NCBI GenBank assembly: GCA_030765065.1
Contig: CM060975.1
Location: 163,838,993 to 163,902,992, forward strand
Origin: Deroplatys truncata
Taxonomy: Eukaryota; Arthropoda; Insecta; Mantodea; Mantidae
DNA: 64,000 bases
Direction of reading: 5' to 3'
Translations under genes and position numbers: made by a program
Part shown: positions 1 to 64,000 of the stretch, piece by piece
Layout: every line of letters begins with the position of its first letter
Numbering within the stretch: the stretch's first letter is position 1
The notes under the pieces: generated by a model
What the model saw: the letters and a program-made list of their open reading frames with translations, nothing else
Told to the model about the DNA's origin: nothing
Databases searched by the model: none

Positions 1-1867
1 TAGTAGGTCTAATAATAATTTTCTTCAGCAATGAATATCTTACGGGTTACAAACAGACCATGACAACAGTGTAGAATCAAATTTTTGTACATCAGTTTTC
101 AACGCTTCTCGGTCTTGTTGATCCATTAACCTCAAAATGTTTTCCGCATCTAATCTTTAAATAATATTTATATTATTATAGTAGGATGTTTAAATTGTTT
201 TAGTACTGTAAATAGGTGCACTATTTTACTTATGTAACTAATTTAGAGCTTACGTTGTAAATTTTAAGCTTTTAAATTGATGATCCACTTGAGATTTAAT
301 GTTGAAACTAGAAGTGCAAAAAGCGGATTTTTGGATGCAAAAAATTAGGGATGTTTTATTGAAACTTGTTGTGTTTAACTTTATGTTAGATAAGGGATGG
401 AAGGTGTCGAAGCTTCACGTTATTGCCTCGCACGTGTCCCAAAGTGTTGCCGGACTATAGTTCATGATAGACCTTGATTGCGTTTCCTATGGGTGAATCA
501 ATGTAACATTCCATAGACTTTTGTGCCTAAACGAAAAGATGCAAAATAATGGAGAAAGGAGTAGAGGTACCCATATAACATGCAGCGTTAACTGAGTTGT
601 GACTGAAACTGATTTAGCTGACGCACTAACTCACGTTTCTGCAATAGTCTGGCTTGGTGACTCACTCTCAGCCATTTCATTTACCTACTCCGGTGGCCAA
701 AATCTGTGAATCTATCCAGCAAAAACAAATCGGGACTTAAGACGTGAGATAATGTAGCACATTGAAATATTTGATTTTTTCCTTCCATCTGTTAGTTTGG
801 GCTTACGCAGGCTAATTTCCGTAATATGGATAGAAAATTCTTTAAAATAAGGTTTTATAGTTACATAAAAGGAAGCAGAGAAATTATTATTGTTACTATT
901 ATTATAATTGACTAACAATATGGTATATATAACATATGGCATTAAGATAACATAATTGCTGCCAATTGGAGAATGTCAAACAGGAATAATTTCGGGATTA
1001 GCATACAATACAAAATTGGTTACATGCGTTTATACACAGAAAAATACTAATAAGAACATATTTCAGTGAACTAACTATCGCGTTTACAATCTTTATAATG
1101 TTAGTATCGAGTACTGGTGCTAAAAAATCAGTAACGTATCGAGTATCGAGAAACAGTGGTATCGTCCCATCACTAAAAAATCTTTACGAAGAAGTGTTTC
1201 GATTTCTAAATGGGTGAAGTAATTGTGTAATGTCCTTACTGTCTCACAGATATATCAAGTAATAATCTTATATCGTTGAAAGGTAAGAGGAGGGGGAAAT
1301 CAGGTTCCTTTCAACTGTGCGTAATTTAAATCTATCTTTACACAGTTATTAGAAAAGACATGTGTCTATAGGATCAAATGTTAACATGTGCAAGTATTCC
1401 GTGCCGATTGAATTTGGACGTCGTAATACTGTGATCTTCGGCACAGAAGGCGTTTTTATCCAAACTTAATTTTTGCTAAATGTCTGACAAACAGTAGGCA
1501 TATCTATGGATGAAAATGATTAATATGTTATGGGACAGAGATTTTGGATATTCATTTCCTCTCTGGAAAGAAAGAAATATATGGCGGTTTGAAAAAATTG
1601 AAGTTTGTATTCCTTGCCGATTTTCGCTGTTTGCTTTATGAATCTCATTTTGGTCAGAATGTTCCAAAAAGCTCAATCAAATGCCGTATGTCATTAAGCC
1701 CACTCATGTTACACAAGGAGAAGTTGCCTGAAAGAGGTTGTTGATTCCATCCGCACTGGCGGTTGTAAGACATGCAGCCAGAATAGCTTCTGATCGAAAT
1801 TGCTGTATAAATACCCTAAGCTAGAGAGATACAGTATTTATTTACATTCATATATACCGTCAGGACT
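1..1867. other. AT-rich intergenic sequence
   Basis: Apart from the small hAT-like relic no gene is supported. Short frames at 712-942 and 1476-1744 have no recognisable motif. Confidence 0.5.
1120..1182. mobile_element. Possible hAT-type relic (about 43 bp between short direct repeats)
   Basis: CTAAAAAATC occurs at 1120-1129 and 1173-1182. Between them lies a sequence starting AGTAACG and ending CGTCCCATCA, which recalls hAT ends of CAGTGATGGG type. It is too short to be certain. Confidence 0.3.
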
Positions 1868-2327
1868 TACCGAGCGAGATGGTTCAGGCGGTTACGTCTG
1901 TGGCCCGCATTCGGAAGGTCCCGGGATCGATCCTGGCGACCGCTCAGTCTGCGTTTTTCGTGGTTTCCCCGGGTCACCAGGCGAATGCTGGGGTGCTTCA
2001 TCTTCTACCACGACTCTCCTTCCTCTCATTTCTTGTCCCCATCCTCTTCCTTGCTATCTGTTTCAGGGCTGTAGGACCAGGTGTCGGTGTTTGGCGGGTT
2101 GGGGCTGGGCGGTGGCTTACGCTCTTTAAAATATTTCTTCGCTGGTCGCTGCGTTAGGTTTCTGCTCAGTGTGGGGCTCCGCGAGATGGCGGGGGACCCT
2201 GGAGTTTGGTGGTTTGTGGGCAGGGACCGTGCGGCGTCGGATGCGTTCTATCTGGAATCGTTAGGGACCCTCCGGTGCGGTGCTCTGCCCCGGTTCCCCT
2301 CCATGATACGTACCTTTACCAGTACAT
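1868..2327 (+). mobile_element. tRNA-derived SINE, family S1, copy a
   Basis: The head ACCGAGCGAGATGGTTCAGG resembles a tRNA A box region, and GGGATCGATCC, 50 bases on, a B box. The body shares GTTTCCCCGGGTCACCAGG-like and CTGTAGGACCAGGTG blocks with the copy at 58285-58830, and both end near a CTTTACC stretch. The copy is shorter than S1b by about 85 bases in its second half. The open frames over it are not genes. Confidence 0.8.
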
Positions 2328-4361
2328 TTCTGTGTACTGTTTCATTTGAACTACTTGGGTTCATTAAATGAGCAGCTCGTTTCTGAAGTATTGAAGTCTG
2401 ACACTGCTAATGAGCTTGTCTTATAGGAGAAACTTTGTTCGCCTTTTCTAACTCAATAAATCTTTATAATGCTTAATAATGTTATCAACAAATAGCACAA
2501 TGTATAATTTTTTTTAAAATATCTTAAGTTGTCTTTATCAGCAAACGAGAATTGGGCAGGGTTTCACTAAGTTGAATGTGATAAAAATTCAATCTACCAC
2601 AGTTTATTTGCGAAGAACCTAACGTGCTCGATGATTAATCTTTTGCCCAGAAAATACAAACGTGGTGTGCAGTAAACGGTGAAAGAGAATATATACATTT
2701 TTAAATGGAAACAAATGAATAGTACGAGTATGTTCGCAAGATTTGACAGCCAGATTTTTTTTAATTAACTGTGAGGCACAGCTTCAGGCTGTTTTGGGGG
2801 CTTTTGTTTTTCCTTCCAACAGAGTTCTACGGCAACACAGCCCAGTGTTTCCTTAGAGACAATTCATGTAATGTTTGACAACAGAATATTAATCAGCAAT
2901 AACAGATGGTCCTCATGAACTCTAGACATAACCTCCGGCGGTTGTTAGATCTAGGAAAACTTTGAAGATAAACAGAACAAATACAAACAGATTAGCTGAA
3001 GAATATAAAGTTTCCAGAGATCAATTCAGTTTTCAAGGGAATTAAAGAAATGTTGCCCTAAATGCGTAGAGGAGAGGGTGAACAGTTCCAGCATCTTCTT
3101 GCATGATATGCGTGAGTATAATACAACTTTGTAACTGTATTGCAGTTAATTACAAGGTCACTACAGCGCTTCTACCACGGTATACTGTGATGCTTGACTG
3201 CTGCGAGGAAGCCGTACCAGTCAAAACAGGTGCGTCGTCACGCAGGTCTGCTTATAAGTAATTTGAATGATTCTATGGTTTCCACGTAGTATAGTTGAGT
3301 GCACGGAAAGATTTTGATTTTCATATGTATTATTATTAATTTATTTAGTAGGAATATTATTTCCGATGTTGATGCTTCTGGTTTCCTATACGTTTCGCTT
3401 CATTTAATTCTGAGGGAAACTCATTACCTGTGTTCCACGCCAGCGCTGGATAAGCCAATCTCTTATTGGTTTGAATTAAAGTTCGAGACACACTCATTAG
3501 CCTATGAACAAAGCTCAGGTCAAAGGGGAGGGGGTATGGAAACATTTTACCTGAGTAGCTGGAAGACATGCTTCACAACGACAATCCACTCTGTGCTATG
3601 GCTTGATTTCAAAAGCTCGGCATCAAATATTAGCCAATGAACACAGTTCATTTCAGGCTTAGGGGCGAAGGAAAAGGGGAGAGTTAGGCAAACATTAAGT
3701 GGAGAACCAGTGGGCTTGACAGAGGCGTTTTAAAATTTCCTTACCGACATGGATCACTGCGTCTTAATGTCGGCACAATTGTATGAACTCGACTATACAT
3801 CTATACTCCTTTATGATAGGAAGAAATGACCAAGAGTATCTCAGAAGAGTTATGGTTCCTCGACAGAAAAGCTTAACTTCCTACTCGAACTTCATACTTT
3901 CTGCTGTTCCTTCCCGATAACAGCATGGTTTTTCCGTACAACAAGCAGTATTTATATACAGTTTGCTCGCATGGTTGCACACCAGCTTATGCTTTGAAGA
4001 CGCTTTTGCATAGTTTTATAAAGGAACTTATAAAGGGAAGGAAGTCTGTTGTAGTTACAAACAGGATTTTTGAAGCAGTGGACAAGAATAGTAATTTTTG
4101 GAAAATATTGACGTTTCGGTATTAACTCAATAATGCACGAATAACTTTATGAACTTTGTTAAATCAACAAATAATTGTTTTGCACAATAATTATAATTTA
4201 TTCGTCGTCTATTGGCGTTACTCCTAGACAACGTCCACAATTGAATTTCGTCTGACTAGATAAGGTCAGTTTAATGCTCTCAAAGCAGCTACGGTAACGC
4301 CCAAAATTAAAATTGCACCGGTTATTCGGCGATAAAAAGGAATGAAAGAAAACCTTACATT
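2328..4361. other. Intergenic sequence, no gene recognised
   Basis: The 113-codon frame at 3299-3640 shows no family motif and low-complexity composition. Several CCAAT/ATTGG pentamers cluster at about 3450-3640, without a TATA box in a fitting place. Confidence 0.45.
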
Positions 4362-4850
4362 CAGATGACTTTCTCTACCCAATATCGTTTATTTGCATAT
4401 AGCTTCTACGAACTATTGTTAGGAAATCTAATTTTTCTATCTACTTCATGTTAATGGAGGTAAACCTTTGCAGAAATAGTTAAATTATCCATTTCACTGG
4501 TAGTTCAAGGGGGATAGAGGAAACCCAATCTATACTCAGACGTTTAAAAGCGGGACGATGTATGCCGGCCTTGACATTCCATAGTCTTTCCATGATATAG
4601 CTAGACTTTCTATACATAGCTAGAAACAGCAACAGCACTTCAAAATAAAAATGACTTAAGGATCGAAAAATTCAAAAGAATAGTAAGGAATACTGCTGAT
4701 GGCTGATCGGAAATGCTGATATAAAATAGGTTAACTGAAATGCATTTTTTATTTAAAATAGATCTATATTTTAGATCTATATTTTTGGTAGTATGTTTCT
4801 ATCTCTTAAGTTTTGCCCGTTATACAAAGTTATACAAAATTCCTAAACGA
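4362..4850 (+). repeat. Family A repeat, 5' half
   Basis: Starts with the family head (ACATTCAGATGACTTTCTCTACCC), has the TCTACTTCATGTTAATGGAG block and ends near TTATACAAAATTCC. Beyond 4850 the sequence flips to the opposite strand. Confidence 0.7.
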
Positions 4851-4854
4851 GTAA

Positions 4855-5110
4855 GGATTTTTATTAAAATATCACACACATAAGATATTTACATGAAAAA
4901 TAAAATGTATATCTTCAATTTTCTAAGAATAGTCTGTGAAGTCCTCCTCCTTGGAAAAAAAATTATATAATTTTGTATAACTGTCATACTTTAAGAAATA
5001 GATAAAAACGTAAAAAACAAGAAATGTGGATCTCATTAAAACAATGTATTTCAAATAAACTTTTCAGATATCCGTTAGTATTGGTTCGAAATTTTCACTA
5101 CTTTTTATTA
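4855..5110 (-). repeat. Family A repeat, internal piece, inverted
   Basis: Contains the reverse complement of the family middle (ATACAAAATT, ACTTCACAGAC and ATACATTTTATTTTTCATG blocks). With 4362-4850 it forms a head-to-head fold. Confidence 0.6.
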
Positions 5111-5121
5111 TATTTATTTTC

Positions 5122-5790
5122 TCTAGACTACGTACCTATTAGGTAGAGAAGGTAACGCATTCCACCCAAAAATGCCGATACCGGAAATACATGTTTGAGG
5201 CCTCCGGAGAAAAAAATTATAAGAAGGTCCGCGTGCGCATGCGCATGTGTGTATGTAATAACCCCAAAACGAAATGTTCAATAAATACGAAACTTGGTAT
5301 TTAGCTTAGCATTTACCAGTGAAGCGATAAGAAGATTTTGAAGAAAACTACACTTGCCATGGAAGATTTTTCAGAATTTTAGATTTTCACAGAAATTGCT
5401 CTAACGATTTTGATTGAAATATGTTTAAGGTATTTTCATGAAAAATAAGTGTATCTTGAATTTTCTGGAAATATCCTGTGAAGGTTTTTTCATTCGTTGA
5501 GAATTTTGTAGGATTTTGTATAACTGAAAAACCAAAGAGATAAACGAAGACGTAGCAAGCAAAAAATGTAGCTCTTATAATTACACAATTAATTCCCAGT
5601 AACTTTTTTTGTGGTATCTGAAATATACGAGATATCCATTATGACTTTAATTTTTAAGATGCCGACGCTTTTCACTTGTTTCTCACGATGCCCTTGAAAG
5701 AGTATGATCAGCATATAGCCTTCGCTTTTAAACATCTGACTGTCGATTCAGTTTCCCCAAGCTTCAAGCTGTTGGCTTTCATTGCAATCA
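5122..5790 (-). repeat. Family A repeat, 3' part to near the head
   Basis: On the minus strand it ends with GGAATGCGTTACCTTCTCTA and a palindromic CTACC...GTAGTCTAGAGAAA. The frame at 5676-5915 is a shadow of its inner part. Confidence 0.7.
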
Positions 5791-6147
5791 CAACATTCTT
5801 CCATAATATGCACTTACTATTGGAGTCTCACAGAACTCGAAGCTACGGATGTGTGGTGTGGAGACTAAAACAGTATAATAAAGAAGCACACATCCTGCAC
5901 AACTTCATAACGTAGGTCAAGGATATTTTCTGATAGATACATATCAATAAGTAACACTTGTTTTATACACTTTGCAACTTTTATTGACTAAATATTTATA
6001 ACATAAACTCTTACAAATGCAAACAATCAAGTTATTTTCATAAAGTGGAAAGAAAATAGAATGTAATGAAATTCATAAACAACATATGGAATGTGTGGTA
6101 CAATAAAACTCTTAATAGTGCACATAGCATAGATTACATTTAGTTGA

Positions 6148-6171
6148 TACTACTACTACTATTATTATTAT

Positions 6172-6226
<55 letters not shown>
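6148..6226 (+). repeat. (TAC)n/(TAT)n microsatellite
   Basis: TAC trinucleotide run with an ATT interruption. The serine-run frame on the other strand is an artefact. Confidence 0.98.
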
Positions 6227-6227
<1 letters not shown>

Positions 6228-7343
6228 TTAAAACAACAATAACACTCTATGAAATTCAAACTTGAAGTAATATGGAATGTGTTCTGTAGTATCCTACATG
6301 ACACATTTATTTTTCCCTTCATTATCGAATGGTTCCACAGAAATTTCTAAAATAGCCTTCGATTGATTAGCAAATTTGCTCCTTGCTCTACAACGGTAAA
6401 ATAAAGCTAATATACCTGCATCTAGAGAACAAATCATATGAGTCGGAAAAGGAAGGAAAACCGATTTGGAGTATAAAACGCTATTTATTGTTTGTTGCAC
6501 TTACCATTAGAAATGACAATTGTGAATCGGCAAACAAAATGATGTTACGAATAATTCTAATCATACGTTAATTTGAAATCTATTTAACAATAGCACAAAA
6601 TTGATAAAAAATTGCAACTACTTAGCAAATTGTGAAACCAATTACAGCGGAAAACGTAGACTAACAGTCAAAGAAGCGTTGGAAAATATGGGGCTGTAAT
6701 TCGAACATTCTAGATTTCCGATCAGCTCTGCCCCACGTGTCTCTTAGTTATTTTTAGCACGTCTACTAAAAATAGGCCGAGCTAAAGAATTATTGAGTTA
6801 ACATTTCATTCGTATTTCTGTTTGCTGCAGTACCTTTATTATATTTCCATTTAAAAGGTTACTTGTTCATTTCTTTGGTTTGCTTATCAAACGCCTCTAA
6901 TTATGGAAGCGTAAAAGGAAAAGCATCCGGAAGTCGTGCCTATGGAGTTTGATCAAAGCCAGCCTGAAAAAACGAATGTATGCCAGAGGCAGATATACTT
7001 TGCATAGCTTTGAATCCCGGACAATCGCTATCGAGAGGGGCGATGAGGATCCTGTCATATATCATTCGTGAGGTAGCGGTTGATTTGTATGATTATATTA
7101 AAATATCCAGTTATTGAAACACAAGGCCAGTACACACCATATAGGCAACCGATGATGCAAAGCAATCCAAAATACATAAGATTAGGATGAATATTACGCA
7201 CTAAAAACCGATAGGATCCACCTAGTTCGTATGGAAGTCATGCACAGTTATGAATTATTTCTTAAAAGAGTTACAAAAATTAGGGTATTTCAGTTTGTAT
7301 ATGAACCGTTTCATACTAAAAATAACTTGAACAGTATTTTATA

Positions 7344-8653
7344 CGAGGGTTGGAACTTAAATAGTGCCAACTATTTACAGCCAATACAAAAGAGTTACAT
7401 GTTAGCAACCTTTACTGCCCTTCAATGTAGTCACCAGCGTTGTGTATAACCCGTTGCTAGCGATGTAAAAGTCGTAGTATACCTTTAGCAGAGCCTATTC
7501 TGTTGATAGTGGAATGGAGCGGTATACTGCCTGACGAATCTCTGGAACAGTTCTGAAGCGAATGTCACAAAGTGCTTCCTTCATCTTCGGAATCAAATCA
7601 AAGTCACAAGGACTTAAGTTCGGGGAGTATGGTGGATGGTACAGCACTTCCCAGCCCCATCGACCTAACAAATCAGCCAGAGCTTGCGCTGTATGCGCCC
7701 GAGCATTGTCGTGCAAAATGATGGGCGGATTCTGCAGGAAGTGTTGCCGCTTCTTTTTCACAGCTGGTCCAGGTGGTGCTCCAAAAACGAACGGTAATAC
7801 TGCGCATTGACAGTCTGCCGTGGAGGAATGCAATGCGTTAGGATAACACCATCACAGACATACACGAGAATCACCATAACTTTCACATTGCTGGGGTTCT
7901 GAGGAACTTTCGATTTTCGTGGCGACCCATAATGATGCCATTCATTCGATTGGTGTTTCAGTTTTGGCTCATACGATTTGGCCCATGTCTCATCCAGCGT
8001 TATGATATGGCGTAAGAAAGCCTCCCCTTCACGCTCATAGTGGTCCAAGTGCGTCCTAGCAGCGTCGTAACGCAACCATTTCTGCATTTCCGTAAAATTA
8101 TGCGGAACCCATCGTGATGCAATTTTTCGCATGCCCAGGCGTTCCTTCAGGATGTGAAGCATAGTCGTATGCGCTAATCCGGATTCTTGGGCGAGCTCAC
8201 GAATCGTCTGGCTTCGATCACTGTCCAGCATCGCGGCAGGAGCATGCACTTCTTCTTCACTGATGCTAGGACCACCTGCCCGATGCATGTCTGCCACACT
8301 TTGCCGACCATCGTTGAAGGCTTTTACCCAACGTGCTAATGTTCTGTAAGGCAATGCAGATTCCGCGCAAGCCTCTTAAAGACCTTGATGACACTGTCGT
8401 GCAGTACGACCTCTGGCACATTCAATCTTTATCCTACTCCGTTGTTCCTATTTCGAAAACATCGTGACAACACTACCTTAGACCGCTAGCTCACAAGTGA
8501 CTCTGTTTCTCTCGACTGTGCGCACGAAGGGAGAGTCCATTTGCTCTGAGGTAAGGTAGGTGTGTGACTAACGTGTGCTATCAGCGACAATATTAGATTC
8601 CGTTGCATAGCGTCTCTACAGCAGTGTTGGCACTATTTAAGTTCCAACCCTCG
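7344..8653 (-). mobile_element. Complete-length mariner (Tc1/mariner) element, transposase dead
   Basis: Terminal inverted repeats are perfect over 28 bases: 7344-7371 begins CGAGGGTTGGAACTTAAATA, and 8626-8653 is its exact reverse complement. TA target-site duplications flank them at 7342-7343 and 8654-8655. The 1310-bp length is typical. The interior carries a degenerate DD34D transposase read on the minus strand. Because both ends are intact, this copy could in principle still be a substrate for a related transposase supplied elsewhere, but it cannot make its own. Confidence 0.95.
7412..8462 (-). pseudogene. Mariner transposase pseudogene (DD34D)
   Basis: The reading begins MFSK at 8462 and ends GDYIEGQ with a stop at 7412-7414; the length of about 350 codons is normal for mariner. 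Recognisable parts are the N-terminal helix-turn-helix region (LPYRTLARWVKAF), a second DNA-binding helix set (IRELAQESGLAHTTMLHILK), then the catalytic triad: D in TLDETW, D in ILHDNARAH and D in SPCDFDL. Exactly 34 residues separate the last two, so this is mariner proper rather than Tc1 (DD34E). It is broken by stops within the first ~30 codons (after MFSK and after HQGL), a frameshift between the first and second aspartates (about 7760-7780), a further frameshift near 7500-7510 and a stop in the last 20 codons. All three catalytic aspartates survive, so decay looks neutral and recent. Confidence 0.9.
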
Positions 8654-8655
8654 TA

Positions 8656-10016
8656 AATTGCAACGCTTCTTTAAATTGACTAATAAGTACATATATGTTC
8701 TTGGTACGTAACTTTTACAAAAGGAATATTATTTTTTTAATTTACTTTTGTTTGTATTTATTTTATGAGTAAATTGGAAGAGGTCTAAGCTAATGGTTAA
8801 AATTAAAATCATATGCTTGAGAGTGTGCACTGGAGAAAACTCCGTTTCAGAACGGATTAAATTATCTGTCTTATATTTATGAGCAAGGGATATTGTTCCA
8901 GAAGGAACTATAACGTTTAAAATAAAGGGATAGCTGCAGTCAAGCAGGCAAGTGCTACTTAGTGTTCTACGATATTTCTAATTTTATTGGAATTAGCATT
9001 TCATTTAATTCTTCCTTATACCATTGTATATTTTTCCATTAGATTATAATTATTTTGATTTAAAAAGGCATATGCAAAATAGGACATCCACATTATCATA
9101 CCCCCGTGGATAATTTTCTCTAAAACAAAGTATCTAATTGACATATTTCCGAAAATGACAATAAATTCACAGTATTAACATTTAACACCATCACCTCGAT
9201 CACAGGCAACACCACGATCATACCTTGATCATACGCAACACCATCAACTCACCATCACTTGAAATGATCGCCATAACAGGAAATGCAAAAGCTGCAGCGT
9301 CGAAGCACTGGTTGCCTCTTAAAGAATTCAGAATAATTTCGAAGAGCATGCAGATATAAACAAAACCAGCACGCCAGGAACGTCAGGAGCATCCACCATA
9401 CTCTTCATGTGTCCAAGTAAGTAAACACCGAGAGGATAAAGATCAACTGATCTTTCAGGCAATGCCTTGGGTCCGCCTTGACTAATCTAGTTTTTTTAGA
9501 GAGCCTGCGATTTATAGAGACTCAATTATTGCGAAGCTAATCTGTTGCAACTAGCTGCTCCTTGTTTATGTATTAGCTTCGGTTGATCGGTTGTTCTGTG
9601 ACCGCTTAAATGAAGAAGGGTATACAGGAAGTCAGAGCTCTGTCTTGCGTGAACCATGTGCGCTGTTGCATGAGAGCTTGCACATCTAGCTCGATTAACA
9701 CATACATATTATTTAGAATATGTAGCATTTTTGCTGAAATAGTTGAAAGTCATCTCATACATGGTATAACACGTTGTATGTTATGTACTCTGACTTACTG
9801 TAGTTATGTTAGGAAGAGATGACGTGCATTCCTAAGGAACTCTTCTTCCTGATCACGATTATGACTATAACAATGAGCTTAATTAATTTTAACATTATGA
9901 ATATACATGTTCTGGGTGTGACGAAATTTACTCTAAAAATTCTTGTACCTTAGTATTGTATCAGAATGTCTTGGTATTGATCAGCTGAGCATACTGCTCT
10001 CTAATTCTTACTTAAC
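8656..10016. other. Intergenic sequence
   Basis: No coding motif. An imperfect ATCAC/ACACC-rich minisatellite-like stretch lies at about 9185-9270. Confidence 0.45.
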
Positions 10017-10200
10017 TCAATTACTGAACCATTGCTGAAGTCTGACCAGTTGCACTGGCTGAAGTGACACAAGCAGAAACGTTAATAAAGGTAATAACGC
10101 TATAAAATCCAACTCGGTAAAGCCAAACTGTAAGCACTTATAAGTCACAAGAGAAAAGAAGTTTCCTGTTATTTTGAAAGGGAGCTGAGCATTAAGCGTT
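10017..10200 (-). pseudogene. Gustatory receptor 3'-part pseudogene fragment (copy 2)
   Basis: On the minus strand, TGNFFSLVTYKCLQF matches ENNIFQLNKCLSTAS of the intact receptor. Then, in a shifted frame, VSACVTSASATGQTSAMVQ matches VSVSAQLATSEALQTSTIVQ, followed by an in-frame stop where the intact gene has Arg. At the DNA level the two stretches (about 10017-10090 and 11090-11150) align well by eye. At least one frameshift and one stop make it non-functional. The 108-codon frame at 10017-10343 follows only part of it and is not itself a gene. Downstream homology becomes too weak to follow. Confidence 0.6.
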
Positions 10201-10425
10201 TTCGAGCGTGGAATTGATTGTCTCTCTGGTATCAGTTTAAGTCCACAAATTTCATGGCAACACAAAACACTCACGCTGCATATCGTGGGCAAGTGCAGAA
10301 GACACCATAAGACGACACTCCAACTAGTTGGAGGTAGGTGCATTGAGGGTTAGAAGCAATATCGTTACTATGGAGCGTTTTTTCCTGGTCTCGATAACAT
10401 TTCAATGATGGCTTGAATTAATTAA

Positions 10426-10620
10426 CAGTTTCACTGTGTATATAGCCGATACATCAGCTATGTAGCATAGCAGAGTGGAATTTATTTTGAAGAATCCTAC
10501 AGCACTATGCTAATAAACTGTCCTGACTTGCCGAAAAAAGATTTGATTCTCACACATTGCTGAAAAATTCACGCTAAATTGCTGAACTGTCACTGAAGTT
10601 TGACGTTCATTGGTCATTAC
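10426..10620 (-). pseudogene. Gustatory receptor 3'-end pseudogene fragment (copy 1)
   Basis: The minus strand encodes SAVGFFKINSTLLCYIADVS followed by AIYTV, which lines up with SAAGVFKVNSALLCSIIGAS plus TTYIV of the intact receptor at 10905-12167. Upstream in the same frame, NQIFFRQVRTVY corresponds to LQAFSQQIRDTK of the intact gene, and one in-frame stop lies just before the SAVGFF block. The final Q-containing motif is lost. No start codon or upstream transmembrane part could be followed beyond about 10620. This is a truncated tandem duplicate in the same orientation, about 285 bases past the stop of the intact gene. Confidence 0.7.
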
Positions 10621-10904
10621 TTGGAGAGAAACTGGAACCAGTAGAAATGGTTCAAGCTGTAACACTACTACAGAAGCTCAGCTAATACATTTTTATAGAT
10701 TTGCGCCTGTAAAATCCGAACATGTAGTATACATAGAAACTGAAAGAGCATAGAAACTGCCTATTACGTCAATGAGTTCGTCGATTTCGCCAAGTGCTGA
10801 AGGTTACATACTTGTTTTGTTTGAAGGAGTGTAGTCTCAGAGACGATGTTCAAGCATTCGACTTTCCTATTAAAGTTTTCTTCTCAAAGTAATTTTGCTT
10901 ATGT

Positions 10905-12167
10905 TCAATTAATTTGTGTCATTATAACAATGTATGTTGTGGATGCCCCAATGATGGAGCATAGTAGGGCGGAATTTACTTTGAAGACTCCTGCGGCACT
11001 AAATTCAAACTTAGTGTCTCGAATCTGTTGAGAAAACGCTTGGAGCTCCCGAAGCACTTTCTGGTCCTCATTTAACCTCAGACTCAATCGCTGAACGATT
11101 GTTGATGTTTGAAGAGCTTCACTGGTCGCTAACTGAGCAGAAACGGACACACACAGAAATTTTATTAGGTGCAATATCACGATAGATGCTGTGCTGAGAC
11201 ATTTATTCAGCTGAAATATATTATTTTCAGCTGTCAGAAGCCAAAATGTAGCAAACACATAAATTACAAATGCAAAGAAGCTCTCTGCAATGTCAACAAG
11301 CATTAAGAGCCCGTACATCGAATTTAGGGTTTCCCCTGCATCAAATAATGTTCCATAAATTTCGCGGTAACATCGAATTCTCAGGTAATTTGTCAAAGGC
11401 CAAGTACTGTAGATGTTGGGCGATACTCTGATTTTCTGAAAGTTAGAATGTTTTCTTAGAAGTAGCCCGGCGTCAGAAACAATGCTGATGCTGTCTAAGA
11501 ATTCCTCTTGGTCAAGATGATAATTCAAGATAGCAAAGCGGTGCTTCAGAATAAGTTGAAAGGTAATGAAGTGCGAATTAATGATACCATTAATCATTAC
11601 AACTGGAACAATTGAGAGCACCCACTGCCATTGCATTACATCATTCCAAGCGTATGCTACATAAATAAGAGCAGCAATACAGTATGTCAACTTCAAAGAA
11701 AGTTCCATAACCAGTAATGCTTTGGTATTTCTGTAAGTCCGCTGCAAGTGTCCACTCAACAATATAGAATCCAGAGCTGATATTTTGTTTATTAGTCTTA
11801 CCATACGTTGCCAGTGCTTGAATGAGAGCACAAGCATAGAAATCAGGGTTCCACAGCAGGTAGTTACAATTGCGATTATATGTGCCGTGTGAAGATTTCT
11901 GTTCAAACTTCGAAGTAATTTCCAGCGTGCATTGTCCCCCACTGCATGTGAGAACACGAAAACAGAGAGCGAAGCAAATACGAATACCGTCCAACCTGAG
12001 CTCCTTATAGCGACAGCTTCAGAAGCATTTATTTTCCGGAGTTTGTAGGGTGCTAATCCTGCTATTCTGGAGACAATGTATAATGGTTTTATTGAAGCAC
12101 AAAAGTCCAGGCGCACAGTCCCAGCATCTGCTTTGGACCACGCGTATTGAGGTTTAGGTAATATCAT
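10905..12167 (-). CDS. Gustatory receptor family protein (7-transmembrane chemoreceptor)
   Basis: The open frame runs without introns to a TGA at 10905-10907. The C-terminus reads TTYIVIMTQIN, matching the TYxxxxxQ signature of transmembrane segment 7 in insect gustatory receptors; just before it, FSAAGVFKVNSALL fits the family pattern (acGfF.vn..ll). About seven hydrophobic segments are visible, the last three around FFAFVIYVFATFWLL, IVILHLIKFLCVSV and LLCSIIGASTTYIVI. The frame is open up to Met at 12395 (496 aa), but I prefer Met at 12167 (420 aa). The usual N-terminal family motif, here IKPLYIVSRIAGLAPY, then starts about 26 residues in, and 420 aa is a normal family length; the extra 76 residues look unconserved. 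Family knowledge: these are ligand-gated cation channels in the membrane of taste neurons, with an intracellular N-terminus. The ligand cannot be read from sequence. Decayed relatives lie just downstream on the same strand. Confidence 0.85.
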   Translation of the reverse strand: MILPKPQYAWSKADAGTVRLDFCASIKPLYIVSRIAGLAPYKLRKINASEAVAIRSSGWTVFVFASLSVFVFSHAVGDNARWKLLRSLNRNLHTAHIIAIVTTCCGTLISMLVLSFKHWQRMVRLINKISALDSILLSGHLQRTYRNTKALLVMELSLKLTYCIAALIYVAYAWNDVMQWQWVLSIVPVVMINGIINSHFITFQLILKHRFAILNYHLDQEEFLDSISIVSDAGLLLRKHSNFQKIRVSPNIYSTWPLTNYLRIRCYREIYGTLFDAGETLNSMYGLLMLVDIAESFFAFVIYVFATFWLLTAENNIFQLNKCLSTASIVILHLIKFLCVSVSAQLATSEALQTSTIVQRLSLRLNEDQKVLRELQAFSQQIRDTKFEFSAAGVFKVNSALLCSIIGASTTYIVIMTQIN

Positions 12168-12395
12168 GTTATAATAATGTACTTCGGACTTTATAGGTTT
12201 TATATGGAGGTTTACGTTGAAGTTTCTCAGAGTTCCTTCAACACTTTGGTAATACCAACGGATTACTGCGGAACTGTTTGTATGTCGATTAGATTCATTT
12301 ACAACCCTGAAAATCAATATCCTACACTCGATGCTTAACTCACAGCAGTTATTGTCTATTCTTTCTTTGAATGATAGAAGGTAAAAATGATACAT

Positions 12396-13566
12396 GGATT
12401 ACATACATGCAAAAATGAAATTACAGTATTGTTACGAGAAGTAAGTGCACACTGACGAAATGATATATTCCAGTAGTGTGGTTAAAATGGAGTATGTAGC
12501 ATTTTTGTTACAACAACCTATAATTTTCCGTATTGGATATGCGACTGGTGGAAGAATTACATAGTCATCTAGCTTTATATGGTTATATTCACATTTTATT
12601 TTAGAAATTTCTCTTTGTGGAGTGCTGTCACACGATATCTGTATGAAGCTTTTGAAGTAAACAATTCATTAATTATGATCTTAAGAAGACGTGCGCGTAT
12701 TTTTAACACTGGTCAAACGTAAAAGTTATACTAAAACCAAAATTCGTATTTAAGTAACTCATATAAAATGTTTACAAGGCGAAACATTTAGAGGATTCCT
12801 TCCAACTCAACGAATCCTTAGCTTTGAAAATAATTCTATAAGCAATTTACACAAAAATCTCCTTAAAATTTGTTTAAAGAATATAAATTATGGGTTATGG
12901 GCGGTAAAATAAAACGTAGGATATATCTGTAAACTGACTGCATAAACCTCCCCATTTTGATTGTTTTATCTGAATATTTCTACTCGCCTTAACTCAAGAT
13001 GATATTTTGACTTACATTTTTCTCGGGCAGTTAAACAATAAAAGATGAAAGTTATTTACAGAGTACATGGAAAAACTGAACCGGAAAATGGTGAAAAGTG
13101 ATTAGATAAAAAGGCAAAAATATATGACAGTGATGTAATTAGGTTTAAATTTATGCTTCCAAATATTTTAATTAACTTAGCCACATAGGAGAGGAAAATA
13201 GAAGCGGTGCATAGAACTAAGTGGATGTCCAGATGTTTATGTGATGATGTGCTTGATTGTCAAGGGGATGCTACACTGGTGGCAAATAAGAAATTAATTC
13301 AGTTTTAGAAGGTAGCTAGCTGTGCATTTAGCCGGGTTTCAGATGGCATATTAAAACCCAGTTTTATTGCATAGTTACTTAATACTGTGTTACAACACTG
13401 TTGTATCTCAGAACTTCACTTCGAAAAAGCAAATCCATTCGATTTTCATGTGTTGATATAAATTAATTTTAATGTACATGCTTAAACTGCCTTTGGTAGT
13501 CCTGGCATTTTTGCTGCCACTTTTGAAGGTAACCACGTTCTTTCTTCACCAACGAACGGATGTATT
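12396..13566. other. Region upstream of the gustatory receptor
   Basis: AT-rich, with no recognised gene or clear core promoter; a receptor promoter would lie at its left edge. Confidence 0.4.
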
Positions 13567-13830
13567 TTATGAAAATACAATTGGAATACAAGGAATGCTA
13601 TTTTGGAGTCTTGTAACACCAACAATAGATTTGATGTTTTGAATAGTCAGTTTGCGCCATGTATAGATTAGCTTGTGTAATTGCACTGAGTTAATTTGAA
13701 AATATGGTACAGAATGTAGACAGGCTAAATAACCTATTGTGTTCAGAATAAATGATGGTACAACCACTTCTACCGTTGCATAGTGATTCAAAAGTGAAAA
13801 CCGGTGCATGTTTTGGATATCTGCAAGGAG
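13567..13830 (-). pseudogene. Possible third gustatory receptor remnant
   Basis: A minus-strand frame contains IQNMHRFSLLNHYATV, which resembles the HRFAILNYHL stretch of the intact receptor (a phenylalanine/leucine-asparagine motif usual in the intracellular loop after segment 4). After this the frame continues about 60 residues without any clear family motif, and no transmembrane segments 5-7 were found nearby. The same strand and position 1.4 kb upstream of the intact receptor fit a tandem array, but the similarity is short and could be chance. Confidence 0.25.
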
Positions 13831-14214
13831 TTTAATTAATTAATTAACTGTCGGGCGCATTGTGATCTTAATGTGGGTATGAGTATTTTGATGTTATTGA
13901 TTCTAAGGGAATTAAGTCCAGGGTGGAACAACAAAATGGCCTTTCTTGTAACTCGGGAGAGATGGTTAATTGAAAAATTTATTTACTGTGACATGTAAAC
14001 AAAATGCAGGGCAGCTTGTGGATTGCAAGCCTATAAGGGAGACAGGTGATATTATCATATATAAAACATGCTTTATAGGTAGATTTTGTTAATTTTACAA
14101 TATTCATGAAAGAAAAGACTCATATGAAGAAAACGGAGCATATGAATAGAATGCATAAAACACATGGTCTCAATTCTGTTTCTTTTATTCTATTGTAGTG
14201 TATCTTTAATATCT

Positions 14215-15060
14215 GATATTACATTCACATAACTTTCTCTACCCAATTTCGTTCAGTTTTACATAGCTTTTACAAACTCTTCTTACAAAGGATTATTTTT
14301 CTATCTACTTCATGTTAATCGAGGTATTGCTTGCAGAAGTAATTTCATTACACATTTCGTTGTAGGTACAAAGGGAATAGAGCAAGTTGAATGTATAGTC
14401 AATGTTTAAAGGTATATGCTGGCCTTAGATTTCCATACTTTTTCCATGACATCGCGAGAAACAACTGAATAGCGAGAGCACTTCAAAAATTACAAAAGTA
14501 TTGAAAATTACAAACCAATAGTAACGGATATCTTGGAAATGCTTGATGCCAAAAAGAGTTATTGGAAATAAGTTGTGTGCTTTAAAGAGTTTGCGCATTT
14601 TTCGCGTAGTATACTGTTTTACCTGTTCCTTAACATTTACTAACTATACACAAAATATACAAAACAGAACTTCAAACCCTACTTCCAGAAAACTCAAGAC
14701 GTAATTATATTTGTCATGTAAATATCTGAAATATACGTTTTTTAATAAAAACTCATCGGTTCATTTAAAAAAATGAAATATTTCGAAACTTTTCCATGTA
14801 AAGGTTGGTTTGGGATGGACAGGTTTTCTTGAAAATGTTTGCATCGTATCCTTGGAGCATATTTAACTCAAATACCAACTTTTGCAGCTATTTGACTTTT
14901 CGTTTTCGAGTTATGTTGTTTACACAAATAAGGATTTTTTCTAAACATGCTTTTTCGGATTCAGGAGACCTCAAAACAGTACTTCCGTAGAATATTGAGA
15001 TCGAATTTTAGGATGGAATGCAATACCTTCTCTACCTATTATCAGAGAAAGTAATAAGCT
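14215..15060 (+). repeat. Family A repeat, complete (~846 bp)
   Basis: Head ACATTCACATAACTTTCTCT at 14221; the 3' end is GGAATGCAATACCTTCTCTA then CCTATTATCAGAGAAAGTAA. Its 3' part is reused in the direct and inverted copies described at 14572-17231. Confidence 0.8.
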
Positions 15061-15222
15061 TTCTTAAGAATATTTTTTATATTCACTAATAAACGATTGA
15101 TGGAAGAGAAAGTCATGTCAATGTAACACATCAGATTTTTTGAATGTAAAAAGGAATTATAACATCTTATTGAAGATGATGCAGAAAATTAGTCAAAACA
15201 TTTCTGCGCATTCATGCATTAT
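14572..15222 (+). repeat. 650-bp direct repeat, copy 1
   Basis: It matches 16582-17231 with one substitution (T for G at about 14605) and one single-base length difference (AAAA versus AAA at about 14653), as seen by eye. The part from 14757 onward is also the left inverted arm. Near identity implies very recent duplication or an assembly artefact. Confidence 0.9.
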
Positions 15223-15720
15223 GCAATAGCAAATATTTGTTTTTACTTCACGCGTTGCCATCTTGTGACGTCATTCATTTGTTTGGTTTGTAGCTCCATC
15301 TGGCGTAGCAATTTGCATCAGTTTTGAAATAATTCACTTTAAATGTCCTCCAGCTAGCTCTTTGGGTCGAACATGTATCTCTTACAGGTTGTGAAGCGGA
15401 AAGGAATCTTTTATCCAGAAATTATACTGATGAAGAAAATTTGTTTATAATTTTTATTGCCGAACACGTTCACAAACACTTTTACATATTGATTTAGATA
15501 CTCGCCAAACTGAAACTGTTTGTAATAACTTCTTACTTATCACTTTTAACTCGCGTACTTCAACTTTGTGTAAATTTAACTGTATAATATTTTAGATCTT
15601 TAATGATTTTTGCTGCGCGTAACTTGACGAACTGAAGGACTGACTGACGGCGTGTAGTGTACACGAAATTTTGATGAACTGAGGCGACCGACGTGTAAGG
15701 TATTGAGAATTTTGTTGAAC
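15223..15720 (-). ncRNA. A-rich leader-like sequence downstream of the heat-shock-type promoter
   Basis: The minus strand from the predicted start runs about 500 bases to the inverted arm. It is A-rich and G/U-poor in its middle (for example AAAGTGATAAGTAAGAAG), like the long unstructured 5' leaders of insect hsp70 mRNAs. The first ATG (near 15490) is followed at once by TAA; later ATGs open frames of at most about 15 codons, and no MxxxAxGIDLGTT Hsp70 start is present. Either the promoter has been cut from its gene, or it makes a noncoding heat-shock transcript. A palindromic CRE-like TGACGTCA lies at 15266-15273. Confidence 0.3.
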
Positions 15721-15892
15721 TGTGGGAGATCTACCACGGACTCGACTTTATATACTCCCACTCCTCGACATGCCTAAAGATTATAAATGAACTACTATTG
15801 GCTAATAAAACGCGCCAACATTAGCGTCTATTTTAATATCCAATGAAAACCACGAATACATATTGCTTTTAGGGAAACATTCCAGAAGTTTC
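15721..15892 (-). promoter_or_regulatory. Heat-shock-type promoter (HSE, CCAAT, TATA, initiator)
   Basis: Read on the minus strand, a heat-shock element with three contiguous, correctly phased units lies at 15880-15892 (plus-strand TTCCAGAAGTTTC; a fourth unit at 15875-15877 is imperfect). A CCAAT box follows at 15801-15797, TATATAAA at 15755-15748 and an ACAGTTCAAC initiator at about 15721, 34 bases past the first T of the TATA box. This order and spacing are those of insect hsp70-type promoters. GAAGTTAC/TGTTC half-sites further upstream (about 15905-15930) may add a weaker element. Downstream is an A-rich leader without an Hsp70 frame. Elements are seen; heat inducibility is inferred. Confidence 0.6.
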
Positions 15893-16581
15893 TACCGAAA
15901 ACGCGCGAACATTACGTAACTTCCTGGTTCCCAATAACGATAAACAACTCACCCCCTCGCTGCATTATTGCGCTATTATTGACAGTTTCAGTAAAGCCGT
16001 ATATTATTATTTACCAATATTAATTACAATTAATAAACATCTGAAATCAATGTCACATAAAAAATACATATTCATATTACAATCATTATTTACATTTAAA
16101 TAATTTGTGATACAAAAATGCATGAATGCGCAGAAATGTTTTGACTAATTTTCTGCATCATCTTCAATAAGATGTTATAATTCCTTTTTACATTCAAAAA
16201 ATCTGATGTGTTACATTGACATGACTTTCTCTTCCATCAATCATTTATTAGTGAATATAAAAAATATTCTTAAGAAAGCTTATTACTTTCTCTGATAATA
16301 GGTAGAGAAGGTATTGCATTCCATCCTAAAATTCGATCTCAATATTCTACGGAAGTACTGTTTTGAGGTCTCCTGAATCCGAAAAAGCATGTTTAGAAAA
16401 AATCCTTATTTGTGTAAACAACATAACTCGAAAACGAAAAGTCGAATAGCTGCAAAAGTTGGTATTTGAGTTAAATATGCTCCAAGGATACGATGCAAAC
16501 ATTTTCAAGAAAACCTGTCCATCCCAAACCAACCTTTACATGGAAAAGTTTCGAAATATTTCATTTTTTTAAATGAACCGT

Positions 16582-17231
16582 GTTGTGTGCTTTAAAGAGT
16601 TTGCGCATTTTTCGCGTAGTATACGGTTTTACCTGTTCCTTAACATTTACTAACTATACACAAATATACAAAACAGAACTTCAAACCCTACTTCCAGAAA
16701 ACTCAAGACGTAATTATATTTGTCATGTAAATATCTGAAATATACGTTTTTTAATAAAAACTCATCGGTTCATTTAAAAAAATGAAATATTTCGAAACTT
16801 TTCCATGTAAAGGTTGGTTTGGGATGGACAGGTTTTCTTGAAAATGTTTGCATCGTATCCTTGGAGCATATTTAACTCAAATACCAACTTTTGCAGCTAT
16901 TTGACTTTTCGTTTTCGAGTTATGTTGTTTACACAAATAAGGATTTTTTCTAAACATGCTTTTTCGGATTCAGGAGACCTCAAAACAGTACTTCCGTAGA
17001 ATATTGAGATCGAATTTTAGGATGGAATGCAATACCTTCTCTACCTATTATCAGAGAAAGTAATAAGCTTTCTTAAGAATATTTTTTATATTCACTAATA
17101 AACGATTGATGGAAGAGAAAGTCATGTCAATGTAACACATCAGATTTTTTGAATGTAAAAAGGAATTATAACATCTTATTGAAGATGATGCAGAAAATTA
17201 GTCAAAACATTTCTGCGCATTCATGCATTAT
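16582..17231 (+). repeat. 650-bp direct repeat, copy 2
   Basis: Begins GTTGTGTGCTTTAAAGAG directly against the outer end of the inverted arm (16580) and is nearly identical to 14572-15222. Sequence diverges from copy 1 right after the shared CATGCATTAT. Confidence 0.9.
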
Positions 17232-17401
17232 CAACCTTCGTGACAAATCAATGACACACAAGAGTGTACATTAAGACAAAACATAAAATGTATCGTGTAA
17301 ACTGAGCTTACAATTAAAACTATTGAATAGTAATTATGTTAATCATATCATTGCCTTGAATTATTTAAACTCTATAATTATAGAACTTTAAAATTCTACT
17401 T

Positions 17402-17752
17402 CTCCCACCGAGGCGGACCGGGTTCAATCTCAGGGACCTGCATGTGGGATTTGTGGTGGACGAAGCGGCGTCTGAGCGGGTTTTCTCCGGATTCTCCGGT
17501 TTCCCACGCCATTCATTCCACCAACTGCTCCATCATCACCTTTCCTTTCATCCATTTCACCAACATTTCGCTCCATCCACTTCCTTCATCCCATACCAGG
17601 CATCGGGCTAATCACCCATCCTGGATGTTCTGTCTGATCCATGAGTGTCTGCTCCTCGACGGGCCTCTAACCCCAGGCACCCGCCTGTAAGTCCTGGGGG
17701 GTGTAAGTCCTACATAAGAGGAGGGTAAACAGATAATGAATGAATGAATGAA
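17402..17752 (+). mobile_element. tRNA-derived SINE, family S2, copy a (5'-truncated)
   Basis: It starts inside the tRNA-like head (CTCCCACCGAGGCGG), keeps the B box GGGTTCAATCTC, and ends in a GAAT-repeat tail. A 13-bp target-site duplication, TAAAATTCTACTT, flanks it exactly (17389-17401 and 17753-17765). Sequence is very close to S2b, so both moved recently. Confidence 0.92.
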
Positions 17753-17765
17753 TAAAATTCTACTT

Positions 17766-20700
17766 GACTGTTAAAACTACCGGATTTAATGAAATTTAAT
17801 TCATATTTACATGCTTCTAAATTTAATCTTAGTGATATACCGATACACATTATTTATCAAATTACCTACTTGCTGCTGCGCATAATGTGCAGTTTCAAAT
17901 TATTTCCTTATCTTACTAACATTTCTTTATTTAATTATTTAATTCTTCCTGTCAATAATTACGGTATCACCCAAGTGTCCCCGAGCACAAACTGAAACGA
18001 CGGCGTACGTGTTTAAACCAAGGTGGGACGGTGAAATGCGACTAGCAAGCAAATATTACCAACATAAGTTATAGTATTACAGAACTGTTACTTTTTTCCT
18101 AGAACGTTTCAACTAAATAACACAGTGCTATGTTTTAAGTTATGTTGAGACCTAACATCAAAGCTTCATCTGGAATGAATTAACTTTTTCACTTGTGTGT
18201 AGTGGAAATGAACTACTTCATATCATGGAAACTACTACTCCGAGCGAGTACCAATAATGACACGTTTTGATGTCCCCCAGTCATTGACATACCTTTCTGT
18301 CTAATATCCCTCGTCTACAACTGAAGTATTTCTCTCACTCGTCTCACCCCTGCCAAAAGCGACAATTCTTGAACGGGCATGGGAGCGTCTAATGAAAAAA
18401 TGTAAGGATTACAGATTTTTTCCCATTTAAACTAATATTACTTTTATTTTCCTGTCTTTATTTATCGACTGGGCATGGACAGAAAATGCACATTACCGCT
18501 GATATTGTCACATAAGGGCTCCCGGTCACAACTCTAGATGCGTCAATATCTTGAAAACTTAATGTTAGACGCAGTTATTTCCTTATAATTATGCTTTGGT
18601 GTTATTTGTTTTGATTTGCATTATTGACATATACACTAACACAGATACAGAAATAGTGATATCTGAAGAGCTGCATTCGGTGTCAAATCTGGCATTTTAG
18701 GTGGAGAGATACAGATTATAAACTATAACACCATGATAGTTTTATTTTGGGAGACGCTTTGCAAGCGTTCAGGAATACGTTCAATACGTTTCATTACGTT
18801 TTACCTTCTTCGGCAGTCATCTTTAACATTTTTAAGGCGAGGAATTCATATTACTCCGCTATCAAAGGGTTCGTCAACCATCTTGACTATTTTAAGTGTT
18901 TGTTTTAGGCTGGCCTAAGAATAGTTGTTTCAATATCGGTGCATTTGCTTTACATTTGGATTTCATCTTTGAAAATTTATAATCTATAGTTTCACCTGCT
19001 TTTGAGTGATATTAACTGTTTCTGGTATTAGTTTATAAATATTTCTACGTGAACTATTGCTAGACCCTCTCCAAACACATGTAATTGTTTGGAATTTTAA
19101 TAATAAATCTGGAAAAGCTTTACAAAATCGAATTAATAAATATACTCCATTTAATTCAATTATATTTATTGATTTAGGTTGAAGAGAATATTTTGGGGCA
19201 CAAAATTTATACCAATGTATGAGTTGTATCTTGTTTAGCTGAAATAAATCGTAGACCTTTTGATTTTGCTGATAACTTTTGTTTTAATAATGGCTCATGG
19301 TTATGTTCATCTGGTCTATAATCTATTACTAACGTAAATGAACACGCATTTTATATGAATAGACATAACATCTTAGAAACGACAAGGGTAAAAAGAGGCG
19401 TGTAACTTTGACATTACCATTGAGAACTGATATGTAATGCTGATTTACAATGGGAACAAAAGATATTCGGGAATATCCATGTGTACTGGGCTAACAATTT
19501 TTCGGGAAAAGTTTGTCCAAAAGGTAGCACTTTTCTTTTATTTGTTGTAAGACAGGAGCGGAAAGGCAATCCTAATTCAATGTTTAACTGAAATTTCCAG
19601 GTTATATGATGCGCTTCTTTCAGCTTCTGATCACTAAATGGTGCCAAAATGTCACAATTGTAGTTTTCGGCTTTCAAGTTTTCAATGTTCCACATAAAAA
19701 TTATGTATACTCATTGCTATTGGCTGTACGTGATGCGCGATACAGCAGAAGCCAAGATTGCATGTCTGGGTCACTGATTTTTTTCTGTTTTCATTAATTT
19801 GCGAAGTACTTCTCATGGTAACGGACTAATTGAAGTAATTGTGGTTGTGTGAAGTGCCATATTCACTGAAATACAGTATAGATAAGCACGTATTTAATGC
19901 TTTTAATTAATACATAGTAAATATAAGTTACTCAAAGTTCATTTCTTTAAATGGATCTTTAACATAAAGGAAGATTTTTAATTGTACTAATAATTAGTCT
20001 TTAATCCCGCCCCTTATTTATACAATTAATCAGTGATATAAGTAGTGAAATGTATAGTGATATACAGAACAGAATATTAAAATTAAATCTTGACAAGCTT
20101 ACTGAAACTCATTTGCTTCAAACAAGTGGGAAACTTACTGTTAACAATCAGTTCATTGGACCCATTTTGATCTGTTCTTTTTTAATCTACACAAATGGAC
20201 AAACTTCCAAAATCGTGCCTCATAGAAAACAGACAAGATGATCAAAAGTGAAATAAATTCTACAACCTCCAAATGACACCCTAAATAGTATTTTGTATAC
20301 TAGTACAACATTTACGGAGTTGTTGATAATGCGTACAACTTGGTAAGCCTATCTACAAAAGTTTGATGCTAACACCGAGTTGGAAAACCTCAATATGTAA
20401 AAGCTGTTCGTGATTTCGTAGCCACTAGAACTGCATATATCAGAAGACTCCTCTACAAATTCTGTTAAACACTTAGGCAGAAACTGTGACGCCAACAATT
20501 TGAAGCCTGGTATGCGACTATGCCCACATAGGAAGAGTGACACTTTTTGCTGAAGTTCCATCCGCAATTTCATGGATACAGGGTGGATTATCCAGCTCAG
20601 AATGGCAGGATATGTTGAAGAGGACAGCAATTTCCATTACAATACGTTCTCTTCCGTGACGTTTCCCAGGCACAAGTCACTGCAAACATTACAGAAAGTT

Positions 20701-21035
20701 TACATGCTCGGTAAATTGTCCTCGGGGGGCGGTGCTATTACGAATTAAGCGCCACAGCATCGTAAGAACAATGTTTGCCATTGCACTGCTTAGCTTAGGG
20801 TTAGAAGTGCACGAAGAAGTACATTGTGCGTCTGATTGTGGAAGCAACCGTTGAATACGCATTATTGCTATCGACAGGAAAGAAGGATCAGTTGAGGTCT
20901 TAAATCCCGCAATCAGATTAGAGAGCAGTGGGCGTGGATAAGGAAAAGAACACAAACGAGCCGACCATTGCATTCTTCTGTACCTCATACAAAATCTCTA
21001 ACGTGGAGGTTACTGGTCTGTTTTTTGAGCTAGGG
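17766..21035. other. Intergenic sequence with unassigned frames
   Basis: Apart from the possible nad1 fragment, minus-strand frames at 20349-20630 and 20689-20988 are notable. The first contains HPVSMKLRMELQQKVSLFL, faintly like the ELQ stretch of gustatory receptors (RELQAFSQQI in the intact gene), but the terminal TY motif is absent. I do not assign them. Confidence 0.4.
19200..19260 (+). pseudogene. Possible nuclear copy of mitochondrial nad1 (fragment)
   Basis: TTGTTTAGCTGAAATAAATC followed by GTAGACCTTTTGATTTTGCT translates to CLAEINRRPFDFA, very close to the invariant CLAETNRTPFDFA of insect NADH dehydrogenase subunit 1. With the mitochondrial code the preceding codons read WVVS, as in nad1. 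Similarity is lost on both sides, so only a short piece, or a scrambled set of pieces, is present. Upstream AT-rich sequence to about 18940 also looks organellar in style but was not matched. Confidence 0.4.
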
Positions 21036-22272
21036 GTGCAACTTAAAAAATCTGATGTGTTACACTCACATGACTTTCTCTACTCTTGTACAAACTATTT
21101 TTACAAATGCTTATTCTTCATATGCTTCATATTAATCGAGATATCGAGATGTCAATCTTACTGCTAATTTTCTTGTAGATGCAAGGGGAATATGGTAGGT
21201 TTTAAGCGATCAAATCTTTTAAGCGCTGGTTGCTAAGTGGGGCATTCTATTCTCTTTGCATGTCCAGGACATAAAAAAATGAATAACGAATTTGAGAAGA
21301 AGTATAATTATTGGAAAATTTAAGGGAATAACAAGCAATACCTCGAAAACAGTTCACTCAACAAAAAAAATGTATATGACATAAATTGTGTATTTTAACG
21401 CGATCTACATTTTTTGTGTAGTAAAATATTGTCTATCTGTTATGCTTTACCAGTTATGCAAAAGTCGTTCACAATGAAGAATACTTTTGGAGACAATCCC
21501 AGAAAATTCGAGATATACGTTTCATTTCTCATGACATCTTAAACATTCATTCATTCATTATCTGTTTACCCTCCTCTTATTTAGGACTTACACCCCCAGG
21601 ACTTACAAGCGGGTGCCTGGGGTCAGAGGCCCGTCGAGGAGCAGACACTCATGGATCAGACAGAGCATCCAGGATGGGTGATCAGCCCGATGCCTGGTAT
21701 GGGATGAAGGAAGTAGATGAAACGAAATGTTGGTGAAATGGAGGAAAGGAAAGGTGATGATGGAGCAGTTGGTGGAATGAATGGCGGGGGAAACCGGAGA
21801 ACCGGGGAAACCCGCCCAGACGCCGCTTCGTCCACCACAAATCCCACATGCAGGTCCCTGGGATTGAACCCGGGCCGCCTCGGTGGGAGGCGAGCGGTCT
21901 AACCACTCGGCCACGGCGCCGCCCCCATCTTAAACATATGATATTTTAATCAAAATTGTTAGAGCCATTTTTGAGAAAATTAAAATGTTGGAAAAATGTT
22001 CCATGTAAAAGGTATTCTGGGGTGGGGGATTTTCTTGAAAACCTTCGTGTCGCATCTCTGGAAGATACTGAACCTAAATACCAATATGTCTATCCGACTG
22101 TTCGTTCCTGAGTTATGCTGTTCACAGATACACACACGGACATGTTTCAAAAAATGCTTTTTTGGATTCAGGGGGTCTCAAAACATGTATTTCCGGTGAA
22201 ATCTCGGTATCGAATTTTTGGGTGGAATACAATACTTCCCGTACTTACTATACGTAGTAGAGAAAGTAAAAA
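21036..22272 (+). repeat. Family A repeat, complete but split by SINE S2b
   Basis: Head AAAAAATCTGATGTGTTACA at 21045; 3' end TACTATACGTAGTAGAGAAA at about 22247. Without the 391-base insertion (SINE plus one target copy) it is about 846 bp. The frames at 20928-21167, 21996-22199 and 22115-22333 are shadows. Confidence 0.85.
21546..21925 (-). mobile_element. tRNA-derived SINE, family S2, copy b (full-length)
   Basis: On the minus strand it starts GGGGGCGGCGCCGTGGCCGA, with GTGGTTAGACCGCTCGCC as an A-box region of serine/leucine tRNA type and B box GGGTTCAATCCC, and ends in a GAAT-repeat tail. An 11-bp target-site duplication, CATCTTAAACA, lies at 21535-21545 and 21926-21936. It splits a family A repeat, which resumes on the other side. 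Confidence 0.95.
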
Positions 22273-23066
22273 TCATTTGTCCAATGGAGACAAGGGTATA
22301 AACAGCTGCAGGACATTGTTGCGTTCTTTATAAAATACTCCCTGGCTGTCTTCCAAAACCATTTATATGATAAATATAGCACTTGAAATGAATGAAAGAG
22401 AAAACACAATGCTCCTCCAATTTTTTGTATATAAAACAATTAATACAACTTTTTTTCCTTCTATTAACAATTTTTTTCTTTTCTTAATACTATAACCCTT
22501 CAATATGTGTGTATTTTAACAGAAAAAGTTTGTCATTCTGTGCCAAATGGCAAACTTTTATTTATAAGTTAAGATATACCAATGAAACAGTATTTGTGCA
22601 TATTATACAGCTATCTGAAGTATGACACCTATCCTGGTCTCGGGCTGAAAATAAATGAAGATCAAATTTATAGTGAAATCGTTGGTTTTCTGTAGTTTTA
22701 TTGTGCATATGTTGATTTGCAGTCTAAGTTCCCATGGTGTGACCCATATAAGCTCTGATGAAGGTTATTTTCGGAGAGTATCGTGAACATTACATAAATT
22801 TGTTGGCGTAACCAACAGCTTCAAGATAGATGAAATAGACCATAGCGTTATTATTTATGTTTCACTTCTAAAAATACTCTTTCTCGTATATTGCACTTTG
22901 TCCTGGAGGCAATGAGTGGATTAAATTACTGGAACCATAGTATATACTCTTCATATTAGCAAAGCAAACTGCTACTTCTGTTTCAATTAGAGAGTAATCA
23001 TCATGTTTGGTTGGGTCTCGAAGGTTACATGAAAGAAAACTATGTTAAGTATATGAATATGCGTGT
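22273..23066. other. Intergenic sequence downstream of the pro-resilin-like gene
   Basis: AT-rich; nothing recognised. Confidence 0.4.
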
Positions 23067-23072
23067 TTTATT
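23067..23072 (-). terminator. Candidate poly(A) signal of the pro-resilin-like gene
   Basis: AATAAA on the minus strand, about 500 bases downstream of the stop at 23576. It is the first perfect hexamer seen on that strand past the stop. Only the hexamer is seen; the cleavage site is not defined. Confidence 0.4.
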
Positions 23073-23575
23073 ATAAAATACTAATGTAAGTAAACTAAAT
23101 GTAACATATCAATACATTTAATTGCACATTAAACATGGCACATGCCACATCAAAACCACTGGCCAAGCATTTTGATATTTGCAGCTTTATCCAACGTGTC
23201 TTCCTAGAAATTATGCGGTAACATACACAGGTGCACTGTGAACAATGCAACTGTGTTGCATATGTGTAAATAAATAAACAAATTGAGAGCTTAGGAAATA
23301 ACGTTGGAGAGGCTACTGTTTTCAGTATTGCATCGAAATGCACATCGTCATCCCATTTGGAATATCCTTCTGACTTGCGTTCCGAAATGGGAAATCTCTC
23401 TTCAGCAGACATAGAGTTAACATCTTATTGATATGTTTAAGTAATTCTCCTGAAATCAGGAGTATATAAAAGATATGAGTAAAAGAAAAGACGTTTGCAA
23501 TATATCTGCCACTTGTGTGGAGTTCTGAAGAGAGATTAAGGCACGAGTACGTTATACATGAGAGGGCGTTGTCAT

Positions 23576-23809
23576 TCAGTAAGGACCACCGGAGTGTTTC
23601 GATGCGGGATACCCAGTCTGCTCGTAGCGGATTTTGGGGCGGAATCCTGTCTGGTCTGCTTCGTATTCCACGATCTGCTTTCGGCCATCAGGCAACAGAA
23701 CCTCGTATGAGCCCCAAGCAGCGTCTCCCTCGCGACCCTCACGGTGTCCGAAGTCGTTGCCTGAGTAATCATCCATCACCTTGTAAGCAAACTGGTACAT
23801 GGCGGGCTC
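23576..23809 (-). CDS. Pro-resilin-like cuticular protein, RR-2 chitin-binding exon (exon 3)
   Basis: The exon begins after a pyrimidine-rich ...CTCTTTCAG acceptor (AG at 23810-23811), in phase 0 with exon 2, and ends with a stop at 23576-23578 after 77 codons. It starts EPAMYQFAYKVMDDYSGNDF and contains the extended Rebers-Riddiford RR-2 consensus: aromatic YxFxYxV, then REGREGD, GSYEVLLPDGRKQIVEYEAD and GFRPKIRYE. The GNDFGH and LLPDGRKQ.VEYEAD blocks are those of pro-resilin-type proteins rather than ordinary RR-2 cuticle proteins. The domain binds chitin and anchors the elastic repeats. The predicted mature polypeptide from both exons is about 215-220 aa, with repeats first and the chitin-binding domain last. 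An AATAAA (minus strand) at 23067-23072, about 0.5 kb past the stop, is a candidate poly(A) signal. Confidence 0.88.
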   Translation of the reverse strand, partial: EPAMYQFAYKVMDDYSGNDFGHREGREGDAAWGSYEVLLPDGRKQIVEYEADQTGFRPKIRYEQTGYPASKHSGGPY

Positions 23810-26800
23810 CTGAAAGAGTAAATTATCTTTTGTAGAAGAATTTAGTTAACCACGGAGGATGGTTGATTGCTAAATACGTTAGAAAAACATTTAATCCTCA
23901 GGTGGTGTTACACATACTATTCTATTTCAGATGGGATGTGCACGCATGGAATGTTTATGAAAATGTTACAGCTGATGGTGACAAATCGAAGTTTCGCGAT
24001 CTAATTAACAGGAATTATGGGAATCTGAAGTATTTATATTTTCCTGGAATACGTGCACCCCGCTAAGCATTACATTGATTTCAGGCAAGTTTTGCAGGTA
24101 ATATTTGTATGCAGATGACATCTGGCAACTTTTTCCAGCAATAAGTGGATGTAATATTATGATTGAAATAGAAAACAAAATTCAATAAGTAATTTAGGTC
24201 TACTGGGATTAATATCTAATGTTAAGGGTATTTTATGAAACATTTAAACAAAATATGCGATATACTTGAAATTATAACTTTGATGATACATAAATGCAGT
24301 AAAAAATTAACTATTTCATGCAGTTTGCTAAAGGAAAATAAATTAAATGTGTATGTAATATGAAAATAGTATAGTGCTGAATGCATAATAGAGGTAATAA
24401 AAATATTATACAAAGGTATGCATTTATGAAAACCATATTCTTAAATTTCTAATTGCATCTAGTTAAACGAACGCTTACCAAACTCGACGCAAGGAGAAAA
24501 GTTCGTGCAAATGTTTTAGATTTTTAACAACAAAATGTCGTTGATTCCAAAATCTGCTTCAAATGTTTGATAGTTTTCACTAGAAAATGGTGGCTAAGAT
24601 TTAAAAATGACAATTATTCCTGGTCTAGAACTACGAGCCACAAAAATTGCCTAAATTTACATGGATTTGAGGCTCAATATTTTCCATAATTTTGCTAAAT
24701 ACTGAAATATAGGAAAAGAATTCTTATTACGAAAAATCTTGGTCAGAAGTAAACGACTAGTACTAAATATAAATAAAACATGTATTTATATAAATTGTGA
24801 TTTAACCGCCACTATTGTGTAACTCAATACAGAATACAACAAACTGTGCTTTCATTTGTTTTCCCCGTACTTCTAAACGAATAAAAGTTTTGTTTTTATA
24901 ATATCCCAGAACAAGACGTTTCACTGTCGATCTTGGAAACGCAACAGGTACTCCGTTGACAGGGGAAACGCAAGAGAGTGATAAGGAAAGAATAATAAAT
25001 ATCTCACAAGTGGAACAATGTGTTCTCTGCTAACAATGAGGTATTGTAACCGCTGTTCGAAGCAAAACGCATAATTCCTTTTTACTTCATTATGATTTTA
25101 AAGGATACGAAAATCAGTTGTAGCGGATGTATGTGATTTAAAAGGAAGTTGTTTTCAAAAGGAAGGAATGTCCTAAATTTGAGTTTATCATAGCTCTAAG
25201 TACTAATCCGTAATTCATGTGGGTTGCTTCAGGTTGACTATATCAGTTTGAAGATATGCGAGTCGGGGGGGGGGGGGAGAAATGTACAACATGGAGAGTG
25301 AAGGTTAAACTAGAACCCTTTTGTTTTCAATCTATTCCTTGGAATATGGTATATCGTCGGTTCGCAAACGCTTTACCTCCACCTCCCTGTGCCAAGAAAT
25401 AGTATATTGCGATATAAGTGCGGTAAGTAAGTGCATCTTTGCAGAAGGAGGTAGAAGTCTGAAAATACGAGATGAAGTTGAGCGTTTTCACACCTGAGTT
25501 TCTGCATAGCACTTAACGCATATGCATTGTATACTATGTTTTCGATGATAGTGAATAATAGAAATGCGAAAATAAAATTAATCATGGTCAGCTTTTCAAA
25601 AGCAGTATGAAGGTCGAGCGCGCTAGCCTGTACGAACTGGTGATCAATTAGTCACGCCAGGTAGTGTTGACCAATTCATCAACTGAATTTAAATGGCTGC
25701 TTGCGCCGAAAAAGTTATATTTAAATGCTGCAAGAATTAAACCGTAAGTAAATGTTAACAAATAAAGGGAAGTAAAGACGCTAAAATTTAAATTGTAAAA
25801 ATTCAATTATCAAATATGATTATATTGCATGTCTGCATCAATAAATATACATATAAACAATTGGAGATTAAATAGATAAACATTTATGGCAAAAATGCAA
25901 AATGCACGGAGTACAGGAATTTCAAATTCCCATGCATGATAGCACGAGTGGGAAGTGGATAAAAAATACTATCATCGAAAAAATACTTGTGCAGCTCCGG
26001 TATCTTCAAGCTCAAAAGTACAGTTACAGTTGGACCTCCTGTTCAGTTTATATGGTGGTTTTTGTATGTTCTAGTAAGCTTATAGCTCACCAGTAATGAT
26101 TGTAGTATTGGATTACAATAAAGCACGCAAAAGCTAGCTCTGTAATGAAGCAAAACAATCTGTGAACTGCGAAGACTTTATTTTTTTTATTTAAAAACTT
26201 AAATATTTAAATGGCAAAATTCAATCGGCTTGCTTTCGAGAGCCAAGTTTGTCAATATTGCTATAGCAGGCAAAACAGCCATTGTACTCGTAGTCATTTT
26301 GGAAATAATGATTAAATGTTTTTAAATTCAAGGGAATAATTAGATATAATGCTTATCAAAACAATTTGTCTATTTTTAAACATATCCTATAATAAATGCA
26401 TGTATACAATAAAACTAGGCGGAAATTTTCTTTGATGAATAAATGATTCTATTGTATATAATGGACTATACTTAACTCAGAAATCACATTATGCGTGTGC
26501 GCGCGCATCATGTCAGAATTGCTGAACCGTTATACAATAAAATACTTCAGGTTCCATTTTAGAAAATACACTATATAATACATTAATTACTTTCAACCAA
26601 GCGAGGGTTCTAACGGTACGAAGAGCCCCCCTCCCCACCAAAAAATCGAAATATCTTATTTCTATTAAGTTATTTTTTAAAAATTATGTATAAAAGTTTG
26701 TAATATGTATGTAACAAGTTCTCTGGTTACAAAATACAATAGGATGAATGTTTAATAAGTTATAACAGTTTTTCGTTACTATTTTCTGTGATGTGAACTG

Positions 26801-28167
26801 ATCACTACGAGAAACGGTATAGTTGCGATTGTATTGCAAGTGTATTGAAAAGTTTGTATACTGCTAAACGTTTTACTTTCGTTTTAATTTTTATTAACAA
26901 AAAAAATTATTATTGTTTTTAAAGCATCACATGACATGCAATTTGCAAAGAATGGAGAGAGGCTAATGGAAGAGAGAGAGAGAGAGAGGAAATGTAGTAG
27001 GGTGAAGGAGAGAGGTGATTGAGAGAAGAATCTCATTTAATGTCATGCGAGCAGAACTGGTGGTTCTGCTAGTGAGTAGGTATATATGAAAACAAAGGAG
27101 AATTGTATCATGGTAAGTATAATATTCCTGAATCCTTCAAGGGTGCAAGTTGACGTTTTTCTTCATCTATTAGAGCTTTACTTGAATAAATTCATTATCT
27201 TTTATTTTCTCAGAAAATGTCTTGTAGATTTTGATTAAATATAATAAGTTCGAGATGTAGAATGTTAAATAAATGTTTATATTATCTTTTTTCCCTCTTT
27301 CTCTGTATTTTTAATCTCTTACTTGTAGTGGGGAAACATTGCATTCGATTAAAAAATGGATATCCAGATTTCATCGGAAATACAAACTTTAAGAGCCTTA
27401 ATTTCCCCCCAAAGAGAAAAATATTAAAGAAGGATTAATGTGTACACCTGTATTTGATCAGCCTTTAAAACAGCTAAGAGTCAGATTTTATGCATAACTC
27501 AGGTACGTTTTAAAGTTGCATGGCGAACATTTTCAGGAATTTCCATTCCTAAACAACCCTTTACTCTAAATATTGCGATTAATATATCACAAGACAGGAG
27601 TATTAGCGTCATGAATAACATACCTATTTGATTTAAGCAGGCGATAAATAAGATAAATAAAACAAAATGCGTTTTATTCTAGTTTAGATATATAACTGAA
27701 TACCGTAACGCACAAACAAAATTTGAGAAAAAAATATAGAGCTTATCAAAACATGGAATATCTCACATTTTTCCTGCTATTAACCGCTACCCAAATATTC
27801 CTAGAATATTTACTAATGATTCGAAAAATCAATTGTAAACTAAGGTCAAGTGCTGTCTTCGCACATGCTTGAAGCATATCTAGGCGGACATTAACTATTG
27901 TAATTAACATAAAGTGGATAGAGGAATAGCGAATATGTTAACAGCTAATTGTTGAGAGAAACTGGTATGACCGTTATACACCAGATTTTTCTTTACATTT
28001 ACACTTGTATCTTGTTAGTTGCATCATTATTTTTAGTAAAACTTCAAGTTTCAGCTGCAGATAAGTTTCTCTGCGCCCCTGTAGCTGTTGCGCTCTACAT
28101 TTTGAGAATCACTGATGAACTGTTTTGAGACTAAGTTCTTACTTTAATAATCGGATTAGCTACTTAC
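23810..28167 (-). other. Phase-0 intron of the pro-resilin-like gene (4358 bp)
   Basis: It is bounded by a GTAAGT donor (28162-28167, minus strand) and a CAG acceptor (23810-23812), and joins the repeat exon to the chitin-binding exon in frame. The interior is AT-rich and has no recognisable coding exon; short frames inside it show no family motif. It contains a 13-G homopolymer at 25265-25277 and a GA dinucleotide run at about 26970-26988. Confidence 0.8.
25265..25277 (+). repeat. G13 homopolymer
   Basis: Thirteen consecutive G inside the pro-resilin-like intron; unusual in this AT-rich context. Confidence 0.95.
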
Positions 28168-28632
28168 CGAAAGGTCATCCTGGTTCTTGTCATAGCCTCC
28201 GAATCCAGGAACACCATACATTGATGAGGGAGTGCCGTAAGTGGATGAAGGTACGCCGTAAGCAGAGGAAGGCTTGAAAACAGCTGAGGTCTGAGCGGAA
28301 ACGTAGTTTCTGGAGATGCCAGTTCCCAGTCTGGACCGACGAGAATTATCGAAGTTGGACTTGAAGGAGGATCGAGAGCTACTGCCTAGAGTGGGTGCAC
28401 CATAAACGTTTGATATGGCGTTTGGTGCTCCATATGTGTTGGAGGGTGCTCCATACGAACTGGAAGGTGCTGAAGGAGCCCCATATGTTGTAGAAAGATC
28501 AGAGGGGGCTCCGTAAGTGTTCGCCGGAGGAGGAGCAAAAGCATCCTGCTGCGTGGTGGAGTAAGAGGGAACTGGAGGTTCCGGTCGACCATGAACCAAC
28601 GCCGCCACAGCAAGCAGCACGATCACAGACAG
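28168..28632 (-). CDS. Pro-resilin-like cuticular protein, YGxP-repeat exon (exon 2)
   Basis: The exon opens after a ...TTTTAG acceptor (AG at 28633-28634) and ends at 28168 before a consensus GTAAGT donor, both phase 0, giving 155 codons. It begins LSVIVLLAVAALVHG, the hydrophobic core and cleavage region of a signal peptide; the initiator Met and one to a few residues must lie in a short upstream exon, usual for cuticle genes, which I could not find. The rest holds eight YGxP repeats (YGAP five times, then YGVP, YGTP, YGVP), spaced by Ser/Thr/Pro/Ala-rich linkers, with a Ser/Arg-rich block between the two groups. Such repeats form the elastic part of resilin-type proteins secreted by epidermis into flexible cuticle. 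Tyrosines could serve in di-tyrosine cross-links; that role is family knowledge. Confidence 0.85.
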
Positions 28633-29552
28633 CTAAAACATAAATGCATTTATCGTGGCGTGATTCATCTTGTATGTTTGCAGGTTAATATATATGGAGA
28701 AGGTTGCCCATGTAAGCTTAAGATTTTGCTTTATTTTTCATGAAATGATCATTTGAATATTTACCAAAGCTCATTAGAGAAATAGTTTTTCCATTGGTTT
28801 TAATGATAAATTTGAGCATTTAATAAGCAACAAACTGAAACCACGTGAAGGGTGCAACTGGTTTGTAACCATACTACAGATTGCCGAAGTTGACTAATTC
28901 ATTTTTAGCAGGAGTCTCGGTATTTTAGAATATTTTAGAAGCTGTAGGTTATAATTTTGTTTCCTCCGGGAAAGCGTCGTTTGCACTAATAATAGTGTAC
29001 TTTAAAATACAACGTTATACATAGAATGAAAAGGGGTGAACACTTTTAGCGTAGTTTTCTAATATGATATATGTGAGATATAAAATTAGATCACGTCAGC
29101 GTTAGGTACTGAGTTGAAATCTGCAAGAAAATGAAAATAGCACATTTCAGGGCAATGCATACGTATTACGTACTATATCGCAGCGGTGCGAGTAATAATC
29201 CAAAATGTGTGATTAAGGAAACTTGTCAATTTTATTATATTATTAGCTTTAGTGTGGGTTGCAGTTACTGAATAATTACAAGCTGGCATTGTAAGTGAAC
29301 CTAAAGGATATCAGAAAGTATCCTTTAAGTTACAGATCAAAAGTGGGAGCTGTACTGGTGCGTCATCCAAACAACTTCACGAATGTATTATAGTTAGACA
29401 TTACTCGATAGGTATCGAATACAATGTTCTTATGTGGGAAATGTGACATGCATGCACTCCAACTGCTAAATTAATTCAACGTGTCTAAGAACTGCCCTAT
29501 ATGGATGTCTGAGCACTTTTCACAGGCATTCTCTATGATATGCGTGGACCAA

Positions 29553-29660
29553 CGGCTTTGCTTCCCTTCGGAAGGAAGCCATGCTCGAAAAAATCCATGG
29601 CCCTCCACCGGGTTTGAACCCGCGACTTCGAACTAGAGGTAACCACTACGCCACGAAGGA
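29553..29660 (-). mobile_element. tRNA-derived SINE, family S3, copy b (3'-truncated)
   Basis: On the minus strand: GTCGTCCTTCGTGGCGTAGT (A-box region), GCGGGTTCAAACCCGGTGG (B box), then GGCTTCCTTCCGAAGGGAAG as in S3a. A CA microsatellite (29662-29699) lies directly against the head side. Confidence 0.7.
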
Positions 29661-29661
29661 C

Positions 29662-29699
<38 letters not shown>
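29662..29699 (+). repeat. (CA)n microsatellite
   Basis: About 19 dinucleotide units, directly beside the head of SINE S3b. Confidence 0.98.
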
Positions 29700-29703
<4 letters not shown>

Positions 29704-30989
29704 ACTGTAGCGCTAATATGTGTTGAACTAGTAAATTAAATAGTGAATAAAGTAGAATTGGTACATAGGTAGATAGGTATTAATCTATAGGTTCTTCTTC
29801 GTGTTGCTGCAATATCTAACACAAACAAAACTTGATTTTTCTTTAAAAGTATTGCGGTTCTAAAAATTCTACATTCCGAACAGTCCTTTAATAGTAGATT
29901 ATGACACAATGGGTAAACGTAGCGTTTTATTTTGCGAATAGGAATATTTCGCAATCCTACGAGCAAAATAAAATCACTTTTAACATGTGTGGCATATACT
30001 ATCGTGTAGACAGCGCCCGAATTTGTAAAATATCAATATAATTACATTGATTTCCGAAACTAAGAGAAATCAGTTTAGAACACGTTCTTCAAACACGAAA
30101 AATAACGTTAAAAAGCGAGATGTCAGATGTTTTGATGTTTTGATATTTTGTTGATTCGCTAGCAGTCATTTTCAGTGAAATTATTTTCAACATGTTTTGT
30201 CTTATACCAGCCAATGAAGCGATTAAATGCTAATCATATTGCTTTCTGGAATTTTTGAGTAAGTACTTCTAGTGTTTTTCTTTCTGCTGCTTTGTAATTT
30301 CACTTCCATTTCAGTTGATTCTAAATGCATAACTTCCTCCATTTAATCTTTATGTATGTTAGATAAAAGAGTAACGTTTTATGTTAAATAAAGCTGTCAA
30401 TATAACCAAAAGGTTAATTCTATAACGAATTACGTTAAATTGCAGTATGGAAATTTGTGTGGTGAACAGATAATACGAGTGTCATGAGAAATTAATCATG
30501 TGAAACGACATAATGAAAAGTAAAACCTAATCAGACCAAGTAGAGTTATTAAGCATGTGCAAATACAAAAGGGTAATTGCCACGTGATTGCACTTGCAAC
30601 CAAAGTTGGTCACAATGAAGATTACGGCACTAGTGCGATAATCTAAAGCTTTTAGCTCATGTGCACTGTGTTAAAAGTTCTACTTTTAGGTCTTGCTGTC
30701 TAAAAAATTATTTCTGATGATTATGCTATTTAAAGCGAATGTTTTATTATTTACAAGGAAAAATAATATTTACGTGGATTGATGAAAAATACACAGCCTA
30801 CTAGTGTTAGGCCACACACGTGTTTATCACAACCTGTAATGGTTACAAAAGTAATATTTTATAAAATTAATACACATTAGGTAGCATTTTCTTCTTTATG
30901 GTTTGTAGAATGGTGTGCCGAGGCGGTTTGAAGTAGCCACGATGCTTAACAAATATAAGCTCATTTGATAAGTTGAATCGGACTTGACA

Positions 30990-31075
30990 AAATCAACATA
31001 AGACCGGGACTCAAACCACGGATGTAAGCTCCTTGTGCCGATGCTCTTAACATGGCGAAATGTTCTCACCTGATT
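30990..31075 (-). mobile_element. SINE-like tRNA-derived fragment
   Basis: The minus strand reads CATGTTAAGAGCATCGGCAC followed by GTGGTTTGAGTCCCGGTC, which resembles A and B boxes. Only the head is recognisable. Confidence 0.35.
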
Positions 31076-32185
31076 CAAGTCATCTTGTATTCAAGGTGAT
31101 CCAAATACTCGATATGTTATATTTACCTCGAAGGTGACCTGAGGGATCTGATTCAGCTTTCCAATTTACTGCCTACACGCGACTATTGTGAAAGAATTAT
31201 TGAATCTAACCCAATTTATATAAAAATCTATAAAATCAGAATCGACCTGCTTTATAGAACAATAATAATATCGCTTATCAAACTAAATGTATAAGGCGTA
31301 ACATTTTTGTGCACGTCTTTCAATTCATGAAGATTTCAAACCTGGCCGTTTGATGGGTTTACATTTTATAGAGGGAAATAGAAACTTCAAAGAAAAATTC
31401 AGTGTAAATTCCTTGTTATAAAACAGAAACAAGATTACCAACATAGTCTTGTAGCCGATGAATAAGGCTTTTGATTTCTGTGGATTGACGTTGAAGATTG
31501 GTTTAATAAAGCAAATGTGTTATGAAAATTTTCATTACCTACTAATGAAAGTCCTTTTTAATTGTAGTATGCAATCAAATTCATTTTATTATCACTTTAC
31601 ACATTCATGGTCATTATTCATTACACATACAAAAGAAGCAAAGAGTAAAATGGGTTGAATGCATACATTCATCAGAGGCAGGTAATATTTTCATTTTTGT
31701 AAGTAGTACAAGTTATAGCAAGGGGAGAAAATGGAATAGTCTGAATGTTATATGTTGAATATTCTGAAACAAAATGTCCTCCTCACGCTGTCTTATACAC
31801 GAATGAATTTCGAATTCTTCCCCCTCCCCCCGCCATTTCTCTCCCTCACCTTCCCTTTATCTTATTCTCTAGCATCGAGCACGTTCTTGTTTACCGCAGT
31901 CAGTCACGGACAGCCTTTGGCAGTGGGTAATATTTAATAACTTTCGTGTTGAAGCAAGCGGAATACTCTTTTTAATTGCTTGTTGTATATAAGATTTTTG
32001 ATTATTTACTTATTGGGTATTCATTACATGACTTAGGTTGCTGAGCATGTTACTTGTAAGGTTTTTCAGAGAATTAGAAGGCTGTGAAGTCAATCAAAAT
32101 ATCGATTACAGTCTCAGCTACGTTAAATGATTTAACATAAACTCACGTACTTATATTCAATTAAAATACATAATAAAGCCCTATG

Positions 32186-32525
32186 GGCGGCGGCGCCGTG
32201 GGAGTGATTATACCGTTCGCCTCTCACCAATGTGGCCTGGGTTCGATCCCAGGGAACCGTATGGGGGATTTGTGGTGGACAAAGCAGTGTCTGGGGGTTT
32301 TTCTCGGGTTCTCCGGTTTCCCCCGCCATTCGTTTCATCAACGCTCCTCATCGCCTTTTCTTTCATCTATTTCATCGCCATTTCATATCTCCTTCCTCGC
32401 TCTCATATCGGTTTCCGACTGATCACTTATCCTGGCTCTTGCATTAGATCCAATTTGTCTGTCTGCTCCTCGACAGGCGTCTGAGACCAGGTACCCTCTT
32501 GCGAGTCCTAGGGGATGTCTTGTCA
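32186..32525 (+). mobile_element. tRNA-derived SINE, family S2, copy c
   Basis: Head GGCGGCGGCGCCGTGGGAGT, B box GGGTTCGATCCC and body GGATTTGTGGTGGACAAAGC match S2b, with many more differences, so this copy is older. No repeat tail or target-site duplication is visible; its 3' end abuts the LINE fragment. Confidence 0.85.
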
Positions 32526-32536
32526 AAGAAAGTGCA

Positions 32537-33355
32537 TTTTTTTTTGCTGCATAAGGTATTAATCCGTATTAAACAAAAATAGTCATCTTATCAGATTCAA
32601 AATCAGCCATAGATGGAATAGTAAATTACAACAATAAAACGACAAGAAATGTTACAGAAATAAGAAGCCTAATTAAAGCAGTTGAAACTAGAAATCATGT
32701 CACTCTACAATGGATCCCAGTTCATGTCGGACTTTTGGACAATGAACATGCGGATCAATTAGCAAAGAAAGGTGCAATACAACAAATAAAACCTGTAGGA
32801 CAAATATAAATAAACAATTAAATAACATTAAACAACATTTCAAAAGACAGCAGAGACCTGATGAAGAAGATAAATTTAAGGATGAAGATTATAAAAATAT
32901 TAAAGATAGAGTTGATATACAAAAAATGCCAAGGAAGACTGCAGTGGCCTTATTTAGGATGGCAACTGGCCACGATTGCCTCGCAGAACACCTCTAGGAT
33001 GCCTACAGGATGCCTACCTACACCCAAGTGCACTCTCTGTGAAGAAGATGTCATCCTGAACAAACAACATCTCGCCAAATGCAAAGGCCTTAAAAGTGAT
33101 AACTTACAGACTTTATATTGGGAAGTCAGAGGGAAAATGATGCAGATAATCAATCCCAGTGCCATTGGTGAACAACAACAACAACAACAACGTATTAATC
33201 CGATGTTCTTCTGGCATGCTCTAGATGGGAAATGTGCTTTAATATGTCAATTAATACAAAGATTCTGAAATGTATCTAGGAAGTTAAAAATTGCTAACTG
33301 CATTTCTAAGCACTGTTCCTGGAATAAACTATAATCTGTTTTATAAAATATACTA

Positions 33356-33397
<42 letters not shown>
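32537..33397 (+). mobile_element. LINE 3'-end fragment (RNase H domain and CCHC tail)
   Basis: From 32579 to 32809 the plus strand encodes a ribonuclease H C-terminal half: IVILSDSKSAIDGIVNY, then TLQWIPVHVGLLDNEHADQL, ending AKKG; these match the DSKSAI and WIPxHxGxxGNExADxLAK motifs of LINE-type RNase H. About 50 bases on, in shifting frames, come TAVALFRMATGHDCL and PKCTLCEEDVILNKQHLAKC, a C-x2-C-x8-H-x4-C zinc motif common after RNase H in I/Loa-like LINEs. An internal stop after the RNase H part and a frameshift between the TGHDC and zinc blocks show that it is dead. An ATT-repeat tail (33356-33396) marks the 3' end. The reverse transcriptase is absent, so the copy is 5'-truncated, as is usual. 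The exact clade is uncertain. Confidence 0.8.
33356..33396 (+). repeat. (ATT)n run, tail of the LINE fragment
   Basis: Trinucleotide tail after TAAAATATACTA; ATT tails are usual for some LINE 3' ends. Confidence 0.95.
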
Positions 33398-36300
33398 TTA
33401 TCCTCTTCCTCATCACCATCAACAACAAATAGTATATAACAGTTATACTCGCATTCCAATAGAAACTGTTATTAAAAGCAAACACTGCCTTTAAATTCAT
33501 GTTAATACCAAAAGAAGGAACGAGAGTATACCTAATCTCAGAATATAAGGAAGCTGGATATGTTTATCGAAATTTGTAATTGAAAAGTAACTCTCCTACC
33601 TGATGCGCTTTTAGAGGGAATGAAATAGTAAACTCGTTAATTTTTTATTGAATCATGAATAGGCTTGTTTGTTATCTGAAAACTTCTTAGACAAATTGTT
33701 TCATATCAGTTGTCATATCCAGGTTTAGAATAAGCAGTATTTGTTATAACAGAATTTCGACGTAATGAATATTAAACCCAGTAATGTCAATTTTTCTCGT
33801 ATTTGTATACCGTTTAGTTAAAAACATTCGATAAGAAGTGAAATACGTTGATTCCTTTACTTTCCCGCCTCATCATGACCACTTTTTGGGGAAATCAATT
33901 AAAGCACCCTACAGAAGCTTTTATAGGACACAACTTTGCTTTCAAAACTTCGCAGTCAAAATAATTATTCATTTAAATTAATGACATTGAAACATAACAA
34001 CCAGATGTTGAGGTGTTACTATAAAACCAGGGCTTTTATTTTAAGTTTCTCACTTTAATATTTAAATGCATACTAATTTAAACTAGGACTTTTTAAATAA
34101 AAGGCATATGCGAAGTCTAACAATATTTTGGACTTCAGTGCAGTCCATTATAACGTTAATTTCAGTTCTCCATTAAGTTAAAAAATACAAGGTTTGGCAA
34201 CTTATTTTCTTATTAGGCGATAGTAATTAATTGATTTAACCTTATTAAACTAAACAGCAAGATTAACATTTAGATTTACATTTATAGGTTGAGAAAACTT
34301 TCTGATTGGTATTTACCTTTTTTGAAGAGCCTGCAATTAACGTTTCAAATCGGTATGCTTGACACGATTCATTCAAAATGCGCGGCTATGCCTGCTACTT
34401 ATTAACTGCACTACAAGAAGTGAGAAGCATTTTAAATTGATCCTCTATCCATAATTTTCTCTTATTAACTGTGGCATCCCACTGAGCAGGAAAGTAAAAT
34501 GAATTAGACGCGAATATCCAGAATTGCAATAAAAATAATGTTATGTAATAGAGTTGGTGATTATGCTCCTTTCTGTGCTTCAGCACTAAGCATCCTTAGC
34601 TTTCACGTTTTAGTTCTAGAGCTATACTTATATGGATTTGTAGAACTAGAAGTTAGGCCTAAATACAAGATTCTACTTTTAGTTAATGTGAAGAAAGTTA
34701 TTTTGTATTTTGTTAAGGATAAATGAGAAATTGTTACTTCCAAAGAATATTCTAATGACTTTTTGACTGACAACAATGCGTTTTCTTCTTCGGGATGCGT
34801 ATGTTTGCGTGTTCTATTATTCGGTACGGAAGCCGAAATCCTTAAATACGAAGGCGAATGTTCTGATCAGACAGCCTTCGATCTGCGCCCTTGCACATTC
34901 TATATAATTACACATTCTTTTGTACATTTCGTTCAATCTCCTCCAGTTGAATGTAATTGTAAGAGATAAGCTATAGCATCATGCTATAAAATGAATATTG
35001 CATTAGCGTGTATATAAATTCAGTATTTAGGGCTTAACGATTCTCAACGGTTGTCATGGTAATTACATATTAATTTATGTCATATATTTTTGAGCCGTTT
35101 ACAATGCTCGTTAGGTAAGCCTATATTTCATAATACTGAATTAAGGTTAATTTTACGGACGGAAATTGATAATTAAGCTACTTAACATTTTATATTGCTG
35201 AAATAAAATCAAGAGAAAATCTTGATATTAATAGAGAGGTTAGATAATTTTGATATTGCTAAAACCTAACTGTGGCATAAAGTGCAAATAACTGCAACAA
35301 ATTATGGCGCGTGTGGTACAATGCCTCTCATAATGTTGCAATAATTTTTGGGCTCTTCACTAAAAGTAATTATTATAGGCGATTTATTTTTGGTCACTAA
35401 ATCGATAAAACATACGTTCTATTTGTAAAGGTAAAAACTTACTCTAAACTATTTTCCTGCCAAAGATGCCACAATTTAAACAAATTATATTTATATTATT
35501 AAAATAAGTAAATCTAGTGATAAAATAAGAATGAAATATTTTGAACGAAGGTCTTCAGAACTATAATAGTTTTAATTACCAAATTAGCTACAGATAAATA
35601 TAGTTAGCAATATTTCAAACCTTGTACAAATCAATAGGTATATCTGTTTGTTTAATTTTACTTAAAACTTGAAACAACCGTTTTCTTTATTATTCCAGAT
35701 ATTTAAAATCGTATGACAATTATATCTGTGACAAAAAACCACGTGTTTATGGCCATATGACTCCAAAGGCATTGTGAGAAAGCAGAGGTTTGAAAATAGT
35801 CGTCTTGGGAAAAATACTATGATGTAGTTTCAGAGTGTAAAGTACTATGCGACGAGTATAACATGCTGCTGTCATTGTTCCTTGGTTGAACTTAAGCTTT
35901 CTTATATCTAATATTGAATGTTTTATATATATTCGTATATACATTAATTCATTAATTGAAATATTAAGACAATCGCTGAAAACTTATTTCGATATGTTCA
36001 CGAGTAAATAAATTGTATTTCTAAAAAATATACAAATATATTTGTTTAAAACAGCATTACTCATTCATCATGTTTAGAACACGCAATTTACTTTGTGGAT
36101 TCTTTTATATTGTAAATTTTCGCAGCAACGTTATAAACTATCTACTTCTTTATTTTATAATTTTGGTTTAATGTTCCTTAGATATGTATTTTACACGGAA
36201 AAGGGTTGAAGGTTTCAGTTTCGTCTTAGGGAGAACGTCTTCTTTCGTCACTTAAGTTGAAAAGAAAATAAGAATAATGAAACGTGGTTATTGAAAATTA

Positions 36301-39127
36301 ATCTTAACTATCCTAATATAAGGCATGAAAGAATTTCCTTAATGATTACTAAAGAATATTCATTACGCCTATCTATTTCTGTTTTTGGAAAGTGTAGTGT
36401 TACTTTAACGACATACGACTGCAGAATTCTTCAAAAGGAAACATAAAGTAGTCTGTCTCATTCTGAAAATGGTATGGCTACCTAGAGCTTATCTAACCGT
36501 CGCATTTATTTTTCGAAAATTTAAATATTGGGTATCATAATTTTAAAATCATTCATTCCACCCTGATATGAAGATTTCTGTATCATGCAACATTCATAGT
36601 ATCCATAATAACTACGGGATGTCATTATGCGACGTTACACAATCAGATATTTTTGTTGTTACAGGCTAAAAATTAAGTAAAAATATAGGTGTAAAGTTTT
36701 AAATATTACCCCTCATTATGAAAATACTATTAAACCTCCAGTATATTCGCCTATGCATAGAGTATTCACCGTGTATCAGTATTGTGCGAAAGAGGAGTGA
36801 AATTTAGACAAGAGCATTAATATTATACACCAAAAGATTTTCAAAAAATCTTGGAAATTCAACATGTCATTGAGAACAAATAAGGCTTCTAGTAGCGAAA
36901 GGATAATTATTTGAGCAATTTAGGAACAAAGTCGGAAACTTTAAATGCTTGAAAATTGCATAATGCAACAAATTAACCTTAAAGAACCAAAAGAAACTTC
37001 TCAAACCAAGATTTACAAATTAGGAGCCAAATAAGCGGATATAAGAATCCGTTATTTCAAACACTTCCCATGAACTAAAAGCATTCCGGTTTTGTTTTTC
37101 TGTATCTGTTTTGGGAATGTCTCGAAGCCTATAATCACCAGAAGAAACACGTTTGCCAGTGATGAAAGATCTGAAATTAGTGGAGGAATTTTATAATTAG
37201 AAGCTTCTTAAAATATTTAAACCTTCCGCTTTGTTTCTGAGAGACTGAATGTTGCGGAACTGTCTAGAAAACCCAGTTTAAGGGCCAAAACAACCCTTGC
37301 ATCAAATAAACAGTAAGGCGATACGAAAGAGCCCCATATTTTAAATCCCCATTTAAGTTTCTTTTCTCTGTGGGGGATGGGATTCATGCAACTTGAAGCC
37401 ACGAGAAAGCAATGAGTTTTACATTGACAACAGAGCCATCTCACTCTGTTGAGTATTTTCCAAGGTAAGTTTTGAGCGCCTCCCCCTTTTCCCTTCAGAA
37501 TTTTAATATCGCGAGAACTCCAGCATACTAATCAGGTTAAGGAAACACGATAATCCAATCAAATTAAATCAATATTGGTAGAACCAAAGTCGCCATACCC
37601 TACTAAAACACCATTTAAAGATGAGAACACCATTTAATGATTAAAATGCCATTTAGTTTATAATCACGTGAAATAAATATGGAATAAGAATTTCTAAATG
37701 GATGGAGAATTTTCTCAGCTATATCTTTAAAACTTTACAACCCATCCTCTTTTGACCTCTTAAAATCGTTTATCCTCAAGAATTTTTACATTAAAGAAAC
37801 ACTCTGACATAAATATCAAAATGAAAACGAAATTGACAGACATGAAAAACCACCCTAAAATAGGTTATTAATAATTGGCAAATCCGTATAGCAAGGGTGG
37901 TGAAAATGCCTTTCTCCCTCGAGTCATCAAATATTCAACACGCATTACACCACTAGGCAGGATATGGAAAACAAATGAATAAACCGCTCGAAAAGGAGTG
38001 GTGCCTGCGAGTCACACTGCCTCGCGAGTCTCGTTTTCACCACCATGTATAATGTACAACGGGGTTTTCAATAGCGAAAACACTATCAGAATTGGTTGAG
38101 TAGTTTCTAGTTACACTGAAAAGAAATATATTTTCTCCTTTCATAGAGGAAATCAAAATTTACCTTATTTTGATATTTTCTGGGAACAGTATGATGAATA
38201 TATCTGTGAAACTTAAATGTTTTAAAATGATGCTCATGTGTACAAAGATATATTTTTAGAGCTGGTGTTAGAATTTATGCTCTTTCTACCGCTTTTCTAA
38301 GCACTTTGTTTAACTCAGTATAGAAAGTTTAACGAAAATACACATTTTAAGGTACCATAAATCCAAAAAGAGGCATATGAGTGTGCCCGCCTTTGAGTAG
38401 ACAGCTTAAAAAGGAAGTCGGATAAACAACGCATTCATTATTTAGATATGTGTCTGAGAATGCAGCTTGAAGATTTTCAGAGGATTCCCTTACCGAAATA
38501 TCCTTTATATGGAAATAAATTTTTAGGAAGGAATCTCGGGTCTTTTCATTCTCATATACCTTTTTATATTTGTGAAATAATTAGATGGATTAATTCAAAC
38601 CGCGTTAAAAGTGAATGAAAATATTTGCTTCGTGGAGCCCATTTTTCACTAGCATTAGCTATTTCCGAAATATTCGTTGCTGAAGTTTTCTTTGGAGCAA
38701 CATCTACATAACATATTTTAATATGTGATTGTTATTTTTTCGCATTAGCACACTATTAAACTTATTTCATGTAAGCAAGTTCATACTGTACCACATACAT
38801 TCATTTCTAACCCAAACATTTGTCGTGATTAATCTAAAGAAGATAGAAAAATCCTGTTGGTAATACGGAGTATTTAAGAAGTATATCTGTGAGTTGGTAA
38901 TGGGTGGAAAAAGTCGTGTGAATGTTGCGCACCAGATTATAGTCATGTATTGCTTTCACTGCTCTCCTGCGTCCGCGGCATAGACCGAGAAGTCAGCAGG
39001 TCGTAATTGCGGAGTAGTCTAACCCGTCGGGCGTTTTGTTCGCCTGTCATTAACGATATGATTCTGAAATATGTTGCCCTGTTGTTAACTCTCTATCAAG
39101 ACAAACAAAAATTGTATTTAGTTGCTG
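33398..39127. other. AT-rich intergenic sequence, nothing recognised
   Basis: Short frames only, none over 75 codons and none with a recognisable domain. No repeat shared with the rest of the window was noticed. Confidence 0.45.
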
Positions 39128-39300
39128 TGCTGTGTTCTGGCGGTTAGTATGCTAGCTTCCAAATCCAAAGATACTGGGCTCGATTCCCGGCTGGAGGATT
39201 TGAATTTTCTTTAGCCAAGATTATTTCCCATCCTCTGGAAGCATAGGTGTTGTGTAAATGTGTATGTTGTAAAGTTAATGCTTATAAAGAAATCCCAATG
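39128..39300 (+). mobile_element. SINE-like sequence with tRNA-type promoter
   Basis: GTGTTCTGGCGGTTAGTATG resembles an A box, and GGGCTCGATTCCCGG, about 45 bases on, a B box. A body of unknown origin follows (CCATCCTCTGGAAGC). No second copy was seen in the window. Confidence 0.45.
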
Positions 39301-39494
39301 TAAAAGAATCCAAAGATACATAATAGCAAGCGAGTGAACATCACTGCCAGTGAGCAATTCTTCCAGAGGCAAAGCCGCTGATATGACCTTAGATATTTTT
39401 TAATGTTCTCTATTTTTTCGTTTTATTAATATCGTATTTTCTCTGTTTACCACAATTACCGTTGCACATATACAACACACAGGTACAAACACAT

Positions 39495-39590
39495 ACGCTC
39501 TTGGCGGGATACGAACCCGCAACCCTCAGCTTGGCGGAGCGCAGAAGCCATACGCTCCAGCGACCACGGCTACGAGGGCTGACAGATGTT
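39495..39590 (-). mobile_element. SINE-like tRNA-derived fragment
   Basis: The minus strand reads CGTAGCCGTGGTCGCTGGAG then GCGGGTTCGTATCCCGCC, A- and B-box-like. A complete tRNA cloverleaf (paired acceptor stem and anticodon arm) is not evident, so I do not call a functional tRNA. Confidence 0.45.
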
Positions 39591-41417
39591 AAAAGGCGGC
39601 AAATAAAAGGAACAAATAACTATTTAGGGCATTGTGTTAGCTTGGTCTATAGAGAATGTAAAACATTAATAATTAGTTGCAGCTAAAGCCTTTAACTTAT
39701 ATATTATAAATATTAATTCTCAAATATGAATAAAAAAACGAAAACCGAAGAGTAGTATAGTTTTTCAGACGGGATCTAAAAGTACTTAAGAAGCAACGGG
39801 CAGAAGTTAAGAGATCACGTTCGTGTGGTCGATTGAGTGGCTACTTTACCTTCATTGTTGTTCCAGAGGTGAAGTTGTATTTGCTCCAGTTAAGATGAGT
39901 GTTGATGCTCGAATGTTCAGCCTGGTGTTTAACATCTTATTTATACGTCGCGGTCCACGCCTTTCCCCTGCCCCTCCACTAACTTGCTTCACCGTCCAAA
40001 CATTCTAAACTGTAACAGTACGGACAAACAGAAGAAGGTCGTTGGTGATAGGTGTGGAAGCTGCAATCTTCTCAGGACTTCTCCCCACCCACCTGCATGA
40101 CCCGTCCGAACGGGGTTAATAGAGGTTTGTCAAGAATTAACTCTGTGTAATCATGATGAAACAACTGTCGAATTACTCATGGTATGTAACTTGTATTTGT
40201 AGATATGAAACAACTCGTGAACCACTTCGCAAACGGTAATGTAATTTAATATGCAAGAATTTGAAGTACATTTATCGACATATTTCAAGCTTAGTTAAAA
40301 TAAGTGAATTTGTCATTCAAAATTTTGAAGTAAAAGTATAATGTGTAACAAGACTTTTTATTTTTCTTGTCTTTTTCTCCTTGACAGTATTACTAGAAGA
40401 CGTACTATATTCCATTCAAAAAGTCGATTCCAGATGTTTAAAATACACTTTCTATGGTATCTTGAGCTCAAAAAAGGAATTTTTTGAAAAAGTTCACGTA
40501 TATGCGAATAACAAAATTCAAATCGGATAAATACCAACTCCATATTTGAGTCAGGCACTATTTATTATTCTCGTTCAGTGTGAAGACAAACACAAATGAC
40601 ATTCTCCTTCATTGCTCATTTCCATTAAGTTTAATCAGAAGACACTATTTTCGATATTATAGTGTGATTTGTCAAATTTTAAGTATATATGCCAGGGGGA
40701 TTGGGAGAGATTTCCCTAAAAAATTCTTACAGTTCAAACCCTTCACATGGAACAAATTTGATCATTCTTTATTTTCTCACAGCGGTTATAACAATCTTTA
40801 TTAAAATATTTTATTAAAATGTTGGAGTGACAAACAAAACGTATACCTTGAGCCTATGAAGCCATCTTCACTCATAAAATTTTATATATTTGGAAAACCA
40901 AAAGACCTAACAAAACCTTATTACAGAAAACAAAATATATACAGAAATTAAACATACCATTTTTCTTATATCAGTCGCTTTCGAAACTTCTACTGCTACA
41001 TAATTTAAATTTTATGTGTTGGAAGTAGTATGCATTAGTAAGCGGAGTGTTTAATTTGCCGTCACTTGTTTGCGGACGAGTCCATGGTTTGCGTATGAAA
41101 TGAGGAAGGATAACCTCTGGCCTCCCCTGTCTTTTAAGCCGAATTTCCATTTCTGCATCCCTTATTATCCCTTACATCCCTTATTATATAATGCGTTACT
41201 CTTCAGGAACCAGTAAACAGATTCTCAGATTCGTTATTGCTTGATATTTTTACATCCAAGCATGGCGCAAATACTTAAAGGATGGTAATAGAGAAATTTT
41301 TTAACCTACTTACCATTATTTAACATCCCTAAATATAAGGATGCGACTTCCAATTCAGGACTGCTAGGACTTAGTCACTCCTTGGAAACAGATTTGTCGT
41401 TGATGCAGTTTTAACCT

Positions 41418-41438
41418 ATGATGATGATGATGATGATG

Positions 41439-41471
<33 letters not shown>
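41418..41471 (+). repeat. (ATG)n(ATT)n microsatellite
   Basis: ATG units pass directly into ATT units. Confidence 0.98.
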
Positions 41472-41509
41472 GAGTTTAGAGTTATTAAATCTATTAGGTC
41501 ATATCCGAC

Positions 41510-41670
41510 GACAAATGAAATGGACGAAATGATGTTCAAATGACTCCGGAGCCCACAGAACTTACAGAATAAGGGAAAACTACGGAAAAAACTTATACAG
41601 GTAACTCACCCGAGGTTCGAACTTGGGACATCTTGAATATAAGGCAGGCACGGCACTCCCACACCAGAGA
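41510..41670 (-). mobile_element. SINE-like tRNA-derived fragment
   Basis: The minus strand reads CTCTGGTGTGGGAGTGCCGT, then CCCAAGTTCGAACCTCGGG (B box). The body runs towards 41510 and the ATG/ATT microsatellite. Confidence 0.4.
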
Positions 41671-41699
41671 AACGGGCTTGTTTTCTGTATTATTTAGCG

Positions 41700-41930
41700 T
41701 CCGTTCTTGCTACATACGGTATCACAGGCGGTGGACCCTGATGGTGCATTAACTTAAATGATAGTTGGGTAAGGAAATTTGGGGAATGAAACGTTTCAGG
41801 CCTAAGTTTAAGGTACCTCCCCGGCGAAAACCAAAAAACGTCAGTTAGGCAGGATGTCCTGGCTGGAATTGAACCGCAGACCTCCCGCTCACGAGTCCAT
41901 ATGTCTTAATGAGCTCTGTCAGCCATGTTG
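41700..41930 (-). mobile_element. SINE-like tRNA-derived fragment
   Basis: The minus strand reads CATGGCTGACAGAGCTCATT, then CTGCGGTTCAATTCCAGCC (B box), then CGCCGGGGAGGTACC and a longer body. It lies next to, but is not the same as, the fragment at 41510-41670. Confidence 0.45.
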
Positions 41931-41999
41931 GCAGTAGTTTGCTCTATTCATCCCTCTTTTTCACCTTCCTCATCATCTGGAATATGGACTCCTTGTCTA

Positions 42000-44527
42000 T
42001 CATTAGTAACCTCTTCGGCTCTGAATGATTTTCCTATTCACCATCCATTTTATTGTACTTCTTAGCAATGAATAACATCTTAAGCGGTATCCCAAACAAT
42101 CTATTTTCGTCTTCCTCATCTGTTTCAGCATTATCCTTTGTTCATCGATTCTTTTCAAAACAGTGACATTATTTCTCGTATTTTTAGCGTGCGTGTAGCG
42201 TGCCTCTGCCTCACCTGGAAAGTAAACGTTGTAATCTCGGTTGGGGATGAGTTGCCTGCATAATAAGAGCTTCTCTTACCCTAACTATCTGGTAACTATC
42301 AACTCAACGGAATGGGCCCATTTAAGCGCTATTCCATTCTTTTCATTTACGGTCTCTGTAGATCTAAATTGCTAAAAGGGTCGTAAGATAACTATAATTC
42401 AATTAAAATATCATTATGCTAAGTATACATTTATATTTTCATTCTTCTCTGCATCCTAGCGCAGAAGCAGCCATTTTGCTTTCCCTCTCATTAAGAGATG
42501 ACATTGCTGCCAATAGAGGAGACTTTTGATTACGTAGTTATGTCAAATGATTCTTTTCTCAGATACAAAAATACCTAGAAAGAGTCTTCAGAACGCGTCA
42601 TGTTAACGCCTAGAAGCTTCTGAGCCGTCTGCTATGTAGGTTTTGAGACTGATTTTGATTATTTATCGCAATATCTATGAATCGACAACTTACAATCGCT
42701 TATAGACTACAGAAGATCCTTCTTTTTATATTAAAACATTCCTATTCTATTGCAACCTTCTATTTGATCTCTTGATAGTAGCTGCTATTAGTACTATCTC
42801 TCAAGTATCTGAAGTTTACCATTTGCTCCAATATCTCTCGAATTCCAAAGTGCATTTTGTATTTAAATTTTGCACCCATTGCAACGCGGTAAGTGCTTTT
42901 CCTTTCCAGTAACAAAGTGTGGCTCGTTTGAGCGCGAGCGAACTTACGTGATGAGAAATGACCTTTACTGCTAGGGTTCCTCTATTTGTTTTATTTGTCT
43001 GTTTATTACTACAAGCCTATAATAATTATAACGGATAAAAAAAACAAATGTTGTACGGTGTAGGCAAATTCTAATTCTCTATTGGGAATGGGCACTCGTA
43101 ATGATAACCATGTTTGTTTGTACATTGTACTTGAGAGGTATACGGCTCAGTCAGTTGTGTCATTTAAAGCAATAGGCTCTTTGTGGAGTCAACTTTTCAG
43201 ATATGCCAAAACTTCTCTGGTTTAAGGGACACTGGACTGCTTTTCTAACTTTTTTAAAATTCAAAGCTATTTACTTGAAAATTAACACACTTAATATGAA
43301 TAAATAAAAATGACTGTGCAAAACCTCAAAGCTCTTCAAATACTTTCTAAAATAATACAACTTAATATTTTTAATTAGCGAAAAGGAGCAAATCTTTTTT
43401 AAAATTGCCTTGAACATTCACATTTATCAGAAAAGGAGGATAGTGACATTTTCTGATACTTTAGTACCGTGAAAATAAATGTATTTGATTGAAGTTGATG
43501 TTATTAGTTGCATTTTTGTTTTTAGGAAGTTGGTTTTTAAATATTCCTGGTTTTTCGGTATAATTTTTTTTGTGAGCTGATGAATAAAGAAATCATAAAA
43601 TACATACTTGAATCTTTAGATAGTATAGTTTAGGTTTTATATAGTTTAGTTCAAATCAGAGAAAAACTGAAACGTAAGGAATAAGCTTCGTGCACAAAAA
43701 TGTAAAACTAAGAAAAAAATACATATAGAATGGAAAAGTGGGTGGGTCCAGTGGGGTTAAAAGGAGCGCTCGGGTGATTTAAGCATATCGCTGGGCTTTT
43801 AAAACTGACAGATCGTGAAAAACGTTTGGCCAAAATGACTCACAGTTGTCTTAGAATATTTATATGATATAATTACAAAATTGAAAGGTTTGCCAATTTC
43901 ACCTAAAATCCCAGTCCCCGTGTCCCTTAATTGTAAAGTGAGATGATCCATAGTACTAACGCTATTTACGAATCTATCGGAGGTTTTAACCTTTTGCAGA
44001 ATTGTTTGTCCATCTGCAAAGCTAAAGCAGAAAGTTGCCTATACATCAGGGGTTTAGAACAATCTGAAGTTTAAAAACAGCTATTACTTCAGGTAACATA
44101 ACTAAACTCTGAAGGATGCTGTGTATCATCTCCATTATTCCCCATAAAACCAAGATTACGACCAAATAATTTTGCTAACTCTAGTTACGCTGTTTGTCTA
44201 TATTTCATGTGCAAAGAAGATTTTTTTGTACACATTGACAGGATGTGGATCATTACCAAGCCTGTGAAGCGATTACAAGTATTTCACCTTATTTGATGAA
44301 TCACGTCAGTTTTTCTAAGTACGTCGAAAGTGCTTAAGTCTTAAGTTGCCGTACAAGTACTTCGATGTTTTTCTATATGTGCAGCTCGAGGATTTCTTAC
44401 ACGAAAACGTAGCCGTATTGCCCAATAGTCTTTCCTTAGCAGCTATACTTCTTGTAATATATTTATTCCTGGTCCTGCCCTAGCGACTAAACTTTGTAGA
44501 AACGTAATGTTGTAGTATTAAAGCTTA
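42000..44527. other. AT-rich intergenic sequence, nothing recognised
   Basis: No coding motif or repeat family noted. Confidence 0.4.
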
Positions 44528-45210
44528 AAAAATCAGATGCAACACATTCACATGACTTTCTCTACCCTCTGTTTTATTATTTTATTCTTACTAAAGCTTA
44601 TTTTTATGTCTTACTGCATTTTAATCCGAATAAATATTTGCAGAAATAACGGCATTACACATTTGATTATAGATACAAAGGGAACAGCGACAATCAAATG
44701 TTTAAGAACTGGACGCTATATGCTGTCCTTGAAATTCCATACTGTTTCCATGCAATCGCGAGAAACAAATGAATGTTGAAAAGGACCTCAAGAGAATTGG
44801 CCAAGAATAGAAGAATTCGAACCATTAATCACGGATATCTCAGAAATCATTTAGGCCACAAAAACGTATTTGAAATAAATTGTATGCTTTAAAGAGATCT
44901 ACATTTTTAGTGTGGTACAATTTCGTCTAACATTTACCAGTTATACGAGATTATACAAAATTCCTTTCGAATGAAGAGGAGTTCACAAGCTGTTACCAGA
45001 ATATTCGAGGTATACATTTTATTTCACATGTCTCGTAAATATCTTTAATATATGGTATTTTACACTAAACCGTCAGAGCTATCTTTCAGAAAGTAAAAAT
45101 GTTCGAAAAATCTTCTGTGTAAAGGACATTACATCTTCGTGTCATATCTTAGAAAGATGCTGAACCTTGGTTTGGTATTTATCCGACTTTTCAATTTTGA
45201 GTTATGCTGT

Positions 45211-45246
<36 letters not shown>

Positions 45247-45385
45247 CGGGCGGATCCTTTTATAAAAATGCTTTATTTGGATTCAGGGGACCTCAAAGCA
45301 TGTTTTTTCGGTGCAATCTTGATTTGGGTGGAATGCAATACCTTCTCTACCTACTGTGTACGCGGTAGAAAAGGTAGTAAACACA
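44528..45385 (+). repeat. Family A repeat, complete (~858 bp)
   Basis: Head AAAAATCAGATGCAACACAT; 3' end CCTTCTCTACCTACTGTGTA then CGCGGTAGAAAAGG. A CA run (45214-45243) sits where other copies have short CACA stretches. Confidence 0.85.
45214..45243 (+). repeat. (CA)n microsatellite inside a family A copy
   Basis: Fifteen CA units, expanded from a short CA-rich stretch shared by the family. Confidence 0.98.
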
Positions 45386-45639
45386 GGTCATAGATACGAA
45401 ATCCCGATGATAACGTTTCATTGTAGAAATGTCTTTTAGTCAAATGCTTTAGAGGACTCCAGTGGTCCAAAAATGTAATTATGTTATTAAGAGCTTATGA
45501 ATCCTTTTGTTTTTCCAATTATTTGGAAAGAAAGGTCAATTGTTTAGTCCTGTTGTTGGCAGTCATTTGGTGTTTAATTTTAATTCTTTGTCATATGAGA
45601 CGAAGCGTTTTACTCAATTAGTGATGCATTTAAATAACT

Positions 45640-46560
45640 AGGAAAGCTTTCATGGCCGGATACAACAGCAGCTCAGACAACACCGTCCCTCTCCAACAGA
45701 ACACATCTACCATCAGCAGCATCCTCGACGCAATTCAGGACTTTCATGCGGAGGTTCTGAACTTGTCCTCACTTCATCAGAACACCTCAACACCAAGTTC
45801 ACCTTCATTATCGATGCCATTACTCATGAACATAGCAAGACAATCAGCGCCGTCACCGTTCATGCCAGGGGAACTTCAGCCACATCAAGGACACGGAGCG
45901 CAATCTGAAGGAGTACATCAACAGCTTACACGAAATCATCCGTAAATCATTACACATCCCTGAGCCCACATCTCATCAGCCCACGAGAAGCTACCATCGG
46001 AGGCAAAACAACTACCATCATACAGTCTCCATCTTATGACTAACTTCATCCTAAGCATGGACGGCTGGGATCAGGGTCCTAGACCATAGCACCGAACCTC
46101 CTCATTCGGCTACGGTCGTCTTATTATGAACCACCAACAAATTTCCGGTTGCTTCAGCGGTGCCGATTACTGGTTCTAATATCCTCATAAGTTAAAATAA
46201 ACAGTACCACCATAGAAAAAGAACCTATCCCATTTCCACGATCCTTCAACCTTTCCCAAACCCCTTGTTATATTTTTCCTATATCCTAAAATCTAGGTTG
46301 GAGGTAACATAATCTTATGAATTTCCGGGTTTTATGACCGTGGTCTGCTTGTGTATTTTCTGATACCTAACGTTTCGTCACGAACTGTGACGGACATCCT
46401 CAGAGGAAGTGTTGCCTTTCTCACTTCTTCTCCTCGACTAATTTAAAATTCGCCGTTGAAAATTGGTATCAAGGTGAGGACGAGGGACGGGGGCAGTGGT
46501 CGTAATAAATTGCCTCCTTTCCTGTGGAGGAAATGGAAGGGAAGCATATGTTGTAATGCG
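45640..46560. other. GC-richer stretch of unknown origin
   Basis: Composition changes sharply from flanking AT-rich DNA. A 97-codon frame (45652-45945), Ser/Gln/Pro-rich and starting MAGYNSSSDNTVPLQQ, matches no family I recognise; the reading continues in other frames after its stop, so it is more likely a dead repeat than a gene. Confidence 0.4.
46360..46420 (-). other. Palindromic motif resembling a hammerhead ribozyme core
   Basis: The minus strand reads CTGAGGA, then a GTCAC/GTGAC hairpin (about 10 bases of arm and loop between), then GAAACGT: the CUGANGA, stem II and GAAA order of a hammerhead. Stems I and III are weak or absent. Similar palindromes occur in Penelope-like retroelements. 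The flanking GC-richer stretch (45640-46560) may be such an element, but no protein domain was recognised. Confidence 0.25.
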
Positions 46561-46620
46561 AGCCTGGACCTCTTATGATTTATTTTAATTATTTGATTAT
46601 TACTAAGGTTGTTTCGATAC

Positions 46621-46660
46621 GTATATATATTATATATGTATATATATATATATATATACA
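46621..46660 (+). repeat. (TA)n-rich microsatellite
   Basis: Imperfect TA run with ATG interruptions. Confidence 0.9.
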
Positions 46661-47529
46661 GTCTCTCTATACATAAAATCTGTTGCAGTGGTTGGTATTC
46701 GCTAGCACTTCCGTTTCTTCGTATGACATGCGGTGATTTTTCTAAGTTGTATTTATTGTGCTATACTACATTGCGCAAGATAATAGTTATTCGATTTTAT
46801 TCCCTTCTGAAAAGTGCTGAAGAGATTACTACCCACAGTATTTTAATTCTTTCCGGGCTCTCGTGAAGATCTTGTTTATTATAACTGTTTCTATCTCTTG
46901 TAATGAGGTATGTCATGTAAAATTGTAACCCATGTCATCATAATAATACAATGAACGATGGGCATAATTTCATACACCACTTTGTAGCTTGAGTTTCTGT
47001 TTTAAATGCCTTAGTAACACAGGCTATAATTATTGTATTAAAGCTTTTCTAGTGTATTATGTTTGAGCATGACCTTAAGCCTCTCTTCCAAACATTAAGA
47101 ATATTAAGTGAGGTAAGCCAGTATTTATATTATATAAAACGTGCATCCTATAGTTCATACTAATTCAAATACTCATTTATTTAACGTAGATTATGGAGCA
47201 CTCATTTTGGATAGGCGTATCTCCAAAATGTTAGTTGCCTAACAATTATCAAATTCCACAGCTCCGCTACTTTCGCTTTATATTCTCTATAGTTCCATAT
47301 GATATAGTTCGATCATCGTGGGTTTTCTAGGATGAGCACCAGTATATATGGATATGTGCAGCAAAACTACATAAACCCGGATGAGAAATTGGTGGAACAC
47401 TTAGGAAAGTGTTGCAATTTCTGAGATGGCTGCAATTCAGAGCAACCGTATTCTCTGAACAGCTTTTTTACACGTAACGAGTATTTGTACATTTACATGC
47501 ATTAAATGAGCTTTCATTGTTGGTGACAG

Positions 47530-48363
47530 ATTTAAAAAAAATTCTTATGTGATACATTCACATTCTCTTCACTCTCTCGTTTATTAGTGAGTATACAAAT
47601 TAGTCTTGCTAAAGATTATTTTTATTTCTGCTTCATTTTAATTCAAATAAACTTCTGCAGAAATAGCTACATTACACTTTTTTTATTATAGATACAAAGG
47701 AAACAGCGGCAGTCAAATGCCAAGAACTGGACGCTATACGCTGTCTTAGAATTCCATACTTTTCCATGCAATCGCGAGAAACAACTGAATGTTGACTTTA
47801 AAAGATGGCTAAGTATTGAACAATTCGAGCCATTAATAACAGATATCTCGGAAATGCCTGATGCCACAAAAAAGTTATTTGAAATAAATTGTGTGTTTTA
47901 AAGAGCTCTACCTTTCTTGTGTAGTACGTTTTCGTCTATTGCTTAGGGTTTACCAGTTACACAGGAGTATACAAAATTCCTTCCTGAAAGATTAAATATA
48001 TACATTTTATTTGTATGTAAATATCTTTAATATATGACATTTTAATCAAAATCGTTAGTCTTTTTAGAAAATAAAAAAATTCGAAAAATATTCCATGTAA
48101 GTGTAGTTTAGGGTAAGATTTTCTTGAAAATCTTCGTGTCGTATCTTTGGAAGGTACTGAACTTAAATACCAAGTTAGGTGTTGATCTAACTTTTCGTTT
48201 TTGAGTTATGCTGTTCATACACACACACAGACCTTTTCTAAAAATGCTTTTTTTACTCAGGGGGCCTCAAAACATGTATTTCCGGTTAAATCTCAGTATC
48301 GAATTTTTGGGTGGAATGCAATACCTTCTCGAACTATTAGGTACGTGGTAGATAAAGTAGAGC
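47530..48363 (+). repeat. Family A repeat, complete (~834 bp)
   Basis: Head TTATGTGATACATTCACATT; 3' end GGAATGCAATACCTTCTCGA then TACGTGGTAGATAAAGTAGA. More diverged in the head than other copies. Confidence 0.8.
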
Positions 48364-50071
48364 ATAGAAGTCAGAGGTCTTAAATCGTTGGAACATTTGT
48401 AGGTAAACTACTCTAAAACGCCATAACAAACTCTCTGTACTATTGGTTGATGACTTTTGCAACTTGTTCACGTCGGGTTTAGGCATGCCTTGCAGGACAA
48501 ATTTACAAAATTATGGTGTTGAACTCTCATATCTAAAGAGTATGATAAATACAAGGAAATGGGAGTATTCACTCTACCGTTCTCTTTTTATAACCATTCT
48601 AAAATCTGTTCCCCTATGTTTTCTTTCACTTTCCAATAGTCACTCCTTACCCCTTAAGTTCCTGGCAGTCTCACAGTTGGGATTCATTGACAGAATAGAA
48701 GTTGTGTACCGCAGAGTTTGCTGTAATCCATTTTCCTTTTTCGGCGAACACTTATTTCATTATTGTATGGTCAGGTGCTTATTAGTCCCATTGATTGGCA
48801 TGAATCGCATTCTTGATATCCGTTATGGTGTACCCACTTGTTTCGTAACCTCGGGCATCGTTATCGATAGGATCTCGATTACGATTGCAGCAATCTCGCT
48901 TGTGATTGAAGTTGAAGCCGAATAAAGCATGGCTCGATGAAGCACTAATGCAAGAAGGACCACTAAATCAACAACAGAACCCAAGTTACCAGTAGCCTTC
49001 CCGTCACGGATTACTTCATTTGCATTCTTCTCGCATCGCTCAGTATTTACAGTGTGCCAAGCTGACAGCAAATATTAATCCAGCAGAGAGGAACATATTT
49101 TAAGAGAGTCTCTAAAACAAGAATTATCCACCATCTTGCTATTCCCGCGAAGAAACAAATAAAACAATTTTGGGGCTACGAATGTATGCGTAGCGTTAAA
49201 TTTCAGGTGCGTTTGTGATGTGATGAGAATGAGAATGAAAACCGCTTAAATTGTGTGAATCTGAATTTAAAACTGGCACCTACCAATAAAATGAATATTT
49301 ATATTTACATTTTTCTTTTCATTGCATGAGGATAAGTAGAAAAAGAATTGTATACATTATTAACTCTTTAAATATGCTTGCATTCATGCTCAAATATCCA
49401 AAGTAGACAATCAAGCATGTCGAAATTCCAACCTGCATTGTATTTTCCGGTGGTACAATGTAATAAACTTGCAAAAAAACTTGTTGCTCTAATCAAATGG
49501 CATCAATATTTGTTCCTTTAATCGCCTGATTAACACGTGATTGCGCTCATCCTTCAACATTTCTGTATTACAGAAGGGAAATAGATGCGCAGGAAGTTTG
49601 AGATATCAGTACAACTAAAACTGCCACTCACCTATATAGCCACTTTCGGCATGTAACATAACAGTCGTTACTGTTTTTCAGCATTCTCACTTTTGTATGT
49701 GAAAATGTTCTCGAGGACAGAAAATGAGTTTTCTGCATCACAACAACCGACAGGAAAAAGCTTAAATAAAGTGATGCTTGATGAATGCTCTTTATATTCA
49801 TAAAATGTTTTAAGAAAAATTAAATTTTTAACAACTCTGCAGAGCTAAAAGCTACTTTCTTTTCAATTTGCTTTTAGTTCCACAAACACTTGAACACTCT
49901 GTTCAAGAACTTTTAATTTCTTTAGTGGTTCGCAAGGAGCAAATCAAACTTAGCTTAGCAACTTAGTTGCTTATAACCGTTATTTCGAGAATAACACTGA
50001 AAGAAAAGGCAGCCGATAAGACCAATGTAGTTAAAGGCAGCGTATAAATGGAACCAAAAAAGAAATTCCGT
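48364..50071. other. Intergenic sequence with an unassigned 160-codon frame
   Basis: The plus-strand frame at 48443-48925 is the longest unexplained frame after the receptor. It is overlapped by a minus-strand frame (48823-49071), and neither has a motif I recognise. Composition does not look coding; I do not call a gene. Confidence 0.35.
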
Positions 50072-50905
50072 TTTGCACTCACATGACTTTCTTTACTCTT
50101 GCACAAACTATTTTTACAAACGCTTATGCTCCATCTACTTCATGTTACTCGAAATAAACATTTGCAAAAATTATCGCATTGCTAATGTTCTTGTAGGTGC
50201 AAGGGGAATATGGTAGGCTTTAAGCGATAGTCAAATCTTTTAAGAGCTGGTTGCTATGTGGGACATTCCATTCTCTTTGCATGTCCAAGACAAAAAAGCG
50301 AATAACGAATTCCCAACTGAGAAAAAGTATAAGTATTGGAAAAGTCAAACAAATAACAAGGAATATCTCGGAAATGGTTCACTCCACAAAAAAATGTATG
50401 GCATAAATTGTGTGTTTTAACGAGATCTACATTTTTTGTGTAGGAAAAATGTTGCCTGTTTACCATTCAGAATCAGGAGGACTTTTGGAGATATTCCCAG
50501 AAAATTGAAGATATACATTTTATTTGTCATAAAAATATGACCATGTATGGTAATTTAATATATGATATCAATTAAAATCGTTAGAGCCATTTTTGAGTAA
50601 ATCAAAAATTTCTAAAAATGTTCCATGTAAAGGGTAGTCTGGAGTAGGGGGATTTTCTTGAAAATTTTCGTGTCGCGTCTTTGAAAGAACTAAACCTAAA
50701 TACCAAGTTTGGTATTTATCCAACTTTTCGTTTTTGAGCTATGCTGTTCACAGACACACCGACACACACAAGAACGTTTTTCTAAAAATGCTTTATTTTA
50801 TTCAGGAGCCCTCAAAACATGTATTTCCGGTGAAATCCCGGTATAAAATTTTTTGTGGACTCAATACTTCCCTCACTTACTATACGTAGTAGAGAAAGTA
50901 AAAAA
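50072..50905 (+). repeat. Family A repeat, complete (~834 bp)
   Basis: Head TTTTGCACTCACATGACTTT; 3' end CACTTACTATACGTAGTAGA then GAAAGTAAAAA. It shares a GGGGAATATGGTAGG stretch with the 21036 copy, suggesting these two belong to one subfamily. Confidence 0.85.
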
Positions 50906-52469
50906 CACCAAAAATTTATTTAACTCAAGTCGTGGAGAAGACTACGATTCCTAAATGTAACTCGGTATCTTTATGCAAGCCGCGTGATAAACAACAAACA
51001 TGAACGACCTGTAAAGCACCAATATCATAGAATAAGATTCAAACAGGTTAATGTAAGTATCTATTTATTCTTTAATAAAATAACTGCATCGGCATTCTCA
51101 GTTACCGATTTCAGCATTTAGTCACGCAAACACCTCGTTAGGCTGATGATGGAACAGTACACAGATGCAAAGAAAAGCTCTGCAGGATGAACCGTGATGG
51201 AGAAATTGATTGGAAACATCCTTACGATACAGGAAGTTCACTGGCTAAGAGTATCTATCCTATGTTGCTGAAATATACAGTAAACCTGTGTGCCATATGC
51301 TCCCATAGTAAGCCTTTTTCCTATCCCTTATGGTTTGCGGGCAGAGGAGTCGACTACCTCGAAACATTAGGGTTTACTGAACTACGTTTAGGGGGAGATT
51401 TAAAGCTTATTCCGCCATTGTCCAGTTTGCTTAATTCATGACTCATTCATTATCTCAGAAATTATTTAAAATATCAGAATGAAAATGTTACACGATTAAA
51501 TGCATTCCTTCTGAGCTTACTGATCTACTTTTATCTAAAAACGTTGTTTATTAAGGAAGATAGGATTGTTTCTCAACTATGCCATGTTTTGATTAAAACG
51601 TATCAGCATTTATTTATTTAAATAAAACCAACCATCCTATCAATACCATATCCCAAAGGTTGTTTTTATCATCCTAAAATCTATCTTCAATAGTTTCTGA
51701 GAAAACGGGTCACTTATATCAGAAAATGCCACTCGCAGAAAAAGCTGTCCAAAGCTCCCAAAAAGAATAAAAACTCCCATATATTTGCATAAAGAAACCA
51801 CATGCCTTGGGCACACAGAAGCTGCCATACGTAGCAATACTACCAATTTGTAGAGAAAAACTTCCCGTAAAAGAGGGATTAAAGTGTATCACTACTCCAA
51901 AGTGTGTAAACTGTGAACTGGTGCAGGATTCACAGTATAAAGTGGAATGCAGTAAAAGTTTTAAAGGTAATATATTTGAAATATAAGGATTGCGTCTAAA
52001 ACAACAATATATCTATGAAATTAAACAGCAAATTCCAGTTTATAAGATTGCACAAAAACACTAAAAGTATTTTATGGAAATTGTAGCAATTGAGTTTCAC
52101 CATAACAATACTATAAAATATGTCTGTCTTCATTTATTAGGAGACATACTTATTGCAGAAGATTGAACATATGCGGTGTATATTTCCTGTTATTAGGGCA
52201 ATTTCACTATAATTAAACGGAAATTATTAGGAGCATTTCATACAAAACAAAAACAGCAAAAATGTTTTCCAAGAATGTGATTCCTATAAAGCAAGACGAT
52301 AATGTTACAACTTGAGTAACCTTAAATGCTCAAATGTAAGGTTTGCAATGTTCATTTGGGTTATATTTGTAAACCAAGTTGATAATAACTTTAATTCCAT
52401 AAACGTAGTCAGTTTATAGTGTTCTCAAACACTGATATATTTTGAACTCCATGCTTTTTGTTTCTTCCT
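50906..52469. other. AT-rich intergenic sequence
   Basis: The frames at 51187-51441 and 51640-51846 show no recognisable motif. Confidence 0.35.
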
Positions 52470-52720
52470 CTCTCAGTGAGAGCTCTAGTTCCCGAGGTCG
52501 CGGATTCAAACCCGGCGGAGGGCGATGGATTTTTTCGGGCGTAAAAATCCTTAGCATGACTTCCTTCGGAAGGGAAGTAAAGCCGGTGGTCCCGTGTCAT
52601 AGATTTACGGCACGTAAAAGAACCTCAAGCCTATAAAAGGCCTCTGAGAAAACTTTCCGGTCTTTTACGCCCAATATAGAATGGGATGCTAAGGACCATA
52701 GTAGTTAAAGAGCGTCCATA
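52470..52720 (+). mobile_element. tRNA-derived SINE, family S3, copy a
   Basis: The B box region GGATTCAAACCCGGCGG is followed by a body (ATCCTTAGCATGACTTCC, then TTCGGAAGGGAAGTAAAGCC and a TTTACGGCACGTAAAAGAAC block). The stretch up to the GGAAGGGAAG block matches the reverse-oriented copy at 29553-29660. Confidence 0.7.
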
Positions 52721-52874
52721 AATAAAACACAATTTAACTTATCTCAGTGAAAGCAAAGAAAAATGGCTTTTAACCTTTAATTTTTTGCATAGAGCAAATT
52801 TGACAGTATTTCCTTACAAACAAAGTATCACATTACATTGTAATGTTTTAAGATGTTTTTGCAGTCTATTTTTA

Positions 52875-53447
52875 TCTCTCTACTACGTATAGTAAGTAGG
52901 AGAAGTGCTGTACTCCACCCAAAAATTCGGTGCCAAGATTTCACCGGAATGGCATTGAATTCTTCAGTCGTCTGATTCTACCTTTCCAACCCCGTGCAAC
53001 AAACGGCTTTTGTGGAAGAACAATTAATTTCAAATAAAACGTGTATCTTGAATTTACTGGGAACAGCCTATGAAGTCCTCTTCATTCGGAAGGAATTTTG
53101 TATAATCTTGTATAACTGATAAACATTAAGCGGTAGACGAAAATGTACTGCACAAACATGTAGATATCCGATATTAATAGTTCGAATTGTTCAATACTTT
53201 GTCGTTCTTTAAAAGTCCTATTGATTTTCAGTTGTTTCGCGATGTGATGGAAAGAGTATGGAATTTTAAGGCCTACATATAGTGTCCAGTTCTTAAACAT
53301 TTGACTGTCGCTATTCCCTTTGCATTTATAACGAAATAAAGGTTTATGTAGATTAAAATGAAGTGGACAGACAAAATAAGTTTTCGTAAGATAAGCTGTT
53401 ATGCCCATTGAGAGAAAAATCATGTGAATGTAACACATAGGAATTTT
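52875..53447 (-). repeat. Family A repeat, internally deleted
   Basis: Both ends are present on the minus strand (head ATGTGTTACATTCACATGAT; 3' end CTTACTATACGTAGTAGAGA), but about 270 bases are missing near 53020. The frame at 53082-53438 is a shadow. Confidence 0.8.
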
Positions 53448-54429
53448 TATTTCAAGCTAACCAAAAATAGTTTATTGTTTACTGATGTCAACTGCTCTCC
53501 ATCAAACTGTCACCACTTCCAGTAACAAAGCGGAAAAATACCTCGTGATGACTGCACATATTTTGAGGATACAAACAAGCTCATAATAACAAAGTTTAGT
53601 TATGAAGTTGCTAATAATAAAAGTTAAAGCATTTCAAATTAAGATCTGTCAGAGTTTCATTAAACTGATGCTAACCATCGCCATTTTCTTATTACTCTAC
53701 CTTTCCGTGCGTGAATAAGACTGCTCAGATGGAGACCTAGGGGATTCTATTTGTCACTCTGAATATTAGGGCATACGTTCCAAACTTTCATTTAATTTGA
53801 ACTGTTTAGGAAGAGTACCAAAGTGTTTGTATACAAATTCATGTCTTAATTTTAATGCTTTAAATTGCTATCTTAAAGCGTGTGAAAGGAGCTTTCAAAC
53901 GAGTACTCGTTTACATGGAGTTACGACTACTGGTTGATGGTATATTCGGAACCACGCTCAGAAAGAGTTTTTACAGAAATTATATCCTGGGTGTCCCGCT
54001 AAATGATGATAAAGAGCATCCATTTGAGTGTATTGTTATACTAATTTGGGGGAACAAATTATTATTTTGGACTTAAAAGTGAGAGCTCTAGATGGCTTGC
54101 GTCCACATTTAAGCGACCAATGTAGGGTAAAGGGTATACAATGGAGGGAGAATTCGCGCAATGCGACCTACAGGAGATCTATTGCGGTTACTAGGAGGAA
54201 GGAATGTAGTGAAGGAACCACAGGAGGCTGCAGGCCGCGGGCAGACAGGCCATACAGAGACACGCGGATATCCATAACAGTTGCTGGCTCGAAGGTACGT
54301 CCCTCTATTGTAGCTGCTCAGAGAGGACAATGCACGAACCGTTCAACCAAGCAGGCTTCTAGTGTCTGCGGGGATACTCTTTCCTTGCAACAAGCATCCG
54401 CTTTCCGGCACCGCTAGATCACGAAACGT

Positions 54430-54640
54430 AGAAGCACAGATAAAAGATCAGAGAGAAACGGAATGAAAAGAAAATGAGGGAAAGGAAATCGTGGTAGATG
54501 AGAAACCACCCCAACACTCACCTACCGGTCAGGCAAAACCATGAAAAACCCAGGTCAAAGTGGGCGGTGGAAGGGAGTCGAACCAGGGACCTCCCGAATA
54601 CGAGCCTCCTGCATTACCGCGGAGTCATCTCGCTTGGTAG
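54430..54640 (-). mobile_element. tRNA-derived SINE, family S1, copy c
   Basis: On the minus strand it begins ACCAAGCGAGATGACTCCGC, has B box TGGTTCGACTCCC and continues with CCTGGGTTTTTCATGG and CTACCACGATTTCC blocks like S1a and S1b. The 3' boundary is unclear; GC-richer sequence continues down to about 54110 and may belong to it. Confidence 0.65.
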
Positions 54641-56261
54641 GTTTAACTCTACTGGAGCTCATTGCGAGGATCGTGGTGGCTGAGGCAGAAATCAAGGTGA
54701 AGGCGTCAGCTGTGAGATGCGCGGAGTTGTGCAAGTCACTGGCTTACATTTCGAATACGTACTGCAACAGTGTTGATGCCGAGTATAATTAATGAACACG
54801 TGACGTTTAGCAATATGTGTTGCTTTTTCGTTGTTTAAGTAACAATCCATCTTCGATCCATCGTTTAATGTATTATAATATGGTCATGAGCGTCTGTCAG
54901 CATTAGACAAAAAAGTCAATACCCATTTCACAAACATTCCCTATGCGTCACATCTCTTTGGTTTTAGGAAAGAATTACCTATTTTGCTAATATTTAGATA
55001 ATGCTTAAAGACACGACAGCTCAGGCATCGATACAAAACATGAATGTGAAAATTCGTTGAATGAAATTAATGACAATGTTGCTGAGCGAAGAGAATGTAT
55101 CAAAGAATAAAATTCTGCCCTTTTGTTTACTGAAGTAAAAGTAAAAATAAACTAAAATAAAATAATTTCAAGGTATTATTGCAGACAATTCAGTTCACCG
55201 CTTCTATCTGTTGGACATGGTTTGTTTATGTTCATCCTGTTCAGTAGGAGCAAGGAACTTCAGGGAATATCATAATTCATAAATTGTATAATGCAAAACG
55301 ACATTGCTGTAATGGAATGGAAGGAGGTGCTGCTGAAAGGCTCAATTGCAAACCGAACGACCATCAACACGCGAAACAGCGACATGCAATGTCTGAAAAC
55401 CAATTTATTCGGCATTCCTCCTGCAGTACGGATTTATAAGGCCACCAAATATGATTCTAACTTTAAAGCAATGCTGACAGTTGTGAAAAAATATAATTTT
55501 CTAATGTTTCTTAACCACTCATCTTGATCTCGAATAAAGAATACATTGCGGTGCATGAGAAGTATGCATCCCACATACATCCTTGATCTATCACATGGAG
55601 ATAACCATTTTTGTCCATCACTTACGGCACAAGTAGGTGGCAAAGGCTTGATTAATTATTTCAGTGTGGGAGCAGTGTCTCACTAATGACTGCAGGTGGA
55701 TTGCTCAAAATAATATCAGCAATGGGAATCACGATGAAATGATCACAGGAGCCGACAGACCACACATGCTCTTCAAAACAAAGACATTCAGTAATAAAGT
55801 AAGCAGTCTCACATAAAGTACTGGTCGATTTGATCTCAAACACTAGCAAAGCGAACTCTGAGATTATGATTTATAATTATTGATGTTTCTGATTGTATGA
55901 TGTTACTGGATTCGGATTATTAAATTACCTGTGAATTCCCATGTCAGTTTGATTGTTCTAAAACGGTAGAACAGTTATTTAAATTAAGATTAAAACAACT
56001 GTGTGTGACAAAGAAATCCTAAATTTTGAATAAAATTCAAATTTAGGACGCTTTTAACGTTTTACTATTTAGCAGCTTCTATTTCATGTTAACAGTGATT
56101 ATGAGGCACAGACTACTGAAGCAAAATAATTTAAAAAAATCAACACGTTTTGGAAAAATTTATCAAATTTATGATAATTTTGAAGATATTTGTATTATTT
56201 GTAGAGCTCTCGAAGTAATTTGAACGTCAACCTATATTTTAATGAAAGTCTGAATGCTTAC
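54641..56261. other. AT-rich intergenic sequence
   Basis: The frame at 55291-55527 (78 codons, MQNDIAVMEWKEVLLKGSIA start) is not recognised and could be a decayed fragment. Confidence 0.35.
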
Positions 56262-57113
56262 TTTCTCTACTGCGTGTAGTATAGGGCAAGTATTGTATTT
56301 CACCCAAAAATTCGATGTCGAGATTTCACCGGAAATATGTTTGGAGGTCCCCTAAACAAAAGAAAAGCAGTTTTAGAAAAAGGTCCGTAATGTGCGTGTG
56401 TATGCATGTGTGTGTGTGTGTGTGTCTGAACAGCATAACTTAAAAACGAAAACTCGGATAAATACTAAACTTCGTATTTAGATTCAGTACCTTCCAAAGA
56501 TGCGACACGAAGATTTTGCAGAAAATTCCCTCACTCCAACTTTTAGAAATTTTTGGTTTTCTAAGAGATGTCTCTAACGATTTTAATTAAAATGCCATAC
56601 ATTAACGATATTAACATGAAAAAACGTATACCTTAAACTTCTGGGAGTAGCTTATGACATCCTCTTTATTCGGAAAGAATTTTGTATAGTCTTGTATAAC
56701 TGGTAAATGTTAAGCGATAGACGAAAACTAGAATTCAAAAAACTAGATCACTTTAAAATACAATTTATTCCAAATAACTTTTTGTGGCATAAGCCATTTC
56801 TGAGTTAACCGTTATTAATGGTTCGAATTGCTCATTACATGGTCATTCCTTTCAATCCTGTCAATTCAGTTGTTTCTCGCATAGAAACAGTGTGGAATTT
56901 TAAAGGCAGCATATAGCGTCCAGTTCTAAAACATTTTACTATCGCTGTCCCCTTTGTATCTATAAGGAAATATGTAATGGAGCTGTTTATGTAATGGCTT
57001 ATTTGGATTAAAATGAAGTGTACAGAAAAATAAGCTTTAGTAAGAATTGTTTGTAGACCAACTAATAAACGATATAGGGTAGAGAAAGTCAAGTAAATGT
57101 ATCACATCAGACC
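56262..57113 (-). repeat. Family A repeat, complete (~852 bp)
   Basis: On the minus strand: head GGTCTGATGTGATACATTTA; 3' end ACTACACGCAGTAGAGAAAG then TAAGC. A TG run at about 56406-56424 corresponds to the CA-rich stretch of other copies. Confidence 0.85.
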
Positions 57114-57378
57114 TTTTACTTTTTCTGTCACATATCTATAATATGTAAGAAAAGTACTGCATTCCACCCAACAATTGCACCAGAAATACATGTTTTGAGG
57201 CGCCTGCATAAAAAAGCAGAAAAAAGCGCGGGCGTGTGTGTAACCAGCATACCTCTAATACAAGATGTTCTATAATACCAAACTTGGAATTCAAGTTCAG
57301 TAACTTTCAAAAATGCCACACGAAGATTACAAAGAAAAAACTCCATCCCAAACTAACCTTTACATGAAAAAAATATGT
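57114..57378 (-). repeat. Family A repeat, 3' part
   Basis: Abuts the head of the 56262-57113 copy in the same orientation, so the two form a head-to-tail pair. It ends where the sequence flips to the plus strand. Confidence 0.65.
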
Positions 57379-57379
57379 T

Positions 57380-58112
57380 TTTATTTTCTTAATAGGTTTG
57401 AAAGCTAGTTGCTATACCTTGACCTAAAAACTCCATACACTTTCCATCCCACCGAAAACAACTCCTGAAAAGCACCGTACCTTAAATATGAAAGAATTGA
57501 AACATTGAGACAAATAACAACGTATATCTTAGGAACAGCTAATGCCACAAAAAGTTATTTGAAATAAATGGATGTTTAAAAATATCTACATTTTTTTATG
57601 TAGTACGTGTTTATCTCTTCCACTTTACGGAGGAGATAAAACTTCCACTGTACCAGTTCTCTGCAGGATTAAAACAAAATTCCTTCTCAGTAAGGAGACG
57701 ACTTCACAGGTAATTCAAGTTAAACCTTTTATTTTTCATGTAAATGCCTTAAACATATGATATTTTAATCAAAATTGTTGGAGCCAGTTTTGAAACAATG
57801 CAAAATTTCGAAAAGTTTTTCATGTAAAGGGTAGTATGCGGTAGGACATTTTCTTGAAAATCTTCGAGTCGCATCTGTTAAAGATTCTGAACCAAAATAC
57901 TAAATTTGGTGCATATTGGACGTTTCGTTTTTTTGGTTATGCTGTTCACAAGCACACGCCGTCATACGCACGAAACACACCAACTTTGTTTTATAAAAAT
58001 GCATTTTATTTTTTCATTCAGCGGGGCCTAAAATATATATTTCCGGTGAAATCCGAAATCGAATTTTTGGGTGTAGTGTACCCTCTCTATTAGGTACCTG
58101 GCAAAGAAAGCA
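57380..58112 (+). repeat. Family A repeat, 5'-truncated
   Basis: Runs from the middle of the family (CTTTCCATCCCACCGAAAAC) to the 3' end (TCTCTATTAGGTACCTGGCA). With 57114-57378 it forms an inverted pair. Confidence 0.7.
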
Positions 58113-58284
58113 AAAATCTGAGGTGCTGCTTCCATACGACTTTCTCCACTGGGACAATCTCACATGTGTCCGTTCCAATACTGCACTATTCATGTTAGAA
58201 GCCGCACTACGTTACTCACTTAATATTTATGCTTAGGAGTGATTTCAAATTAAGCAACACGCCAATTAGCTGCAACACGCAGAA

Positions 58285-58830
58285 CCGAGCGCGGTGGCGC
58301 CGCGGTAACATGTGCGATTCGCATTCGAGAGATACCGGGTTCGATCACCAGCGACCGCCTACACTGATCCATGGGTTTTTAGTAGTTTCCCCGGGTCGGC
58401 AGGTGAATACTGGGTTGGTGCCTCTTTACCACGACTTTCCTGTCCCTCCTTTCCTGTACCCTCATCTCCTTCATTTCAATCTGTTTGAAGGTTGTAGGAC
58501 CAGGTGACGGTGTTCGGAGGGTTGCTGCTGGGCGGTGGTGTGCGCTTTGTAGCCGTCGTTGCAGGACTGCTCAGCTAGGACCACCTCCAAATGGGTCCCA
58601 CTAGAGCGGACAGCCGGGGATTAGGAGGCTTGTGGTTGATCCTGGCGGCGTTGAATTCTTTCGAACTGGAAACGTTAGGGACCCCGTCCATGCTTATCCC
58701 TATCTGGTCGCTCTTCGGGTCTCTCCCCTCATCCCTCCTCCGAGCGGTCACGGTGGAAGCAATAAGCACCGTTGTGGCCTACTTGCGGTGCTCTCTGCCC
58801 CTCCCTTCCTCCGTACTTTTACCTGTCTCT
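58285..58830 (+). mobile_element. tRNA-derived SINE, family S1, copy b (longest)
   Basis: Head ACCGAGCGCGGTGGCGCCGC and B box GGGTTCGATCA; the body includes TTTCCCCGGGTCGGCAGGTG and GTTGTAGGACCAGGTGACGG. It is the longest S1 copy in the window. No clear target-site duplication was found by eye. Frames at 58229-58507 and 58591-58920 are only read-throughs of the SINE. Confidence 0.8.
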
Positions 58831-59222
58831 AGTATATTACAAACACTTAATGCAAACTTCACAAACTGCGACGGTACTGGAGCTTACAGTGCAAGTTTAT
58901 GTGAACAACACTTTAGGTAAAGAATTAAATTAATGAGCATCCGATACAGCATGGTAGATTAAGGGAAAGTAATCAACAAAAGAGCTATTCAACTTATCTT
59001 TACAAGCACACACAAAACAAATAATTGAATAATACTGCAAAATAAATATGTCTTTAGTTTTAATCAGCCGTTATGTAGCTGAAATTGAGAACTGAAGGTT
59101 TGATCAGGTTAGGAGAAGGCAATATAAGGGTAATACATAACATTTCAGTGAGATGTTGCAAGCAGCAAAGCGTTTAATACACCTCATTAAAACTTCATGA
59201 AGCACTAACCTCACTATCTATA

Positions 59223-60205
59223 CCAGGTGGTCCATTTCACGTGTGCAGAAATCCCTTCGTGCGTTAAGAGTTGCAGAACTCAACAGGGTAATTCCAAGTA
59301 AACACAGATCAGTGTTGAGGAACTGGCGCATTAGTGTGAACGACCTTCGTTCTACTCCTCTTGCTTATCATTGACGATAAGCATTGACGCTCATTGAGAG
59401 GCAATTACCAGACATGTCCCGGTCCGTGACGTAGACAAGAACAATTTAAACAGACTGAAAGGTTTTAGAATGTTTACCACTTCAGTTACAGATACTTTAT
59501 TTTCAGGGATTTTAATCACTTTTTGGATTGACGATTAATTAAAATGCCTTTGTTTGACCTATCAGTACGCGTCCATATATTTTTTTTTGTCTTTACGCTG
59601 TTCTTGCCTAATACGAACTATACATAATATACAATTAGACCAAAACATTAAAGCGTCATAACGAAAACCATGCAAACATGAGAAAACGTACTGTTTCACT
59701 GCCATTTGTTCGCTTGCTATGATATTATTATTGCTGCTGGTGGTGGTGGTGGTGGTGGTGGTGGTGGTGGTGGTGGTGGTGGTGGTGGTGGTGGTGGTGG
59801 TGGTGGTGGTTATTATCGCTGCGTAAACAGGATTAAAATAGCTATGGGCGTATTGGTCAAACAAAAGGCATTTTAATTATTTGTCAATCTAAAATCTCAA
59901 TAGCGGGTTTATTCCCTCAAAAATAAAGCTACTGTAACTGAAGTGAAAACGTTTTTGGTCTGTTTACACCGTTCTTGTCTATTACCATGAACGGGGACAA
60001 GAATGGCAATTGGCTCTCAATGAGCACGATCCGCTCATCTTCTTCGCTGATAAGCATGAGGGGTAGAAGGAAGGTTGCGCACGTTAATACGCCAATTCCC
60101 CATTGACCTGTATTTACTTAGAATTGCCTCGATAAGTTCTGAAATTCTTTTAATGCACGAAGGGATATCTGCACATTTGAAATACGCCGCAGTTGGGCCA
60201 CCTAG
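59223..60205. mobile_element. 983-bp long-inverted-repeat (foldback-like) DNA element
   Basis: The left arm (59223 to about 59580) and right arm (about 59838 to 60205) are imperfect reverse complements for roughly 350 bases each. The termini are CCAGGTGGTCC (left) and CTAGGTGGCCC (right, reversed), with TA dinucleotides just outside at 59221-59222 and 60206-60207. Shared internal blocks include ATCCCTTCGTGC, AGACAAGAAC, CACTTCAGTTACAG and TTAAAATGCCTTT. The middle ~250 bases hold a GGT microsatellite. No transposase frame exists, so the element is non-autonomous; the TA flanks suggest mobilisation by a Tc1/mariner-type enzyme, but the family is not identified. Confidence 0.75.
59739..59810 (+). 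repeat. (GGT)24 microsatellite
   Basis: An uninterrupted trinucleotide run in the centre of the long-inverted-repeat element. The threonine-run frame on the other strand is an artefact of it. Confidence 0.98.
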
Positions 60206-60642
60206 TAAAATATAATAAGGACAGGAAATGCGTGAGCGTGTGCGTATGTTGAGGGTAATCTCAGAAACCACAGGTCAAAAGGTGAAAATTTGTAAGTCGG
60301 AAGTAAAATTTGGAGTACTTTTAAACTGAGAGCAAGCTGTACGTTTGCTGGGACCTAAAACGTAAGTTGAAGCCTGTTGTTAAGAATGGTCAAATGATGC
60401 AGACTTGAGTAGGGATAGTTTGTAAAAGGTTTTAGGGCAAACTATAATTTTCGTCATTCCTATAGTGCAAGTGATCAAATTTGTGTCAAACTGATGAAAA
60501 AGTATGTTTTTTTTATAAGGTATTGAACATAACGATGATCGTAGTTCTTAAAAAATACAATGTGTTATAGAGCTGAAAAGGATTTGATTAGTTTTAGGAT
60601 GCTGTAAAGGAACTTATGTATTCCTAGATCTTATGTTATAAT

Positions 60643-60900
60643 TATTGGGGACTAGCTGTGTCGTGTACACAACCGCAACAGAAGGCAGCAGCAAGGCTCA
60701 ATAAAGACGGAGAGAAAGGGGAAGTGACCGGGCCAGACTTGTGTTTTGTTATGACCAGTTGATTGTTGTGCAGTGTAACGAACAGATATAATGTAAAGAA
60801 GCGCGGATATAGATTAATAAATAGTGTATAATTAAATAGTGTTTTATTGATAGAGCTACCAAGGAGATGTTGCCCAGCGCACATAACTTAGTCTCCTGTG
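60643..60900 (+). repeat. 5' LTR of the BEL/Pao fossil
   Basis: Its first ~105 bases match the sequence starting near 63894. The right boundary is approximate because the partner LTR is cut by the window end. A possible polyadenylation hexamer (AATAAA) occurs inside, as expected for an LTR. Confidence 0.7.
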
Positions 60901-63893
60901 CAAGATTCATGTGAAACAAACGTAAAAGCTCGCTAAAACTAAAGTCGGTGAACTGCGAGCTGCAATTAGGATTCTTATTCTCTGGCCATTTTGGATCCTT
61001 CTCAGGAAAGCTGCGACCTCATTCCTGCCTACCAGAGCATATTATACCAGAAGGCTACGAGGTTCGGGATCGCCACATCTCCGTTAAGTAATGTTGTTCA
61101 GTTCCATTCCTACTTTCCTCGCGTACCTACCAGAAATATTCCTACACGCCTCATCATGCAGTGATGGAGTCCAGTAGCACCACCAAACTGAGAATAGTGT
61201 TCACTGCATCACTAAAAACTACATTCTTACTTTCGCTGAACGACCTGATGATGATTGGACCAACTGTGCAGAAGGACCTATTTTCTATTGTTCTCCTATT
61301 CCGCACGTACAAACATGCGCTGACAGTGGGCATTGAGAAGATGTACAGACAAATCCTAATGCACGAAGCTGACTGAGATTTGCAGAGAATTCTGTGGCGT
61401 AGAACTCCCAACGAGTCACTTAAATTGTACTGGTTAACGACGGTCTCATACGCAACTTCGGCAGCTCCATTTGTGGCTACTCGTTGCTTAATGCAGGTAC
61501 AATTGACAATGTCCATTTGCGTCTCGGCGCAGTTGAGGTCTTGAAACGAGATTTTTATGTCGATGACTTGACTGAAACTGACACGGTAGAAGATGCTATT
61601 GAACTATGTAAAACGTTGGTGTCAATTCTCAAAACAGCAGGGTTTCCCTTAAGAAAATGGTTTCTAACAAATTTTGAGCACCATACCAGCAAAGCTTTGT
61701 AAAGGTGACACGCTATGGAGTGTTACCTTTGAAGACGTCGCGGTAAAGGCTCTTCCCTTGAATTGGCGTACTGGGAGCGACTTATTAGAGTTCACTGCGT
61801 CTGATACCAAGCTAGGCAATTCTAGGTGGACGAAAAGGACTGTGCTTTCTAAAGTCGCCTCTATATACGATTCCTTGTGTTTGCTGAGCCCTGTGATTGT
61901 AGAATGCAAACTCTTCATTCAAAGTCTTTGGCAAGAACACTTGGGCTGGGACGAATTGCTTAACACTAGGTTGGAAGTACAATGGAAGCAGCTTCCTGGA
62001 TACCTCCCTGAATAAACGATATCCATATTTCTCGAAGAGTAGCTGTCACCGAAGAGAGTATCTCCATGGAACTTCTGGATTTTCAGGTGCATCTGAAAGA
62101 TCATATGAAGCCTGTGTATATATGCGTTGCGCGAGAACAGATGGAAATATCACCATGCTCTGCTCTCCTATAAGCCTAGATTTGCACCACTGAAGCAATT
62201 ACTCCTGCTAAGATTGAAGTTGAATGATGCCGTTCTGTTTAGTCGGCGGACGGAGTAGGTATGTAACGCTTTGAACTTAAACATCACTCGGCAATACTAC
62301 TGGACAGATTCAACAATAGTGCTAGCCAGGATTGTTGGTTCTTCTTCGTCCTCGAAGACTTAAGTGGCAAACATGGTTGCAGAAATTCATCGCGTTAGGT
62401 TCAAGGGATATGGAGACACGTACTGTCACAAGAAAACCCTACTGATCTAATATCCAGGGAAACACACCCACAAGGACTACAATAGTCGGCTATGGTGGGC
62501 GGGTCGGCCCCGACTAGCTCACTCAAGACAGCTCTACGTGGCCATCAATAAAGGGACCAATTATCTGTACAGCGACATTGATGAACAAAGGGGAGCAAGG
62601 ATCTGTTTGCTCAATACCCATGTAGAACTAGAGCAGATTTGAAGCAAATTTTCCAAGTGGTCTACACTTCAGCGAGTCGTTGCCTACATACTAAGATTTA
62701 GCTACACTTCAAGACATCAATCAACAACTACATATCGTGAAACGCTGAACTAGGCGGAGCTCAGTCACTCTCTATGCACTACAGTTCGCTCCGTGCAACA
62801 GTCAGCGTACCCTGAGGAGTTTCAGGCCCTCCTGCATGGGAGGTCACTTCACTCTGAAAGCAAGTTGCTGCGCTTAAACCCCTTTCTCAACGGTAATAAC
62901 CTGTTGAGGATGGGTGGGAGGCTACAAAATATTGTTGCACCATTTGCTCAGAAACACCCTATGATATCGTCTCCTGCACATCATGTGATCAAACTGCATA
63001 TATGGCACGAACACACACGCCTGATGCACGCTGGGAGTCAACTTCTATTGGCTTCGTTACGGCAGCGATTTTGGCTGACAAATGGCCAATCTGTTATTCG
63101 GGAAGTGATAAATAAATGCGTTACCTGTTTCAGGATGAAAGCTAGTGCAACCAATCAAGTTATGGGACAGTTGCCCTCGTCCGGGGTCAATGAAAGCAAT
63201 CCATTTTCTCACTGTGGCACATAAAACAAGGTAATCTCCGAAGCAAGGTGCAGAGAAAGTGCTACATATCGCTTTTCGTTTGCATGGTAACCAAGGCTAA
63301 GCACATTGAGTTGGTCAACGACTTGACCAATGAAGCTTTCATTGCTGCTTCGCGGCGCTTTATCTCCAGACGCGGGATCTGCTCTCATATGCACAGTGAC
63401 AACGGCACATGCTTCATAGGTGCAAGGAACAAGTTAAACGAGCTGGCCTGTTTGCTCCATTCCCAGAAACAAGGCAATAGCGTAGGAATACACCTTCGCA
63501 GCGCAACAAGGAATACAATAGCACTTTATTCCTCCTCACTTTGGCGGGTTATGGTAAGCTAGGAATAAGTTGGTGAAGAGCCATTTGGCGAAAATAGTTG
63601 GTAATAATACTCTCACCTTTGAAGAGAGATGAAATTATTAACACAATTTGAGGCATGCTTAAATTCCCGTCCCATTATTCCTCTTCTTCCTCTCACGTGG
63701 CCAATTGGAATTGTTGAACAGACGCATCCCGGGAGTGACGGTTAGTTCGGATACTGACAGTACGCATTGCAAAGGGTACCTAAAAGCGACCCGTTGCAAA
63801 AGTTTGCCCTTTCACCGAGAATTATGTTTAAGAATTCTTGCTCGAGACTCAATGCAAATTTTCATAATTTCTGACACAAATTAGGTGGGCGGT

Positions 63894-64000
63894 ATGTTGT
63901 GGACTAGCTCTGTCGTATAAGCAATCACAAGGAACAGCAGGGTTCAACAAAGTTGGAGAGAAGGGGGAAGTGAGCGGACCAGACTTGTGTTTTATTGTGA
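63894..64000 (+). repeat. 3' LTR of the BEL/Pao fossil (partial)
   Basis: The beginning of the LTR matches 60643 onward (shared GGACTAGCT, GGGGAAGTGA and CCAGACTTGTGTTTT blocks); it continues beyond the window. Confidence 0.7.

Follow-up and report, generated by a model that had tools for sequence, protein, structure and literature searches.

Activation of LTR retrotransposons by heat is familiar mainly from plants. The gypsy/Ty3 element Cer1 of C. elegans reportedly, by the title of a paper (PMC3315495), shows temperature-dependent expression, and there is said to be older work on copia and heat shock in Drosophila. Among the titles and abstract beginnings that we covered, a range outside which most subscription journals fall, no animal LTR element with a promoter driven by a heat-shock element (HSE) was found. 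Heat activation has been demonstrated for ONSEN (ATCOPIA78), a Ty1/copia element of Arabidopsis with eight copies in Col-0, according to the available parts of the reports (PMC3907296; PMC8376061). Helitrons of Caenorhabditis carry HSEs; their occupancy by HSF-1 has been shown, as has the induction of nearby genes by heat (PMC6927752). The sequence analysed here indicates that a gypsy-type family in an animal has multiplied through young subfamilies that carry HSEs.

The locus lies in a 64,000-nucleotide stretch of the genome of the mantis Deroplatys truncata (contig CM060975.1; the window, whose positions are used below). By its sequence, the core at 15222-16116 (minus strand) is the LTR (U3-R-U5), of solo type, of a Ty3/gypsy-type retrotransposon. 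With 15223-16116 as query, the animal's own assembly (818 contigs, 4.29 Gb) yielded 40 scored copies out of 4,593 first-look candidates; their identity is 95-97%, save for the window LTR itself at 100%. Twenty of these rows formed 10 same-strand pairs, seven spaced 3.0-3.4 kb and three 7.5-7.8 kb apart, with 93-100% identity between the LTRs of a pair; the window LTR is 95-97% identical to the paired LTRs. In the 10 pairs the LTR started with TGATACGGTAATTT or a one-base variant and ended in CA wherever the end could be placed, as TG..CA termini. Identical 4-bp target duplications flanked nine pairs, L009 being without one. The purine tract AGTGGGGCATA preceded the 3′ LTR in all 10, and all had a primer-binding site (PBS) after the 5′ LTR (TGGCGCCCAACGTGGGGC in L009 and L018, variants in the others), which we take to be that of Lys-tRNA.

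The coding content was read in L009. A 683-residue gag-like frame, whose Pfam matches are all below threshold, is followed by a protease/reverse transcriptase frame and an RNase H/integrase frame. In the three frames of this one element, RVT_1, RNase H, Integrase_H2C2 and rve were found in the order PR-RT-RH-INT, the protease matches sitting just under the curated cut-offs, and we assign the element to the Ty3/gypsy type because this domain order matches that of Ty3/gypsy elements. As to an env after pol, such as errantiviruses and retrovirus-like elements have, no plus-strand frame of at least 80 residues was found between 7666 of L009 and its 3′ LTR at 8340. All eight of the ~3-kb elements compared with L009 share internal breakpoints at 1421 and at ~1690 to ~5850; a further breakpoint lies at 1052 in six of them (L012, L014, L015, L016, L018 and L034) and at 1137 in L013 and L017. 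These common breakpoints indicate that the ~3-kb elements are a non-autonomous derivative, which was presumably moved in trans. The ~3-kb elements (L012-L018, L034) retain part of gag and, among the matches listed, ~3-kb spacings outnumber 7.5-kb spacings (7 of 10 window-type pairs and 17 of 20 L-type pairs). The family was recently active, since the two LTRs are 100% identical in two pairs (L011 and L015). Of note, the LTRs of L009-L018 (~0.9 to 1.1 kb) fall into U5 length classes set apart by the PBS-like units GCAAATTGGCTCCACAACGTGGGGC that the LTR has taken in, as though its end had shifted repeatedly to a downstream primer-binding site.

The window copy lacks the first 11 bp, at 16116, and its 3′ end GCTATTGCA at 15222 is followed by TAAT. 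It is hosted by dispersed-repeat DNA outside the element, A+ copy 1 (14572-15221, plus strand). On the other side, an inverted copy of this flank, A- (16117-16580, minus strand), is fused to the truncated 5′ end of the LTR, and A+ copy 2 (16582-17231, plus strand) contains the empty site GGTTGATAATGCATG, with TAAT at 17230-17227. Insertion occurred at TAAT, because A+ copy 2 shows the empty site; the target duplication of the window LTR would derive from this site, its upstream copy having been lost. The 464-bp arms (14757-15220 and 16117-16580) are 99.6% identical and, as annotated initially, repeat-derived. The third arm copy, 16582-17231, is direct, not inverted, and the A copies are 99.6-99.7% identical. 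The arms have ~70% relatives elsewhere in the window; they are repeat DNA and no part of the element. The A+/A-/A+ arms are best explained by a solo-type LTR, inserted at TAAT, around which the DNA was later rearranged locally or was duplicated in the assembly.

With the usual motif definitions of HSE, CCAAT box, TATA box and initiator, the minus-strand elements listed in the initial annotation were all read at the places given there. The HSE AGAAACTTCTGGAATGTTTC spans 15893-15874 and includes, at 15892-15880, three perfect units (GAA-AC-TTC-TG-GAA). An inverted CCAAT box (ATTGG) at 15844-15840 is invariant across 41 aligned W-type rows, a CCAAT box at 15801-15797 has one variant among them, and the TATA box TATATAAA at 15754-15747 (LTR positions 364-371) has none, its first T included. 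Judging by spacing, transcription would start at the beginning of R, in the CAGTT initiator (15722-15721, with A at 15721) ~32 bases after the start of the TATA box. Relative to this presumed start, the HSE is at -170 (about -165), ATTGG at -122, CCAAT at -79 and TATATAAA at -32. R extends from ~15722 to slightly past an AATAAA poly(A) signal, read at 15458-15453 on the same strand, and U5 ends at 15222. Two palindromes were also read on this strand: a perfect one in U5, TGACGTCA (15266-15273), which is conserved in the LTR alignment and which we take to be CRE-like, and TTACGTAA (15912-15919) in U3, directly upstream of the HSE, presumably bZIP-like. The A-rich leader of ~500 bases downstream of the initiator was likewise present. 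This R-U5 leader has a folding z of +1.66, 96 of 100 shuffles folding at least equally well; its slightly weaker structure is in keeping with stress-tolerant translation and is no proof of it. We considered and rejected a gene whose first exon is noncoding, with a splice donor (CCT/GTAAGA near 15385): the stretch lies inside the LTR, past the poly(A) signal, in aligned copies. The predicted stress-type RNA polymerase II promoter does sit within repeats, and minus-strand RNA from it would head toward family A sequence, as had been stated.

Perfect three-unit HSEs number two in the 64-kb window, where 200 shuffles give an expectation of 0.88 (P 0.225); the HSE-plus-TATA arrangement occurs once, against 0.3 in shuffles. 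These window statistics alone are insufficient; what places the HSE beyond chance is that it occupies the same position in many LTR copies. The W-type set comprises 41 rows from 30 loci; it excludes the L031 rows, L047_138 and the partial L035_3396, and the LTR alignment mentioned above omits one 319-bp row (L039), treated below as its own type. None of the nine unit sites of the HSE varies in these rows and three of the four spacer sites do (minor counts 18, 4, 0 and 20), which gives p 0.004 in a permutation of unit versus spacer sites; with shared variants only and one LTR per locus (n = 30), p lay between 0.002 and 0.02 according to the threshold chosen. This support is moderate, because 75 of 381 nine-site placements in U3 are also invariant; three of the 381, the HSE included, are equally extreme.

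Comparison between subfamilies provided stronger evidence for maintenance of the HSE than the unit-versus-spacer test. A perfect HSE was found in 30 of 30 W-type loci and in 17 of 20 L-type pairs (one LTR read per pair), with 0.0044 expected per ~300-bp stretch. The L-type was found via LTR similarity, independently of the HSE, and is 74% identical to the window LTR (L047), 77.5% in U3; the 40 copies listed are all paired, giving 20 LTR pairs, and in 15 of these the two LTRs score equally against the query, a further sign of recent activity. The L-type HSE reads as a perfect TTC-GAA-TTC in the 17 pairs, and its middle unit is changed in L078, L089 and L090. In nearly all L-type copies read, the upstream GAA has been lost and a one-base deletion puts a downstream TTC in register. 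The same register switch was seen in L124, L130 and L131, and the upstream register is kept in the W-type, in L092 and in the V-type (L113, L120 and kin). The V-type has the HSE in all 20 copies read, of 40 listed at 99-100% identity; since it was the HSE that led to L092, L113-L131 and the V-type, its presence there is no evidence, and it is their spacers and register that are informative. The HSE/CCAAT/TATA array is retained in the alignments across the W-/L-type divergence, and the HSE looks maintained in both subfamilies. The intact fraction of dead copies was dropped as a proof of selection, since copies decay neutrally after insertion.

The older sister group, the S-type, differs in this respect. 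None of 21 copies read (20 of 40 listed, plus L031) has a perfect HSE, and none of 22 if the L039-type copy is added; the one HSE among two L039 rows belongs to the W-type row, which was counted under both types. The S-type is 91.8% identical within the group, with longer terminal branches and no pairs among the listed loci; the L039-type listing contains one pair in 40 rows. The conservation in related copies on which the initial annotation had staked its reading is therefore found in the W-type and breaks down in the S-type. The HSE is dispensable for spread, because this older group multiplied without it, and it may either mark the young part of the family or have been lost in the S-type.

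At the genome scale, a strict pattern for the W-type HSE gave 4,029 exact matches (0 for the reversed-pattern control) and the 13-base W-type left anchor 4,225 occurrences (45 for the control), so that ~96% of anchored copies retain the HSE. The strict L-type pattern gave 4,325 exact matches (control 0), which makes 8,354 exact HSE-bearing matches for the two types together. The bare pattern TTCNNGAANNTTC, a perfect three-unit HSE, occurs 212,615 times, versus 77,295 for the reversed control (2.75-fold, an excess of ~135,000). Of the first 40 HSE places on contig C1, 14 are in LTRs of the family (35%, 95% interval 21-52%); another 11 are in dispersed A-like repeats, which have matches across the motif and carry TTCAAGAAAATTC and similar sequences. 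This sample is non-random, with strict W and L patterns at 4 of 40 places versus 3.9% genome-wide. Because these patterns are overrepresented in it, the true proportion in LTRs may lie closer to 14% than to 35%, and we regard the sample as a lead rather than an estimate. It is conceivable, if doubtful, that the LTR superfamily is the largest single supplier of perfect HSEs in this giant insect genome, renewed by register switching. If so, the genome-wide HSF response of the animal would largely be a retrotransposon response, with HSF titration or rewiring of neighbouring genes at thousands of sites.

We consider it likely that the core is a Ty3/gypsy-type LTR whose U3 carries a candidate HSF-responsive, ONSEN-like heat-inducible promoter, and the retrotransposon is probably activated under heat stress of the animal. 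Under heat or proteotoxic stress, trimers of host HSF would bind the U3 HSE ~165 bases upstream of the start, and RNA polymerase II would initiate near 15721 (CAGTT). Full-length elements would then give genomic RNA and mobilise themselves and, in trans, the ~3-kb derivatives, and solo LTRs such as the window copy would give a short RNA ending at AATAAA within R, or read-through. Many transcripts may be expected to stop within R at the LTR's own AATAAA. Read-through from the window LTR would cross the A repeat toward a chemoreceptor frame 2.8 kb past the LTR end. Reverse transcription and integration would then disperse the promoter. The chemoreceptor frame, a long single frame downstream on the same strand (10905-12398, minus strand; 7tm_7, E 2e-33), could be a recipient of such read-through. 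Elsewhere in the window, a fragment at 7758-8375 (minus strand) matches Transposase_1 (mariner type), and fragments at 61668-62012 and 62754-63224 (plus strand) match Peptidase_A17 (Pao) and Integrase_H2C2.

We considered the possibility that the mosaic around the window LTR is an assembly artefact, LTR-less and LTR-bearing haplotypes having both been retained, with a palindromic read chimera in addition. This may quite possibly be so: A+ copy 2 resembles an empty site, the A copies are nearly identical, and L034 and L035 likewise hold near-identical inverted LTR pieces. The latter (L034 1934-2714/5151-4372; L035 2514-3396/5182-4300) are 99.2-99.8% identical and of the same palindromic type as the window LTR. 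Yet the 1-base insert and the 11-base loss from the LTR at the junctions equally suit template-switch repair, and genuine A+/A-/A+ structures exist. Far less credible is the proposal of the initial annotation that an hsp70 promoter was captured by, or isolated within, an inverted-repeat structure, or that the locus is an hsr-omega-like noncoding heat-shock gene; we hold this to be highly improbable. The motif kinds are shared with hsp70 promoters, and the A-rich leader is slightly less structured than its shuffles, but the arms are flanking repeat DNA and the core belongs to an LTR family with thousands of dispersed copies, whereas an hsr-omega-type gene is a single conserved locus. As annotated, no Hsp70 frame follows the promoter: the 22 frames in the window that reach 110 residues include none, and the genome-wide Hsp70 search listed none on contig C1. 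That search gave 59 stretches, among which the promoters of four intact, near-full-length, single-frame genes (L019-L022) and of a fifth, broken one (L023) were examined. Of the four intact promoters, three contain an HSE of three perfect units and that of L020 contains two units; like the LTR, hsp70 promoters have CCAAT boxes, with a TATA box near the HSE in two of four. L019 and L021 have the order CCAAT-CCAAT-HSE-TATA and a distance of 40 bases from the HSE to the TATA box downstream of it (start to start), as opposed to HSE-ATTGG-CCAAT-TATA and 138 bases in the LTR; the claimed "hsp70-like order and spacing" is thus borne out in part only. BLAST of the LTR against L019-L022 with ~1.5-kb flanks gave no significant match (best E 0.13), and capture of an hsp70 promoter was rejected for lack of significant homology to these intact loci, Hsp70 loci being the hsp genes compared. 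The suggested search for copies of the core joined to hsp70 returned one significant match among Hsp70 loci, L030, which is an S-type LTR near a broken hsp70. This LTR (L031 2990-3790; C4:204458989-204459789) lies ~0.55 kb upstream of the frame-broken hsp70, in an hsp70 cluster, and is oriented away from it.

Alternatively, the LTR could be as described and its HSE not serve heat, being a relic or used by HSF constitutively or in development (e.g. in the germ line), with the CCAAT, TATA, CRE-like and bZIP-like sites as main drivers. The HSE-free S-type speaks for this, having yielded 3,444 first-look candidates, some of them of another type, and 40 scored copies, and having kept CCAAT and TATA in nearly all copies read, as does the occurrence of the CRE-like and TTACGTAA palindromes in the same LTR. 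Several observations count against the heat-inducible LTR promoter: the lost unit base in 3 of 20 L-type copies, an HSE farther from TATA than in host hsp70 genes, its frequency within chance for a window-sized stretch, and the multiplication of the HSE-free sister group. However, the units stay intact while the spacers change, and a lost unit has been replaced in register, and we therefore think it unlikely that the HSE has no role in heat. If the LTR is indeed heat-inducible, it offers a natural system for testing heat-driven genome growth and any rewiring or titration of the heat-shock response by dispersed LTR promoters.

These properties make the family a candidate, though unproven, member of the heat-responsive LTR elements. 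With Cer1 it has in common, going by the title of the report, that both are animal gypsy-type elements. The likeness to ONSEN, as far as the available parts of those reports go (PMC3907296; PMC8376061), is that the host stress response drives transcription, which in the present LTR is proposed from sequence. An ONSEN-like HSE with several perfect units, lying in U3 ahead of the TATA box and the start, was found in 30 of 30 W-type loci, 17 of 20 L-type pairs and 0 of 21 S-type copies. In contrast to ONSEN, the present element is of the Ty3/gypsy type and from an insect, and has thousands of HSE-bearing LTRs, non-autonomous riders and an HSE register switch, as read from its copies. With the Caenorhabditis Helitrons, as described in the accessible part of the report (PMC6927752), it shares the spreading of HSEs across an animal genome by a transposon family; unlike in those DNA transposons, the HSE, where HSF binding is predicted, belongs here to the element's own LTR promoter.
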